64,000 nt of DNA from Isoetes taiwanensis. Taxonomy: Eukaryota; Streptophyta; Lycopodiopsida; Isoetales; Isoetaceae. The DNA lies in NCBI GenBank assembly GCA_021234155.1, contig JAJEKV010000037.1, forward strand, positions 2,100,171 to 2,164,170, in the 5' to 3' direction. Shown one piece after another: positions 1 through 64,000 of the stretch. Each line of letters starts with the position of its first letter. Positions within the stretch are counted from its first letter, which is position 1. The notes below the pieces were generated by a model. It searched no databases. It was not told where the DNA came from and was given only the letters and a program-made list of their open reading frames with translations. The translations under genes and the position numbers were made by a program.

Positions 1-3000
1 GGCTAGACATTGAAACCGGGCTTTGTACTGTGGACTCCAAAAACTATTCCTAGTAAAACAAATGAGTTACAATACCTCGGATGTAAGGAATAAGGTTCTC
101 ATATCCTTGGGGATGTTGGTGGAAAAATGATAAACAGTTACTATGTATCAATCACTTTTAATAAAAGTTGTGTACTACTTGAGTTTCATGATATATGATT
201 TTGTAATTTGAAGTTAAGGTGTGAATTTATATTCCCGTGTGTGATTATATGTTAACGTCTATTCTAGTCTAAGGGCAACAAAGTTACTAAAAAGGTGAAT
301 TTAACAAAGTTACTAAAAAAGTGCAATATAAAATTTATCCCAAAATTAAGACATAATCCCAATTTAATTGAATGATGGTTGACCCTTGTTCAAGTCCTAG
401 GTGACTCCGCTTGATGGAAGGGCATTTTCCTGCTTTACTCGACGAGGAGCCAAATTCATCCTTACTTTCCAGTTTTGTATTTTCTAGTGACCAATTTCTT
501 TTTTAAGTTTTATTAGAATTTCATACTTACTTTTGCTAACTAATGCTTTCACGAAAATATCTAGAAATGCCTTCCAATCCCATTATGGATGTTATCATCC
601 ATAAGCCTATTCTACTCGATTATATGATCGTAGCTACTCATTCTTGCTAGCAGCTCATCCACTTGTTGCCTTCTTGAAGCAGCAAAGGTAACATTCTTTT
701 GAGTTGCTCGGGAATCTGGGCTCCTTCTCGATGTAGAGGTCGACCTTCTTCATTAGAGGCCTCCCATTCCTGGTGGTTTTGATGGCATAGTTGACAACTT
801 GAAACCTTTTATGTCTCTTCCCAAAAGCCTGAAGGTGATAATTGGATCTGATATTGTTGTGTCAACTCCCTCAACGTCTCTCACGTCGAGTCCTTCTCTT
901 GTTTACATCGTGTTGCGCGAAGAGTGTTGAGGATGTGGATCGCTTCACTTCTTCGAATTGCTCGGTATTTCTGCCCCTCGATCGATTACACTATGTGAGG
1001 GAGGGAATAACAAGGGAAATATATATGCAAGACATATAGCTTACACAGTTACAAATACTACTAAAGCTATTAGGTTCCCCTGGTACCTCAAGTTGCACAC
1101 ATACTCCATGGCAATGTTGTCGATGTTCCTCCTAGTGCGCTGGTGTTGAAGATCTATATCCTCCTATCTGTATGTCTGTCGGCTTGAGGTCGTAGCCGCA
1201 GTTCCGGAATATGTCGGGCCATTCATCTTTCTATTGTTGAGGACACTCGTGTCATAAGGCTGATAAGTGTTGTTGTTGCCACAGGAGGTAGAGTTGTGTC
1301 CCGAAGGTGTCGTCGTGAAAAATCTAGATGGCGCAGTGCTAATGATCTTGACATGACTGGCGTTGTCTCTCATCCTGGCATTGTGCTGGACGAGTGGTCT
1401 TCTACTCAAGGCCGCTTCCCGAGTGTTTGGAGTCGAAGCTTTGCTTGGACTCTGGTCATTTCTCCCTCCTACTTGCTCTTCCATTCGAAAACTTGACCTT
1501 GGGCTATAGCTGTGCTTCTTTATTTCATCCTTTGCCAGTTAAAGTGATGGAGACTCTCGATCTAAACGCTAAACTCCTAAAAGATGACTCTAGACTCGTG
1601 TTTCTACACTATATGTGTGAGCATTCGAGATACACAATAGGCATATACACACTTTACATTGGGATTTCCATTCATCCACTTTTCTAATTTATATATGAGG
1701 ATATGCTTAAATGTTTATGCTCCTTTAGGATTTCCCCTTCTCCTATCATGTTTGATTCTTCGGTTTTGCTGCATATTCCTCGTTCTGGTTGACTCCGGGT
1801 TTTCTTGAGGTGCTGCTATTATAGTTGACCTTCATGTCTGATCTGAGGTCATCATTCCAAGTTGCGAAGAATGTTCCACAATGTGAACCCTTGAGTGGAA
1901 AATGCTCCTCCTTAATATGTATACCTGCCATGTGGAGTGCGGTGGCCGCTTGGCGTCCCTACATGTGGTGTGTCATTGCGAGGTTGAAGATGTGAGGTGC
2001 CATTGATTGGTTGAGTAAGATCACCTGGTTGTTGCAGTCGGGCATTCGGGCATGCCTTCGAAGCTATGAGATGGTGCTCGGTAGGTAGATGGTGTCATTT
2101 TTCCACAGATTGAATTTGTGAGCGCGACTTCTGTTGCTTAGACTTTATCGTTGCGAGATGCCTCCCCAATGCCTGAAAGTGTAGTCATCTCCATTGCACA
2201 TAGCATCGCTCCTCTAGGTTGCCTTTGAGTGGACTGTGGTTGTTGGCTAGGTCGGTCCTCCATCCTTTGGATTGGGTCCACTCGAGTCTCGAACTACTTG
2301 GCTGAAGCACTGAAGTTGTCATTCCTTGGGTTTTCAGGCATTTTTGGATCTGGAGCTCTTGTTTGAACCGACTATCCTCCTTCTTGATATTTCTCCTGAT
2401 GCTAATATAGGCCTTCAAGTCGGAGATGTTCCTCCATGATCCCCTATTTTTGAAATCGATGAAAGTCGTTACCGTCTTCCTACTGGTGCAAGGGATCTAG
2501 GAGCTCGTCATGGCTGGACTTGAATGTTCTGCAATTGTCTAGCTTTGTTACACCTTTTGTTGATATTGCTTGACATCTGCTTGAGCTGCTAGGTTACGAG
2601 ATCGTGGTGGTCTTCCGTCCGGTTTCTATGCACTCTTGTGTCGCTATGAATTGTCATTTCGACGGAAGATTACGCTCTCTAACTCTAGCTCGTGATGCTA
2701 ATCTAGGCTTCCCCATTCGACATTCTCCTCAACCTGCATGTTTTTGCCTTGTTTTCTTCCATTTGGACTCGTGTGCATTGAGTCGATGAAGGGGTCGAGA
2801 TCTTCTTTCTGATGTGAGCTCGTGGATGTGGCAGCCGGGTGCTTGACAGTCCAAAAGATTCTTGATGCAGATGATTAACATATGTCTTCCATTCGATGAA
2901 GATTGCTGATAGGCCGGTGGTGCCCTTGTACTATTCGTTTCGTTGGTAGAGGTGTTTGCCATTGTGCTTCGCTCCCTTGGATCTGCCTTTTCACTCTCCT

Positions 3001-3473
3001 CCCTTCGTTTGTCAGTACATCGCCTATGTTTTCAATTCTTCTCCTCGTACTCCAAAGCAAACACTCGTATATATCCTAGAGTCTAAGGGTTCAGATCAAA
3101 TGACTACTTGAAGGGCTCTCCTACAACATTCTGGGCTCTATAAGCAAGTAAGATGGCTCGGGCAGTATCAGTAGAGACATACTTATATCCTTCAAGTCTA
3201 TGGACATTAGGACATGTGGTTTGGCATGAACTGAGCTTTGTTTTACAAAGCGTTCATGACGTTTGGGACATACTCTAAGATCCTAGCAAAGGTTGGTTTT
3301 GGGGGGGTTCCAATACTCTACACATGGAGTGACTTGGGCAGCTCTAGACTCTAGTTCCTTTCTTAGATATCCTGGCAATAGGAAATGTCAATGTGGCCGC
3401 TAAGTCAAATTCTATTGGAAAGACAACAAAGTTAGGTAAATGTTTACGCGTCTGGCATGAGAAGAGGTGATGT
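1..3473. other. Unrecognised intergenic DNA
   Basis: No convincing gene is visible. Open frames on either strand are under about 110 codons, lack recognisable domains and overlap each other at random. The stretch from about 640 to 3060 is richer in G and C than its surroundings and has several minus-strand frames with basic, Ser/Arg/Thr-rich products (for example 1164-1484 and 2875-3060). That could be the eroded remains of a retroelement gag-like region, but no zinc knuckle, protease or polymerase motif is seen. Confidence 0.4.
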
Positions 3474-3950
3474 ACCATGCCACGTGGGCTCCAACGTGCC
3501 ACCCAGGCTCCATTTTGGGAAGATGGCTTAGACATGCCACCTAGGCTCCAACATGCCAAGGTGGCTCAAATATGCCACGTGGGCTCCAACATGCCACCTA
3601 AGCTCCAACATGCCAAGGTGGCCCAAACATGTCACCTAGGCTCCAACATGCCACCTATGCTCAAACATGCCAAGGTGGCTCAAACATGCCATGCGGGCTC
3701 CACCATGCCACCTAGGCGTTAAAATGCCAAGGTGGCTCAAACATGCCACCTAGGCTCCAACATGCCGAGGTGGCTCAAACATGCCACCTAGGCTCCAACA
3801 TGCCATGGTGGCTCAAATATGCCAAGGTGGCTCCAACATGGCACCTAGGCTCCAACATGCCAAGGTGGCTCAAACATGCCACCTAGGCTCCAACATGCGA
3901 AGGTGACTCAAACATGCCAAGGTAGCTCAAACATGCCACACAAGGCTGCC
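3474..3950. repeat. 37-bp minisatellite (ATGCCACCTAGGCTCC / ATGCCAAGGTGGCTCA)
   Basis: About 480 bp consist of alternating half-units of 18-19 bases, of the kinds CATGCCACCTAGGCTCCAA and CATGCCAAGGTGGCTCAAA. The two together form a period near 37 bases. Copies differ by scattered substitutions such as ACGTGGGC for ACCTAGGC, and a few are missing one half-unit. CCACCTAGG and CCAAGGTGG are each close to their own reverse complement, so single strands could fold. The open frame of 81 codons across it is a product of the repeat, not a gene. Confidence 0.9.
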
Positions 3951-4600
3951 TCGGTAACACTTGTTGGAGAAAGGGTGGTCTTCTGCCCTTTGAAACTTGG
4001 TCTCCAGAATTCCCTTAGAATCATCAATATTCCATGAAGATTCTCATGGAGTCTCCAAGATCCAATAGATCCCCCAGATCTCTTAAGATTCTACAAGGAT
4101 TCCCATATATTCTATACAGATTGGTTTAGATTCTCTAAGCTTCCCTTAAGATTCTAATATTCCTCTAGATACTTTAAGATTATATGAAGAATTCTCGAGA
4201 ATCTCCTAGATTCCCTCAACATTCCATGAGATTCTACCAAGGTTCACTTAGATTCCTCAAGATCCCTTGAAGATTCAGACATTATCTGATATTCTATAAA
4301 GATTCCTTAGATTCTCGAATGTTCTATATAAATTTCACTAGCTTCTTTAGGATTCCCTTGAGATTCCCATAGATCCCCTTAGATTCCCTAAGATTCCACA
4401 AAGGGTCTCATAGATTCCCCTAGGTTCGCTAAGATTCCCATGGATCACTTATGATATCCCTACATCCTTCTAGATTTGTTGATATTCAGTCAAGGTTTCC
4501 TTACATTCCCTTAGATTTCCCATCTTTCATGAAAATTCCCCTAGGGGCCCTTGCAGTCCTTTAGATTCCCCAAATTTCATAAAGATTACCCTAGATTCTT
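3951..4600. repeat. Degenerate AGATTCCCTTAG-type repeat field
   Basis: Directly after the minisatellite, about 600 bp are built from loosely spaced AGATTCC, TTAGATTCCC and AAGATTCC words at intervals of roughly 10-25 bases. There is no exact period. It resembles a very old tandem array. Confidence 0.7.
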
Positions 4601-7010
4601 TAAGTTATTATAAACACGGTTGATCGAGATGGGAAACTGAGCATGTGAGTTGTTTCCAGTTTCTACATAATCCGTCGATTAGCTTGAAGGGAGCTCCACC
4701 TTCAAACCCTCGTCAGCTTGGCGCATGCCACTGTTTAAAATACTATTGAGACGATCCAAAATACTATGGCCGGTAAGTTTGATACGGTCTGACATCAGGC
4801 TTTGGCTTTAACTAAAGCAAAACGTGAAGAAAAATTGGCTATTCTAGAAGATTATCTAGGCTACTAGATCTTTAAATAAGGTCATGCTATGCAAATCTCA
4901 GTGCGAAGCTTCTATTATGGGTAAGATCTCTGGAGTTTAATTTGAAGTACAATTGAATATTAGCTTATCATTTCTCATGAGCACAAACATTTTGTGAGCA
5001 TTGACGTCTGTAAAGCTCATTTACTGCGCTGGCTTTGAGCATATGCGGTTTCGGTAGTATATCATTTTTGCACTAGATTGTTCTTGATGTTACATTGGGC
5101 ACAAATGGTCTCAAATGACACGCATTATTCGTGCAATTAGAGTGAGAAAAATATCTACAAATGCCTCATGCGTCTTGCTACGGAATGATCATTTGTTGAA
5201 ACGGAAGGTCTACAATTGCAAATGATCAAGATATGCCTTCCAGACGTGATATTGCTAGACCCTAAAAATTTTTCTTACATGTTGTTACGTTTTCTTATTA
5301 ATCATCTACCTTGTTTTTTTTTTTTCCTTCGGCCGAGATGAATGGCCCAGATGGTGATCCTGGCAGTGTCATCCTATTGGTTCTACTACTTTCCCACTTC
5401 GCCTCTGTGCAAATCCGATTAGGTATTCTGTGCTTCGCCAATCCGCTCACTCTCTGCCGCTTCACTTACTCATGCCAGTTCTCCTACTCAACAAATCCAG
5501 ACGTTAGTGCTGAGCAAATCGGTTCCTGCAATGGCGCTCAGGTTTTTTCTTGGCGCTCACGATTTCTTAGTGCTTAGCAGAGCAGGCGCTCAGATTTTAT
5601 AGGTGTTTTTTTTATGGCACTTAGGCTTTTGTAGCACTTATTCTGTTTACAGATCAAGGTGACCAAGATGCCGTTAGCATCAACAGCAAATAGAGTGGCC
5701 GATTTCCTATTCGGCCAAAAATTGGCATGCTGACGAGCCAAGGGAGGAAGCTGCAGCAGATGCACAGCTCCTGTAAGATATTATGCTGTCCATTCAGGTT
5801 ATTTATTTAGTTCTTGCTCTATGGAACAACCTTTACTTGTTACGATTCTCTGTGCAGATTATACAAAGGAGATGGCAAAGCGGCTCCTTCTATAGGGCTG
5901 GATGAAGAGAAGTGTGCAGCATGATGGATTCACATATGTAGGTTTGCAAATATGGAAAGGGTTACTTACCTTAGCATGCTGGGAAAGAAAAGCAGTGCAA
6001 AAGATTTGAGAAAAGGGCCCCTTTCAATCTTTTATTTCAAGGAGGCTATCTGGATAATACTCTGGCTGAAGGCATACAAATTCCAATGACAACATAAGAA
6101 AGATGGAAGGCTACATAAATTAGGTTAGAATGTCTCTATTATTACATGTTACATGACAGGTTATGAGTTTAATGTAGTAATCAAGTTAACATTATATCAT
6201 GCATAGCTTCATTTGTACTTACTGGAAGTTTATTAGTTCTTTAAGTTTAATCTAAAATCAGTTCCTTGCATTGCAGATGTATTGTCACGAAGGAATAGGA
6301 TGGGATCTTTGTGCTCTAGAAGACTTGCCACTTATTTGTATGTGAATATGCTGGAGAAACCATTACTTACTCTTTGCTCCTCGGATACTAATTGGTCTTA
6401 AGAAAAGATGTTAGGTAAGATTGCACGATTTGTTTTTCCTTCTTTTGAAAATAGCTCCAATTTGTGTTGCAAATGTGATCTGCAGCATCTGCATGTTGGC
6501 TACTATGCAAAAGAATTTTGCTTGTATTCTTGTTGTTTTGTTTTTCAGCTCTACAAATTAAAATTAGTTGTTGGACAAAATGCTTTTTAAATGCTGCAAG
6601 GTTTTAATCATAGGTAATATCCTCATTTTATGTCTCATACAAGTTCTGAAATTATTGAAATTCAAAACTCACATTTATTATAGGGTCTTTGTTAGCTGAA
6701 GGGTGACTCACATTTTAAATGTGTACTCATTTGAGAAGTTTAAATAGGAACTGACATTCGTTCTTGTTCAGGTGTCGTGATACAAGCTTGGTGGATGTTT
6801 CAGTTCAAGCATTTATGTAATGCCTAGTGGACTTCATTTGGGTTCGATTCTCAAAAGGCAATCAGGATATTCAATCACAATTTAGGAATAGCAGAAATTC
6901 AATCAGGATTTAGAAATAGCTTGAATTAGGATGAGCTATTCTTTAAGTTTTATATGCTTATTGTTTTTGTCTTAATCCAATGCATTGTTTCATTAAAACT
7001 ACAATAAGAA
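4601..7010. other. Intergenic DNA without recognisable genes
   Basis: A/T-rich sequence with only short, unconvincing frames on both strands (5311-5577, 5574-5765, 6408-6590). No RNA gene, terminal repeat or domain was recognised. Confidence 0.4.
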
Positions 7011-7340
7011 AAACATGCCTTATTGTATGAAAACTATGCCAAAAAAATGCGTTGTTTTGGCCAAAAGATCAACCCTAAAAATTATGCGTTGTTTTTTTTT
7101 TGAGCGAAAAATTACACATGTGTTTTACGCATTGTTTTTGTCTAAAATAAAAACCATGGTAAAAATTACCCATAAAATTATGTGTTGTTTTTGTCTAAAA
7201 ACCACGCTAAAAAACCACACTAAAGACCACACCAAAAAACCACACCAAAAAAGTACGCGTTGTTTCTAGCATTTTCGGAATAATAATATGCATGGTCTTT
7301 ATGTGTTATTTTTTTGCACAAAAGACAGCAAAAAACTACA
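7011..7340. repeat. Degenerate AAAACCAC / TGCGTTGTTTTTG repeat patch
   Basis: Repeated words include ATGCGTTGTTTT, ATGTGTTGTTTTTG and AAAAACCAC(A/G)C at irregular spacing, and the last 70 bases are a short ACCACACYAAAAA array. The motif recalls the AAAACCAC words at 55.8-56.9 kb. Both may be subterminal debris of one DNA-transposon family; that link is inference. Confidence 0.5.
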
Positions 7341-10022
7341 CATGGAGCAAATTTTGGGGTTACAGTGAAGGATCAGACTCAAGGGGATTGACTGATAGCT
7401 TGGGTCTCCAGAGCTCAAAGCAGACAAAGTTCATAACAATGGACTTGGCTGGCATAGAGCATGGTCATTGGGTAGTCCACTCCATCCGTCCCTCCTGTGC
7501 ATACTTTGAAGATAAGTCTTGGAGCCTGACCATAGCCTGCTGGGTGCATAGCCAAAGGGGCTACTCCTGGGTTATATCTCCCCTGGGCAGGAGGAGATTA
7601 CTCTCCTCCAGAAGATGCATGCCAATTACAAGCGGGCTAGAGAGCCACTGCTCGTCTACGACTTCAACCCCATTGAAGGTGCCGCATAACCCAAGAGGTG
7701 TCGAGCCCATCCCTTGCCCACACTCAGTGGCAAGCTATTAGGCCTAGCCCATAGTGTTCCCCAGTAGACTTTACACACCAAAGGAATCAACCGTAACCAA
7801 ACAAGTCTTCCTTGTCAGCCAGTCTAGCTCTGCCACCATAGCGAGGCAGGCTCTTATGCACAGGCCGCATTAATTGGGAATTAATGGGCAAATCTAGAAT
7901 CATCAATTAAGAAGGCTCTGGGTCTCTACCCCCCATTCCCAATACATAGGAGTGTTCATAGAGATCAATGATAATCATCCATAGAACTGAAAAATAGAAT
8001 ATCATCTAATCTATCTACCTAAACATACATGGTTAGGATCTTTTGTTAGAGGCTGAGATCTTAGAATCTATAGGTCGTCTAAGGCTAATAGAAGATGCTA
8101 ACTCGGCCTAATACTGGTCGAGAAGTCGGCATTGCACAATAGATTGACCACATACTGGATCCTTGAGTCTCTCCAACTCCAGGAAAGGCGTCCATGCTCT
8201 CGATCTAGCCTGAAACGATGAATGTGCATGATCTGTTGGGCAATGCTGGTTTTGCAGCGCCTGGCAAGGCAGAGTGGCGGCAGGCACTTGGTCAAAATAG
8301 CTTATGGAAACTGGAATCCGAAAAGGGGACACTTTTAGGGTTCCTGCCTCTTTATGCCCACGTTTTGGGGTTAGGGTCTAATGGGTCATATGGCTCATAT
8401 GGGGTACTGCCACGGGTCAATATAGAATACATTCACATGTTGCATAACATGTGCAATATAATGGGTTCTAATGGTTGTGCCCATGGTACAACCCTTTACG
8501 GTCGTCGTGTGCATGTCGTCGTAGTGACGTAGTAGTATAATATACATATTTATACCATATATTCACATTGTCCCCACCTTGAATGCTGTCCTCAGCATCA
8601 GGAGTGTCCCCGCTTTGGAACCCTGCATTAACTTTACAATATATTTATTTACATACTTACTAGCTTATACATAAGCAATTAGTTTCTATAGTAAAAATAT
8701 ATTTACTCTAGGCTTTAACAATATTTATGACGTTCACATACGTCTTAGCGCGGTTATATAAATATTAATCATAATTTAGACAATTATTTTCACTTACTAC
8801 CCTAGAGATTTGCAAACTTGACTTCTCTTAGAAATGTTTACTCCAGCTCCAGCTAAATCAGCAATAATATTGTCAAAATTATTAAGGAAATCTGATCCAT
8901 GAGCTGTGCAAATGGAACTGTCAGAGATTCAGACGGAGAAAATGTGCGCCTATTTTCTTAAAATCCTTGTCTTATTTGAAAAAAAACATTTCTTGGCTTG
9001 AACTTGCAAAATCTTCCTCTGCTTGATCCAAATTCATCTTCAATTCTGGCTACTCCCAGCACTCACATCCTAGCTATCCTCTCTTCATATGCACACCAAA
9101 ATTTTTGCAATTATCAAGAAAAAAAAAAGAATCTCCTGTGGCTTCTTGAAAGGCTCTTCGTCTGATCTCTGGAACTACCTCATCATACATCAAATTTTCC
9201 CTTAGAATCTTTTCACCTTGGAATATACATTCATTCCAAGCATAGTAGAATTTGAAGTAGAAATTACAAAATATTGGTTGGAAGATTTTATGGGCTCCAA
9301 GAAAATTGCCCCCTCCGGCATTTTCTAGGTGCATTGTGACTGAGAGAATTTAAGATCATATTGAACAAGACTCTTCGCAATTGGAAGGTAATTCTCCATA
9401 ATTAGAAAATGATACTTGATTTCATGCTGCTGTTTTTGAATTCTTTTGGCAATAGTGTTGGTAATTGGATCTTTGGGAGATAATGTGGATCTTTCTCTGG
9501 TTTCTCTATTCCCTACTAATTCCTTCTCCTTTTTGCCTCCTTAATTAATTGCAACCTTGCATGTGCTTTTGTTGTTTTCACGTGAATTTTCCCTTATGGA
9601 TTCCAATCCTCACTTTAACCCTAAAAATTTGGTTGTTCTCCATTTCTTTGCTGATCGTCCTTCTTCTAAACGCTCTGCTCTGCTACTATCTCTTCAAGAA
9701 TTTAAAAAAAAAACCCAATTTTTTTTATTTTATTTGGTAATTTCTCCAGTCTGATTCAAAAAAGGAGAACAATGGATCCAGTTGCTCATGAAGTTCCTAT
9801 CTAGGATAATTTATCTGTTGATCTGGATTGTTTTGGAGTTCTGCATGCAATCAATCCTATCACATAAAGTCCATTTCCTTACGATATTATTCATTCTGCT
9901 CAAGAAATACATTCAGATGAAGTGCTGGATAGCACGTTGAAGCAAAGCTTGCCTCTTGAGGATCGAAAAGGAGATCTATACAATATTTCTTTAAATCTTC
10001 CCGATGTGCATTCTAAAATAGA
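7341..10022. other. Intergenic DNA, no supported gene
   Basis: One 149-codon plus-strand frame (7292-7741) is the longest here. Its product shows no domain, and the frame partly overlaps the repeat patch. Homopolymer A and T runs near 9120 and 9700 open further spurious frames. Nothing else is recognised. Confidence 0.35.
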
Positions 10023-12104
10023 CTAGTAAACGTGTGCCCAGCGTTGCCGGACATACACATAGTCTGTATTTATATGGGCCACACATAAGTACGAACACTC
10101 ACTCATATCGACCTCCTATTTAGGATTATCACTCTTGCAAATTCTGCCATAGAAAATTTGGTCATGTTCATCCTTCTAATGATCCACACCATTCCCATCC
10201 AATACACCACATTGTTTATGTACTTTATTTATCATCCCCTAATATTTGATATTATTCCTTATTATTCATTCCTTATTATGGCATTTTTTTTTCATCTTTT
10301 GTTTTTGACCATCGGTCTCCGAAATATTCTATGTTTTATACCAGATCAAAGGTCGTTAAATTTTTCATCAAGAATTTGCCTGCCACTTCCAATGGTCCAA
10401 ACCGAGCAAAAAAAAGGGAGAAACCTCCAAACTGAAAAAAGCAATGGTGTGTGGGCATTCTACTCCGGCGTCCTAAGTCTACTCCGACCTTCTGATATCG
10501 GCTGGTGCACAGGCAGCCTGTGTCTCGCCCCAGATTGCCCTATTTGTGTTCAATGATTTCCAATGAAGCGCCCATAGGCAGTGAGCACAAATGGGTTTTG
10601 TGGTTTTTGATTAAAATGAGCAGCGCCCATCTATGCCGGAATAAGAACAGAGCATGGATTCTTAAGTCGTCACAACGGCAAATGGCAACAGCAAAGGGCG
10701 CAACACGAAGTCATACTAGAATAGATGGCAGCAGATCATAACGCCCATTGCCAGAACCTCTGCTTCGACACACCCAAACTCCCTGCAAACTCCCAAACTC
10801 ACCCAAACTCCCTGCAAAACACACCCAAACTACCTGCAAAAAGAAATAATGGCAAAGGATAAGACTTGCTTCTTCTCAGGCCTACCTCAAAGGCCCGCCC
10901 CTGCGCTGTCGAAATTAGGAAGCATCATCCTATCTTATCCATGGCCTAACAAATCGGGTCCTCTCCTTCACAACCACCTCCTTCTAAATTCGCACCATGC
11001 GAACACAAATCGAAATGAACAGCCACTGCAAATAATCAAACGAGGGCTATTGCTCTCTTTTTTTCTGCCAGCAAGCAGCTCAAATCCGTTCAAAAAATAC
11101 AAACCGGCCTTAACACGAGATTGAGTTGCCTGTATAGACTCAATGCTTCTTATTTCTGCCAATAACAGAAGAAGAGCTTGAGCTGTAGACAACCAAAATG
11201 AAGAATAAATGGTAGGTAGCAGTGCTTCTATAATTAAAGGACACGATGCACACAAACTTACCATGAGAAGGGCCTCCATAGGCTAGAGCAAAGCAGACAA
11301 AAAAATTTCAAACTTTTCTAGCTCCAAAATTTAAGCTTAAATAGAACCCATAGTCGGCTTAGAAAGAAAAATCCAATCGCCCCAGAATATCCTGGAGACT
11401 GCAGCCCACAATCTGGCTACCAGAATGCAAAGCTGACAGAAAATCACACACCATCTTTTCCATTTTGCCGATCTTCTCTGTCCTTACAAGCAATAACAAC
11501 ACGTTGCCAAATCCCTGGCCAGAAGCTATGGTGATGATGTACTTTCCCTATGCCACTGAAAGGCCATTCAAACTTAAAAGGCATGCCTGAAAATTCAAAG
11601 GAAATGCAAATAAGAAGAAGAAGCATACTTTATGGATCCAGTTTCAAGAAGAATATCTTGAAGATATTAACACTGTGTTGGATGTCTACGACGGCAAAAG
11701 CACCTGCTGAAGAAGAACTCGGAAGTGCCTGCCGCCATAACATTGCTTACCATTTCTTGTGAGAAGACAACCTATCTTAACCCTAAAAAGCCTAAAACGA
11801 GATTTGTATTCCACAATTGAAGGGTTGGCCATGTTTTGTTGCATCGAGGATTCCATATTCGAGGATCTGGCTAAGCTTCCTTTGCACGACAACCAAGAAG
11901 TCATGTCCAGAAACAAAGGCATTTATGAATCCTTTCTCAAGGATCCCTCATGAATTATGATACTGGCAGCAACACCCAAACGCGAAATTTCATGGTGGCA
12001 GATTTCAGAACAAAATTAAAGAGAGTTGATTGAGGACGGGGAGAAAATAAGATCTTTTTTAAGCGAACAAAAAAAAGTAAACTCCTTTATTGTAATACTA
12101 TATA
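10023..12104 (-). mobile_element. Probable non-autonomous Helitron on the minus strand (M1)
   Basis: On the minus strand the sequence ends at 10023 with a hairpin (10037-10050, CCGGC AAC GCTGG with one G-T pair), then CACACGTTTACTAG, then a host T. This matches the 3' ends of the three plus-strand Helitrons in the window, which read GCAACGCTGGGCACCGTTACTAG. The minus-strand 5' side at 12104 reads TATATAGTATTACAATAAAGG, which looks like a Helitron start lacking its first few bases because another Helitron (ending at 12105) abuts it. No helicase or Rep domain is encoded, so it would depend on an autonomous partner. The 5' boundary is inferred. Confidence 0.5.
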
Positions 12105-12135
12105 CTAGTAAATGTATGGCGTTGCCACGCTTAAG
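12105..12135 (-). mobile_element. 3' end of a second minus-strand Helitron (M2)
   Basis: On the minus strand this reads a hairpin TGGC AAC GCCA (12117-12127), then TACATTTACTAG, then T. It is the same terminal design as the other Helitrons here. The element would extend rightward from 12105. I could not find its 5' TC end, so its length is unknown and it may include part of the transposase-like locus at 14-17 kb. Confidence 0.45.
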
Positions 12136-13965
12136 TAGGCCCTACATCTAGATATTTCAAGCAACTTTAGAACATACTGGAAATCTCCAAAGCAGAGTTT
12201 CCCTTAAGGGGTGAATATTCGCTAAAATGCTATATATAAGGGTTTTCTAAAATTTGGATACGAATCATAACTAGGTTTCGTATTTTCTATTTATTTCTAA
12301 TTTCGTCAAAATTTTATAGTGGAGGCTCCCGTCCAGCTCGAGGTCGCCGTAACGACGAAGGTAACATTATCTGCATTTGTCTGGATTTCTATGCGAGATC
12401 TGTCGATTATACTCTGATTCACCTCTTATTATACAACAAATACTACCAGAAGAAGGTGCTCATGCCTAGGTACATACTATTTTCTGCCTTAGACTGCAAG
12501 TTTATTCACAGGTATGAATCTGTGCCATATGTTCTCTACTCCATCTTTTTTGTTTAATCGTATTTTACAAGGACAAGTAGCCGATCTGTAGCTGAATAAC
12601 TGCATGCATGCGCATAACCGCTGCACCTTACTCGTTTATTCAATTGCAAGACCCTCATTGCACTGATTATTCTTTTGGCCTAGCATTTTATCGCCTTTAT
12701 CACGAGTTGTTCTTTCATACAAACGAAAACCTTCTGAATATAGCAATAGTTCAGTAGTTTAAAACAAGAATAGCTGCAATAAACACGTATCTTATGCCGT
12801 TAAAGGGCTCGAACTTTTTCTCAATAGAATATACAAGCAATCTTTTATAACAGAGCTTGCACATGGAAGTTTCTCCTTTACTGGATTTGAGAGAAGGTTA
12901 AAGCTTCTGCTAGGAAACAAATAGAAAATTGAAGACTTTGAGTTTAAGAATGTCATAGCAAGGAAAGAGAGCTAGAGCAATATCTATATTATCTGTACCA
13001 AGGTAGCTTTGCATCTGCTAAACGTGAATGAGCTGTTACAAAGTTGATTACTATCTGCTTGCCCACTTTTTATGCTCAGATGCATCTAAGAAATAGCTAT
13101 CTACAATTATAGTTTAAATTGAAAAGCTTGTTGTACATGCAAATCTTGTATGCAGATATTTACATGATGCATGCAGATATTTACATGATGTTAGTGTTTT
13201 GGGTTAAAGCATGGTATAGTGTCTTATTTTAGTTGTCCCCCTGTCCCCCCCTAATTAGTTCGAAAATTTATTTTCGTTTCTTGCTTCAACCACCACCGCC
13301 CGCCCAAGAGAATTCAAAATTTGGGGGAGAATTTTCGGTGCACCTTCACTGATCACTGATGAAGAAGAATGTATGGACTTTCTCCTAAGATTTGGGTCTG
13401 ACAGAAGATCAAATTCGGCCTTACAAGAATGTAGAGCCTTTTTGCATACTTTCTTTCGAAGACAAAATTTCGGGTCTGTTGCTTTACTTTGAATCCAAGA
13501 TTTGTTTTTTATTTGCATGTACCTTTGGTTTCCTTAAATTTTTTCGGGTCTCTTATTATTTGCAGAAGATCAAATTCGAATTTCAAGATTGTAAGGCCTC
13601 TTGAAATTTCGTTTGAAGACTAAAATTTGGGTATGTTGCCATTCAAAGTTTGAATCACAGATTATTCTCATTCTAGCAATTAAAATTGATTGTAGTGCTC
13701 TCTTTGTTTTGTGTTTGATTTGCATGTAGATTTGGTTTCCTTCTTGTAATCATCCAGAAAAATATATCCGGCATGCATTCAAGAGCCATGCATGAAAAAT
13801 ATATCCGGTTTAATGTGGTGAATTCTGATTTTTTTTTTGGCATATTGAAGACTTAAAGTATTACGATATGTAATTCCTTTTCTATATGATACTTTCTTAC
13901 GTCTCGTTAATTTTGTAAGCGAGGGACTATTATAGGTCTTGAAGGTGGCGTTTAGAGCAATCAAG
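12136..13965. other. Possible Helitron interior or intergenic DNA
   Basis: No coding region is supported. A short direct duplication containing GCAGATATTTACATGATG lies near 13151-13189. Two diverged copies of a segment with GAAGATCAAATTCG occur near 13405 and 13565. This stretch may belong to the minus-strand Helitron that ends at 12105. Confidence 0.3.
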
Positions 13966-16260
13966 ATGGAAGAAGTGGAGCAAAGAAACTTTATGGGAAA
14001 GAGGAAGAGGACAAGAGAGCAGGGAGACTCTAAAGAAGAGGAAACAAAGAAAGAGAAAAAAAAAAAGAAGAATGCTTTGATGCTTTGGAGTCCAAAGCTT
14101 ATGCCAATCAAGTGAGTAAACAAAAGATTGTGTTTAATCTAGTGTTCTCATTCAAAAGGCAAGTTTGTCAAATGGATTTGGAAGATAAAAGGGAAGTGCT
14201 AAATGATTTCTTGAAGCACAAAGAAATGAAGGATGTCACTTTGCTGATCACTTGAAGGATTCGTGAAGTCAAAAGCCATGTGATTGAGAACATTCGAGAA
14301 TCTATTCGGACTATAAAAGGATCTAGTAGTTTAGATTCTATGGCTGCAAGAAGAAGTGTACTTGCCATGTCTATTGGGAAGGAGACTTTAAATCAAGCTA
14401 TTAGCAAGAGAAGTTTGGGAAAAAGTTTTGGGAGTCCATCCTAGATGTATTGCGGCGACCAAGGAAAAACGTAAAGAAGTGGAGTTTAATAAGGAGGGAT
14501 GGGTATATTTTAGAAGGTCACTTGAGGTTTGATTCAATTGACAAATATGTCATTGAGCTGGTTCAAGTTTTTGGGACACAAATACAAGAGTTTCCCCTAA
14601 TGCAAAGGATGTGAAGTTCAAAGACTAGAGAGAAATGTGAAGGAGGAACATGCTACATTATCCGGAGGATACTCGAGGTGCAAATTATCTTTTGTTGATT
14701 TTTGGTGATATGTGCATCATTTGTAGATGTAGTTGGTGTTGCAACTAAGGTTTGAAGTACGAGTTCTTAATATGCAACTTAAACATTTCGAAAGCTGCTG
14801 CAGTTGGTGGTTGAGATTCAACTTAGGTTGTTAGTCCGCAGGTTGGTGTTGCGGTTAGTGTTTGAGCTCTATTACATAGTTTCAGTTTGTGTTGCGAGAG
14901 AGCATGTTAAATAGTTAGACTACGATTAGTGTTTTAGCAAGTGTTCGAAGTTATGTCGATGGTTGCGGTTTGTGATTATGTTTGTTGCGATTCACGGTTG
15001 GTGTTGCGTTATGACCATTAGTTGCGGAGTTGTATGTTTGTAGTTTATGTTTACGTTGTCATAGTGAGTTACGATGGCGGTTTATAGTTGCGATTAGAGT
15101 AGAGTTACATGTTCATGTGTACTTGTTATTTGACATGTTACTCACATATTTCTTGATTATGTTTTGCGAATGAGATGTTCATTAAATTCAAAGAGCAAAG
15201 ACCCATAAAATTACAATTGGCCAAAGAGCATTTGAAAACTAAAACCATGGTATGTAATGAAATTGAAACAGTTCAATTCATGTTGTTGCATTCATCATGT
15301 GAGACTGCAGATGCTCTTGGATGGCTTAAATTCACTTAGAAATATGCATGTAGAATGTTGCACCTGTGCATGTGAGGTATGCCAATCCACAGCCAACTAT
15401 GTGCTGCCAAGACTAAGAAGTATAAGTCAACCACTCAGCTCGGCAATCCATATTGTGTCCTAGAGAAGAAAATCAAGAATTCCACAAGAAAGATTGCATT
15501 TATGGAGATTGTGGCAAAGGTGTGTGTCTCGGCTACCGTGTGTCCTCTAGAGTTGTCCGGAAGAAGGATTTGTGAGTTGGGAGTACCGGGATTATGAGGA
15601 AGGAGGTAAGGATAAGTGGGGAAACCCAAGAAAGTACTCCAAATAATGGTGGAGGAAAACAAAACCAAAAAGATCTTATGCACACATTGATTGACAGATT
15701 GGCAAAGTTTCCAAAGGTACGCCTTTAGGCACAAATGGCAAGCGATGCGGTTTAGGGATATGTTAGACAACCTCCCTTTGGGGTTATTGTATCCAGAGTA
15801 GACTTTGCGAGAACTTCACAATTCAATTGCGGGATCAAGTTCAATCTGCGTCTTGGACAAGCAAACAGTGTCGCCATTCTTGTACAAATCACATACTATT
15901 TGGAGCCTTCATCGGTGATGTCATCAAGGACACCCATTACTATATATCCGATGATACAAAACATGACACACTATTCGGCCCAAAGATGCATTTATGATGC
16001 ATCACAATTCATGAAAGAACGGGGCATACATCCAAAAAGCATTGGGTATTTTCAGATGGAGCCGCATCCCAATTCAAAGCTGCCCGCCATTCTATTTTGT
16101 AGGTATTCTCATGAGACACTCATTGAAATGATGTGGAATTTTTTTTTCGCTCCAATCACGGCAAAGGGGAGCATGATGGGAAGGCTGCAGAGTTGAAATG
16201 GTGGCTAAGGGAGATGATGAAGAGATCACGCAGTAAAAGTAGAATGTGCTGCTGATATTG
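13966..16260 (+). pseudogene. Broken transposase-like gene with SDG..SQFK and HGKG..DG motifs
   Basis: The fragments follow, in order, the layout of a transposon-like protein family known from many eukaryotic genomes mostly as uncharacterised proteins; I recall the pattern but no family name. Parts seen: a Lys/Glu-rich start (13966-14115); NTRVSPNAKDVK (near 14577); a Cys cluster CCTCACEVC (near 15355); VDFA followed in another frame by ENFTIQL (15798-15830); YYISDDTKHDT (near 15943); SDGAASQFKAA (from 16052); W-N-F-F then NHGKGEHDG (16154-16180). The acidic residues could form a DDE/RNase-H-like active site, which is inference. Stops (14113, 14253) and single-base shifts (near 15809, 15990, 16100, 16148) separate the parts, so it is inactive. 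No terminal inverted repeats were found. Confidence 0.65.
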
Positions 16261-16494
16261 TGAATATAGCCAGGGAGAATTTCACTGCTGTTGCTCCATC
16301 TTCAAGTGTGAACAAGAAACCAGTAAGAAGGTCGTTTTGGGAAGTGAAAAATGTGGATAGAAAGAATGCATGGGGTCTTTGAGGCCCGTGGAGGACACGA
16401 GGAACATTCATTCTGCATGCATTTAACTTAGCATCTCCCACGCAATTGCATATAAGGCGTTTATCTTGTTTCGTGCATATTGCCTTGATGCACA

Positions 16495-17019
16495 ATGGGA
16501 GAAGTGTCCAACAAGGAATATGTAGATGATTGGGAGCTCGTAGTTGTTGAGCCAAGCAAGGCTATAGCTGATGAATACGAGTTGCGCAGATCTGAAAGAG
16601 CTCTATTTTCTGGAGATGCAGCTGTGTTGAGTGATTTGGTAAGGGAAGGAGATAACTTCGCTGTCGCAGCTCCAAAGGACAATGATGAGGACACTTTATT
16701 TTGGATATTATTGTGTACGAAAGAGAAATATGTGGTTCAGACAGATTTTGAAGCCTATGGGAATTGGTTTTATAAAGGGGAAGAAGTTTTAGAGGGAACT
16801 TACTACAAAAAAGTCCCAAGATCGCTTACAGGTTACACTTTATGTTCTAACGAGCCAAAAGGCATTGTTTATGCTACCCAAGTTTGCTCAATAAGACTTG
16901 ATATGGCACAAGCAAAACATAGGCTGAAAGGAAACCAGGTTGTTTACAAACTTTGTGAAGCTGACAGTGAAAAGATTTTAGACAATCTCCCTGATGTGCT
17001 ATCAGACGAAGAGGATTAA
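16495..17019 (+). CDS. Open C-terminal part of the transposase-like gene (174 codons)
   Basis: The frame encodes an acidic protein starting MGEVSNKEYVDDWELVVVE. It follows the motif-bearing fragments on the same strand by about 300 bases. A middle segment, residues about 56-118, is rich in Tyr, Trp and Phe (FWILLCTKEKYVV, YGNWFYKGEEVLEGTYYKK) and suggests a small beta-barrel-like domain. Members of this transposon-like family usually end with such a region; that comparison is from memory. The start is the first ATG after the last stop; the functional protein would have been read through from upstream, so this is probably a remnant. An AATAAA signal lies at 17231-17236, about 210 bases after the stop. 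It could alternatively be an independent small gene. Confidence 0.45.
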   Translation: MGEVSNKEYVDDWELVVVEPSKAIADEYELRRSERALFSGDAAVLSDLVREGDNFAVAAPKDNDEDTLFWILLCTKEKYVVQTDFEAYGNWFYKGEEVLEGTYYKKVPRSLTGYTLCSNEPKGIVYATQVCSIRLDMAQAKHRLKGNQVVYKLCEADSEKILDNLPDVLSDEED

Positions 17020-18011
17020 ATATTCAGTTACAGTTGGAATGTAGTTAGTGTTGCAGTTCCTGTACTTGAAGCTTTAAGTGAAACAAACAGATCGAAGGGT
17101 CTGATTTATATTGTGTGCAGCTATGATGTATGCTGTTATTAAGTTGTTGATGTTTGCTGCTGCATCATCAACAAACAGTTAATTTTTGAAGTCAAATTTT
17201 GGACTTCTATTGTACTGTTCTTTTTTCTTGAATAAAACAAATATCCCTGCTCTGGTTTGGAAATATCAGATTGGATGTGTATTTGTATTATCACTGTTTT
17301 GATTTGGAAGGGCTCTAAGACAAAACTTCCTGATACAAAACATGAACACTTATATTACAAAACAGATTGGAACAAATCAGGATTGCATACATAAAGTCGT
17401 GCTCTAAATAGCACTGATACAGATCAAAAAAAGGCCAACCCAAAAAGGCCATGCAACCAAATTAGGCAAATATATTTATAAAAAGCATCTTTTCTGCTCC
17501 TAGCAGAATTCGCATGCATAGGAAGGACCCATCACTTCATACATGCACCACTCTTGCTGGCGACTTCAGGTTTAGGGCAGATCCGGAAGGAAGTGAACCG
17601 TGAACCCTAGAAAAAAAAACCAATGGTTATTGCTGGCGTATATCCCACAAGCCTAACCCAAATGAAAGGGCTTCACATATAAGCAATTAAAAAATTATTT
17701 CTAGTAAATGGGTTAATGTGGGGGCATGGGATGCCTTCTTGATGCACAGTTGTGTGTGTGTGTTGTCTTGGACCTATGCACAAATTTAGGTTGGATTGGT
17801 TGTTCATGGACCCCTGGCACCCTGGAATCCATGAGCAGCCATTCCTTTTGCCAAATTTCCGTGAAACTATAGCTAATCTCATTGCTATCCTTTTGCAAAA
17901 TTTTCGTGAAACTATAGCTAATCTCATTGCTAGTTAATACTGTGAACTTATTCACTACCTATCTGTTACATAAGCGTGAAAATCTAGCTCCATTTCTTTA
18001 GCCATAATTCC
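17020..18011. other. Intergenic DNA with a 45-bp tandem duplication
   Basis: No gene is supported. At about 17844-17933 two adjacent copies of a 44-46 base segment share GTGAAACTATAGCTAATCTC. A short GT run (17751-17762) lies beside an inverted pair of phrases, AATCCATGAG and the related TTCATGGACC. Confidence 0.4.
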
Positions 18012-18402
18012 GTGATCATCACTTGAATATGGTCTACATAAGTTTCATATGGTCAAATTGTTTTACATCACATAAGTTTCTACATATGGTCACATATGTT
18101 TCTACATCACTTGCATATGGTCACATCGTTTCTTTTAACTTCATAAGTGTGTTATGGGTTTAGGGTTAATTAGAACACATTAGAACTATTTATGATTCCA
18201 TAGTTTTAAATGCCTATTGGAATTTGCCTTTTTGGCACTAGTTAGAGTATCTTATGACCAAATGCACTAGTTTAAGGCATCTTCAAATGCATCCATAGTT
18301 TAAGTGCCACAATGTGCCTTATATTGAAATCATGACTTGTCTACATTGTTTCTTTTAACTATTGATGCTTCCATAGTTTTAGATTCGAATGTAAAGAATA
18401 AA
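18012..18402. repeat. Left copy of a local repeat, interrupted by Helitrons
   Basis: The segment from GATCATCACTTGAATATGG to GATTCGAATGTAAAGAATAAA recurs, shortened inside, at 24862-24966. This copy is cut at 18402/18403 by the Helitron pair and resumes at 24825 with TTTATGTAGAACATTCTCTT. Confidence 0.85.
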
Positions 18403-18407
18403 TCTTA

Positions 18408-21400
18408 TCTTATATTATAATGTTTTAGTGCAAGTAATGGACCACGCCCTAGATCGGACGGCTGAGATTCGCTCTCTGTTTAACGGTCAAGATTGCCCCT
18501 TGAACATTAAAACTATCCTTTTTTTTTTCTCTCTTTTGCTCCCGCAAGCAGCAGAACGATGGCAGATTGGGCACCGCATTCTTCCACTCTCAAGCCCCTT
18601 CTCTGTTATAACCTTATTCGGCTTATGCCCCTTTTATGTGCAGATTATTGCGTGCATAACTTTGTTCCTCTTTGGCCATAGCCTAACCCTATCCGTCGGA
18701 GTTGAGGCCGCCTTCACTTACACTCTTGATGCAGCAGTAGCAGTTCAATAGAAAGAATGGAGGTCAAAGTGAATGTAAGGATGACACGAAGGCAACAGGG
18801 GATGGTATTGGATCAACTTTTGACTTTTTTCCCATGGCAAGGGAAGGGTCGCCATAGCTGTATATGCACAAACCTTTTTTAGTGTAAGGCTGCAGGTAGG
18901 TCTCACTGCCGGACACGCCACCATAGCCATCCTCTGCCCTAACTTCGCGGTTGGAGAATCACAAACAGCAGGCCAGGATTTGATGATCGATTTTATGGCT
19001 AAGATTTGGTATGATTTCTATTTACAATTCATATTTTGATCTATATTGTTTCCTTCATCAGATTTGTTTTGAGAAGCTGTCATAGTGGCTGCATCTCGGG
19101 ACAGTTCAAAGAATCATTGATGTTGTAACTACATTATCTTTTCCCTTTAAAATAATAGATCAATTTGGCTCCCACATCGTATATACGCTTTGTCCTCCTG
19201 CTATGTGATATGTTCCGGTAAAAAATTAGAGTTAGCTTGAATTTTATGTCTGCACAACCAGTTTATTCTTCTACATGCATTCATATAAGATCTTCTGATT
19301 CTATAAATTTTAGTCCAGAATTCCAAGTTTTGATCAATTTTACATGATTTTCTGATTTGGCTATGGCGGCCATCTCTTGATATTCCAGACCTGTCAATCC
19401 AATCTTGAATCCTGTTTAACAGAATGCAGTCTCTTCTTAGCAGTCACTGGCACAATCCTGGCTCATTGGAAGCTTATTCAACCTTCCATTAGAATGTCAT
19501 GGCAGGGTCATGCTTTGGGACAAAGATCATTCACATCAAGCTAAAGATAACGAGCTTATGTCTGCGGCATCCGCCACATGTATATTACGAAATCCACCAT
19601 AGGTATATTACGAAATATTTATTCTGATTATTTTGATTCAACAAACAATCTGTCGGTTTCAATAAAGGATCTGTCCATTTGCTTTGGATTTGGCAGGAAT
19701 GTTTCTGGAATGCTGGAATAGTTGGGAGCAGTGTATTTTCTTATTTCCTTGCACAGTGGTCACGAGACAAAGTTATAGTATGGCAGCAAACCATGATGTA
19801 CTCTCCTTCAATGCAGAGATCAATGAAAATCCAGTGCAGCAGATGCTGCAACTGAAAAGCAATGAGAAATAGTCATTGACTTTGGAATTCTGTAACTCTT
19901 GCTTATAGTGTGGTTAATGGGCTACTATGGATTCATGCTCCTCCTAGCCATTACCTTGCAGACTATAAGGACACCGATTATAAAGCAAGAAGACAATTGT
20001 CATTGACTTTGAACTTTGCAAATTCAAGTTACCGACATTTTGCAACTCTTACTCCCTTATAGTCTGCCACATCCAGGACATTATAGAGTAGCTTTACTTT
20101 CAACAATTGGATATTTTTCCCATGAGATATTGGGTTCCTCGACTATGTTCTGATGTTGAAAATATGTCATCTCGGTGCGCACCGGTTCCAGGAAATACCA
20201 GGAACCTTGAATGTAGACGAACTGGATAGAGATTTACGAGCTGGTCTTTTCTAAAACCAATGACCAATTCATATATTCATATGTACAAAATAGGACTGAT
20301 CATGAAAAAATTGCAGTTTAGCAAAGATGGGAGTTCGACATGCTTTACTGTATTATAATATGTATTACGGATTTTGTAGTGGCCAGGCAATAGCCATATT
20401 GTTATTTTATATCTGAGAACAGTGTTGTGTAAAACAACTTGAAAGATTCCTTCCTGTAATTTCTGATTCTTCCATTAATGGTTTCCATTTCCGTTATATA
20501 TATATAGCCCGTATTTAGAGTCAAGTTTGAGAGATTCAAAATATCAATAAAAGATAAAATGACTTGAATCGAAAGATTCAATAAGATGCTGCCATAAGGG
20601 TTTCCCTCCATCAATGAATCAGGAGTGAGCCGTGCCAGTAAGGCAAGGTGCATTCATAATGCTGAAGATGGGCGGTACCAGGGCCAAAAGAGACCAAATC
20701 ATGTACATGTCCATTGTGTAGACAAACATTAAAACAAGGAGTTGTTTGGTTGCCCTTTTTGAATTTTTTTCCACGAAATCTAAAACACATACGTAATGAT
20801 ATGAACAAGTAATATAATGATATGCAAGTGTAGTTGTCTCCATGCCCCATCCACATGACAACACCAACCAAAGCTATACCAAGTTAATAAAAAGTAAAGA
20901 CACCTCATCACAACTTCCTCTCTAAAGCAAATGACACCCATGGAAGTCACTCAAAAGAATATCCTTATAGCTCCCTATCAATATCCCACACTCTAAACCC
21001 GAATATATATGCTCACGAACATCTCATCTAATAGGATATTTTTTCTTGAAGTGGAAGTCGCAAGTGAAGAATTTAGAGGGTATTCTAATCATGTCATATC
21101 AAGTGATACAAATAGATAATTATTGTTATAGATTGCAGCATGGGGGGACATGCTCTTTACATGTACAATTGTAGATAGTTGCCAACATGACTTTGGCATA
21201 GCAAGTGGGGATATGCCCTGCACAACATGTACAATTGCAGATAGTTGTTAGGTCAGACAACAACATAACTTTGGCATAGCAAGTGGGGATATGCTCTGCA
21301 CAACGATGACGACGACGACGACGTATCTTTCTACCTTGATCTTCTAAGTGCAAATAGGATACATTACTTCAACATGGAGAATTATTGTCATTATGATTTT

Positions 21401-21655
21401 GTCAGATATTAAGAGACTGGAGCAGAAAGTGAGAGTCGTAGATAAGTTAAGGTAAGAACATCATGAACTAGACCTTTGTATGCTATGTTTTTAGGAACTG
21501 TTCTAGAATGATGCTCTACTAAGTGTTAAAGATGCTTATTGGTTAAAAAAGAAATATTGAGCTAAAACCAATCCGTTAGCATGGTCACATCATTCTCTTT
21601 AACATCATCTACACATTCTCAACTTATGCCCAGCAACGCTGGGCACCGTTACTAG
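18408..21655 (+). mobile_element. Inner non-autonomous Helitron (H1) nested in H2
   Basis: It starts TCTTATATTATAATG at 18408 and ends CTAG at 21652-21655, preceded by hairpin GCCCAGC-AAC-GCTGGGC at 21628-21644. It is inserted at the A/T between base 5 and base 6 of H2, and removing it restores the H2 start exactly. The interior (3.2 kb) differs from H2. It contains a duplicated segment with TTTGGCATAGCAAGTGGGG (about 21182-21225 and 21261-21304) and a (GAC)n run near 21306. The longest interior frame, 18428-18751, covers 107 codons with no domain. It needs helicase and Rep supplied elsewhere. Confidence 0.85.
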
Positions 21656-23276
21656 TATTATAATGTTTTAGTGCAAGTAATGGACCACGCCCTAGATCGG
21701 ACGGCAAAAAACGACCTAACCAGAATCTGCCAGAATCGGACGGCAAAAAACGAACCAGAATCTGCCAGAATCGGACGGCCTGCCAGAATCGGACGGCCAA
21801 AATTAGACTGTGGTTATTCAAATAAAAAGGGAATGTTTTTTATCCAATCGAGCTTACGATAGCAGATAAGCAGAGGTTACGATTGCAGCACCACCGCCCG
21901 CCGCCCGTTCTGATGCCTACCCTAGCTGCGGAGGCTGGATTGTTTTGCTTTTCTATGCTCAATCTCCAGCTTTTCTGTGCGGGTTGTACTGGAGGAACAG
22001 GGATCTAAGCATAGTGAGCTTAGTATACATCCAAATCTATGAGGCCAGAAACCTAGCTCTGGCAAAGACAGAAAGTTATATGACTCTTTGGATTTTAAGC
22101 TCTAAATCTTCTATTTTGTTACAAAGGATGCGGAATGCCGCCGCCCAAATGAAGGATTACCATACTGAAGATGCTGCATATTCTTAAAGCTTAGTTCTAC
22201 TCGGGATATTGGCAGGAAGCCTAATTGGAACATGAGCAGCATTGCTTCAATGGCTTCTTTAAGAAAGTCTAAAAAGAGCACCATAGAATCGCTCTGGAAT
22301 TGGGCCGTTGAACATGAGCTTCCTGATGTCGATAAGCCTTTGTTTAATCTTTTTCTATTCTGTCAAAGTTGCATCACTGTTTTGCTGTAATATGAGTTTT
22401 CAATATTCCTTCTTTTTACTTCAGGGGTGCTTTGGGCCACGTTTTTTACAGACTCAATCAGAAGATGGCATCAATCTTGGCTGGATATTGTAGGTATGCA
22501 TGTTATTATCTATCGTGTTGGATTGTTAAGCAATAACTAGAAGAACTATCGTCATGTGCAACTAAAAACTTGGTCTATCAAAGGCTGGGAAAGTAGAACA
22601 TTGTTTATCTGCCATTTGCTCTAGAAAGCTTGGTCTAGATAGATCAATTATACAACATTGTTCTTCGTGATGAGTGGAATGTACACATGTTAGACAAAAG
22701 CTTGGATTATTTAGAAGATACAATAAGCTTAATAATCCTTAATTTTTGTTTTCTGCCTACCCAGGTTGAAGGATTTCTGATGTGTGCTACTGAGCAACTG
22801 CAAGCACTGCAAGAAGAACGCAAGGTTTGCATCCTTGCACTTTCATTGAAATTCCATGATGCACATGATTAGTTGCAATTGTACAGGCCTATAAGGTGGT
22901 AAATCCAGGCCTAAACCAGGCTTCCAGGGTGCACAGTTGATATTTAAGCAGAACGACTTGCCATCATGGTGAAAGCCGTTGTTGTTGTTACACCATCCAA
23001 ATAATTAAGGACAAATATTTTGAAAGTTCGTTTTTGAGCCGTGTGAGCTCTTCTTCTTAGATCCCGAGTGTGTTTCCATGGCACAGTCCTACAAAATTTG
23101 TCGAGATAAGGTTCCACCAATCCAAAGGAAGATTCTATTCTTTTATTATTGGGTATTTCAACTCCTCCAACACAAGCACAACAGGTGTTCAGCACAGCTT
23201 CCTGTGCTTCAGAGCTGCATTGTAGAGACAAGTCTACGTTCACTATTTAGGAAATGATAAAAGCAGGTGCAGGTCT

Positions 23277-23448
23277 TAAATTTTTCTGAAAGTAGATATG
23301 AAGACAAAGCAGGCTGTGGTTTTCTTTTCTGCATTCAGTCAAGGTAAATACTTGCATTCAGCCATTAAATTTTTCTGAAAGTAGATATGAAGACAAAGCA
23401 GCCTGTGGTTTTCTTTTCTGCATTTAGTCAAGGTAAATACTTGCATTC
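23277..23448 (+). repeat. 86-bp tandem duplication inside H2
   Basis: Two adjacent copies of about 86 bases share CTGAAAGTAGATATGAAG and differ at only a few bases. The boundary is near 23363. A second recent duplication of about 46 bases lies at 24208-24299. Confidence 0.85.
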
Positions 23449-24824
23449 AGCCTTCTGCAAAATGACTTTCGTACGTTGTTAGCCTTCTGCAAAATGACTT
23501 TTTATAGGAAATGCTTTATAGAGTAAGAGACAACTTGATATTTCATCCCACCAATGAAGCTCTGCTATTCTGAAGGATATTATGAAGTGCTTTTCTAAAA
23601 AGGCAAGTCTGTTTTTTCACCAACTACAACATTTTGTGATCTTCCAATAGTGCAAAGTCCTTTTAATAAATAGAACAAGAATCTTTTTATATGCCAATAT
23701 AATGCATCAAGATTCAATTCCAAGCAAGTACATAATGAGGTAGCTTGATTGCTGGCTCCTAAGACTCAAAAGGCAATACATGCTCTACTCAGATCAGTAC
23801 TGACCCAGTACATGACAGGAAGGCAAACCAAAAGAGGGCCTACAATTTTCAATTCCTATAAAAAAATGTGATTATTCTTATTCTCAATTTTCCATGACTG
23901 CAAGTAGAAGTAAGCGTAAGCAGAAAAGGAGAGAGGCTAGATCTGCAAAAAATAATGTTCTCTTATTTCTTTAGATTTCTCGAGTTGTAAAAACAGGCAG
24001 AACTTAGTGTTGCTCCACTATTATGTGTTATCTCATCTGTTATTACTGTTATATGTTGGAAATGGAGCATAAAGAATGTCATGTTGCTAAGGGAAGCAAT
24101 TGAGGTACAAATATTTTAGTTGCAAGGGCAATTCGAATTGGCAGTTTCTTAGCTTTGCATGCTTTTGCATTTTATCATCTGTTACAAATAGCAAGTTAGG
24201 CATCTCTGAGCATGAACGAACTTGAATTATCCAATACATCTTTTGAATAATATTAGCATGAACGAACTTGAATTATCCAATACATCTTTTGAATAATATT
24301 ATAATGTGGTATTCAAGTATTATTTTTTCACGTTTTTATTCCACGTAGACTCACCTAGCACTTATCTTTGAATGTTGCTTTTAGGACAATTCGCGTAGTG
24401 GACCAAATACACATTGTTGTTAAGGATTATGTTTCATTTGCATCATGCGCAAAGTTGTAGAAGTTAAACAAGTGCTCATGTAAACTAGAGACTAAAAACT
24501 TTAATGGTACAAAAGACATGCTTCTCAATTGGCATGACAATTATCTCTAATATGGAAGCAATGTAATCTTATAATTTTGGAAATATAGCTTTGGCAAGTT
24601 AGATAGAAGCAATTCCACCTTCTAGAACAACAATTTTTGCATTCCTATATCTTTAGCATTTATTATTTTTATAGTTAATGAAGTCCAAAGGTTTTGAGAG
24701 CCCTTTTACATAACTTAAAGTCCTAGAGTACTAGAGTATGGGACAATTTCTCTATGGATTTGCCTAATTATATGATATTTATGACAAGGAGTTTGAGCCC
24801 AGCAACGCTGGGCACCGTTACTAG

Positions 24825-24990
24825 TTTATGTAGAACATTCTCTTGAACACTTGAACTATTGATCATCACTTGAATATGGTCTACATAAGTTTCATATGGT
24901 CAAATTGTTTTACATCACATAAGTTTGTACATCACATAAGTTTTAGATTCGAATGTAAAGAATAAATTTATGTAGAACATTCTCTTAACG
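24825..24990. repeat. End of left repeat copy and right repeat copy with empty Helitron site
   Basis: Bases 24825-24850 continue the copy broken at 18402. The second copy begins at about 24862 and reads without a break through GTAAAGAATAAATTTATG. Its junction 24966/24967 is the unoccupied version of the Helitron insertion point. Confidence 0.85.
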
Positions 24991-25073
24991 AAAAAAATCT
25001 AGGTATGCTTGCATGGGCTCGGGTTCCGAGGCAAGGACATTGATGGCACCTTTACAACCGTTTCTATTAATTC

Positions 25074-25080
25074 TATATAA
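25074..25080 (+). promoter_or_regulatory. Possible TATA box
   Basis: TATATAA lies 106 bases before the ATG at 25186. That fits a start site near 25105 and a leader of about 80 bases. It is one match in A/T-rich DNA. Confidence 0.3.
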
Positions 25081-25185
25081 TGCCATTTTTTCGCGCGATT
25101 TTTTCGTCTTCCACTCACTTTCGACTTCCAGTTCCTTGTTCTTCCCGTTCAGATCACTCAGTCCTCCAATTTCTTCAAGAGAGAC

Positions 25186-25461
25186 ATGGCCAGGATCAAG
25201 TACACGGCCAGGAAGGCCGACGCAAAATCCTCCCCGACTTCCTCCACTTCCAGCAATGGGGGCATGCAAATGACCTTTGTTGCTAAATTTTCATGCAGGG
25301 AAGTCAATCGAGTCATTGAGCAAGGTGCTATAGTTTCTAAGAGAGTCCAGCAGTGGATTGACCGTGTTTTGCCTCATGAGGAGCGCCTTTTGCAGATGAC
25401 CATGCAATCTGATGGACTTTATCTTTATGTGGAGCTGCAGATGCCCCCTCCTGATCACTAG
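25186..25461 (+). CDS. Small ORF (91 codons) with a histone H3-tail-like start
   Basis: The product begins MARIKYTARKADAK, matching seven of nine residues of the canonical H3 tail ARTKQTARK, including the positions of R2, K4, T6, R8 and K9. The rest of the tail does not follow H3: residues 15-27 are a Ser/Thr/Pro/Gly spacer, and the following segment (FVAKFSCREVNRVIEQG, then WIDRVLPHEERLL) contains no histone fold that I recognise. A TATA-like sequence lies 106 bases upstream. It could be an H3-variant exon with foreign sequence attached, a tail mimic, or chance. The stop at 25459 is followed by the 3' region of a local direct repeat. Confidence 0.4.
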   Translation: MARIKYTARKADAKSSPTSSTSSNGGMQMTFVAKFSCREVNRVIEQGAIVSKRVQQWIDRVLPHEERLLQMTMQSDGLYLYVELQMPPPDH

Positions 25462-25642
25462 CCAATATAATGTCCAGCAGCTTAGAGCTTGTTTTTTTTT
25501 TTGGTTTAGGGTTTAGAGCTTCGAGCTTGATTTTTTTTTGTAAAGCATCCACCTGATGGTTTTCCTTCTATGTTACTCGAAACAGAAACTTTGTGTAATT
25601 TCGAGCTTGCTTTTCCTGTAAGACAACCACCTGATGGTTTTT

Positions 25643-25822
25643 CCTTAATATATGACAGAAACTTTGTGTAATTTCTTATGTCCAGAAACTGTGTAATTTC
25701 TTTTGTCCAGATCTAGTAATGTGTTTACTTTGTGAATCATATTTTTCTGCAAGTCCTACTTAAAAATACTGTCAAAGGAAATACAAAAACCAAAGTAGTT
25801 ACAAATGTTGCACTTCCAAACC
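25643..25822 (+). repeat. Direct repeat, copy 1 (about 180 bp)
   Basis: From TTAATATATGACAGAAAC to CACTTCCAAACC, this segment recurs at 27349-27525 with a few substitutions and small gaps. It lies downstream of the 25186 ORF, and the second copy lies downstream of the 26925 ORF. Confidence 0.85.
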
Positions 25823-26305
25823 AGAGCAACCAAAACTGAAGCAAACAAACAAACACATCTAATTGAAATGGACACCACTATCTGTGTTCTCCTTTCATGT
25901 TTCTAGTCTAAATTTAGTCTAAATTTGATCTTCCTGTGTTCTCCTTTCATGTTTCTCAAGCTTTTCGACTTTCTCCCTTCTTTTCCGACCCTCCCCTGCT
26001 TTTGATCGATTCAATTTCCCCTTTGCTGCATCCACCTGTGCTTTATCATTGCCAAAATGAAGAGCGATTTTAACCTAAGAAGCCCAAAACTCTGCCATTT
26101 CTCCATTGTTTTTTGGCGCTTCAAAAAGAAGATCAGCAATCTCAGCTTTCAAACTTGAAGGACATCTCGTCCAAAGGCTCAGCTTTCATTCCCTTTGGCA
26201 ATTTTCGGGATCTTACTCTTCAAAGCAAATTAATGGAGCCTCTTTCCGACCAAGACGCCAATATGGGATAATCACTTTCGAAAAGATCCCAATTTCCTTG
26301 GTGTT
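25823..26305. other. Intergenic DNA between two ORF groups
   Basis: A short tandem duplication with CTCCTTTCATGTTTCT (about 25889 and 25939) is the only structure seen. The frame at 26106-26372 overlaps the better-looking frame from 26306 and is not supported. Confidence 0.3.
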
Positions 26306-27176
26306 ATGCCTTCAATTGATCTTTCTCTTGGCATTCCCGAGCCTTATGGTGTCCAAATACCCTCTTTGTTGAAGTCAATTCCGATCTTTGCTTGGGACAA
26401 TATGCTTCAAAATGAACGGCCTCAACTAGGATCTAAACTTGCTATTGTGCACGGTATTCATTTAAAATCTCCTATGGTTTTTGAGAAAATGAAATGTCTT
26501 TCCAATTCTGCTGTCATTCTCAAAGTAAACAAAACAGGGATCAACATAGCTAACCTTTGGTCTCACTTGCTCTCTCTGCAAAAAGGCCTTACCATAAATG
26601 CTTTACCATCTTATAAAACTTCTAACTGATTTCTTGCTCATAGGGTACATGGAGCTATGCAGAGGTCATCAGAGGAGAAAATTTGATAGAGGAGCAGATA
26701 GGTTTGAAGTTCAGTTATATGGAGATGAGAGAATTCATGAACACCAGGTCAAGTTCCCTCCCCATAATCAATGGTCTGTCAGACAGAATGAAATAAGCAA
26801 GGCAAGAGAAAGGATTTGGGCAAGTATATATACAAGAGAAGTTATGCAAATGATTCATGTTTTGGTTCATAAACTCGAACCATCATGAATTCAATTTGAA
26901 AAACGATTCAAAGAAATATAGGCGATGTTCTACACTCCACGAATGTTAGCTGATGCTTATGGCACCCTTATACTTCTCATGGTTCAGCAGGATTTTTACA
27001 GATTAATAAGGGATAATCTATGGATGGCCGACTCCTATGTCATGGGAACTGCTGATTCATTCACTCAATCCTATAACCAACTGTTCAATACTGCCATAAA
27101 CTCTGATGATCCAAAGATTCCTACCATTCCTGATGAGACATACATTGACAGTATTGCCTCCTTTGAGATGCAATAG
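26306..27176 (+). CDS. Unrecognised gene-like ORF series, possibly exons or a broken gene
   Basis: Three successive plus-strand frames have ordinary-looking protein composition: 26306-26629 (107 codons, with LSLGIPEPYGVQIPSLL), 26598-26888 (96 codons, with CRGHQRRKFDRGADRFE) and 26925-27176 (83 codons, with MFYTPRMLADAYGTLILLM, ending SIASFEMQ). They lie in order within 900 bases, so they may be parts of one gene separated by small introns or frameshifts. I recognise no domain. The direct repeats at 25643 and 27349 follow the first ORF and this group, which hints at a duplicated ancestral unit; that is inference. Confidence 0.3.
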
Positions 27177-27348
27177 TATCTGTTTGGTTTTGGCGTTTTG
27201 TTAACGAGAGAGCAGTTTTTGCTATTTGGACGAGATATGGGATTACCTCTTTGGAAAAGACCTCAGTTCCTGGCTCTAATCCTCTTCTACAACAAACAGA
27301 TTAACACAAAAGTATAGGACTCAAGGCTTCGACAAGACTTGGACAAGA

Positions 27349-27525
27349 CCTTAATATATGACAGAAACTTTGTGTAATTTCTTTTGACCAGAAACTGTGT
27401 AATTTCTTTTCTCCAGATCTATTAATGTATTTACTATGTGAATCATCTTTTTCTGCAAGTCCTACTTAATACTGTCAAAGGAAATACAAAAACCAAACTA
27501 GTTACAACTGATGCACTTCCAAACC
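27349..27525 (+). repeat. Direct repeat, copy 2
   Basis: This is the counterpart of 25643-25822. It keeps the order GACAGAAACTTTGTGTAATT, TTCTGCAAGTCCTACTTAA, CACTTCCAAACC, with scattered differences. Confidence 0.85.
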
Positions 27526-27688
27526 CGAAAGTGAGAGGCAATGTTGAACATCAAAAAGTACAAATGCGCTTCAAAAAGTACATCAATTTACATTATCAAG
27601 ATGGCAACAACATGATCTTTGATCAATCACCAACCATAATCAAACTTCATTATCCAAAATGTTAAATGCAAATCTGGCATCAGGTACA

Positions 27689-28433
27689 TCAAGAGTACTT
27701 AAACTTTTTCAGGATATCCATTGCTTGCTTAGATTCTTTATCCAACAGATTGGATAGTTTCTTCTCAAGCACGTAGTCTTTCACATTCTCAACTTCCAAC
27801 AGCCCCGCAAGGAAAGGTTTCAAATGCTCCAAGAGAAAATTACCTTCACGCGAGATGATGGTCGATAATCGCTTTGGGGTCACTCGTCGCGTCTTTGATA
27901 TTCTTTGTAGCGGTATAACATGTCATCAATCAAAACTGTGTTGTGTTCAGCCCATGTTCCCTTGTATCTAGAGTCGTGGTAGACCTTGTTGAGATCTTTC
28001 AACAGAATAGGCTTTTTGCTCACTTTAAATGATGTGTTTGTGCACACATCTGAGTGCCAAGTAAATAGCAACTTTTCTCTAAGACTCTTTGGAAAGGTAT
28101 GCTTCAGGATTAAATTTGCAGCCACACTCGTCAATGTTGTCCAGATAGCAACCCTGAAGTGCTCCACGCACCATTCCAAAAACTCCAATGCTCTTGGACG
28201 CAAAACCAATATCTTTGAGAGATTGAGATGCTTTGCCTCTGCATCATCTTGAAGGCTGCTGGGCAATAGTTCCCCTTTCTCAAACAGCTTGCACAAAACT
28301 CCTTCAAGCTCAAAAATTAAAAGCTTCATAGGTAGTTTAAGCCACTTATTGATTCGCAACATAGAGGGACTGCTATGTATGTCACCGCCACGTTTACTTT
28401 TCTTTATAGTAGCCACCTGCTCTCTTGTACTTC
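27689..28433 (-). pseudogene. FCP1/NIF-like HAD phosphatase domain with altered catalytic motif
   Basis: Counting from the ATG at 28416, the exon encodes LLIFELEGVLCKLF (residues 32-45), ILVLRPRALEFLEWC, then VAIWTTLTSVAANLIL (89-104), KKPILLKDL (134-142) and NTVLIDDMLYRY (159-170). These correspond in order to the HAD motifs of FCP1/SCP-type phosphatases. The usual catalytic DxD in motif I is replaced by ExE (ELEG), which should abolish the aspartyl-phosphate step. After residue 178 the frame stops. The usual C-terminal segment (LLEHLKPFLAGLLEVENVK, then DYVLEKKL) continues in another frame to 27689, so at least one shift lies near 27885. An intron, 28434-28498, joins it to an upstream exon (28499-28630). 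Confidence 0.65.
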
Positions 28434-28498
28434 CTGTAGAATTTAAATGTTAAAAACACGTACTAAGTGGAAGTTAAGAGATGGAATTTCTAAGTTAC

Positions 28499-31117
28499 CA
28501 GGTGAATATGATTCCTCTGATCTCAAGGATTGACTTATTTGTTTCGGGCTGCCTATACTCTGCTCCTTCAACGTACAATTCTTTTTCACAGGGTACTCAA
28601 CATTCTTCTTCTCAAATTGACTGCTTAAGGCCTGGTTAGTCCCTCTTTTCTCCTTACATGGATGTGATCAACTTTGCTTTTCATACTAGGTGATGATGCA
28701 AAGATCACTTAGTTCTTGTCCATGATATGGCCTCTCCTCTCCACATGTTCTTTATCCCGCAAACACTTTAAATATTGTAAGGACTAAGAAGTCACTTATT
28801 GACCTTTCCATTTTTCTATAAGCTACCTGGTGGAAGTGACATTGTGGCCAAATCTTGTCTCTTCAAGATAAATGTCATTCTCAACTTCAAAACATGCTTC
28901 ACTCTTAATATCATTAAAACTTCTTTAACCGTGACATGCGAATCAAAACCTGCGGTAACAATTTCATAACCTGCACCCTCATCGTCATAACCTCGCATGT
29001 CATTTTAAACATGCATATAACCTCAACTCATACACTGAAGATTTACCTTCTTTGACATTATTTTTTTCAGTAATGACTAACGCCGCCTTTTTGTGTTCTT
29101 TTTCAACAAATAAATCAGCACTCAAACGTCTTGGCGGCGTGACTTGTTTTCCTTGGCGGAGGACATGGATGTTGGAGTAAAGGCAGCCATGGCAAATCCT
29201 CCATTCCTATCTCGCTCCACATGCATAAACATTCCTCAATATAAGGTATGATCATTTCAAACTTATCATAAATGTACAACCAACCATCACAAGACTCTAT
29301 CATTGTGTTCATTTGCACTCTTTTTTTCTCGTCCGCTTCGGACCAAGTAGAGATATCCATGTCATTGATATCTTGTGCTCACAATGGATCTCGCAGCATT
29401 CTTCTGATACACTACACACAGAGACATACATGGTTAAATAGTTAAAAGAAAATGAGGCAAAAGAGTGATAATGTTCAACTACCTGAAATGCACAAGACAA
29501 CAAGGGAGATGATATGCATGCATGCATTCTGCAACAATGGTAGGTAGAAGCATGCCATCTGTTTTCAATGATCTGTGACAAAATGGGCACGCTTCGTTCA
29601 ATTCAATACTATCCTTCGTATTACTCATAACTATTCTCCCTGTGGCAGCGGAGGATCCAAATCAAATGACTGACTCATAGTTTGTCTAGCAAGTAATATT
29701 CTTTTAAGACAAGATTTCATCTTTTTCAGCTCATCCAATGTGCCATCCCTAGAAATTTCTGAAAGTAACAGGTCGTTACTTGCATCCTTTATGACCAGTG
29801 TAATCTCAAAGCAAGTTCTTTTTTTTTTCTCAGAGGTCAATGATTTCAATGCCAACCCTTTTGCTATAGTGGGTAAGGTTGCAATTAATGCTTCATATCT
29901 GCCAATGTCACCCTCCAAGTGTGCTTGTTTACTTTGTAAGCCTTTGATTTTGTCGGTTAAAGCTAAGTCATTGCACTGCCATTCATTGGACCGGCTTTCC
30001 AATGCCAATCTGCTAATCTTATCTTCTATCCCCGAAATCCATTCTTTCAACCTCGTTGACATTCTTTGTAACATGCATCCATTAGACAAAATTGTATATA
30101 CAAACTGCAACAACAAATGAGCATTGTTTGAGTTGAAACTGCAACTAATAGCTAACTGAAACTAACAAACTGAAACTACCACCAACTGCAACTACTACCA
30201 ACAAAAACATTCGAACTGTAACTACATCTGCAACTGACATTCGAGCTATAACTCCAACAGTAGTTGCAACTCGAATACAAATGGTGACACTACACCCCGC
30301 AAATCGACATTCTAATCAGAACTCAAAAGTAGTTTCAACTCGAATCGCGAATCGCCAAAGTTGCAAATTGAACACCAAACTAGAACTCCACCAGTTCTAA
30401 CTGCCACTGCAACTATTACTGCATATATAAACAACTTCTAACACTAACTAAAAATAAGACTGCACTAACTAAAACTAACACTGTCACTCAAATGTCAAAT
30501 GTAACTAACATGAACACGAGCTCAGAATAAACATCAGAAATTTAAACGTATGCAAACGACACAGACACAAACTATGAACTATGGCAAACTGCCAACTTAT
30601 CTATACACTCATCAAACAAGAAAGATACATCTAAATTACCTTGTGGATTGTTCTTGGAAGTTGCTCTCTGCTTAGTGTTAGATGTTACATAGGAGCTGGG
30701 TGCTCTTGGAGACGATATGACTTTAGGTACGTCATTCTCCTCCTCTTCATCAATTGTAACGACATCTTCAGCACTATGACTCATTCTTTTAGTTCTTGAG
30801 GCTGAAGATGCATGCTCATAAAAGCTAAGCCAATCTACCGTCTGCCCATTGCAATGTAACACAAAAGCCATCGCTAAAGCACCTGGAACCCCGCCTCCTA
30901 AAACTTTATCTCTGTTGAATATTTTCTTGTATAGATCCTTGAACTCCTTCTTTCTTTTCTCTTGTAGAAGCTTGTATCTGTAACAAGCTCTACCCTTCAC
31001 TTTCTCACCCCACATCTTCCGCATCTCAATGTCATCGACCTTCTCCTCAGATTTATACAAATCCTTATAAGTGATCCCTCTCTCTTTGTCGGTCACGTTT
31101 TGCTTATCTTCTTCCAT
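28499..31117 (-). pseudogene. Upstream exons of the same degraded multi-exon gene: basic region, coiled coil, RING-H2-like
   Basis: Reading leftward on the minus strand: an exon from about 31117 (after TTTCAG; MEEDKQNVTDKERG) to a GTAATTT donor near 30641. It is basic and helical, with LLQEKRKKEFKDLYKKIFN and VPGALAMAFVLHCNGQTVDW. Next, an exon from 30104, after TTGCAG, is a coiled coil (LKEWISGIEDKISRLALE) stopping at 29631. In another frame from 29628 comes a RING-H2-like half, CPFC-x18-CMH-AYH-LPC, to a donor at 29482. Then 29403 to about 29060 (DISTWSEADEKKRVQ), 28998-28816, and 28630-28499 ending before GTAACTT. Frames of neighbouring parts often disagree, so the gene looks decayed. No full-length homologue is recognised; that all exons belong to one gene is inferred from strand, order and splice sites. 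Confidence 0.45.
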
Positions 31118-34100
31118 GAACCTGAAAATAAAAAATGAAAAGCACAATTACAAACCACAAACTGACTATAATAATAAAGCAGAAAGACTTCTTTGGGAAA
31201 ATGAGTGTTCTAAACTCTTTTATGTCGCATCATTACTGTTTCTTTGATATGTAGCAAGTCATTGACTAATATTAGGGCCACAATTTGCTGCCAAAAAATG
31301 ATACAAATGCAAGCTTTGCAGACTTACAAATGTGCAAAACTTCCCCGCAAATGTGCACTTACACCCGCTAGCTTCAATAAAAAGCAAAGCCTCAAGTAAA
31401 GCAAATAACAAGAAACACACAGCCATTTACATATACATGCGTTGAGACTTTAATAATGCTGTAATCAACAATGCTTTCTTTAATAAGAATTCTGTAACAA
31501 AACAAATGTATTCTAAATGGCAGCCACTTCTCTCATATGAGTTTCAATATGAAATTCTTGGCCACAGTTAGATGGCTTTGCTGCTCATATCTAAAATTTA
31601 TCTTATCTGGGAACCAAAAAATTCTCTCAGGTCTTCACAAATCCGACTCCAAAGAGTGGATTTAAAAGGTTCCACCAAAGCTAGAATAAAGGGCTGAAGC
31701 AAATCGAATGCCAAGGCTAAAGAAAAAATTGTAATAGTCTATATGCATAACCAATCTTACTCAATAACTTCAAATCTTCAAATGGTAGCTTCCCTGTCAC
31801 CCTGTCAATACATGCAGTGCAAATTCGACCTTGAAAATTTTGAAATCCTGTTGTAACTGTTTAATTGACGCCACAATTGCAAGCCCCCAAATCGTGTTCT
31901 TGATGGAGGCGTCTGTGTGTGAACATCTGGTTCTGGAGATGCGGTAAAGGCTAAGCTCTTGGGTGCTTCAAACGAGTTCCCCCCAAAATTCCGTCATTCT
32001 CGCCATTCGAGTTGGTCGAAGTTCTTGGAGCTATTTTTGGACTAAAATTCCCACTATTTTGGATCTATTATTTGATGTTGCAAAACTAACATATTGAGCC
32101 ACTATACCATGCTTTAACCCTTTTGTTTGTGTACATTTACATTTCTAACCATCCCATGTTCTAATCTCACAAAGCTTTTTGTTCTGGGATCAATCTGCAG
32201 GATATATGCAAGCAGTTTATGGTGGATTGTGAGCTTATATTTATTCATCAATAGCAATCATTTGGGTCTCTTATTGCTGAAGTGGCCATTCTCTTCCTCT
32301 AAGTAAGTTGTCTAATGGAAAAGCAAGTAAGGCCTCCTATGGTTGGAATTCTTTACTAGCTTTTAGTACATTTAGAGTAGTCTAATTTGGTTAAGTTATG
32401 TAACAAAGTTCATTGTAATGGATGTAGTAAATTGGCTTCTAACTTTTTATAAGCTCAATAGAATTCTGCTATGTAACACGAAAGCTTGAGTTTGTAAGGT
32501 CTAAGATGCCTAGTGCTTATTATAGTTTGAGTTCATAAGACTTAAGGAATCTGCTTCATAATATTGATTGCTCAACACATGTTCTTCTCAAATCCAGCTT
32601 TTGAGTTCATAAGACTTAAGAAATCTACTTCAATATTGATTGCTCAACACATGTTCTTCTCAAATCCAGCTTTAAAGTAAAGAATAGTAACAAGGACTCG
32701 TATGATTGTATTTATATTGCAGTGTTGTCCAGGCTTAAATGGGGTTATACGTGAAAGGCATGACTATGCTTCTAGACCAACATTATCTGACCAATGGTGC
32801 TAAGTACTCTTATGATCAGCAATAAGGATATGGATTAGGGTTTAAATGTATCGTTAATTTTAAAAATGTTTTTCTTAGATGCTCTCAAATAACATTGTGA
32901 GCTGCCTTTATGATCTGCTTTGTTTATAAAGATTGCATGTAAAGGATAGATCTCTACAAGTTAAACTATTGTTGTTACACTCTGATCCGGCAGAACCATA
33001 AGCAATAAGGGTAAAATTGCTTGCATAAGGATACAAGGGTTCTACATATTATTAAACACTGATTTACATTATTTTTTAAGAGAGTGATTTTCGCAGTCAA
33101 GCGCATGGCATTTGGTGGTTGGCTCTAAGAAGATGTTCTATTTGGTTCTCGTCAACTTCAAGAAATAAGAAGCAGAATAATACTGCTGTAATACAGTTCT
33201 ATTGTAACAAGTTCAACACTGGATTGTTCTACTCTAAACTTTGGCATGATCTTGATGTGAGAAGATGGCCCTTGTACTTGGGAGTTGAAATATATTTATT
33301 GGTATAACTTTAGTTGATCAATGCATTTGTGATTCATTTGGTTTTGTCGCTGAGTCTGAACTGTGATATGAACTAGTCTTTCAAGGGTTTTAAGCTAGAA
33401 CTGCATACTATATATGAAGTCTATAGTTATTTGAAAATAAAGGTTCGTTGGACTAGTAATAAAAATATCATCTTTGCTCTCATGTCCTTGGTGAGTAATT
33501 CGCCTTACGCACTACAGAGTAACTTCTATAAAAGAAAACATTCGCCACCTTTGCTAACCTCTAAGCTATGGAATTCACCTAGTGATCTATACTTACCCTC
33601 TTATGAGTTTTCCTTAGGGGAAACCCTGCTCCAAAGGAACGTTCTTTAAGTAACTTAGAGCCTACTAGAATATCAAACAACTTTAGAACATATCGTAAAA
33701 TCTCTGAACGTTCTTTAAGTAACTTAGAGCCTACTAGAAAATCTCCTAACATTTCCCACCGTGATATTCCAAGTTTCTAACTTGAGCCACATGTCCTAGA
33801 ATATGCAGAAGAATGGGCAAAGACCGCTTTTTGATGCTTCAGGTATATGGGGCGAGATGCGAAGTGTTTAGGTTCTTGGATTACTTGATTGTTGAGGTAG
33901 ATATTGACTTGATAGGAAAATGATTATGTGGATTGATCTGTCAATGTTTTATTGAGTTCAAAGGCTACTCATCTATCGAAAACATGCAAAAGCTAGCTTG
34001 TTTTTTCACGGAATCTAGATATACAGAGTCTAGAATGATTTATAAAACCTCTACCCATCTGATGGATCTGTGAGAGGAGAAGAAATATCACATTTTGCTG

Positions 34101-34229
34101 CAACCCAAGTCGGGCTTGAAGGAAATATTTGCAGGGCAAGGCAATTTTCCTCAAGAATTTAGGTGTCGTGGCAAACATATTTATTAGATTCAGATCAGAA
34201 GGGACAAGGCGGATGTGTGGCGTTTTTAA
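31118..34229. other. Intergenic DNA with local tandem duplications
   Basis: No supported gene. About 74 bases with GATTGCTCAACACATGTTCT are tandemly duplicated at roughly 32526-32673. A segment with CTTTAAGTAACTTAGAGCC is duplicated near 33643 and 33712. The 5' neighbourhood of the degraded gene may include further small exons I cannot place. Confidence 0.35.
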
Positions 34230-36220
34230 TCTTATATTATAATGTTGTGTAATGGACCGCACCCTAAATTGGACGGTCGAGGATTTGATTGACCAATGGT
34301 GGAGATGATGTGTGCGTGTCTTCAACTAAAATTTCATCTTGACTATGGCTTCAATATGAAAGGGAAATGGAAAAAGGAAAAGGAAAAGGAAAAGGGAAAA
34401 GGCAAAGGGGAAAGGGAAACGGGGAAAGGGGAAAGGGGAAAGGGGAAAGGGGAAAGGGAAGGGAAAAAAGGAAAACGATGAAAGGGAAAAAGGAAACGAA
34501 AAAGGGAAGGAAAAGGAAAACGATGAAAGGGAAAAGGGAAAACTATGAAAGGGAAAAGGGAAAAGGAAAAGGAAAAGGGGAAGGGAAAAGGAAAAAAGAT
34601 GAAAGGGAAAAGAGAAAAACGGAAAAGGGAAAAGGGAAAAGGAAAAAGGGAAAAGGAAAAGGGGACGGAAAAGGAAAAACGATGAAAGGGAAAAGGAAAC
34701 GGAAAAGGGGAAGGGAAAAGGAAAAATGATGAAAGGGAAAAGGGAAAAGAGAAAAGGGAAAAGGAAAAGGGTAAGGGAAAAGGAAAAACGATGAAAGGGA
34801 AAAGAAAAAAGGGAAAAGGGAAAAGGAAAAGGAAAAACGATGAAAGGGAAAAGGGAAAAGGGAAAAGGAAAAAGGAAGAGGGAAGGGAAAAGGAAAAAGC
34901 GATGAAAGGGAAAAGGAAGAGGGAAGGGAAAGGAAAAAGCGATGAAAGGGAAAAGGGAAAAGGGAAAAGGGAAAGGGAAAAGGAAAAGGGAAAAGGGAAA
35001 AGGAAAAGGAATAAAGGAAAGGTAAAAGGAAAAAAGGAAAGAGAAGGAGAAAAGGAAAATGGAAAGATAAAAGAAAAATAGAAAAGGAATAGAATAGGCG
35101 GGGGAAAGGGAACGGAAAAAAGAGCACCACGAGAAGGGTAAGAAGTAAAGGTGAGAAAAGGAGAAAAAGGTAAGGGAAAATAAGAAAAGGTTGCAAAGTC
35201 TATGGGAAAAAGAAAAGTAAAAAGGAAAAGAGAGGGGGAAAAGGGAAAAAGAGAACTTGGGAAAAGGGAACGAGAAAAAGAGAAAAAATGAAAGGGCGGT
35301 AAAAAAAGGGAAAAGAGAAAGGGTGAAGAAAGAGAAAAAGGAAAGCAAAAAGAGCATCGAGAAAAAGGAAGAGGGAAAGGATGGAAAAATGAGGAAAAAG
35401 GTGGGGGGAAATTAGAATAGACAAAGGGTAGGGAGCAAGGAATAGGAAAAGAGGAAGGAGAAAAGGGCACGAGAAAAAAGGGAAGAGGGAAAGGGTGAGG
35501 AAATAGAAGAAAGAAAGGGAAAAAGAGTATGGGAAAGGGAAAAGAAAAAAGAAACAAGAAAGGAGAAAGTGGAAAGGGGAAAAAGGGGAAGAAGATGGGG
35601 AAAGAAGGAAAAAGGGTACATAAAAAAAGTTGAGAAAAGGGAATGGAAAGAGGCATATGAAAAGCGAAAGGGAACGGGAAAGGGAAAATGTAAAGGAAGG
35701 GGAAAGAGAAAGGAAAGGGAAAAAGGGAACATCGCAAAGCAAAAGGGTGGGGAAAGTATGAAAAGGGAATGGAAAGTTGAAAGGAAAAGGGAAGCGGAAA
35801 AAGGAGAAGGGAAAGCAAAAAGAGCATGAGGAAAAGAGGAGAGAGAAATGGGAAAAGAGATGGGGAAAAGGGCACGTGATCAAGAGGAAGAGGGTGGGGA
35901 AAGGAAGAAAAGGGAACATGAAAAGGTAAGCAAAAGAGAACGAAAAAAATGCATGAGAAACGGGAAAGAGAAAAGGAAAAGGAAAAGGAAGAGGAAGGGG
36001 AAAAGGAAAGGGAAAGAGAGTAGTGGAAAAATAGGAAGAGCGGGGAAAGATAAAAAGGAAGGGAAAAAGCTGATAAGAAAAAGAGAAAGAAAAAAAGGGA
36101 AAGGGGAAAGGGAAGGCAAAGGGAGGGAGAACGGGGTTAGAAAAAAAAAAGGGAGAATAAAAAAAGAAAGAAATTAAAGGTTCCTAATTTATGCCCAGCA
36201 AGGCTGGGTACCATTACTAG
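34230..36220 (+). mobile_element. Non-autonomous Helitron (H3) carrying a purine-only tract
   Basis: It starts TCTTATATTATAATG after host A (34229) and shares the diverged block TAATGGACCGCACCCTAAAT with H1 and H2. It ends with hairpin GCCCAGC-AAG-GCTGGGT (36193-36209), then ACCATTACTAG at 36210-36220 before host T. Apart from about 130 bases at the left and 45 at the right, the interior is one purine-rich tract. No protein is encoded. Confidence 0.9.
34360..36175 (+). repeat. 1.8-kb homopurine tract, (GGGAAAAGG)n-like
   Basis: The plus strand is almost wholly A and G, in GGGAAAA, GGAAAA and GGGGAAA words, with rare C or T. In the first 600 bases an AACGATGAAAGGG-type marker recurs about every 45-65 bases (for example 34478, 34531, 34681, 34790, 34839), giving a loose higher-order unit. 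Toward the right the pattern degrades. Long minus-strand frames (up to 510 codons of Phe, Pro, Ser and Leu) exist only because purine codon complements contain few stops. Runs of G3-4 separated by three or four A fit quadruplex rules, and the mirror-like purine strand could form triplex DNA. Confidence 0.95.
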
Positions 36221-37648
36221 TAAAAAACAACTAAGCTGAATAGAAAAGCAACTTCCATTAATGAAGTAGACTATACGCAATAATAGATGGAAAAAAGATA
36301 ACATTTAGATGCCTGTGGCACCATCCCTTCAGCCCCAAAAACAAAAGCTCCAGAATTACCTCTTTTGAACTTCTTGCTCCCTGCTCTCTGCTGCTTATGT
36401 TGGGACAGAATTGGTCCTCAATGTACACATCTACTTAAATGGCATAACTGAATTTATTCTCTAGCTGGAACTTAAAATTAACCTTTACCTTTCTCGCTTT
36501 ACCATACCATAATTACAATGCCGCCTCCATAATTCTCGCAATATCAATTTATGCATCCTTTTTAGCGCCACTTCCATTGCAGCTTTAAGGATATTTCTTT
36601 AAGAGTATGCTACTTTGCTTTAAACTTTTGCTCCATGCCCAAGAATTCTACCGCTTACATTGAGACAAAATTGGCCTTGGATCCACTTCTATCGAACTCT
36701 CAACTCCGATAAAAGAGGAAGGGCGGGTTAAAAGCAAAAAAAGGTCCCCAGGGGAGAGGGGGGCGGCCTATTCATCATTAGGTACACGATATTTGATGTG
36801 TAAATATGGTCCAGCCGGATCAGTTCACCTACACATTTGGCGGCCAGATTGCACGCTCCATATTACCATAGCATTACACATGCACCAAGAAAAGAAATCC
36901 ATGATGCACCAAAGAGGCAAGAGAACCGTATTGTGTAAAAATCAATTATTTTGTCCAATTGTTCTCGCTCTGCAGAGGACATCAAACATGCAATTATAAT
37001 GCTCCACTATCGCTTGCGAGCATAAACTCTTCTAGCAGAAACAAACAAATAGCAAGCCTCATCAACCAGGCCAGCACGAATGCATACAGAGAAGGATGAA
37101 AGATGGAAAAAAATAGAGCATATGGTACCTCTGCTGCATGAAGCATAGAGAAAGTTCTTGTCATGTGCGCGCTAACTGCGACATACCCAAAGCATACCAA
37201 ATACATGGCAAATCCAGAAGCAAAACCGACCGATGTAGCAAATTCAGCTTAAAGATTTCGACACAGCACCATGTCCATCGACCTGGAAGGAAAGGTCACA
37301 TGTTCCTACAATAAACTGCTGGATAATGTTTTATGCTGGATGATGTTGGTGTTATGGTAAAGTGGGTTGAGTATGAGAACAGAAACATGGCTTTTTAGAT
37401 TTTGATTTGGAGGGTTTTTATAGATCTTCTATAGTATGCTATAAAGAGACTATTTTGTGAGGTCAAGATGAGCTTGAAGAGAATTGCTTGAATCATTCTC
37501 ATTCTCATTTAAAATGCTGGACAAGCATCTGTTTCAGAGCCTTGTGTTTAAGAAACAACCTTGTGATGTGTTAGCTTTGAAGAATGTAGAGGATAGACAT
37601 AATATATTGGAATGTGTTGGTTGAGTGCTGGAAAAGCAAAAAACATGA
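36221..37648. other. Intergenic DNA, no supported gene
   Basis: Only short frames (36793-36999, 36994-37206) without domains. No terminal repeats noticed. Confidence 0.4.
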
Positions 37649-40600
37649 GAATGCCACGGTTCTATTGCGATAGCTATAGAACCGACATTCCTTGGATGGG
37701 GACGTCCCTTTTTCGGACTCCCTATTTATTCAGCATTTTTCATTTTTTTCGTCATCGGCGTTCTCTTGAGCTAGTTTTCTGCTTTCTCTCTATCCTACCA
37801 GTTTGATAATCTACCAATCAAAGACTATTCCTATGTTTGATCTTGATTGCACAATCCGCTAAAATTTCTGGAAGCTCGGTAGGGCTCTTCCTTCGGCTTG
37901 GATTCGGCCACTGCTGCCAGCGACTGGTTCCCGCTAAGCCTTCTTGGATGTGGTTCAAGAACTATTTTTTCGACCAGAGTTTTTGTGCAGTCCAGATCTG
38001 GGTTTTCTTGGTTTTCTATTTTGAATGGGTTCTTAGCGGTGAGGTTTTTGCAGAAATCCAGTTCTTTGGTTTATATGATCCTGGTGGACCACTCAATATA
38101 TTCATGGGCAGTTTTCAATTCAATTTTCTTCCTGATCTTGCTAAGCACAAAGCATGAATCGATGGTTGCGAGGAATCTTTCTGGAGCACAGGGCATGCCG
38201 GATAATATTGATACCTTTTTTATTCCGCTTTTGCAGATGTGATCTGTGGTTTAGCATCAATCGATGGTTGCAAGCCCTAACCTGTTTTGTTCATACTGAT
38301 TTTTGTGCTTGATGTTCAGCACGAGGGTTTGTGCCGTTTTCCTGGTTGTCGGTGCTTATGGAGATCCAGCTTTGATTCGTTTGTCAAGGCCAGTTTTGGG
38401 CCGAATCTGGCTCCAGATCGTGTTAGCAAGGACCTGGACTCTAGCCACGGCATCTGGCGGATAACTCAGATCGATGGATGCAGTTCGTTGCCGCGACCCT
38501 AGAGGTCTTCTCCGCAGACATTCCCTATCTGTAAATCAGTTTCTGTAAATCAGTCTGTAAGTTGTTTTGCCTTTCTTCAAATATATATATAATAATAATA
38601 CTTAGTTGTTAATACAAATTGACAGGGTCCATTGGATAGCCAAATGGTTTTTGTTTCTGTGGTCATGGGTTCCAGTTCTGAATGAAGCACTTTTTTTCGG
38701 ATCCAATATTACTTCTGTGGTCAGTTCTGAATGAAGCACCTTTTTTCGGATCCAATATTACTTCTGTGATCATAGGTTCAAGTCCGAAGGAAACAATTTC
38801 TTCGGGTCCAATGTTTTGGGGTCATATATTATCTTTATTTGTGATTGGAAGGTTTTTCAAGTTCTATTGTCTCGGGGATGTTTCTATCTTTCATTGTAGC
38901 GTGCGAAGTTGCTAGTCACATATGGGCGGTTACATGATATTTTATCCTTCTTTTTAAATTGTTTAGAGAGACCCATGTGAGTAAAGTCCTATTTTAAGGC
39001 ATTTCTTTGTAAATATCTAGGCTTTAGTCCTCATATTAACGAAAAGTACATTTTCCTATCCTTATTTGTTGTCTGTAGATGTTTTTGTCCATTTTATAAA
39101 ATGCCTTCATCAGTTTTTTGGCAACATATATTGTTGGATTCACGTTCCATTCAAATGCCTTGATATTTGATATTTCGTCTGTCTAATGTTCGCTCGCCGT
39201 TTTTCTTCTGGTGGATTTTTTCGAGCACAACCTAGGTATGGTTTTGTTTTCTCATTTCATTCATCTGCCACGTGAGTTTCTGACTAGGTATATTGTAATC
39301 ATTTTTTTCTAATGTTGGCCCCCCGAATTTTTTGTGGTTTCTTCAAGTGCAACCTAGGGGATTTTTTCAAGCGCAACCAAGATCTGTTGGATTCTCGTTT
39401 CATTTAATTGCTCAAGATAGGATATACTTTGCTCTCCTAATATTGGCCGCCGATTTTTCTTTTGTGGATTTTCTCAAGCGCAACCTAGGTATGTTTTTTA
39501 TTTTCTCATTTTTTTCAGTTGCGCCGAAACTTGCATTGGATTTTATTGTGCTATGGGCTCAATATTTTTTACTCTCCATCTAAAAGGCCCACATAAGGGT
39601 TTAGGGTCTGGCCTCCCTTTTGTCATATTTTATACCTGGTTATAGATTGCATGTCCGACTATTGTGTACCAGACTCACAACCTTTGTTTATCGAGCATTT
39701 TTTGCGCTTTTATCTTTCTCATTGTCATTAGTTTAACACGCCGTGTTGTATAATACTCTATGGTTAGGTGGTTCGTTGCATCACTTGTGTACGTGTCTTT
39801 TATAGTTTGCATCACTTGTATATGTGTCTTTTATAGATGTCCCTGAGGTAGTATTGTGTTTTGACTGATATTGCGTTTTTCTTGAGATTCTTCTATAAGA
39901 TTCGTACTTGCCAATAGTGATAACTCATCATGTTGTTGCCCTTTGCTCTTAGTTTATTTCACATAGTGTGTTAGTCAGTGCTGGACTGCTTTCAATTGAT
40001 CAGTCTTTTTAGTTTTCCAATTTTTATGACTACATTCTTGTCTGGGACTATCACAACTTATGGTCTTGTTGGATGTTTTCCATTTGGTGGGCACGTGCTA
40101 GGGGATGATTGCGCTTATCCCCCCTTTTTTCAGTTTTTAGGTTGTATGTCATTTTGCTCAAGGTGCTCATTCTTCTATTGGATGCTTTTCGTATTTGTGC
40201 CCCTTTCTTCTTGACTCTGCATTAAGCATAGCGTCCTTATTTCACTCATGGTAGCCTTTAGAAGCAGTTTGTAGTTCTTCTATCGCAATTTTTCATTGGA
40301 GACTGCTTGTGGCAGCATTATGGTGATGTGCACATTTTCATGGCATATATTACATAGTTCTCTCCATCGTTGTTTTCCAAATTTCTTAGTTGTTCCGATT
40401 ATCTATCTTGTGTTCTGGCATTAGAGTTTTTCTGGGCATTGTTTGCAAGTTATGGATCTCACTGAGCTATTCATTTATAGGGTCTCCTATAAATTTTCTA
40501 GTTGTTTATCATGTTGTTCCTTGTTCTCCATTCTTCGCTTGAGTCATCCTATTTGCAGTTACATTCGTTCCTTTGCCCCCTTTTTGTTGCTCCGTTATTT

Positions 40601-43185
40601 TTGCCTTCGTGCAACTCTTGCTCACGTTCTTATTTTTCATCCTCCCATAATTTGGGGCATGTGGGTTGCTTTTCCAGTTATGTTGGTCCCTCTGGGTTCA
40701 CCCTTGTTTCGACATCTTTGAACTTTTTCTGTTGATATTGCTCCCTATATATGTAGTTCGGTTAATACTAATTTTTGCATATTTGTCTGTCCGGCTTGGC
40801 ATCATGTTTTATGCATGTTTCCTTTGTCGACTAGTCTTTCACTCATTTTTGGTTCATTCTGTATTTAGCCATTTGCTCCATGTATTCTCGTTGACTTCTT
40901 TTAGCTATTTTAGTTCCTTTTTTAGTTCGCGTTTCTATTTATTTTTTGATCCACATTTCATTCGTTTCATATGGGTTTTCTTTCTTTTGTTTATTGACTG
41001 TGTCGATCCTTCATTCGCTTCTTTTTTAATCCATTCGCTCAAGTTCCTTTTCGTTTTTTATTCAATTAACCTTTTGAATTGTCTTTACTCTATTAGCCTT
41101 GCTTAGCACTTTCTTCTTGATTTGTAACCCTCACCTGATCTATTCTAGTCATCCTTTTTTGCCAACTTGTTCTGTCTTCTATTGCTCATTTGTTACTTGT
41201 TTTCTCGGCTTTCAATCTGTTATGTTCAAAGATGTTGTACCAAGTTGATTTGGCATCCACTGCTGTATTTCACAAATCAGTGGAGCAGGGTTAATCGATA
41301 TCTTAGCCTTTGCTAATGGTTTTTATCTATTGTCTATTTTCTTAATGGTCAGTTATGTAGTGGTTGTTTATATTCGGTGAGTTTTTGTAGTACACTGGTT
41401 TGCTTTCTTTGCATGGTTCCGGACCATTTTGGGTCATGTTTTTATCAGGTTTTGATGCTTTTTCCATTGAGTTATCATTGTTCTTTGCTACATTGCTCCA
41501 TGGTTTTCACATTCTATGCTTTAGAGTGCGAGTGGTTTATTTGCTCCCTAGCTTTTTGGTGTCCTTGATCATTTCACCTATATGTGCTTCGTCCTTTTTT
41601 GAATTACTAAATCACCACCATCCCCTTTTTTGTCACAGGAAGTTCCTTTGGTCTCAGTAATTCCATCGTTTCGGGTAAAAGCATGTTAGGGTGTCCCTTA
41701 AAAAGTATTATTTAGTGACCAAAAAAGTACCTAAAAAGGTACCCAGGACTGGGTACTGGGTACCTATGTGATATCTCAATAAAAGGTACATTTTAAAACT
41801 TTTATAAATATTTTGGTCTCTGGTAGCATTATCTTTATCTTAACTTTGAATATTAATGCGTCCTTGACTTTTATTGTGGACTTTTGTACTAGTTTTAATG
41901 AAAATAAAAATGAGAAAGTACCCAGTTCTGAAGTACCTAGTGTATGTACTTTTGCAGGTTCCAAAAGTGGTACACCCTAACATGCTTTTACCCTTTCCTA
42001 TTAGCTTCATTTACCCTTTTTATTTTTTGTCGTTTCATTTGCTCCATTTGCACTTTCATCTTGCCTTCTTTGTACCATTGCCTTAAGCTACTCTTTCAAA
42101 CTCCTTTGCCTTCATTTGACTCTTTACCATGTTTTATGTACTCTCTTTAGGTTTTTTTATACCATGGATTTCAATTTTCATTTTTCCTGCCTAGTTCTTT
42201 TCTTGCATTTGATAATCCTATGTTTTTTGTTACGTTTCCAACCCTTAGTTGCTCAGTTTGGTCTGGTTGCTCACTTTTTTCTAGGATTTCCAAAGTTTAA
42301 GGTACTTTATGCCTTTATTTCTGGTTGTTCAAGTTTGTTAATAGGTTTCTTTGTTTTTAGGCAGTTTTACTTTTTGTCATTTAGGTATTCTTTTGGCCCT
42401 TTTTTACTCTCCTTTTTTATGCTTTTATGTTTTCCGCTTTGACCCTTTGTTATTTTGGTTTTTAGATTTGTTACGCTTTGCTCCATCTGTCCTATTAGCT
42501 TCTTCATGCATTCTGTTTCATTTTGTTTTCAATGATCCTTGTGGACTCGTTTCTCCTTTCTTTATTCCACATTTTCAATCTGTTTCTATTAGATTCGACC
42601 CTCATTATCTCAAAGACTCCATTTGATGGCATTTCTCTATTCGGTTGTGTATGCCATGTTCCCTTCAAGGTTTTCCTTTGGCTTGGTGTTTTGTTTCACA
42701 TTACTCCTTTAGTTGCATCATCGGTTCCTTCTTTGTCTTCTTGCTCCTTGTCTTTTTGCTAGTTAGGATAGTTCGGATTTTTGTATCTTTGTTAGTGTAA
42801 CATGTATTGGTGCATTGGCCATTTGCCATCGTCACTCTATTGATGTCGTCAGGTTCATGGCTCTGTTTGTTGTTGTACCATGAGTTCCTTTCCTCATCTC
42901 TTATTGCGCTTTTCCATCTACTCCTTTATTTTTATGCTTCTCTTCCATCTTCCACGATAGTGTTCCATTGTGTCCGTAGGCTTTGTGGTCGTTCCTCTTT
43001 TACCTTATTTTCTATCAGCCTTATATGTGCATTCTGTTTCGTTTTTATTTCAGTGTCCTTATAGTCTCATTTCTCCCTTGCTTTCGAACAGTTTTTCATT
43101 TTGGCTTCCTTTCTTTCTTTGTCCATGATGAGATTTGTTCCTCTTCTATCGGCCGATATATATGTTGTCATAGGACCCATCCTAG
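37649..43185 (+). mobile_element. Candidate element unit X1 (T-rich, 5.5 kb)
   Basis: It begins GAATGCCACGGTTCTATTGC and shares its first 155 bases (37649-37804) with 43186-43340. It ends with a 42-base segment (43149-43190 including GAATG) that is identical at 44599-44640. The interior is strikingly rich in T and poor in A on the plus strand, with no coding frame. Phe-rich frames on the plus strand reflect composition. Near 39220-39490 there are loose repeats of CGCAACCTAGG-type words. Whether this is a transposon, a head-to-tail dimer or part of a larger repeat is not settled. Confidence 0.5.
41673..41993. mobile_element. 321-bp MITE-like element with 22-bp terminal inverted repeats
   Basis: The left end GGGTAAAAGCATGTTAGGGT(GT) is repeated exactly as the reverse complement at the right end (41972-41993). 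TTTC borders both ends (41669-41672, 41994-41997) and could be a 4-base target duplication, though the surroundings are T-rich. The inside is less T-biased than the host block and has further inverted words built on GTACCCAG and GTACCTA. It encodes nothing. The superfamily is not assigned. Confidence 0.8.
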
Positions 43186-43245
43186 GAATGCCACGGTTCT
43201 ATTGCGATAGCAATAGAACCGACATTCCTTGGATGGGGACGTCCC
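43149..43245. repeat. X1/X2 junction: imperfect palindrome of about 70 bp
   Basis: The left arm GGACCCATCCTAGGAATG, then CGGTTCTATTGC, loop GATA, then GCAATAGAACCG and the right arm CATTCCTTGGATGGGGACG. The inner 12-bp stem is perfect; the outer arms differ by a few bases and small bulges. Confidence 0.85.
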
Positions 43246-44640
43246 TTTTTCGGACTCCCTATTTATTCATCATTTTTCATTTTTTCGTCATCGGCGTTCT
43301 CTTGAGCTAGTTTTCTGCTTTCTCTCTATCCTACCAGTTTCCCTCACCCTCCCTCCCTTGATGGTTTATCTACATCTGATCTTATCCCCGTTTTTTCTCA
43401 TTACCCCTTTCCATTCCATTTCCTTTTTTGTCCGTTGACCATCTTTGTCTATGTTTCCATATTTTTCGGGTCCCTCTGCAGCCTCTAGATCTTCCATGGT
43501 TTCCTTTTGATGCTTTTGACAGTGCATATGTTCTTGTTCATCAGTTTTCTGGATGTGGCACTTTAGCCTCCGAGGCCTATTCATTATCTCGTTCTTCTCG
43601 GAGTCTGTCAAATCTTCTGTACTTTTCAGGTCGCCTTACAGCCCTCGATATCCTCCGTGCTTTCTTTCTTCTTTGAGGATACATATATTTTTATTTCCAT
43701 TTGTTTCTCGGTGTGGCTCTGTAGCCTCCGCGACTTCTTATCATTTCATTCTTTCTCCGCATGGCTATAGCCGCTGTGACTTAATTTCTTGTTCATTTTC
43801 TCTTGGACAATATTTATTATTATTCATTTTCACAGACGTGTGGATCTGTCTATGTTGTAGTTCTGGTGTCGTCAGCTTTGTCTGCATAGTTTCTTTTTCT
43901 CGGCGTGGTGTCGTAGCCTCCGAGACAATCTTTGTTATTCATTTCCTCTCGGCGTGGCACTGTAGCCTCCGAGGCAGCACCAATCGGATGGTTTTTCTTT
44001 TTTCCCGCGATGGTTTTTTTCCGCGGATGGTTCCCGATTGGTCGGCTGTTGTTTCTTCCTCGGCGTGGCCCTGGAGCCTCCAAGTGCTATTATATTTTTG
44101 ATATTTGCGCTTTGGCACGTGTCCAAGCTTGAAGCCACTAACTTTCTAACGGGTCATTCTCCTTTGCATTCTTTCCATTGCAGGTTCTTTCTTGCAGCTT
44201 GCTCAGTTGTGAGCGCCATCACGTTGTATTTCAACTCTTTTCTCGGCAGATGTATGCTAGTAGCAGTCTTCTGGATCGTTGGTGGCCATTTGTCATAATG
44301 GCGGCATTTTATATCCCGATGAGAAGCGGTCGCGGGTTCTTACCTTTGCTTATACCAAGTAGCGAAAAATCACCCTCTATTCTGGATGAGAAGCGTTGTA
44401 CCAATTTTCTCACATTCGCATGGACCATGCGGCGGATAAATCATCTTTTATCTTGTATCCCTTAATCTCATCATGCTCTCGATGATTGTCTAGTTTTCGG
44501 AGCACTAAAATTTCAAGTTTTTCAGAAGTTCTACTCCAGTAGGGGTATCAATTTGTACTCAACGATTTTACAAAGCTCAATGAGAACACCACTTCACTTC
44601 GGCCGATATATATGTTGTCATAGGACCCATCCTAGGAATG
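43186..44640 (+). mobile_element. Candidate element unit X2 (1.45 kb), head to tail with X1
   Basis: It has the same 155-base start and the same 42-base end as X1 but a different interior. About six copies of a hairpin-forming phrase of the type CTCGGCGTGGC-ACTGTA-GCCTCCGAG occur between 43550 and 44090. A plus-strand frame of 182 codons (43553-44101) crosses them and shows no domain. GAATG flanks each unit boundary (37649, 43186, 44636). Confidence 0.5.
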
Positions 44641-45701
44641 TCATATGTTATAAGACATGCTTCATAATGAAGCGGTGGAAAAGTAAAGTTCATAAGACTT
44701 GTCACAAGCATGACTATGACATCATAAATGTTGTCTTATAGTTATAAAACAATCATATTTTAGGCCAATCGTGGGAAAAGGACCGTTACGTCTGCGATAT
44801 TGTCTTATTTTTGTATCGAAAAAAAATTCTCAATACAATCAGTCCCCTGCCTGTGGTTTGGTGCCTAGCCCTTTGGATTAGCAATTTGGAGGTCTTATGT
44901 TTAAGACTTTTTTGGGACGTTTGGAAGATCATCATGCATCTCTATGGGATGCTGCCATGTGGTATCGTCATATGTCACTAGGGGATGCTGTCATGTGGTA
45001 TGACATAAGAAGTATTATCTATCTTTCTTAAAGTAGATATCCAAATCTAAATGGAAGATTTAATGTTTTTTGTTGTGGTTAATGAGAGGTGTTGCTTTTT
45101 TGGTTTGAGGAAAAAACAAAATATGAAAAAGCATTGGCAACTTCAAAATAACATATAAACCATTAAGTATACTAAAATATCAAATACTTAATATCCATTT
45201 ATTATAAACCATCCATAACACACAACTCAAAAGTTCTAATTTTTTTGGCCCTCATGCTCCTATTGTCTCTGCGTGCTTTTGCACTAGCGAGTGAAACCTT
45301 TAGGGTTTCGCACCATTAGGGCTCTCACCTGGTTCATTTTCGCCCTAGATACGCGTCGCTTCTGCATCGAGCCTCTCATTCATTCATCATCAACTAGCAT
45401 TCCTCTAGGATGTGAAAGCATTGTATGAAATTCTAAACCCTTGCCACACTTTGCCATTTTAGCAACATCACAAAATGGACTCTTCTCCATTTTTAAAATA
45501 TTCTCCAGCGTATTGTCAACCTCTCATTCTTCATTGAATGAGGTGTCCGCGTCGATGTCAATAAAAGAACTAAACAGTGAATCATTTGCTTGTGGGGTAG
45601 CTCTACTAGCACATACACGCACACAAAAAGCGTTAAGCAAAGGACATTAGACAAGCGAAATGAATAAAGGAAATTTATGTATTAAGTAAAATGTACTATG
45701 C
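44641..45701. other. Intergenic DNA with a possible SINE remnant
   Basis: TAGCCCTTTGG near 44870 resembles a polymerase III A-box, and ATGTTTAAGAC near 44898 is a poor B-box. This is too weak to call. The sequence CTTTAGGGTTTCGCACCATTAG near 45299 has no identified role. No gene seen. Confidence 0.3.
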
Positions 45702-46412
45702 CTAGGAAACATCTAAAGTATGATCTCTATAATTAAAAAGGGATGTAATTCTAGAAGAGCGTGAATTCTGGATCTTATAAACGAAGGCTGGCGTTTCTGG
45801 TTCATATTCATCATCCTCCACATGCAATGTTCTCAGAATGTCTGTGTCATGTCCATCATCCAAAGAATCATTGCTACTTTTGCCACTAAAGAAATAGCTA
45901 GAGTAGCCTCGAGCTCGTCTAGTCCAAAGCCTTCTCCTTCTCTTGCCCACTTTGCGAAGAGGAACAACATCTATTGGAAGCCCATACATTATGCAATGTA
46001 CATCTTTAACGAACGCTTGTGAAGGGGTTAGGATCATGCGCCATGCTGCCTCTACTCGCTCTTGGCTTCTATGTGCGGTATTGGAAGGAAGCACCCATGC
46101 ACTAGATAGAACAAACTTCTCAGTTCTTAGCATTCGTACTACAATGTAGCACAGAATAGGGGACCTTTGCTTTCTTCCATGGTACATTACAAAATGCTTG
46201 GCACGATGCAATAAAGTCTGGTTGTCTAGTATGGCACAATTTTTTATCTCTCCTGCACCATAGAACGTGTACTTATTCTTCCCTTTCTCCATTTGCTCTG
46301 CAGACGCCTCCTTCGAGTAATATTTGAAATGCAACTTACCTAAATATTTGAGGCAATATCCGATCATTCTGTTTAAAACAATGCAAGAGCGTGTCATGCA
46401 AAGCCTTGCCAA
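45702..46412 (-). CDS. Unrecognised 236-codon ORF
   Basis: The product has ordinary composition: an N-terminal Cys/Leu-rich part (GYCLKYLGKLHFKYYS), a middle with YTFYGAGEIKNCAILDNQT, a basic segment RKVGKRRRRLWTRRARGYSS near residue 180, and an acidic stretch with DDGHDTDI. No known domain is recognised. A GTAAGT donor-like site interrupts the early codons near 46341, so the real exon could start or end there. The frames at 46459-46698 and 46766-47257 lie upstream on the same strand and may be exons of the same gene. Confidence 0.4.
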   Translation of the reverse strand: MARLCMTRSCIVLNRMIGYCLKYLGKLHFKYYSKEASAEQMEKGKNKYTFYGAGEIKNCAILDNQTLLHRAKHFVMYHGRKQRSPILCYIVVRMLRTEKFVLSSAWVLPSNTAHRSQERVEAAWRMILTPSQAFVKDVHCIMYGLPIDVVPLRKVGKRRRRLWTRRARGYSSYFFSGKSSNDSLDDGHDTDILRTLHVEDDEYEPETPAFVYKIQNSRSSRITSLFNYRDHTLDVS

Positions 46413-46458
46413 TAGTTACTCCATTAGGGACTTATGGTCAACCCAATCCAAAGCATGT

Positions 46459-47257
46459 TTAAATGATGAATTTACTGAGTTTGGAGTTGTCATCTCCATC
46501 CCAGGCTTCGAAATCCCCAATAGCTCTAACCAGATAATTTGCCGGTAAGTGTAATGCTCCACCGGATTTTGAATATAAACTCAAGATTATTTGTTTGCCG
46601 ACAAATAACAAATCCGAACCGGAAAATAAGGATTGTGACCAGAAATTTAGAAGACTAACTCCTAGTTTTTCGATGCCTGCTCCATCCTGAGCACACACTG
46701 CAAATGCAGATGGTCTAATTCTGACTCTCGCTCTTGTGATACCATCCCTACTATGCAGTCACTGTCTAGAAACCTACACGCCCTGACATATACGCTTGTT
46801 CGTTGATCCTCCAAAAGCCTTTTCTTCTCCTCTCTCTACTTTGGTTCTTCTTCCTCTCCCTAGCGCGCTCCTTCTCCCTCTCTTGTTTAGCAATCTTAGC
46901 AATCTCCCATTGCTCCTTCTGCAAATCTTTGTGGACGATATCCTTCTTCGGCCCTCTATTCATTCCAATAACTAAATCCTCTGTTTCAACAAAGTTAGAG
47001 TGATGGAAACAAGGGGCGGTGCAACTAGGAAGGCTTGCATCCAATGCTCTGGCAGCTGCAGTGAAGCTGCCTTTTGGCAATCTACCTTCTTCATTTAAGC
47101 AAATTCCTGTAGAGGCCCTCCGAGCTTGCTCGAAAATGCATGGTGCACTAATAGAAATACAAGATGGGTTCTTTTGCAAGAGAAATACAAGGTGTGATGG
47201 CTTCTCTTGAAACACAAATATAAGATGTGTTGCTTGCACTCGACAGTTCTCTTGCAT
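46459..47257 (-). CDS. Unrecognised ORF pair, possible upstream exons
   Basis: The frame 46766-47257 (163 codons) ends in a highly charged helix with KIAKQEREKERARERKKNQS, preceded by GMNRGPKKDIVHKDLQKEQ. The frame 46459-46698 (79 codons) contains LSLYSKSGGALHLPANYLV. They are collinear with the 45702-46412 ORF on the minus strand. No domain is recognised; the charged helix could be a nuclear localisation or nucleic-acid-binding segment, which is only a guess from composition. Confidence 0.3.
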
Positions 47258-48777
47258 TCAAGTATCAGAAGCAAATAAGATTGGATAATCTGTTTGGAGT
47301 TCTTAAGCAACAAGAATACATATTAAGGAGTGGCATTAGACAATATAAGCAACTCAAAATGGCTGGGATGCTTGGGGATCTGATAAACGTCAGAAGAGTT
47401 TGAATTGCGGAGTAATAACTAACAATGAATGGAGTGATTATGGCGTCAGAATGGTTAGGATGCTTGAAGCGACTATGGCTTCCAAATTGCATAAAATGAT
47501 ATGAATCAAAAGGATGAATTGCAGAGTAATAACTAGCAATGGATGGAGCAACAATAGCATCAAAATGGATGGGATGTTGAGTGACTATGGCTTTCAAACT
47601 GCACAAACGGATATGGATCTAAAGGATGTGAAGGTGTTCTACAGAGAAAAGTATAAATGGCTGGGGTTCAATTCCAGTAAAATTCTAGGATTATTACCTG
47701 AGGACACTTTGTTGCCAGCTTAGCATTGGCTTTCTCTAGGACTTGAGAATCGATTGAAACTAGCTTTCTGATGTAGGCCGATTTTAGACTTGGGCTTTTT
47801 GATGTGGTAAAGGCAGATATGAACTCGAATTTGCAGCATGATTCTCTATCAGAGGGCGATATGCAATCGAATAAGCAGGCCGGATTCTGCTGTGTCGTGG
47901 CCTATAAAAGGTTGTAGGCTTTTTTAATTGTCTATTGGCCTCAAGAAAAATAGAACTCTTAAAGCTTTTTAGGCACACCTTCTTCTTTCTATTCTTTATT
48001 TTTATGAACATACAATGATTTGCCATGCATAAAAACCCTTATTTCTAAATTGAACACCCCCCCCCCCCAAAAAAAAAAAAAAAAACTTGGTAAAAAGCAT
48101 TTGCATTTTATTTTTATTTGTGGAAGAACATTTTTTTTTTAAATGTGGCCAAAAAGTTGTTAAAATATAAGACACTATAGTAGTGGAAAATCACCCTTAA
48201 GGGTTCGGTCAGATGTTAATGTCAACAAGATAAGATAAGATGAATTTTTACGTCCACGGGAATCCAATGGGTTATGGGACGCCACATGCAAGGGCAACAA
48301 CCCATCTAAAACCAAATATTAAAAGGCTACCAAGAATAAGATAAGATAATGTCCCATCAATGACCAAAATGGGAGAGGTCACATGATATGTCTTTCTTAT
48401 TTGCTTATGTGGCCTAAAAGTGGCTAAAATATAAAACACCATAGTAGTGGAAAATTTGCTTATGTGGCCAAATTAAAGTGGCTAATATATAGGAAGCGAA
48501 CCTATCTAAACCTAAATGGGACATGCCTTATTTTTATCCGTGGAAAACCTTTTTTTTTTTTTAATTTGCTTATGTAAAATATAAGACAACCATTAGTGCA
48601 AAATCTACTTATCAGTGGAAAATCACCCTTAATGCTTCGGTCAGATGTTGATGTGAGCAGGCCGTCAATGACCAAAATGTGAGGGGTCACATGCGATGTT
48701 TTGACAGGATCGAAGCCACGTTGATAACCAGCCATTCCAACAGCTCTTGCTCTCGGTTGAAAGTGTTCTTATATACA
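47258..48777. other. Intergenic DNA with dispersed short repeats and a poly-C/poly-A run
   Basis: A run of C followed by a run of A lies at about 48057-48086. Between 48130 and 48660 the phrases TTGCTTATGTGGCC, GTGGAAAATCACCCTTAA and TTCGGTCAGATGTT recur, pointing to a fragmented repeated element. Duplicated phrases with GGATGCTTG... GACTATGGC also occur near 47370-47590. No gene supported. Confidence 0.4.
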
Positions 48778-48848
48778 GGGACATTCCTGAGATGGAAACA
48801 GGGCGACGCACGGAGCGCAGAGCCCTGTTGACATCTCAGGAATGTCCC
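48778..48848. repeat. 71-bp foldback hairpin
   Basis: GGGACATTCCTGAGATG (48778-48794) is matched exactly by its reverse complement (48832-48848), with an inner stem CAGGGC/GCCCTG. The outer arm resembles the X-unit palindrome arm (GACATTCCTTGGATGG). Confidence 0.9.
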
Positions 48849-49232
48849 CTAAACGGACATTTTTGTAACGTAGAAAAGACTTAGGAGGCATTCTGATGCA
48901 AGTAAAAAGCTTAAGAATGATGGGTAAACACTCTGGAATGCAGGTAAACACTCCGGAATGCATGGTAAACAAGAAGTAGAAACGCAGCAGCCGCCGCAGA
49001 AGCTCTGGTCCTCGATCAATTTTTTTTTTTACTTTGTTTGAAACACTGCCACGTGGCACGGTGCTACTGACGGATGCATTATAATGCCTCCTAAGTATTT
49101 AAGTCAATAGGGATTATACTGGATCAAGACACGTAAATTTTTAGCACTTGGCATCTCTATTGTCTGTCCAAAATATAAATATTTTTAAGCTCCGTACACA
49201 AGGCACCTAGAAATTTAACTACCATTACTAAC
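48849..49232. other. Short intergenic stretch
   Basis: Contains a direct repeat of CACTC(T/C)GGAATGCA near 48931 and 48949. Nothing else recognised. Confidence 0.4.
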
Positions 49233-49870
49233 CACTACAAAAGCACTATGATAGTGGTTTTTTATGCTAAAATCTTTCTTCTCCATAAAAACCACCTAAT
49301 ATAGTGGTTTTCACAATGCGACTGTGGTTTTGCGTACTAGTTTTATATTTTGATATGGTTTTTTAAAACTGATGAAGGTTTTTATTGAGAGTTTAATACG
49401 AACTCGGCATCTTGTGGTGGTTTCTTATGCAGTTTTTTATATTGAGAGTAGGAAAGACATGTTTAATGGTTTTCATAAATATGTGGATGGTTTTGGGAGC
49501 AGTATTAACTGACAGTTCTTCAATGCTTTTATATATATATATCTTTTGACAAGGTCTCATCGTGATTTTCTATGCTAACACGACTTGCCAAATTGTTACT
49601 GGTTTTTACTGCAATACAATAATGTTCTTATATATAGTTGGACAAGGGCTTTACATTTGTGGTTTTCCATCCTGATTTTCTAAACAAATATGATTTGTTG
49701 AATTGTTAGTAGTTTTTACATTGGTTTGATGGTTGACATTTGCAATTTCCCAAGGTAACATGGTTCAAATTGCTAATGGTTTTTTAACATGGTTTTGTTG
49801 GTCGAGTTTTGTGATGTTTGGCTTCAAGTTGTTGAATTTTTCATGATGGTATTTTTATTTTTTATTTTTT
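49233..49870. repeat. GTGGTTTT motif field with a CACTACAAAA start
   Basis: CACTACAAAAGC at 49233 resembles the end of a CACTA (En/Spm) element. The following 600 bases are full of TAGTGGTTTT, ATGGTTTT and TGGTTTTT words, as expected of subterminal repeats. No matching right end was located. Confidence 0.4.
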
Positions 49871-52800
49871 TTTATAGTGGTTTTGCTCGAACTTGACAAG
49901 CATAATTTTGGGATATTGATTATGCAATTGATCCTTAATCACTTAGTATCTATATGATAACTAATAATACTCTCAACCCATATTATAATACTCAAACCAT
50001 TAATAAATATAATGTATTACATCTCGTTGATATTGTCAAATAACATGTGCCCTACGAGAACGATCGAACCTCACGTAGATGACCTCATCAAGACTATACA
50101 TAACATCAGAGCATATCCTTTTTAAAAAAAGTAATATATAAACACCAACATATTTGGTGATCCTCTAAATAATATTTGATCTAACTCTACTCTTGGTTTG
50201 GAGGGCCTAGAATCCCAAAAGTATTGCAACAAAAAACTATTATCTCTTAAACTGCAAAACTCTTAAATTGCGATCTTGCTCTCCAAATTCAACATATCTC
50301 GAAGACAATAGGGATGTGGAGTCTAGTTTTGGAGCAATCAAAAGCATATGAAAGGGCAAAGACCATAAATTTATAATCTATAGATGCATAAGAAAACAAA
50401 ATAAGACATACAAACTAGTTTCCTGCATACGGCTTCTGGAAAAGTTGGAGCCGTGCACAATTTACTAGCAGCATAGAGTCAAGCCAGCCAAATTCTGGCA
50501 AGCAAACAATGAAGAAAGGAAGCACTAGGGAGAAAAGAACCTTACCATCTGGCTTTGCGCCTATTAGAATTGCCGGTAGTGGAAGCTTCGGAGGCATTCA
50601 ACAGTGCTACCTTGAATAGAAGAACACAACTATTGAAGAGGACACTACCATAACAACATCCCAACCTTGACAACAAAACCAAAAAAAAAAAAAAAATCAT
50701 TCTAAAGCTTCTTGCCAGACTTAAGAATCGTATACTGAAGTAGACATGTCTTGCAAAAAATCGGATTATAAAAAAAAGCACGAATAATACATGGCAAGAA
50801 GATTTTGACTACTCAAGAATATGTTGTTTTTGTTTGTCAAGGTTATGATTTCTCAACAGGTTGTTGCCACTGCCTTTAGCAATCGGGCCTACAACCACAC
50901 CACCTAAAATAGAAATCCTTCTCATGACCTCTTAGTCTTGTGGATGTTAAAATCTATTCATCGCTCTAGATCCACCAGAATGCCTGCCGCCTACATTCCT
51001 TCCAACACAACCTGAAATTAAAACAATCCAAAGAACATTGAAATAGAACGGCACAAAAATAAGAATTGCTACCTAGCATTGATCTCATCTATTGCTTTAA
51101 CAAGGCTATCTAAAAATGCAATTCATCTGCTCAGGTCAAAACTAGCCCAAACATGTCACTTTAAAATAATAAGGAATTAGGCCATTGCTTACTCTATATG
51201 CTAGAGTAGCATACAAATGAGGATACTAATAAAATCACGTGAAGGACCATCATTATCAAAAACAAAAATATGCTAACTAGGAAAACCCTTGAAGAGTCCG
51301 TCAGTATACATGCATGCTCAACTTGGGACGAGTTAGCCATGGATATTGGATAACGACATGGATCAATACATGAAATGACCATTTGTTACCAATTCCCAAT
51401 AACTCACATTCTTTAGAAGAAATGAACAAAAGTACATGTAACTGTGAAGTATTACTCTTAATGGGCCTCCAGAGTAGAACTCAATCACGGCAACTAACCA
51501 AGCATTAATAGTGAACTCTTTTTTATGGTTTTCCTTCTATTTCTAGATTTCTTTCACATTTGCTACATATCAATTCAATTATTGCAACATTTCCTTGGAA
51601 TGTGTAGAACATAACAGATAACAAAGTTTGAACATTTGGAACATTCAACCCATAGACTTCTACGCACGACATTGGGGTGACAAAATAATAAAACTTCCTT
51701 GCTTTGACTTACTGATTAGAATGTAGAATTTGGTGTTAGCATAAATAGTCATTTACTTCTACGGGCCCTATGGAACTATAGAATATATCACTCATTTTCT
51801 TTTACTACTCATTTCTAGCCTTGAACTAGAGAATATTCCCTGACATCTTTCCCCTCCCACACTCTCCTCATTTGCTCAAAAACTTGATGGGTCGAACTAG
51901 ATTTTCCATGTCAGTATATGATTTCCCCACCATTGTAGCTAGTCAATATACAAGTCAAAGCATTGCCTTAAACCAGAATTCATATCAACATCACTATATC
52001 CGGAATTTAAAAACCCAAAGCAGATTCAGAGGGAAATTGAACCCTTATATACTGCCACAATGCTTTGCCAGGTGAGAAGCCTAACATACAATCTCAAAAA
52101 AATAACAAAAGCAGCGACAAAATCCAAAGAAATTCGTTGAGCTTGCAAAATATGCACTAGTCCATCCTCTTCTACTACATGTCTAGAAGAAGCTAGCAGC
52201 TATGGCCGTTTGATTTTGGAAGAAATCAAAGACGAGATTTGAAGAAACCACTCGAATACGTTCACTTTGATGACAGAGTAAACAATTTTATATTAAAGCT
52301 TCTAGTTGGATTTTAAGAATCATCTACTGAAACGGACATGTCTTGCAAATAACTGGATTATAAAAAAGACATGAATGATACATGGCAAGAAGATTTTTGA
52401 CTACTGCATGAATGCATTATTTTTGCTTGTCAAAGCCATGAATTCTCAACAAGTTGTTGCCATGACCTTCAGCAGTTTCAGACTCCAATTATACCACCTA
52501 AAACAGAAATCCTTTGCCTTGATCTAGAAAGCCCTGCCAGCTACGTTGCTTCCAACACAGCCTTAAATTAAAATGACCCAAAATAACCTAAAATAGGATG
52601 ATCCAAAATAAAAATTGCCACGTACAATTCAGATTGGTGTTTTAGAATTTGAGGCTTACTTTGGTTGTAGAAACTTTGAGGCTACCAGGCAGCTCTACAC
52701 AGAGGGACTATTTTTCATCTGTGTTTTAGATATGTACCTCAGCCTTATATGCTTGTTTTCACGATTTAATGATGAGTATACCTGTCGTCCTTAAAAAAAA

Positions 52801-55800
52801 AAAAAAGGTTTTGCCACGTGGTATTGACCTCATTTACTGATTTAATACGACTATTTAAAAAAGCAATTTTAACTGCTCAGGTCAAAGTAGCCTAGCCACA
52901 TCACCATTTTGTTATACGAATACAACACTTTACCATTGATAATATTGTGTTATCGCATACATTTTCTATAATTGCACAACCTTATCAATAAATAAAAAAG
53001 GCAAAATATGCAGCATTAACATTCAGAATGCAATATTCGGTGCGTAGAATGCGAATGCAAGGTAAAATGTTTGAGGGAGGGTGCCTAGGAATGGTTTACA
53101 GTCGATAAAATAGATCATTGACGGACATATAGGGCTCGGATTCGAGTGAATGATGGTTTATTGAACGCTTTAGGAATTGGCTTTCGCGTGTACCAAAAAA
53201 TGCATACTCCGGTACCCTAACAGTTGAGTAACGAAGCCCCAAATGGAGAGATGTTTTTGTTCTATCCCTTTTACAATGCACATAACAAACATGGTTCAAA
53301 TGGGATGTTTAAGTCTAGATATGAAACACGACCCGTTTTAGCCGTGCCACCAAACCGCAATTTAAGCAAAGAAAAATCCGTTGCCAACACGTCAACATCC
53401 ATGGTATTTGAGTCGATGCCGGCAACAACTGTTGTCCACCGTGTTATGCCCGTTGTTTGCCATTTTTTTTTGCTCTGAGATGGTGTATTCTTCTGAATAG
53501 TAATCGTTTCAAATAGAAACAAAGTGCTACAGTAAAAAAAAACTAGTTACCATCACTTTTTTGCAGATGCTTTTTCTGAAGCTGCTCAAAAAATTAGAGT
53601 ATTGGCCCGTGTTTTAGTGCACTTTTTTTTAAAATTAAAGTATTTCTAAAGAACATTGCCATCTTATTCATTTCCCATATTTCAAAAATTTCGGGAACCC
53701 TTGCAGCCTACCTATTGCAATCAAGAATTTCCGATATAGAAAAAAATTCTCAGGAAGTTTTCCGTAAAAACCGTAGAATTCTTCTTCACATTTTTCAAAT
53801 TAAGACTAGTTTTTTTGCTTGATGCTTCATGCTAGCATAAATTATATAGGAAATTTACCTTCCTTTGTGTCGCTCACTGTTCATTTCCATGTTTCGTTGC
53901 CGCTTTCGTTTTCTAAAATTTAGGGGCCTGTTGCGCTTCTGGTGGCCATGCTTCGCAACTATGGTCTAAATACTTGTTTCAAAGCTCTTGGTCAACCAGT
54001 AAATGGGACATGTGCATTGAAATGTCGCGTGCTATAGAAAAAGTTATATAGGTTCAAAGAATTTGCAAAAAGAGCGGGAGCTTTATTTGAAATTAATGAA
54101 TCACAACCGCTACATTGAATCAAAATAGAGCCACTGAAAAGGGGGCATATCACCATAGGCGGGCCATGCATTGAAAAAATAGTTACGGGGTGAAATTTTA
54201 ACATTCTTTTGATTTTGCCAAATCGTGCCCTAATCCTAATGCCGCGTCTGTTGTTGATTACTGCCGGAACTCTTGCTTTCTTCCTTCGATTCATCTTGCC
54301 TCCCTCTGCTTTAGCTGTAGTTGCCTTCATGCGTGCTATGCATCCCTCTCCGGAGCTTTTCCTGATTGCTCTCGAAAAATGGAGACGGTGGATTATTTTG
54401 GGACTGTTTAGAATTTCTAGAGTATTGCAGGGAATATTTTGCACCTGGCACTATGCATGGGAATTAGGTTTGTAAAACAGAAGCAAACTATGGCGACATG
54501 GCTTCTTAAGGTCCTTATGATTTACTTCTACTACCTAGTTTCTTATTGGCAAGGTCTTGCATTTTTGAAACCGATCTGGCATTTTTTTCAGCAGTTGTTA
54601 AGGCTGTTGTTGTTATTTTTAATTGCATTTTCTTATGCTAAGTATTGCCACATATCTTTTACAGATTTTCAAGTTGCAAATGGGCGCACAGGTAGTTCCT
54701 AAACTCTGCTTATTTCAAGACATTAGGAATTACCCTAATGGAATGATGTCTACATTTTTTGTGTTTTCATCTTCCGAAGTTTCTGACAGAGTAGTAGAGC
54801 CATATAATGCCACTTCTTATGTTTTGCAGCTGGTGGAAATTGCATGGTTAGTGACATGAAGCCCTTTATGAAATCTTCTTTATGACCCTAAAGCTTTAAG
54901 AAAAACAGCCGTCCTGCAGTTATAGGATCTTTTTAGGATGGAGTTATGGATCCGTATCTAGATTTGATCATTTTATAAGGAATAATGCAATGTTTTGAGA
55001 CTTTTATCTTGTACTTTCTGGGTATGAAGGATATAGTTTTGCAATGTTGCTATTCCTTTCTTCAAATCTTCAAGTGACTTGAAGACGAAATTGTAAGGAA
55101 AGTATTAAAAAATATTGCATCTGGATTAAATAAACAGACATGCACTTAAAATGTATAGCTTAATCATCATGTTCTAGCTATAGTTGTGCTTTCATTTCTC
55201 TATTTGCAGATAACGTCAGGCGAGCTCCCAATCATGGGCTGAAAAAGGAAGCCCCACAAGTGGATGGCACTGCAGCTAGTGCTATTCAGACATTTAGGTA
55301 AAGTGAGCTTGCTGCAGAGACAAAATTTTTCAAGCCTGGATGTTTATTGAAGAGAATGTGGCTGCCAGTCTATAAAGGTTGCCGAGAAGAGGCATAAGTC
55401 AGGCAAGTGATCTGTTTATACAAGTGATCTGATATACAATTTTGCAGATTCTGTCTAGCTATCTTACTGATATTATTGTCGTCCAGGTTGTAGCTGTAAA
55501 GTAGGTTGATATAAATAGTCTGGATGACAATAGAGATTATTGTGTGGAAGTTTTGATGCTGCGCTTTTGCTTCATTCAAATCTGGTAGCTTGTTGCATCA
55601 TCATGAACAAACATTAGTTGTGTATGGATTATGCCACTAGGGTACTTAGATGAACATTTCAAGAACAAGGACCAGGAGTTTCACTTGAAGCACTTAAACA
55701 AATCCAGTTTGTGGGAATGATGGTTTAACCGAGGTTCAAATCCTCAGAGATTCTTCCCGTTTGTAATTTGTTGTTGATTTTAAAGATTGAAAATACATTG

Positions 55801-55844
55801 GCTGTCAGTGTTTAATTTGATTTATGTGCGTGAACAACAATAAA
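49871..55844. other. Long intergenic region, no supported gene
   Basis: No frame shows a domain. Diverged copies of one segment, with CTTGCAAA then GGATTATAAAAAA and ACATGGCAAGAAGATTTT, lie at about 50750-50815 and 52340-52405. Both are followed by similar text about CTCAACA(G/A)GTTGTTGCCA, so a segment of roughly 200 bases has been duplicated. The plus-strand frames 54209-54475 and 54439-54702 are hydrophobic but unrecognised. Confidence 0.35.
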
Positions 55845-56390
55845 AATTGTTCATATTTTAATGTATTAAACTAGAATTGTTTAATTGCAAAGAATTAAAA
55901 AGTGGTTTAGATTGACTAGGAAACCATTACATGTTGAGCGGATGAAATGGTATGGCATTACACTAATTTGCAATGGTTTGATAGTGAAACACTAGTTGAT
56001 TTATAACCTTAACAATGTTACATAAACTATTCTATTTTTACTAAAACCATTATGGTTTCAATGCACTAAAGATGAAAGACTTTGCCACATGAAACAATGG
56101 TGACTTATGACATTTTTACACATAAATTGTTCATGTTTTAATGCATGTTAAAACAAAATAACTAGAAATGTTTTGGACTAAGAAAGTATTACATGTTGAG
56201 TGAATGAAACGTTATGGCATTAATAAACTAAGCTGCAATGGTTTGATATTAAAACAGTAATTGATTTATAACCTTAACAACGTTACGAAAACTATTATAG
56301 TCTACTAAAACCATTATGGTTTCAATGCACTAAAGATGAAAGGTTTTGGAGTACTAAAGGATGGTGGCTTATGGCATTTTTACACATTAA
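55845..56390. repeat. Diverged tandem duplication of about 270 bp
   Basis: The segment with ATTACATGTTGAG, GATTTATAACCTTAACAA and ACCATTATGGTTTCAATGC occurs at about 55920-56078 and again at 56185-56343. Flanks with TTGTTCAT(A/G)TTTTAATG also match, giving a unit near 270 bases. AAAACCA words continue to about 56930, the opposite orientation to those at 49.2 kb. Confidence 0.75.
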
Positions 56391-57199
56391 CAACCACTTA
56401 CAGTTACCACAACACTTAACCCTCCTAGTTTAGCACTCTAAGAACCACATTAATATACCACCATAATAAACCAGTTTCAACTAAATGGTGTGATATACCA
56501 CATTAGCAAACTATACACATCAAGCACTATATTAAACTATAGGTACTAAACATGTTAAAAAACCACCTTGCTGAACATCATTCACGAACCTTTGAAAATT
56601 ACTCTTTTAGAACACTGCCTTGGAAAACCATACATTTTATCCACATAAGGTTTTTAATGAAATTAACCCCCAAAGACCAGTTGGTTTTATTGAGCATTTT
56701 TTCATATATAACCAAGGGAAAAACCCATGCTGCTTTTACTTTTGGATGCCTTGTGGTAGCAGAAAACCACTAGCATCTCGTCTGCTATGAAAATGCCCTG
56801 CTGCTGCTGTGTTGCTGCAAAACCATACAAGCCTAGAAGATTCGGCATGCCTAGAAGATCCTGTCGAGCCTAGCCCACTTTCTACTTCAGACCGGATCAA
56901 ATCCATTTCTTCAACCATTCACAAGAAAAACCACTCCAAAAAACTTAGGATATTAAGCACATCAAAAATTAGCAATCAGCACTTCAACTTTGGTATTTAT
57001 AGAACGAGAAATACAATACTGCTTACAACTCATATGTATTTATATGACGAGAAATACAATACTGCTTACAAATCATATGCCGAACCAAAGCTGATGAATA
57101 CCCTCCAGCAATACACAAAAGATTATGCAAAGCAGATGTTGTTTTTGATTCGATGCAAATGAAGCTGAAAAAAATGACAATGGCATATCAACAAAGGAG

Positions 57200-60165
57200 T
57201 CAGAGGGAACTGATATAAGCTGATTCCCCCTCGTTTATGTTGTTGAATTGAAGATGTGGAACACTGGTTATGCCTTCCAACATCAACCTCACATCACGCA
57301 TTCTTGGCCTTATACTAGCTGCTGTGTTGGTGCACAATATTGCTATACTAGCAATTACCATTGCTTCATCCCTTGAATACATGTCTCCCAATCGCTTATC
57401 CATCAACGCCATCAGATTAGACGGTCCAAGCTCATGTGCCCAATCTACCAAAAATGCCGCCTTCTCTAAATCTATTACACGCCTGCCGCTCAGCAGCTGC
57501 AATAATACTACCCCGTAGCTGTAAACATCTACTTTCTCTGATAGCTGATTTTTTGTAGCATATTCTGATTCAATGCATTAGATTTAGCATCTTTCATTTT
57601 GTGGAGAAGAAAACATAAAAATTAAACACGATGCATACCTGGTGACAGATAGCCTACCGTACCCTGAAGCCTGGAAGCTGTGACATGGGATTTACGGTCA
57701 TCGTATAATCTTGCAAGACCAAAGTCAGTTATAAAAGGATTAAATTTTTCATCCAGAAGAATGTTGTGAGGTTTTACATCACAATGAATAATATGAATCT
57801 CTGACTCATCATGCAGATATGCAAGTCCACGTGCAGTTCCAAGTGCAATTTTGTATCTTAGCTCCCAACTTAACACATGGTTTTCATCCTCCAAAAAGAG
57901 CAGTTTGTCAAGGCTCCCATTGGGCATGTACTGAGATACCAACAAGAATCTACGCACTGATTTGTGAGAGTAAGCACTATACCCTAGAATGCCTGCAAGA
58001 TTTTGATGGCGTATCATGCTAATAAGTTGAATTTCCTTTTTAAACTCTTCTTCTTGCCTTGCATTTCTATCTGGGTGTAGACGTTTGATGGCAATTGTGC
58101 AACCGTTTGGAAGTACACCTTTATAGACTGATCCAAACGCACCTTCTCCTATTTTGGATAATTTGCTGAAATTATTCGTGGCCTTGCAAAGGGCGCCATA
58201 CTTATACTCCATTACTCCAATGTTTTCCTTGTGCTCATGCTCCAAAGCATGCCTCTTTTTCTTCCTTAACCACAAGAGTAACAATCCTACTACTATAATA
58301 AGGATCACAAATGCTGCAATAGAGCAACTCATAATTACTGCTTTGTGTTTGGAGTTGTCTAGCACTGCTGCGGTTCCTGAAGTCTTTGCTAACACCGCGG
58401 ATAAAGCTGATATCATGGGGCCTCCCCGGCCAGCTGAATCTGCACCAGCTCCACTGGTCTTGCCATCATAAATTAGTTGAACAGAAAGGATGCCACTTGT
58501 AACTTCAGTCTCATTGTGGATGATGTATTGCTTGTTTTTTTTTACCAAATCGTATACATCCAAATCCTTTCTTATCAGGCTTCCTTGGATATAGACATCA
58601 AACACTCTATATCCAGTTTGATCAAATTCTATTTCTGCAAAGTAAAGCGTGACATTGTATTTTCCTGGCTGTAACTGAATTCCATGATAGGCTAAATAGT
58701 CTGGTGCTGAACGCATGGATCTGTATATTTCTACAAGATCTGTAAGGTCAGGATTACTAACATTTTTGGAATTGGAATTGCCTGATGATATCTCTACAGC
58801 CCATAAACCACTACTATCATCATAATGGAACCCAAATCCATATTCCCCCAAATCAGGTTGGAACTGTAAGTTCTCAAACGTTATATTACCCCCTCCTGCA
58901 TTGATTGCAAAACCTTGAAGGCTACCGGGTACAGAGGGAGAACAGTGATCCAATGATGTAGGTCTTGAAATGTCGCAGTTAAATGTCTTGAGTCTACCAT
59001 TAGTAAAATAATTGAATGCATAATTTATAGGTGTTTCGCCCAAGTATGCCTTAAACTCGGCCACAGAACCGTTGAGCGAATTGTGAGAGAGATCTAGCTT
59101 CTGAAGGCTGGACATGGAAGAGAAGCTTCTATCTGGGACTTCTCCTGTAAGATTATTGTGGTCTAGATACAGGATTTGCAAAGAACTTCCATCAAATTTC
59201 TGCGGAATGCTTCCTGATATCTGGTTGAATCCTAATCTTAAATCCTGAAGAGAATTGGATATGGAGGATGGAGAACCAGTGAAACTGTTTTTTGTCAAAT
59301 GTGCTGCAGTTAAGCTAGTTAAACCCTGCAGAGTTTTGAAAATGGTTCCAGAGAACTGATTGTAAGACAGATCTAAGTAATTAAGATTATGCAAGTCTTG
59401 GAGAAAAGAAGTCTCACCAGAAAATGAATTTCCTTGAAGGAGAAGCTTGATCAAACCGATGCAATCACCAAGCTGAGATGGAATGGTACCATTTAAGTGA
59501 TTATGGAAGGCATAAAAATATTGGAGATTGGTAAGCTGTCCTATAGAAGACGGAATGGGCCCTGTCAACTGATTGTTGTCCACATACAATTCTTTCAAAT
59601 TGGTAAGAGTGCCCAATCCCTCTGGAAGGGAACCGTTAAAGCTATTAGTACCAAGCTCCAGGATTGTGAGAAGAGTAAGCTGTCCTATAGAAGACGGAAT
59701 GGGCCCTGTCAACTGATTGCTGTCCACATAGATTTCTTTCAAATTGGTAAGATTGCCCAATCCCTCTGGAAGGGAACCGTTAAAGCTATTAAGACGAAGG
59801 TTCACATATGTGAGCAGAGTAAGGTTACCTAAACCTCGAGGAATTGGGCCTACAAGGTTATTATAACCAAGGTCGAGACTTGTGAGATTTGAAAGGGAGC
59901 CAAGGGCTTCAGGGACAATTCCTGATAATCCGTTCCCATGAAAACTGAGGTTAGTGACGGTAGTGCTTGTGGAGTCACATGTAATAGCTGCAGAGTTACA
60001 AGGATCAGAGTAAAGGGCAGAATCAGTGTAGTTAAGGGCCTTTCCAATTTGCTCAAGAGCGGTCATTTCGATATGGCTGATTGTGGCAAGGGAATGGGAA
60101 GCAAAGAGCAGGAGCAAAGGCAAACAGAGCCTGTGGATATGGAGGATGACGTTCGCCATAGCCAC
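57200..60165 (-). CDS. LRR-malectin receptor-like kinase, two exons, 963 residues
   Basis: Exon 1 is 60165-57639 and exon 2 is 57564-57200. The 74-base intron (57638-57565) is GT-AG and splits the SPEY codon for Glu; splicing keeps one frame. The protein has a signal peptide (1-29), plant leucine-rich repeats (about 68-370), a malectin-like domain (about 416-590, with INAGGGNITF and YNVTLYFAEIEF), a membrane helix (609-633) followed by RKKKRH, and a kinase domain: GEGAFG (673), K694, E711, D796, DFG (814-816). The order matches plant LRR-VIII-type receptor kinases. The catalytic loop is HCD rather than HRD (C795), a non-RD kinase, a state frequent in immune receptors. The product should sit in the plasma membrane and signal to cytosolic targets; the ligand is unknown. 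It ends ESAYISSL. Confidence 0.93.
59503..59790 (-). repeat. 144-bp tandem duplication inside the LRR coding region
   Basis: Residues 126-173 and 174-221 of the receptor kinase are near-identical 48-residue blocks, each two repeats long (NSFNGSLPEGLG, then NQLTGPIPSSIGQLT). The coding DNA matches almost base for base, so the duplication is recent. Confidence 0.95.
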
Positions 60166-60199
60166 TCAGAGTCAAGCAAAAGAGTCGTAGCTCTTCCGG

Positions 60200-60205
60200 T
60201 ATATA
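60200..60205 (-). promoter_or_regulatory. Possible TATA box of the receptor kinase gene
   Basis: On the minus strand CTTATATACC lies about 35-40 bases before the first ATG (60165). With usual spacing the leader would be only a few bases long, so either it is not the functional box or translation starts at a later ATG, such as codon 3. Confidence 0.25.
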
Positions 60206-60270
60206 AGCTTAACTATCGGCTTCCTCAGCCACACGACAAAGTCAGTTTGTCTTCTATCACTCGTATCTAA

Positions 60271-60611
60271 TCCAGTGCCATTGTTTGTTTGATAGATATT
60301 TGTTTGCTGGAATTTGTTTGAAGCATTCTTGTGGTGGCACGTATGTGCAAACAAAATTTTAAAATTTTAGGGGAAGAATGCGGCATTTATGATATATGCA
60401 CTTATCGTGCATTTATGGCATCTACGGCGGCAACGAACGAAGGCAGGGATCTCTGCTGCAAAAAATGAATTCCTTGCTTGCTTCATTCAGATCCCAGAAC
60501 GGGCATTCCTCCCTTGCTTCTTCTAAATCAACAAATCACATCACAGCTCTGGAAACTTCACCTCGGTCTGAAGAAATGGTTCGAGTTCAATCAGAGGGTT
60601 GCATTGTTGTA
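60271..60611. other. Upstream region of the kinase gene
   Basis: Short frames only (60396-60614 and overlaps). No element recognised before the hairpin at 60612. Confidence 0.3.
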
Positions 60612-60709
60612 TAAGGGTAGCACAATTGGGACTGGATTCCCAGTTTGGCAGCGACCGGCGTAGCTGGGAGCTGCAAACCGGGAATCCAGGACCAATTGTG
60701 CTACCCTTA
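60612..60709. ncRNA. Long near-perfect hairpin, microRNA-precursor-like
   Basis: The left arm 60612-60652 (TAAGGGTAGCACAATTGG, then CTGGATTCCC, GTTTG, CAGC) pairs with 60670-60709 (GCTGCAAAC, GGGAATCCAG, CCAATTGTGCTACCCTTA). There are two adjacent mismatches, one G-T-type position and one bulge, with a 17-base loop. Arm length and mismatch pattern fit a plant microRNA precursor, but a young foldback element would look the same. No known microRNA was recognised. Confidence 0.45.
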
Positions 60710-60891
60710 CAATATCACAGTTGGGGAGCGCAAGATCCGGTTACTATGATCAAAATTTACTGTGATTTCTTACCTGTGCAGCCGGTGCTGAAGCATGAAG
60801 AATGGAAATAGGATTCCTTGAAATCGGCATGGGCAACGTGGATGCCTGAGAATGCACCACCGGAAATAGCAGCGACCCAACTGTGATATTG
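60710..60891. repeat. 16-bp inverted repeat beside the hairpin
   Basis: CAATATCACAGTTGGG (60710-60725) has its exact reverse complement at 60876-60891. The left copy begins where the 60612-60709 hairpin ends, so the two structures may be parts of one compound foldback element. Confidence 0.75.
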
Positions 60892-61140
60892 GTGAGGCCC
60901 AGTGTAATGGAGAAGACCAACATGAGCAGCTAACAAAAGAATCAAACGTGGTACATCAAATTTGACCTCTACTGAAACAAAATGTAAAGGCGGCAGTAAG
61001 TACCTATGCAAGGCTCCCTTTTGTGGTGCAGTTCAGAACAGGTAGTCTTAAGACTTACAAGTAGAATTTTTGATGGAGTTTGTAGCTGTAGAGTAGGCAA
61101 TGTTATACTGCGCATGCCATTGCATCTCCAGGTATGGGGT

Positions 61141-61288
61141 AGATAACGCCCTGGGCCGAGGGCGTTACCATAAAAAAAAAATGAGGCATGGCCAAAATGG
61201 CGAGGGTGTGCGTAGCACGCCCGAGCCATTTTGGCCATGCCGATTTTTTTTTTTTTATGGTGAACGCCCAAGTCCCAGGGCGTTATCT
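61141..61288. mobile_element. 148-bp foldback element
   Basis: AGATAACGCCCTGGG at the left is mirrored by CCCAGGGCGTTATCT at the right. Next come CGTTACCAT plus an A run against a T run plus ATGGTGAACG. The core GGCATGGCCAAAATGGC (61185-61201) matches exactly at 61225-61241, and even the loop folds (GTGC/GCAC). Nearly the whole element is self-complementary. No clear target duplication was seen. Confidence 0.85.
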
Positions 61289-63824
61289 CCCTTAACATAC
61301 TGCCCCGAGAGTTTTGGGCCATCCGATCACCATCAAAATCAATCAAAATCGTCCATTCGATAACATCCTAGTAACACCCTAGGATGTTTTGAAGTAGCAA
61401 TGTGTTATGGCTCATAACAGCATTGATCAAGATTGATCTCAACCGTTGGATCACTATAAACTTGAGGGGCAGTGTGTTAAGATACAGTGTGTTAAGATAC
61501 AGGCCACCAAATTTGGCAGTATACATCTTCGGATATTCATTCTTTGAACCTCTTGGTGTGAAGTGGCTGAGAGGATCTAAACCAATAAAAATTGGTGCCA
61601 AACATGGATTGGGTCAACCCAAATGTTTACTTGTTCGGCATGTACAGGATATCTCTATTTCTGTAGATAGTGACAGATTTACTTGGTGTATTCTTTCCCG
61701 AACCTTGGGCTCACTAGATGCTTCCTTTTTGGCAAGGGTGGAGGAGATGCATAATATTAATCTGATGGCTATGATCTGCTATTGTAGTCACAAAATGCCG
61801 TTAGCAAAAGCAAGGCGAAATGCGATCGTAAGATGTAATTCGGGCAAGAGGGCTTCTCAAATCGGGCACATGCACAGCTACGCCATAGCTTGGATCTATA
61901 ACATGGGCATGACGTTTGGAATTTAGGTTTAAGGCATCCGCAAAACTTATTCTTCCTTTGGGTGCTTTATGATGGAGCAACTCAAAATTTGGCCACAGTG
62001 TTTCAAGTGCTCCATATTCTATTGGGCATTTAAATATTTGGATCTCCTTCTTGTGTTGCAAGGTTAGCACTCAAACCTGCAAATAGATAGATCGATATGT
62101 TTTGCAAAACCTCTTCTTTCTCTTTTCTAAATTATGGATTGCACTTCGAGGCCAATACTCTCTGGGAAAAACTTGGATTTTGTTTTAGTGATGCATGCCT
62201 GAAGTTCCCAGTTGAATTAAAGTACATTTGAGGATCTATCTCTATCAAAGATGAATTGCTTCATCCTTGGATGCAGCCATAAGATTTTGAATAAGTAGGT
62301 TATTGTTACAAGAAGAAAGTATGCCCAGTTAGCCTGCATCGCGTGCTATGGTAGGTAAGGTTTTTCTATTTTCTTAACACACTATCATACACAGTGTGCA
62401 GGCTGGCACTTTCTGGCTTAACAAAAAACTTTGTGAAATTAATACCTTTTTACAAATGTGCATACATGCAAGAATCTTGCCAGTATTCTGGCCTAAGATA
62501 TAATGGATTCTATATAATTTGCTGTTGAAAGAGGCCTGAAGTAAATTGAAAAGTGCTTCATGTCATTTTAAAATTTTGGACATCCATCTTACTCTTAAAA
62601 CTGGGATTATCATATAGAGCAATTTGAAAGATTACTTTACAAATATGTATTTTCCATATTGATTCTTCTTATGCAACTCACAAGGAGGATTTGACGTGTA
62701 CATAATATGCTTGGAAGTTGCTGAAACTATAGATGTTCATATTGCATTTTCTCAAAATATTATTTTTCTAAATGATTGTATATTCAGGTGCTTAGACCTT
62801 GGCACAGGTCAATGCCTGTAAAGTACTATAACGATATAACCTTGGCTTTCACTGTCAGGTATTGTTCATATCTTCTGAAAGCAATCAAGATTTGGTGACA
62901 GTTCCAGTTCTGTTATGTGTCTTAGTTTTTTTGCAAATGTAAGACTAGATTAGCATGGACTCCCTCCAAATGCAGAACAGAATATAATGTTAGGATGCTG
63001 ACATCGGAGAAGGTTTTATTGTTGGCAAAACATATGATGATCCATGGTTAGCAGCTTCTCTATACGCTGCTCAATGTCTTCTACATGGAAGCCCGTGTGA
63101 CAAAGATATGTTGAGCTTCAGTTAGTTGGTTGCACTCAAATTTATCTAGGTACATGCAGTCTAATGCTCATGTCATTTTTTTCCCTCTTTTGGAGCTTTG
63201 TTTTGACAAGTTGAAACTAGTTAGATGGAACTGGGTGACCAGATGAATAAATCAAGCTTTTGCATTAACAAGAAATTCAGCCTAATCCATAGTTACCCTA
63301 ATATGGTGAACCTTTTATTGTGGTATTCAATTAGGTGTCTGCCTCTGCCTATGTGACCCACTTTTATCTAGAAAAAATTTGGAGCTCTTTTAAGCAATTT
63401 GAGTTATATATCTTTGTTTGACAGTTGTTGCCATGAAAGTAATCATGTCTGTTTTTTGTTTACAAAGAGCCTTTTCTTGATGGGCCCGTATAAGAAAAGC
63501 AATGGATGGCTTATTCAATGGTCTCCTGGAAAAGGTTCAAACGAAGGTTTGTGGTTGGGATCGTTTGATTCTTATACAGGGTTGCAATTTTTGACAAACA
63601 TTTTCAGTATGTGCTATAGCTCCGCTTATCCTAGCAGAACTAGTAAACCTGAAAATGTGGAAGCCTGTAATAATGTGCCAAAGGATTAGCAAGCTTCTAT
63701 AGTCAAGACACAAATTTCAAGGAGCATTGCTATAGATAACTACTGTGCATCCACAGTTGGTAACTTTCAAGAGCAATCTGAATATATTTAGAAAAGCTTG
63801 AGTGCACAGGATCAATCCAGACAA
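61289..63824. other. Intergenic DNA with unrecognised ORFs
   Basis: The plus-strand frame 61402-61926 (174 codons, ending YAIAWIYNMGMTFGI) has no recognised domain. A short stretch near 63022-63118 reads as TYDDPWLAASLYAAQCLL and could be an exon fragment. The frame 63399-63689 (with WLIQWSPGKGSNEGLWLGS) lies just before the leucine-rich-repeat frame and may be related. Confidence 0.3.
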
Positions 63825-64000
63825 ATGAAGTCGTTACAGTTAAGTTTAGAAGAACATCTGCATGTAGCATCCGATCTTCAATCTCTTATGCTTGCCAGCA
63901 ACAAGCGCACATGGATTGTTCCACCTGAAATTGGTGAAGTTAAGAGCCTGCAATTCCTTGATCTCTCATTTAACCAACTTAAAGTGAGCTACTTGCAATA
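63825..64000 (+). CDS. Leucine-rich-repeat protein fragment, truncated by the window edge
   Basis: The frame runs open to the last base and encodes LQSLMLASNKRTWIVPPEIG followed by EVKSLQFLDLSFNQL. This is a clear plant-type leucine-rich repeat (LxxLxLxxN, then IPxEIG-like spacing). The segment before it (EEHLHVASDLQS) looks like an N-terminal cap or linker. The ATG at 63825 is only the first in frame; an upstream stop in the same frame precedes it, so the real exon start may be a splice site. It could belong to a receptor kinase or an intracellular LRR protein. Confidence 0.55.
   Translation, partial: MKSLQLSLEEHLHVASDLQSLMLASNKRTWIVPPEIGEVKSLQFLDLSFNQLKVSYLQ

Follow-up and report, generated by a model that had tools for sequence, protein, structure and literature searches.

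Evidence that one Helitron lies at base 5 of another's start in Isoetes taiwanensis, a recurrent landing spot in this genome

Helitrons normally integrate between A and T (A/T, the slash marking the insertion point) without target duplication, and their choice of targets is poorly known. Nested Helitrons, self-insertion into 5′ ends and derivatives with multiple termini have already been published, as far as the available text of two reports goes (PMC3288121; PMC5148889). For maize, the text available describes a Helitron within a Helitron and preferential insertion of Helitrons near other Helitrons, and the proposal there is that a nested intermediate begins transposition at the inner 5′ end and runs on past several 3′ ends (PMC3288121). 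For the FoHelis of Fusarium, the corresponding extract proposes a nick at the leftmost 5′ end and a stop at the first 3′ end, leading to elements with two 5′ termini (PMC5148889). A search confined to one open library returned no account of Helitrons that favor a relative's own start at the level of single bases and in the same orientation.

Here we analyzed a 64,000-nucleotide stretch of Isoetes taiwanensis DNA (contig JAJEKV010000037.1; hereafter the window) together with the genome assembly (1.66 Gb, 1110 contigs). The original prediction had placed one Helitron five bases inside the start of another, and all coordinates of this pair, including the TCTTA, the CTAG ends and the borders, were confirmed base for base. 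On the forward strand, TCTTA at 18403–18407 is followed by TCTTATATTATAATG at 18408–18422, the start of the inner Helitron H1 (18408–21655, 3248 bp, TC...CTAG). The CTAG end of H1 at 21655 is directly followed by TATTATAATG, with which the remainder of the outer Helitron H2 begins (21656–24824, 3169 bp, forward strand, CTAG end at 24824). The TCTTA represents the first five bases of H2, severed from that remainder by H1, which lies between bases 5 and 6; without H1, the outer element measures 3174 bp (18403–18407 plus 21656–24824). The bases next to H1 are A (18407) and T (21656), giving A/T at both borders, and those next to H2 are A (18402) and T (24825). Joining TCTTA to position 21656 restores 55 nt identical to the start of H1. 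Since the identity of H1 and H2 is restricted to these first 55 nt and the last 28 nt, with no further shared sequence detected by BLASTN, the two are, by this comparison, two subfamilies with common ends. The independent Helitron with the same 15-nt start that had been proposed at 34230 is also present (34230–36220, forward strand) and has a similar 3′ end. Its interior (34326–36190) contains about 1.9 kb of a purine-rich GGGAAA-like repeat with a spurious 510-aa ORF, and 3′ ends like its own were seen on elements in L060, L061 and L064. Elsewhere in the window, the reverse strand carries an 847-aa ORF of the plant-type receptor kinase kind with LRR, malectin and protein kinase domains, which stops within the kinase domain (57622–60165), and an ORF matching the NIF phosphatase family (27880–28416; Pfam PF03031).

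Both H1 and H2 show the ends of canonical (Helitron1) elements, with TC at the 5′ end (TCTTATATTATAATG) and CTRR, here CTAG, at the 3′ end. The hairpin GCCCAGC-AAC-GCTGGGC, with a 7-bp stem and a 3-nt loop, is found 11 nt ahead of the end, as expected of canonical Helitrons; by its fold it occupies 21628–21644 in H1, and by sequence identity and fold the same hairpin occupies 24797–24813 in H2, both on the forward strand. At L117, L120, L125, L135, L136 and L063 the hairpin arm reads approximately GCCAAAGAACG instead of GCCCAGCAACG, which either marks a subfamily or stems from a systematic error in sequencing. The target is likewise the canonical one, A/T without target site duplication, and A precedes all 19 readable single starts. 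No terminal inverted repeats were found when the first 15 nt were set side by side with the reverse complement of the last 15 nt, and a scan for inverted repeats of at least 25 nt found none at the element ends. No ORF of at least 130 aa was detected in H1 or H2, and H2 appears to be a Helitron without a transposase gene of its own; as for other canonical Helitrons of this kind, an autonomous relative would provide the RepHel transposase.

When the flanks across the whole insert were joined (28 + 20 nt), they matched exactly one place in the window, at 24939–24986 (forward strand), where a 48-nt empty copy of the insertion site lies within a host tandem duplicate. TCTTA is absent from this empty site. 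Therefore, the entire interval 18403–24824 is insert and TCTTA is not host DNA, and the exact match also shows that it entered at an A/T with no duplication of the target. The empty site derives from a tandem duplication of host DNA around the insertion (18013–18403 and 24860–24968).

Relatives of H1 were collected with the 500 nt just inside its start, which gave 41 rows besides the window, of which 17 (16 starts and C160) were fetched; loci with the same flank were counted once. The results revealed a single start at 10 independent insertion sites, exact at seven (L076, L077, L079, L082, L087, L090 and C160), with one change at two (L078 and L089) and degenerate at one (L088). The start was unreadable in L094 and in L093, the latter an H1 relative from a separate search for copies of the pair. 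C160 is identical to H1 over the 500 nt just inside the start; the double start suggested by its BLAST boundary was ruled out on reading the edge, where C160 proved to have a single start and to sit in another Helitron, at base 10. For H2, two of the 25 rows besides the window were fetched and one was readable: the relative on C1106 (L091) begins with an intact TCTTATATTATAATG, whereas the start of L092 was unreadable. The single starts of the relatives, together with the exact empty site, therefore indicate two elements and a nesting, with H2 the earlier and H1 the later arrival at an A/T at base 5, as had been predicted. H2 first inserted at a host A/T, and H1, of a different subfamily, later entered H2 at the A/T that separates base 5 from base 6, oriented as H2 is.

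Genome-wide, the exact base-5 junction RTTACTAG/TATTATAATG (an 18-nt pattern) occurs 41 times, compared with 0 for the reversed control. If the 3314 insertions were random over A/T sites, about 0.04 such junctions would be expected (with the A/T density scaled from the window and one given base in each of 3314 starts), and even a fivefold larger number of both elements and targets would raise the expectation to only about 1, against the 41 observed. Therefore, base 5 of relatives' starts is a recurrent landing spot across the genome. The independent events number fewer than 41, as some junction loci are copies of each other (L024/L027 and L021/L022). The upstream side was read for 20 of the 41 junctions, window included. 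Six of these present a clean succession of TCTTA, one element and TATTATAATG. In the window and in locus A on contig C1000, both elements have both ends intact and all four ends were read; in L143, L144, L146 and L147 three ends were read, the far end of H2 lying outside the reading. No two of the five clean cases outside the window match on both junction sides. An outer unit is present in variant form at L057, L058 and L065 and in degenerate form at L055, L059 and L066, while at L056, L060, L063 and L064 (4/20) no outer unit stands before H1. The junction of L061 lies behind another Helitron, and the upstream side is ambiguous at L062 and L148. L145 (C1009:157270-161300) has a double start and an inner element in which two CTAG 3′ ends, separated by about 0.7 kb, precede the base-5 junction, a layout that read-through of the first 3′ end would leave. 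The junctions with a degenerate outer unit or none, L061, L062, L148 and L145 weigh against the explanation by nesting at base 5. The double start and the junction at C319:130435 and C319:122549 were considered as a nested pair and rejected: neither a 3′ end nor a junction was found over 3.2 kb downstream of the double start, and the 6 kb upstream of the junction contain no start.

The 15-nt start itself has 3314 copies in the genome versus 22 for its reversed control, and the 20-nt double start TCTTATCTTATATTATAATG was found at 202 places versus 0. TCTTA precedes 6% of the starts (202/3314), far above the 41 exact junctions. From 100 listed double starts of the 202, the border was read in 20, and 14, picked for having no listed junction nearby, were followed for 6 kb downstream each. 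The base before the outer TCTTA was A in 16 of the 20 borders and T in two, and in two the CTAG of another Helitron stood there; the sub-terminal sequences came from many subfamilies, and three borders carried TCTTA three times. Six of the 14 elements followed end with CTAG against host DNA, at a host A, and are native there. Two more, which sit in another Helitron at its base 10, carry the double start natively, one is nested in a variant H2 start (L050), and one has a TCTTA that is probably host (L053); for the other four, no 3′ end was found within 6 kb downstream. L043 and L045 represent one double-start element at two sites with different flanks (91% over 3707 bp), and therefore the 5-nt longer start transposes and is heritable. 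Because native double starts occur in other subfamilies, TCTTATCTTATATTATAATG alone is weak evidence of nesting, whereas the CTAG/TATTATAATG junction is strong evidence. The possibility voiced with the original prediction, that TCTTATCTTATATTATAATG is simply the native start of one family, thus holds for other subfamilies (6/14 followed; L043/L045) but not for the window pair. The 19 single starts read (L107 left out) hold no listed double start and are not a control for the TCTTA rate. L095 (C919:23579549-23579594) carries two copies of the double start, spaced 26 nt apart.

Other bases of the start are also occupied. Base-10 double starts number 14 in the genome, and perfect base-0 tandems, CTAG/TCTTATATTATAATG, number 98. 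In each of the 20 base-0 tandems read, the first element is represented by its 3′ end and the second by its 5′ start, from which it does not follow that they belong to different subfamilies; because circle concatemers also fit, base-0 tandems were left out of the targeting count. In three pairs of these loci (L122/L125, L123/L135 and L127/L132) the 5′ starts match by 91–98% while the preceding 3′ ends do not match; therefore, not all six loci are concatemers of one element. As for orientation, base 5 showed one exact opposite case (with a stricter, 25-nt pattern) versus the 41 same-orientation junctions (18-nt pattern). A short opposite pattern for the 3′ side gave 48 matches versus 6 in the control, and four of the nine read carry the A expected of a true border, which is close to chance; some of these matches may be real. 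The opposite base-0 pattern, a 30-nt palindrome, was not found in the genome, and this count of zero may reflect palindrome instability. Helitrons in opposite orientation were seen within another's 5′ region at base 18 in L121 and L133 and further inside in L003. The same-orientation bias at base 5 looks strong but not absolute.

It is improbable that the window pair came already nested, as one composite whose movement began at the outer TC or at that of H1, passed H1's CTAG and stopped at H2's CTAG. In the available text, Helraiser is documented to read through a 3′ end (PMC4778049) and nested maize Helitrons are proposed to do so (PMC3288121), and L060, L063 and L064 open with H1 itself next to a host A, which is what composite movement would leave. 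However, no second copy of the window pair was found among the best 40 of 2446 candidates scored, and the candidate on C1000 was rejected on phylogeny. There, locus B (C1000:669 kb) matches locus A with 95% identity over 6731 bp, exactly from H1's TC to H2's CTAG, in new flanks and with the same H1-H2 layout, without the outer TCTTA. It was rejected as a transposed copy of A's nested pair. The H2 parts of the two loci group together (as sisters, with 17 shared sites) and are older, being about twice as diverged (5–6%) as the H1 parts (2.4%), and the H1 parts are not sisters, that of A grouping with a solo H1 (23:0 sites, with 0 joining A to B); C38 and C457, which align well only at the 3′ end, were left out of the final comparison of H1 sister sites. 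Most simply, two sister H2 copies on C1000 would have been struck independently at base 5 by one H1 family, and such independent insertions would themselves speak for a hotspot. Conversion of the H1 of locus A may be an alternative, and the outer TCTTA may be missing from locus B through slippage. The suggestion that the pair could move as a unit was thus not borne out, and of the further pairs that the original prediction had proposed to look for at other loci, base-5 nesting was found (locus A, L143, L144, L146 and L147) but not a second copy of the window pair among those 40 candidates.

Nor do explanations that dispense with nesting fare better. H1 might natively have the long start TCTTATCTTATATTATAATG and stand directly before an H2 whose start is natively 5 nt short, and native double starts in other subfamilies (6/14 followed; L043/L045) lend this some plausibility; it would nevertheless require a chance meeting of two unusual ends, and with single starts in H1 relatives at 10 independent sites, C160 among them, and a full start in the H2 relative L091, we consider it very improbable. 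Slippage or conversion in the AT-rich start could have created the TCTTA repeat once the element was in place: duplicates that share a flank hold one or two TCTTA units (L056 and L016), and a run of ATT repeats lengthens the start of L137 (C1000:413 kb), a solo H1 relative of the C1000 pair, which shows that the terminus is prone to slippage. Such a process may be the source of the four junctions without an outer unit, but it leaves unexplained a CTAG/TATTATAATG junction that lacks TCTTA at 21656 while TCTTA stands at the outer border, and its likelihood for the window pair is accordingly slight. Circles do give head-to-tail Helitron junctions according to the Helraiser report, as far as its text was available (PMC4778049). 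A rolling-circle concatemer, in which the pair would be two units of one circle with 5 nt lost, is nonetheless refuted for the window pair and carries next to no weight, given that H1 and H2 share no more than 55 + 28 terminal nt and that the TCTTA "missing" from H2 is present at the outer border rather than lost.

Taken together, nesting of H1 at base 5 of H2, with a presumed favored AT-rich target and presumed by-products bearing a 5-nt-extended start, is very probably the correct explanation. The start TCTTATATTATAATG offers A/T points at bases 0, 5, 7 and 10, each followed downstream by almost pure A+T, and over 15 nt A+T makes up 76% of the 3′ flanks compared with 65% of the 5′ flanks (p = 0.001, with n = 26 and 36; Helitron sequence accounts for about four of the 3′ rows). 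An AT-rich side downstream of the nick would make element starts a favored target and would account for the same orientation. The resulting pair has a second TC start 5 nt after the first and a CTAG at the end of each element, and transposition from the outer TC that stops at H1's CTAG would give elements whose start is longer by 5 nt. Elements of this type occur at other places in the genome and have transposed there. A broader proposal, which we put forward tentatively and consider rather doubtful, is that the 5′ end of the superfamily serves as an oriented target: a transposase that nicks A/TC would also nick resident starts at base 5 or 10 (perhaps 0), incoming elements would join in the same orientation, rows of Helitrons would grow, and 5-nt extended starts would leave as heritable scars of nesting. 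Starts that relatives strike at set A/T bases, and at base 5 mostly in the orientation of the resident element, amount to natural single-base target data. They are also a concrete source of elements carrying additional 5′ ends, a complication for the annotation of Helitrons.

The original observation is correct and belongs to a known kind of event, and the genome-wide pattern is stronger than could be seen from the window alone. Like H1 and H2, the nested maize Helitrons have one element inside another and multiple termini; the available text of that study does not tie the insertion point to a base of the 5′ end and gives no count of orientations, whereas here the point is base 5 and orientations were counted (PMC3288121). 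The Helraiser/Helibat system, in the part of its report at hand, shares with the Isoetes elements the TC...CTRR ends, the A/T target and the 3′ hairpin terminator, and offers further likenesses in its head-to-tail circles, the AT-rich region near the 5′ cleavage site and the bypass of the 3′ end, but it is an experimental bat element, unlike the Isoetes pair (PMC4778049). The FoHelis, as the available text of their report has it, resemble H1 and H2 in self-insertion into the 5′ end of a relative; they are Helitron2-like with other ends and targets, and their repeated starts are 73 and 85 nt, compared with 5 nt here (PMC5148889).
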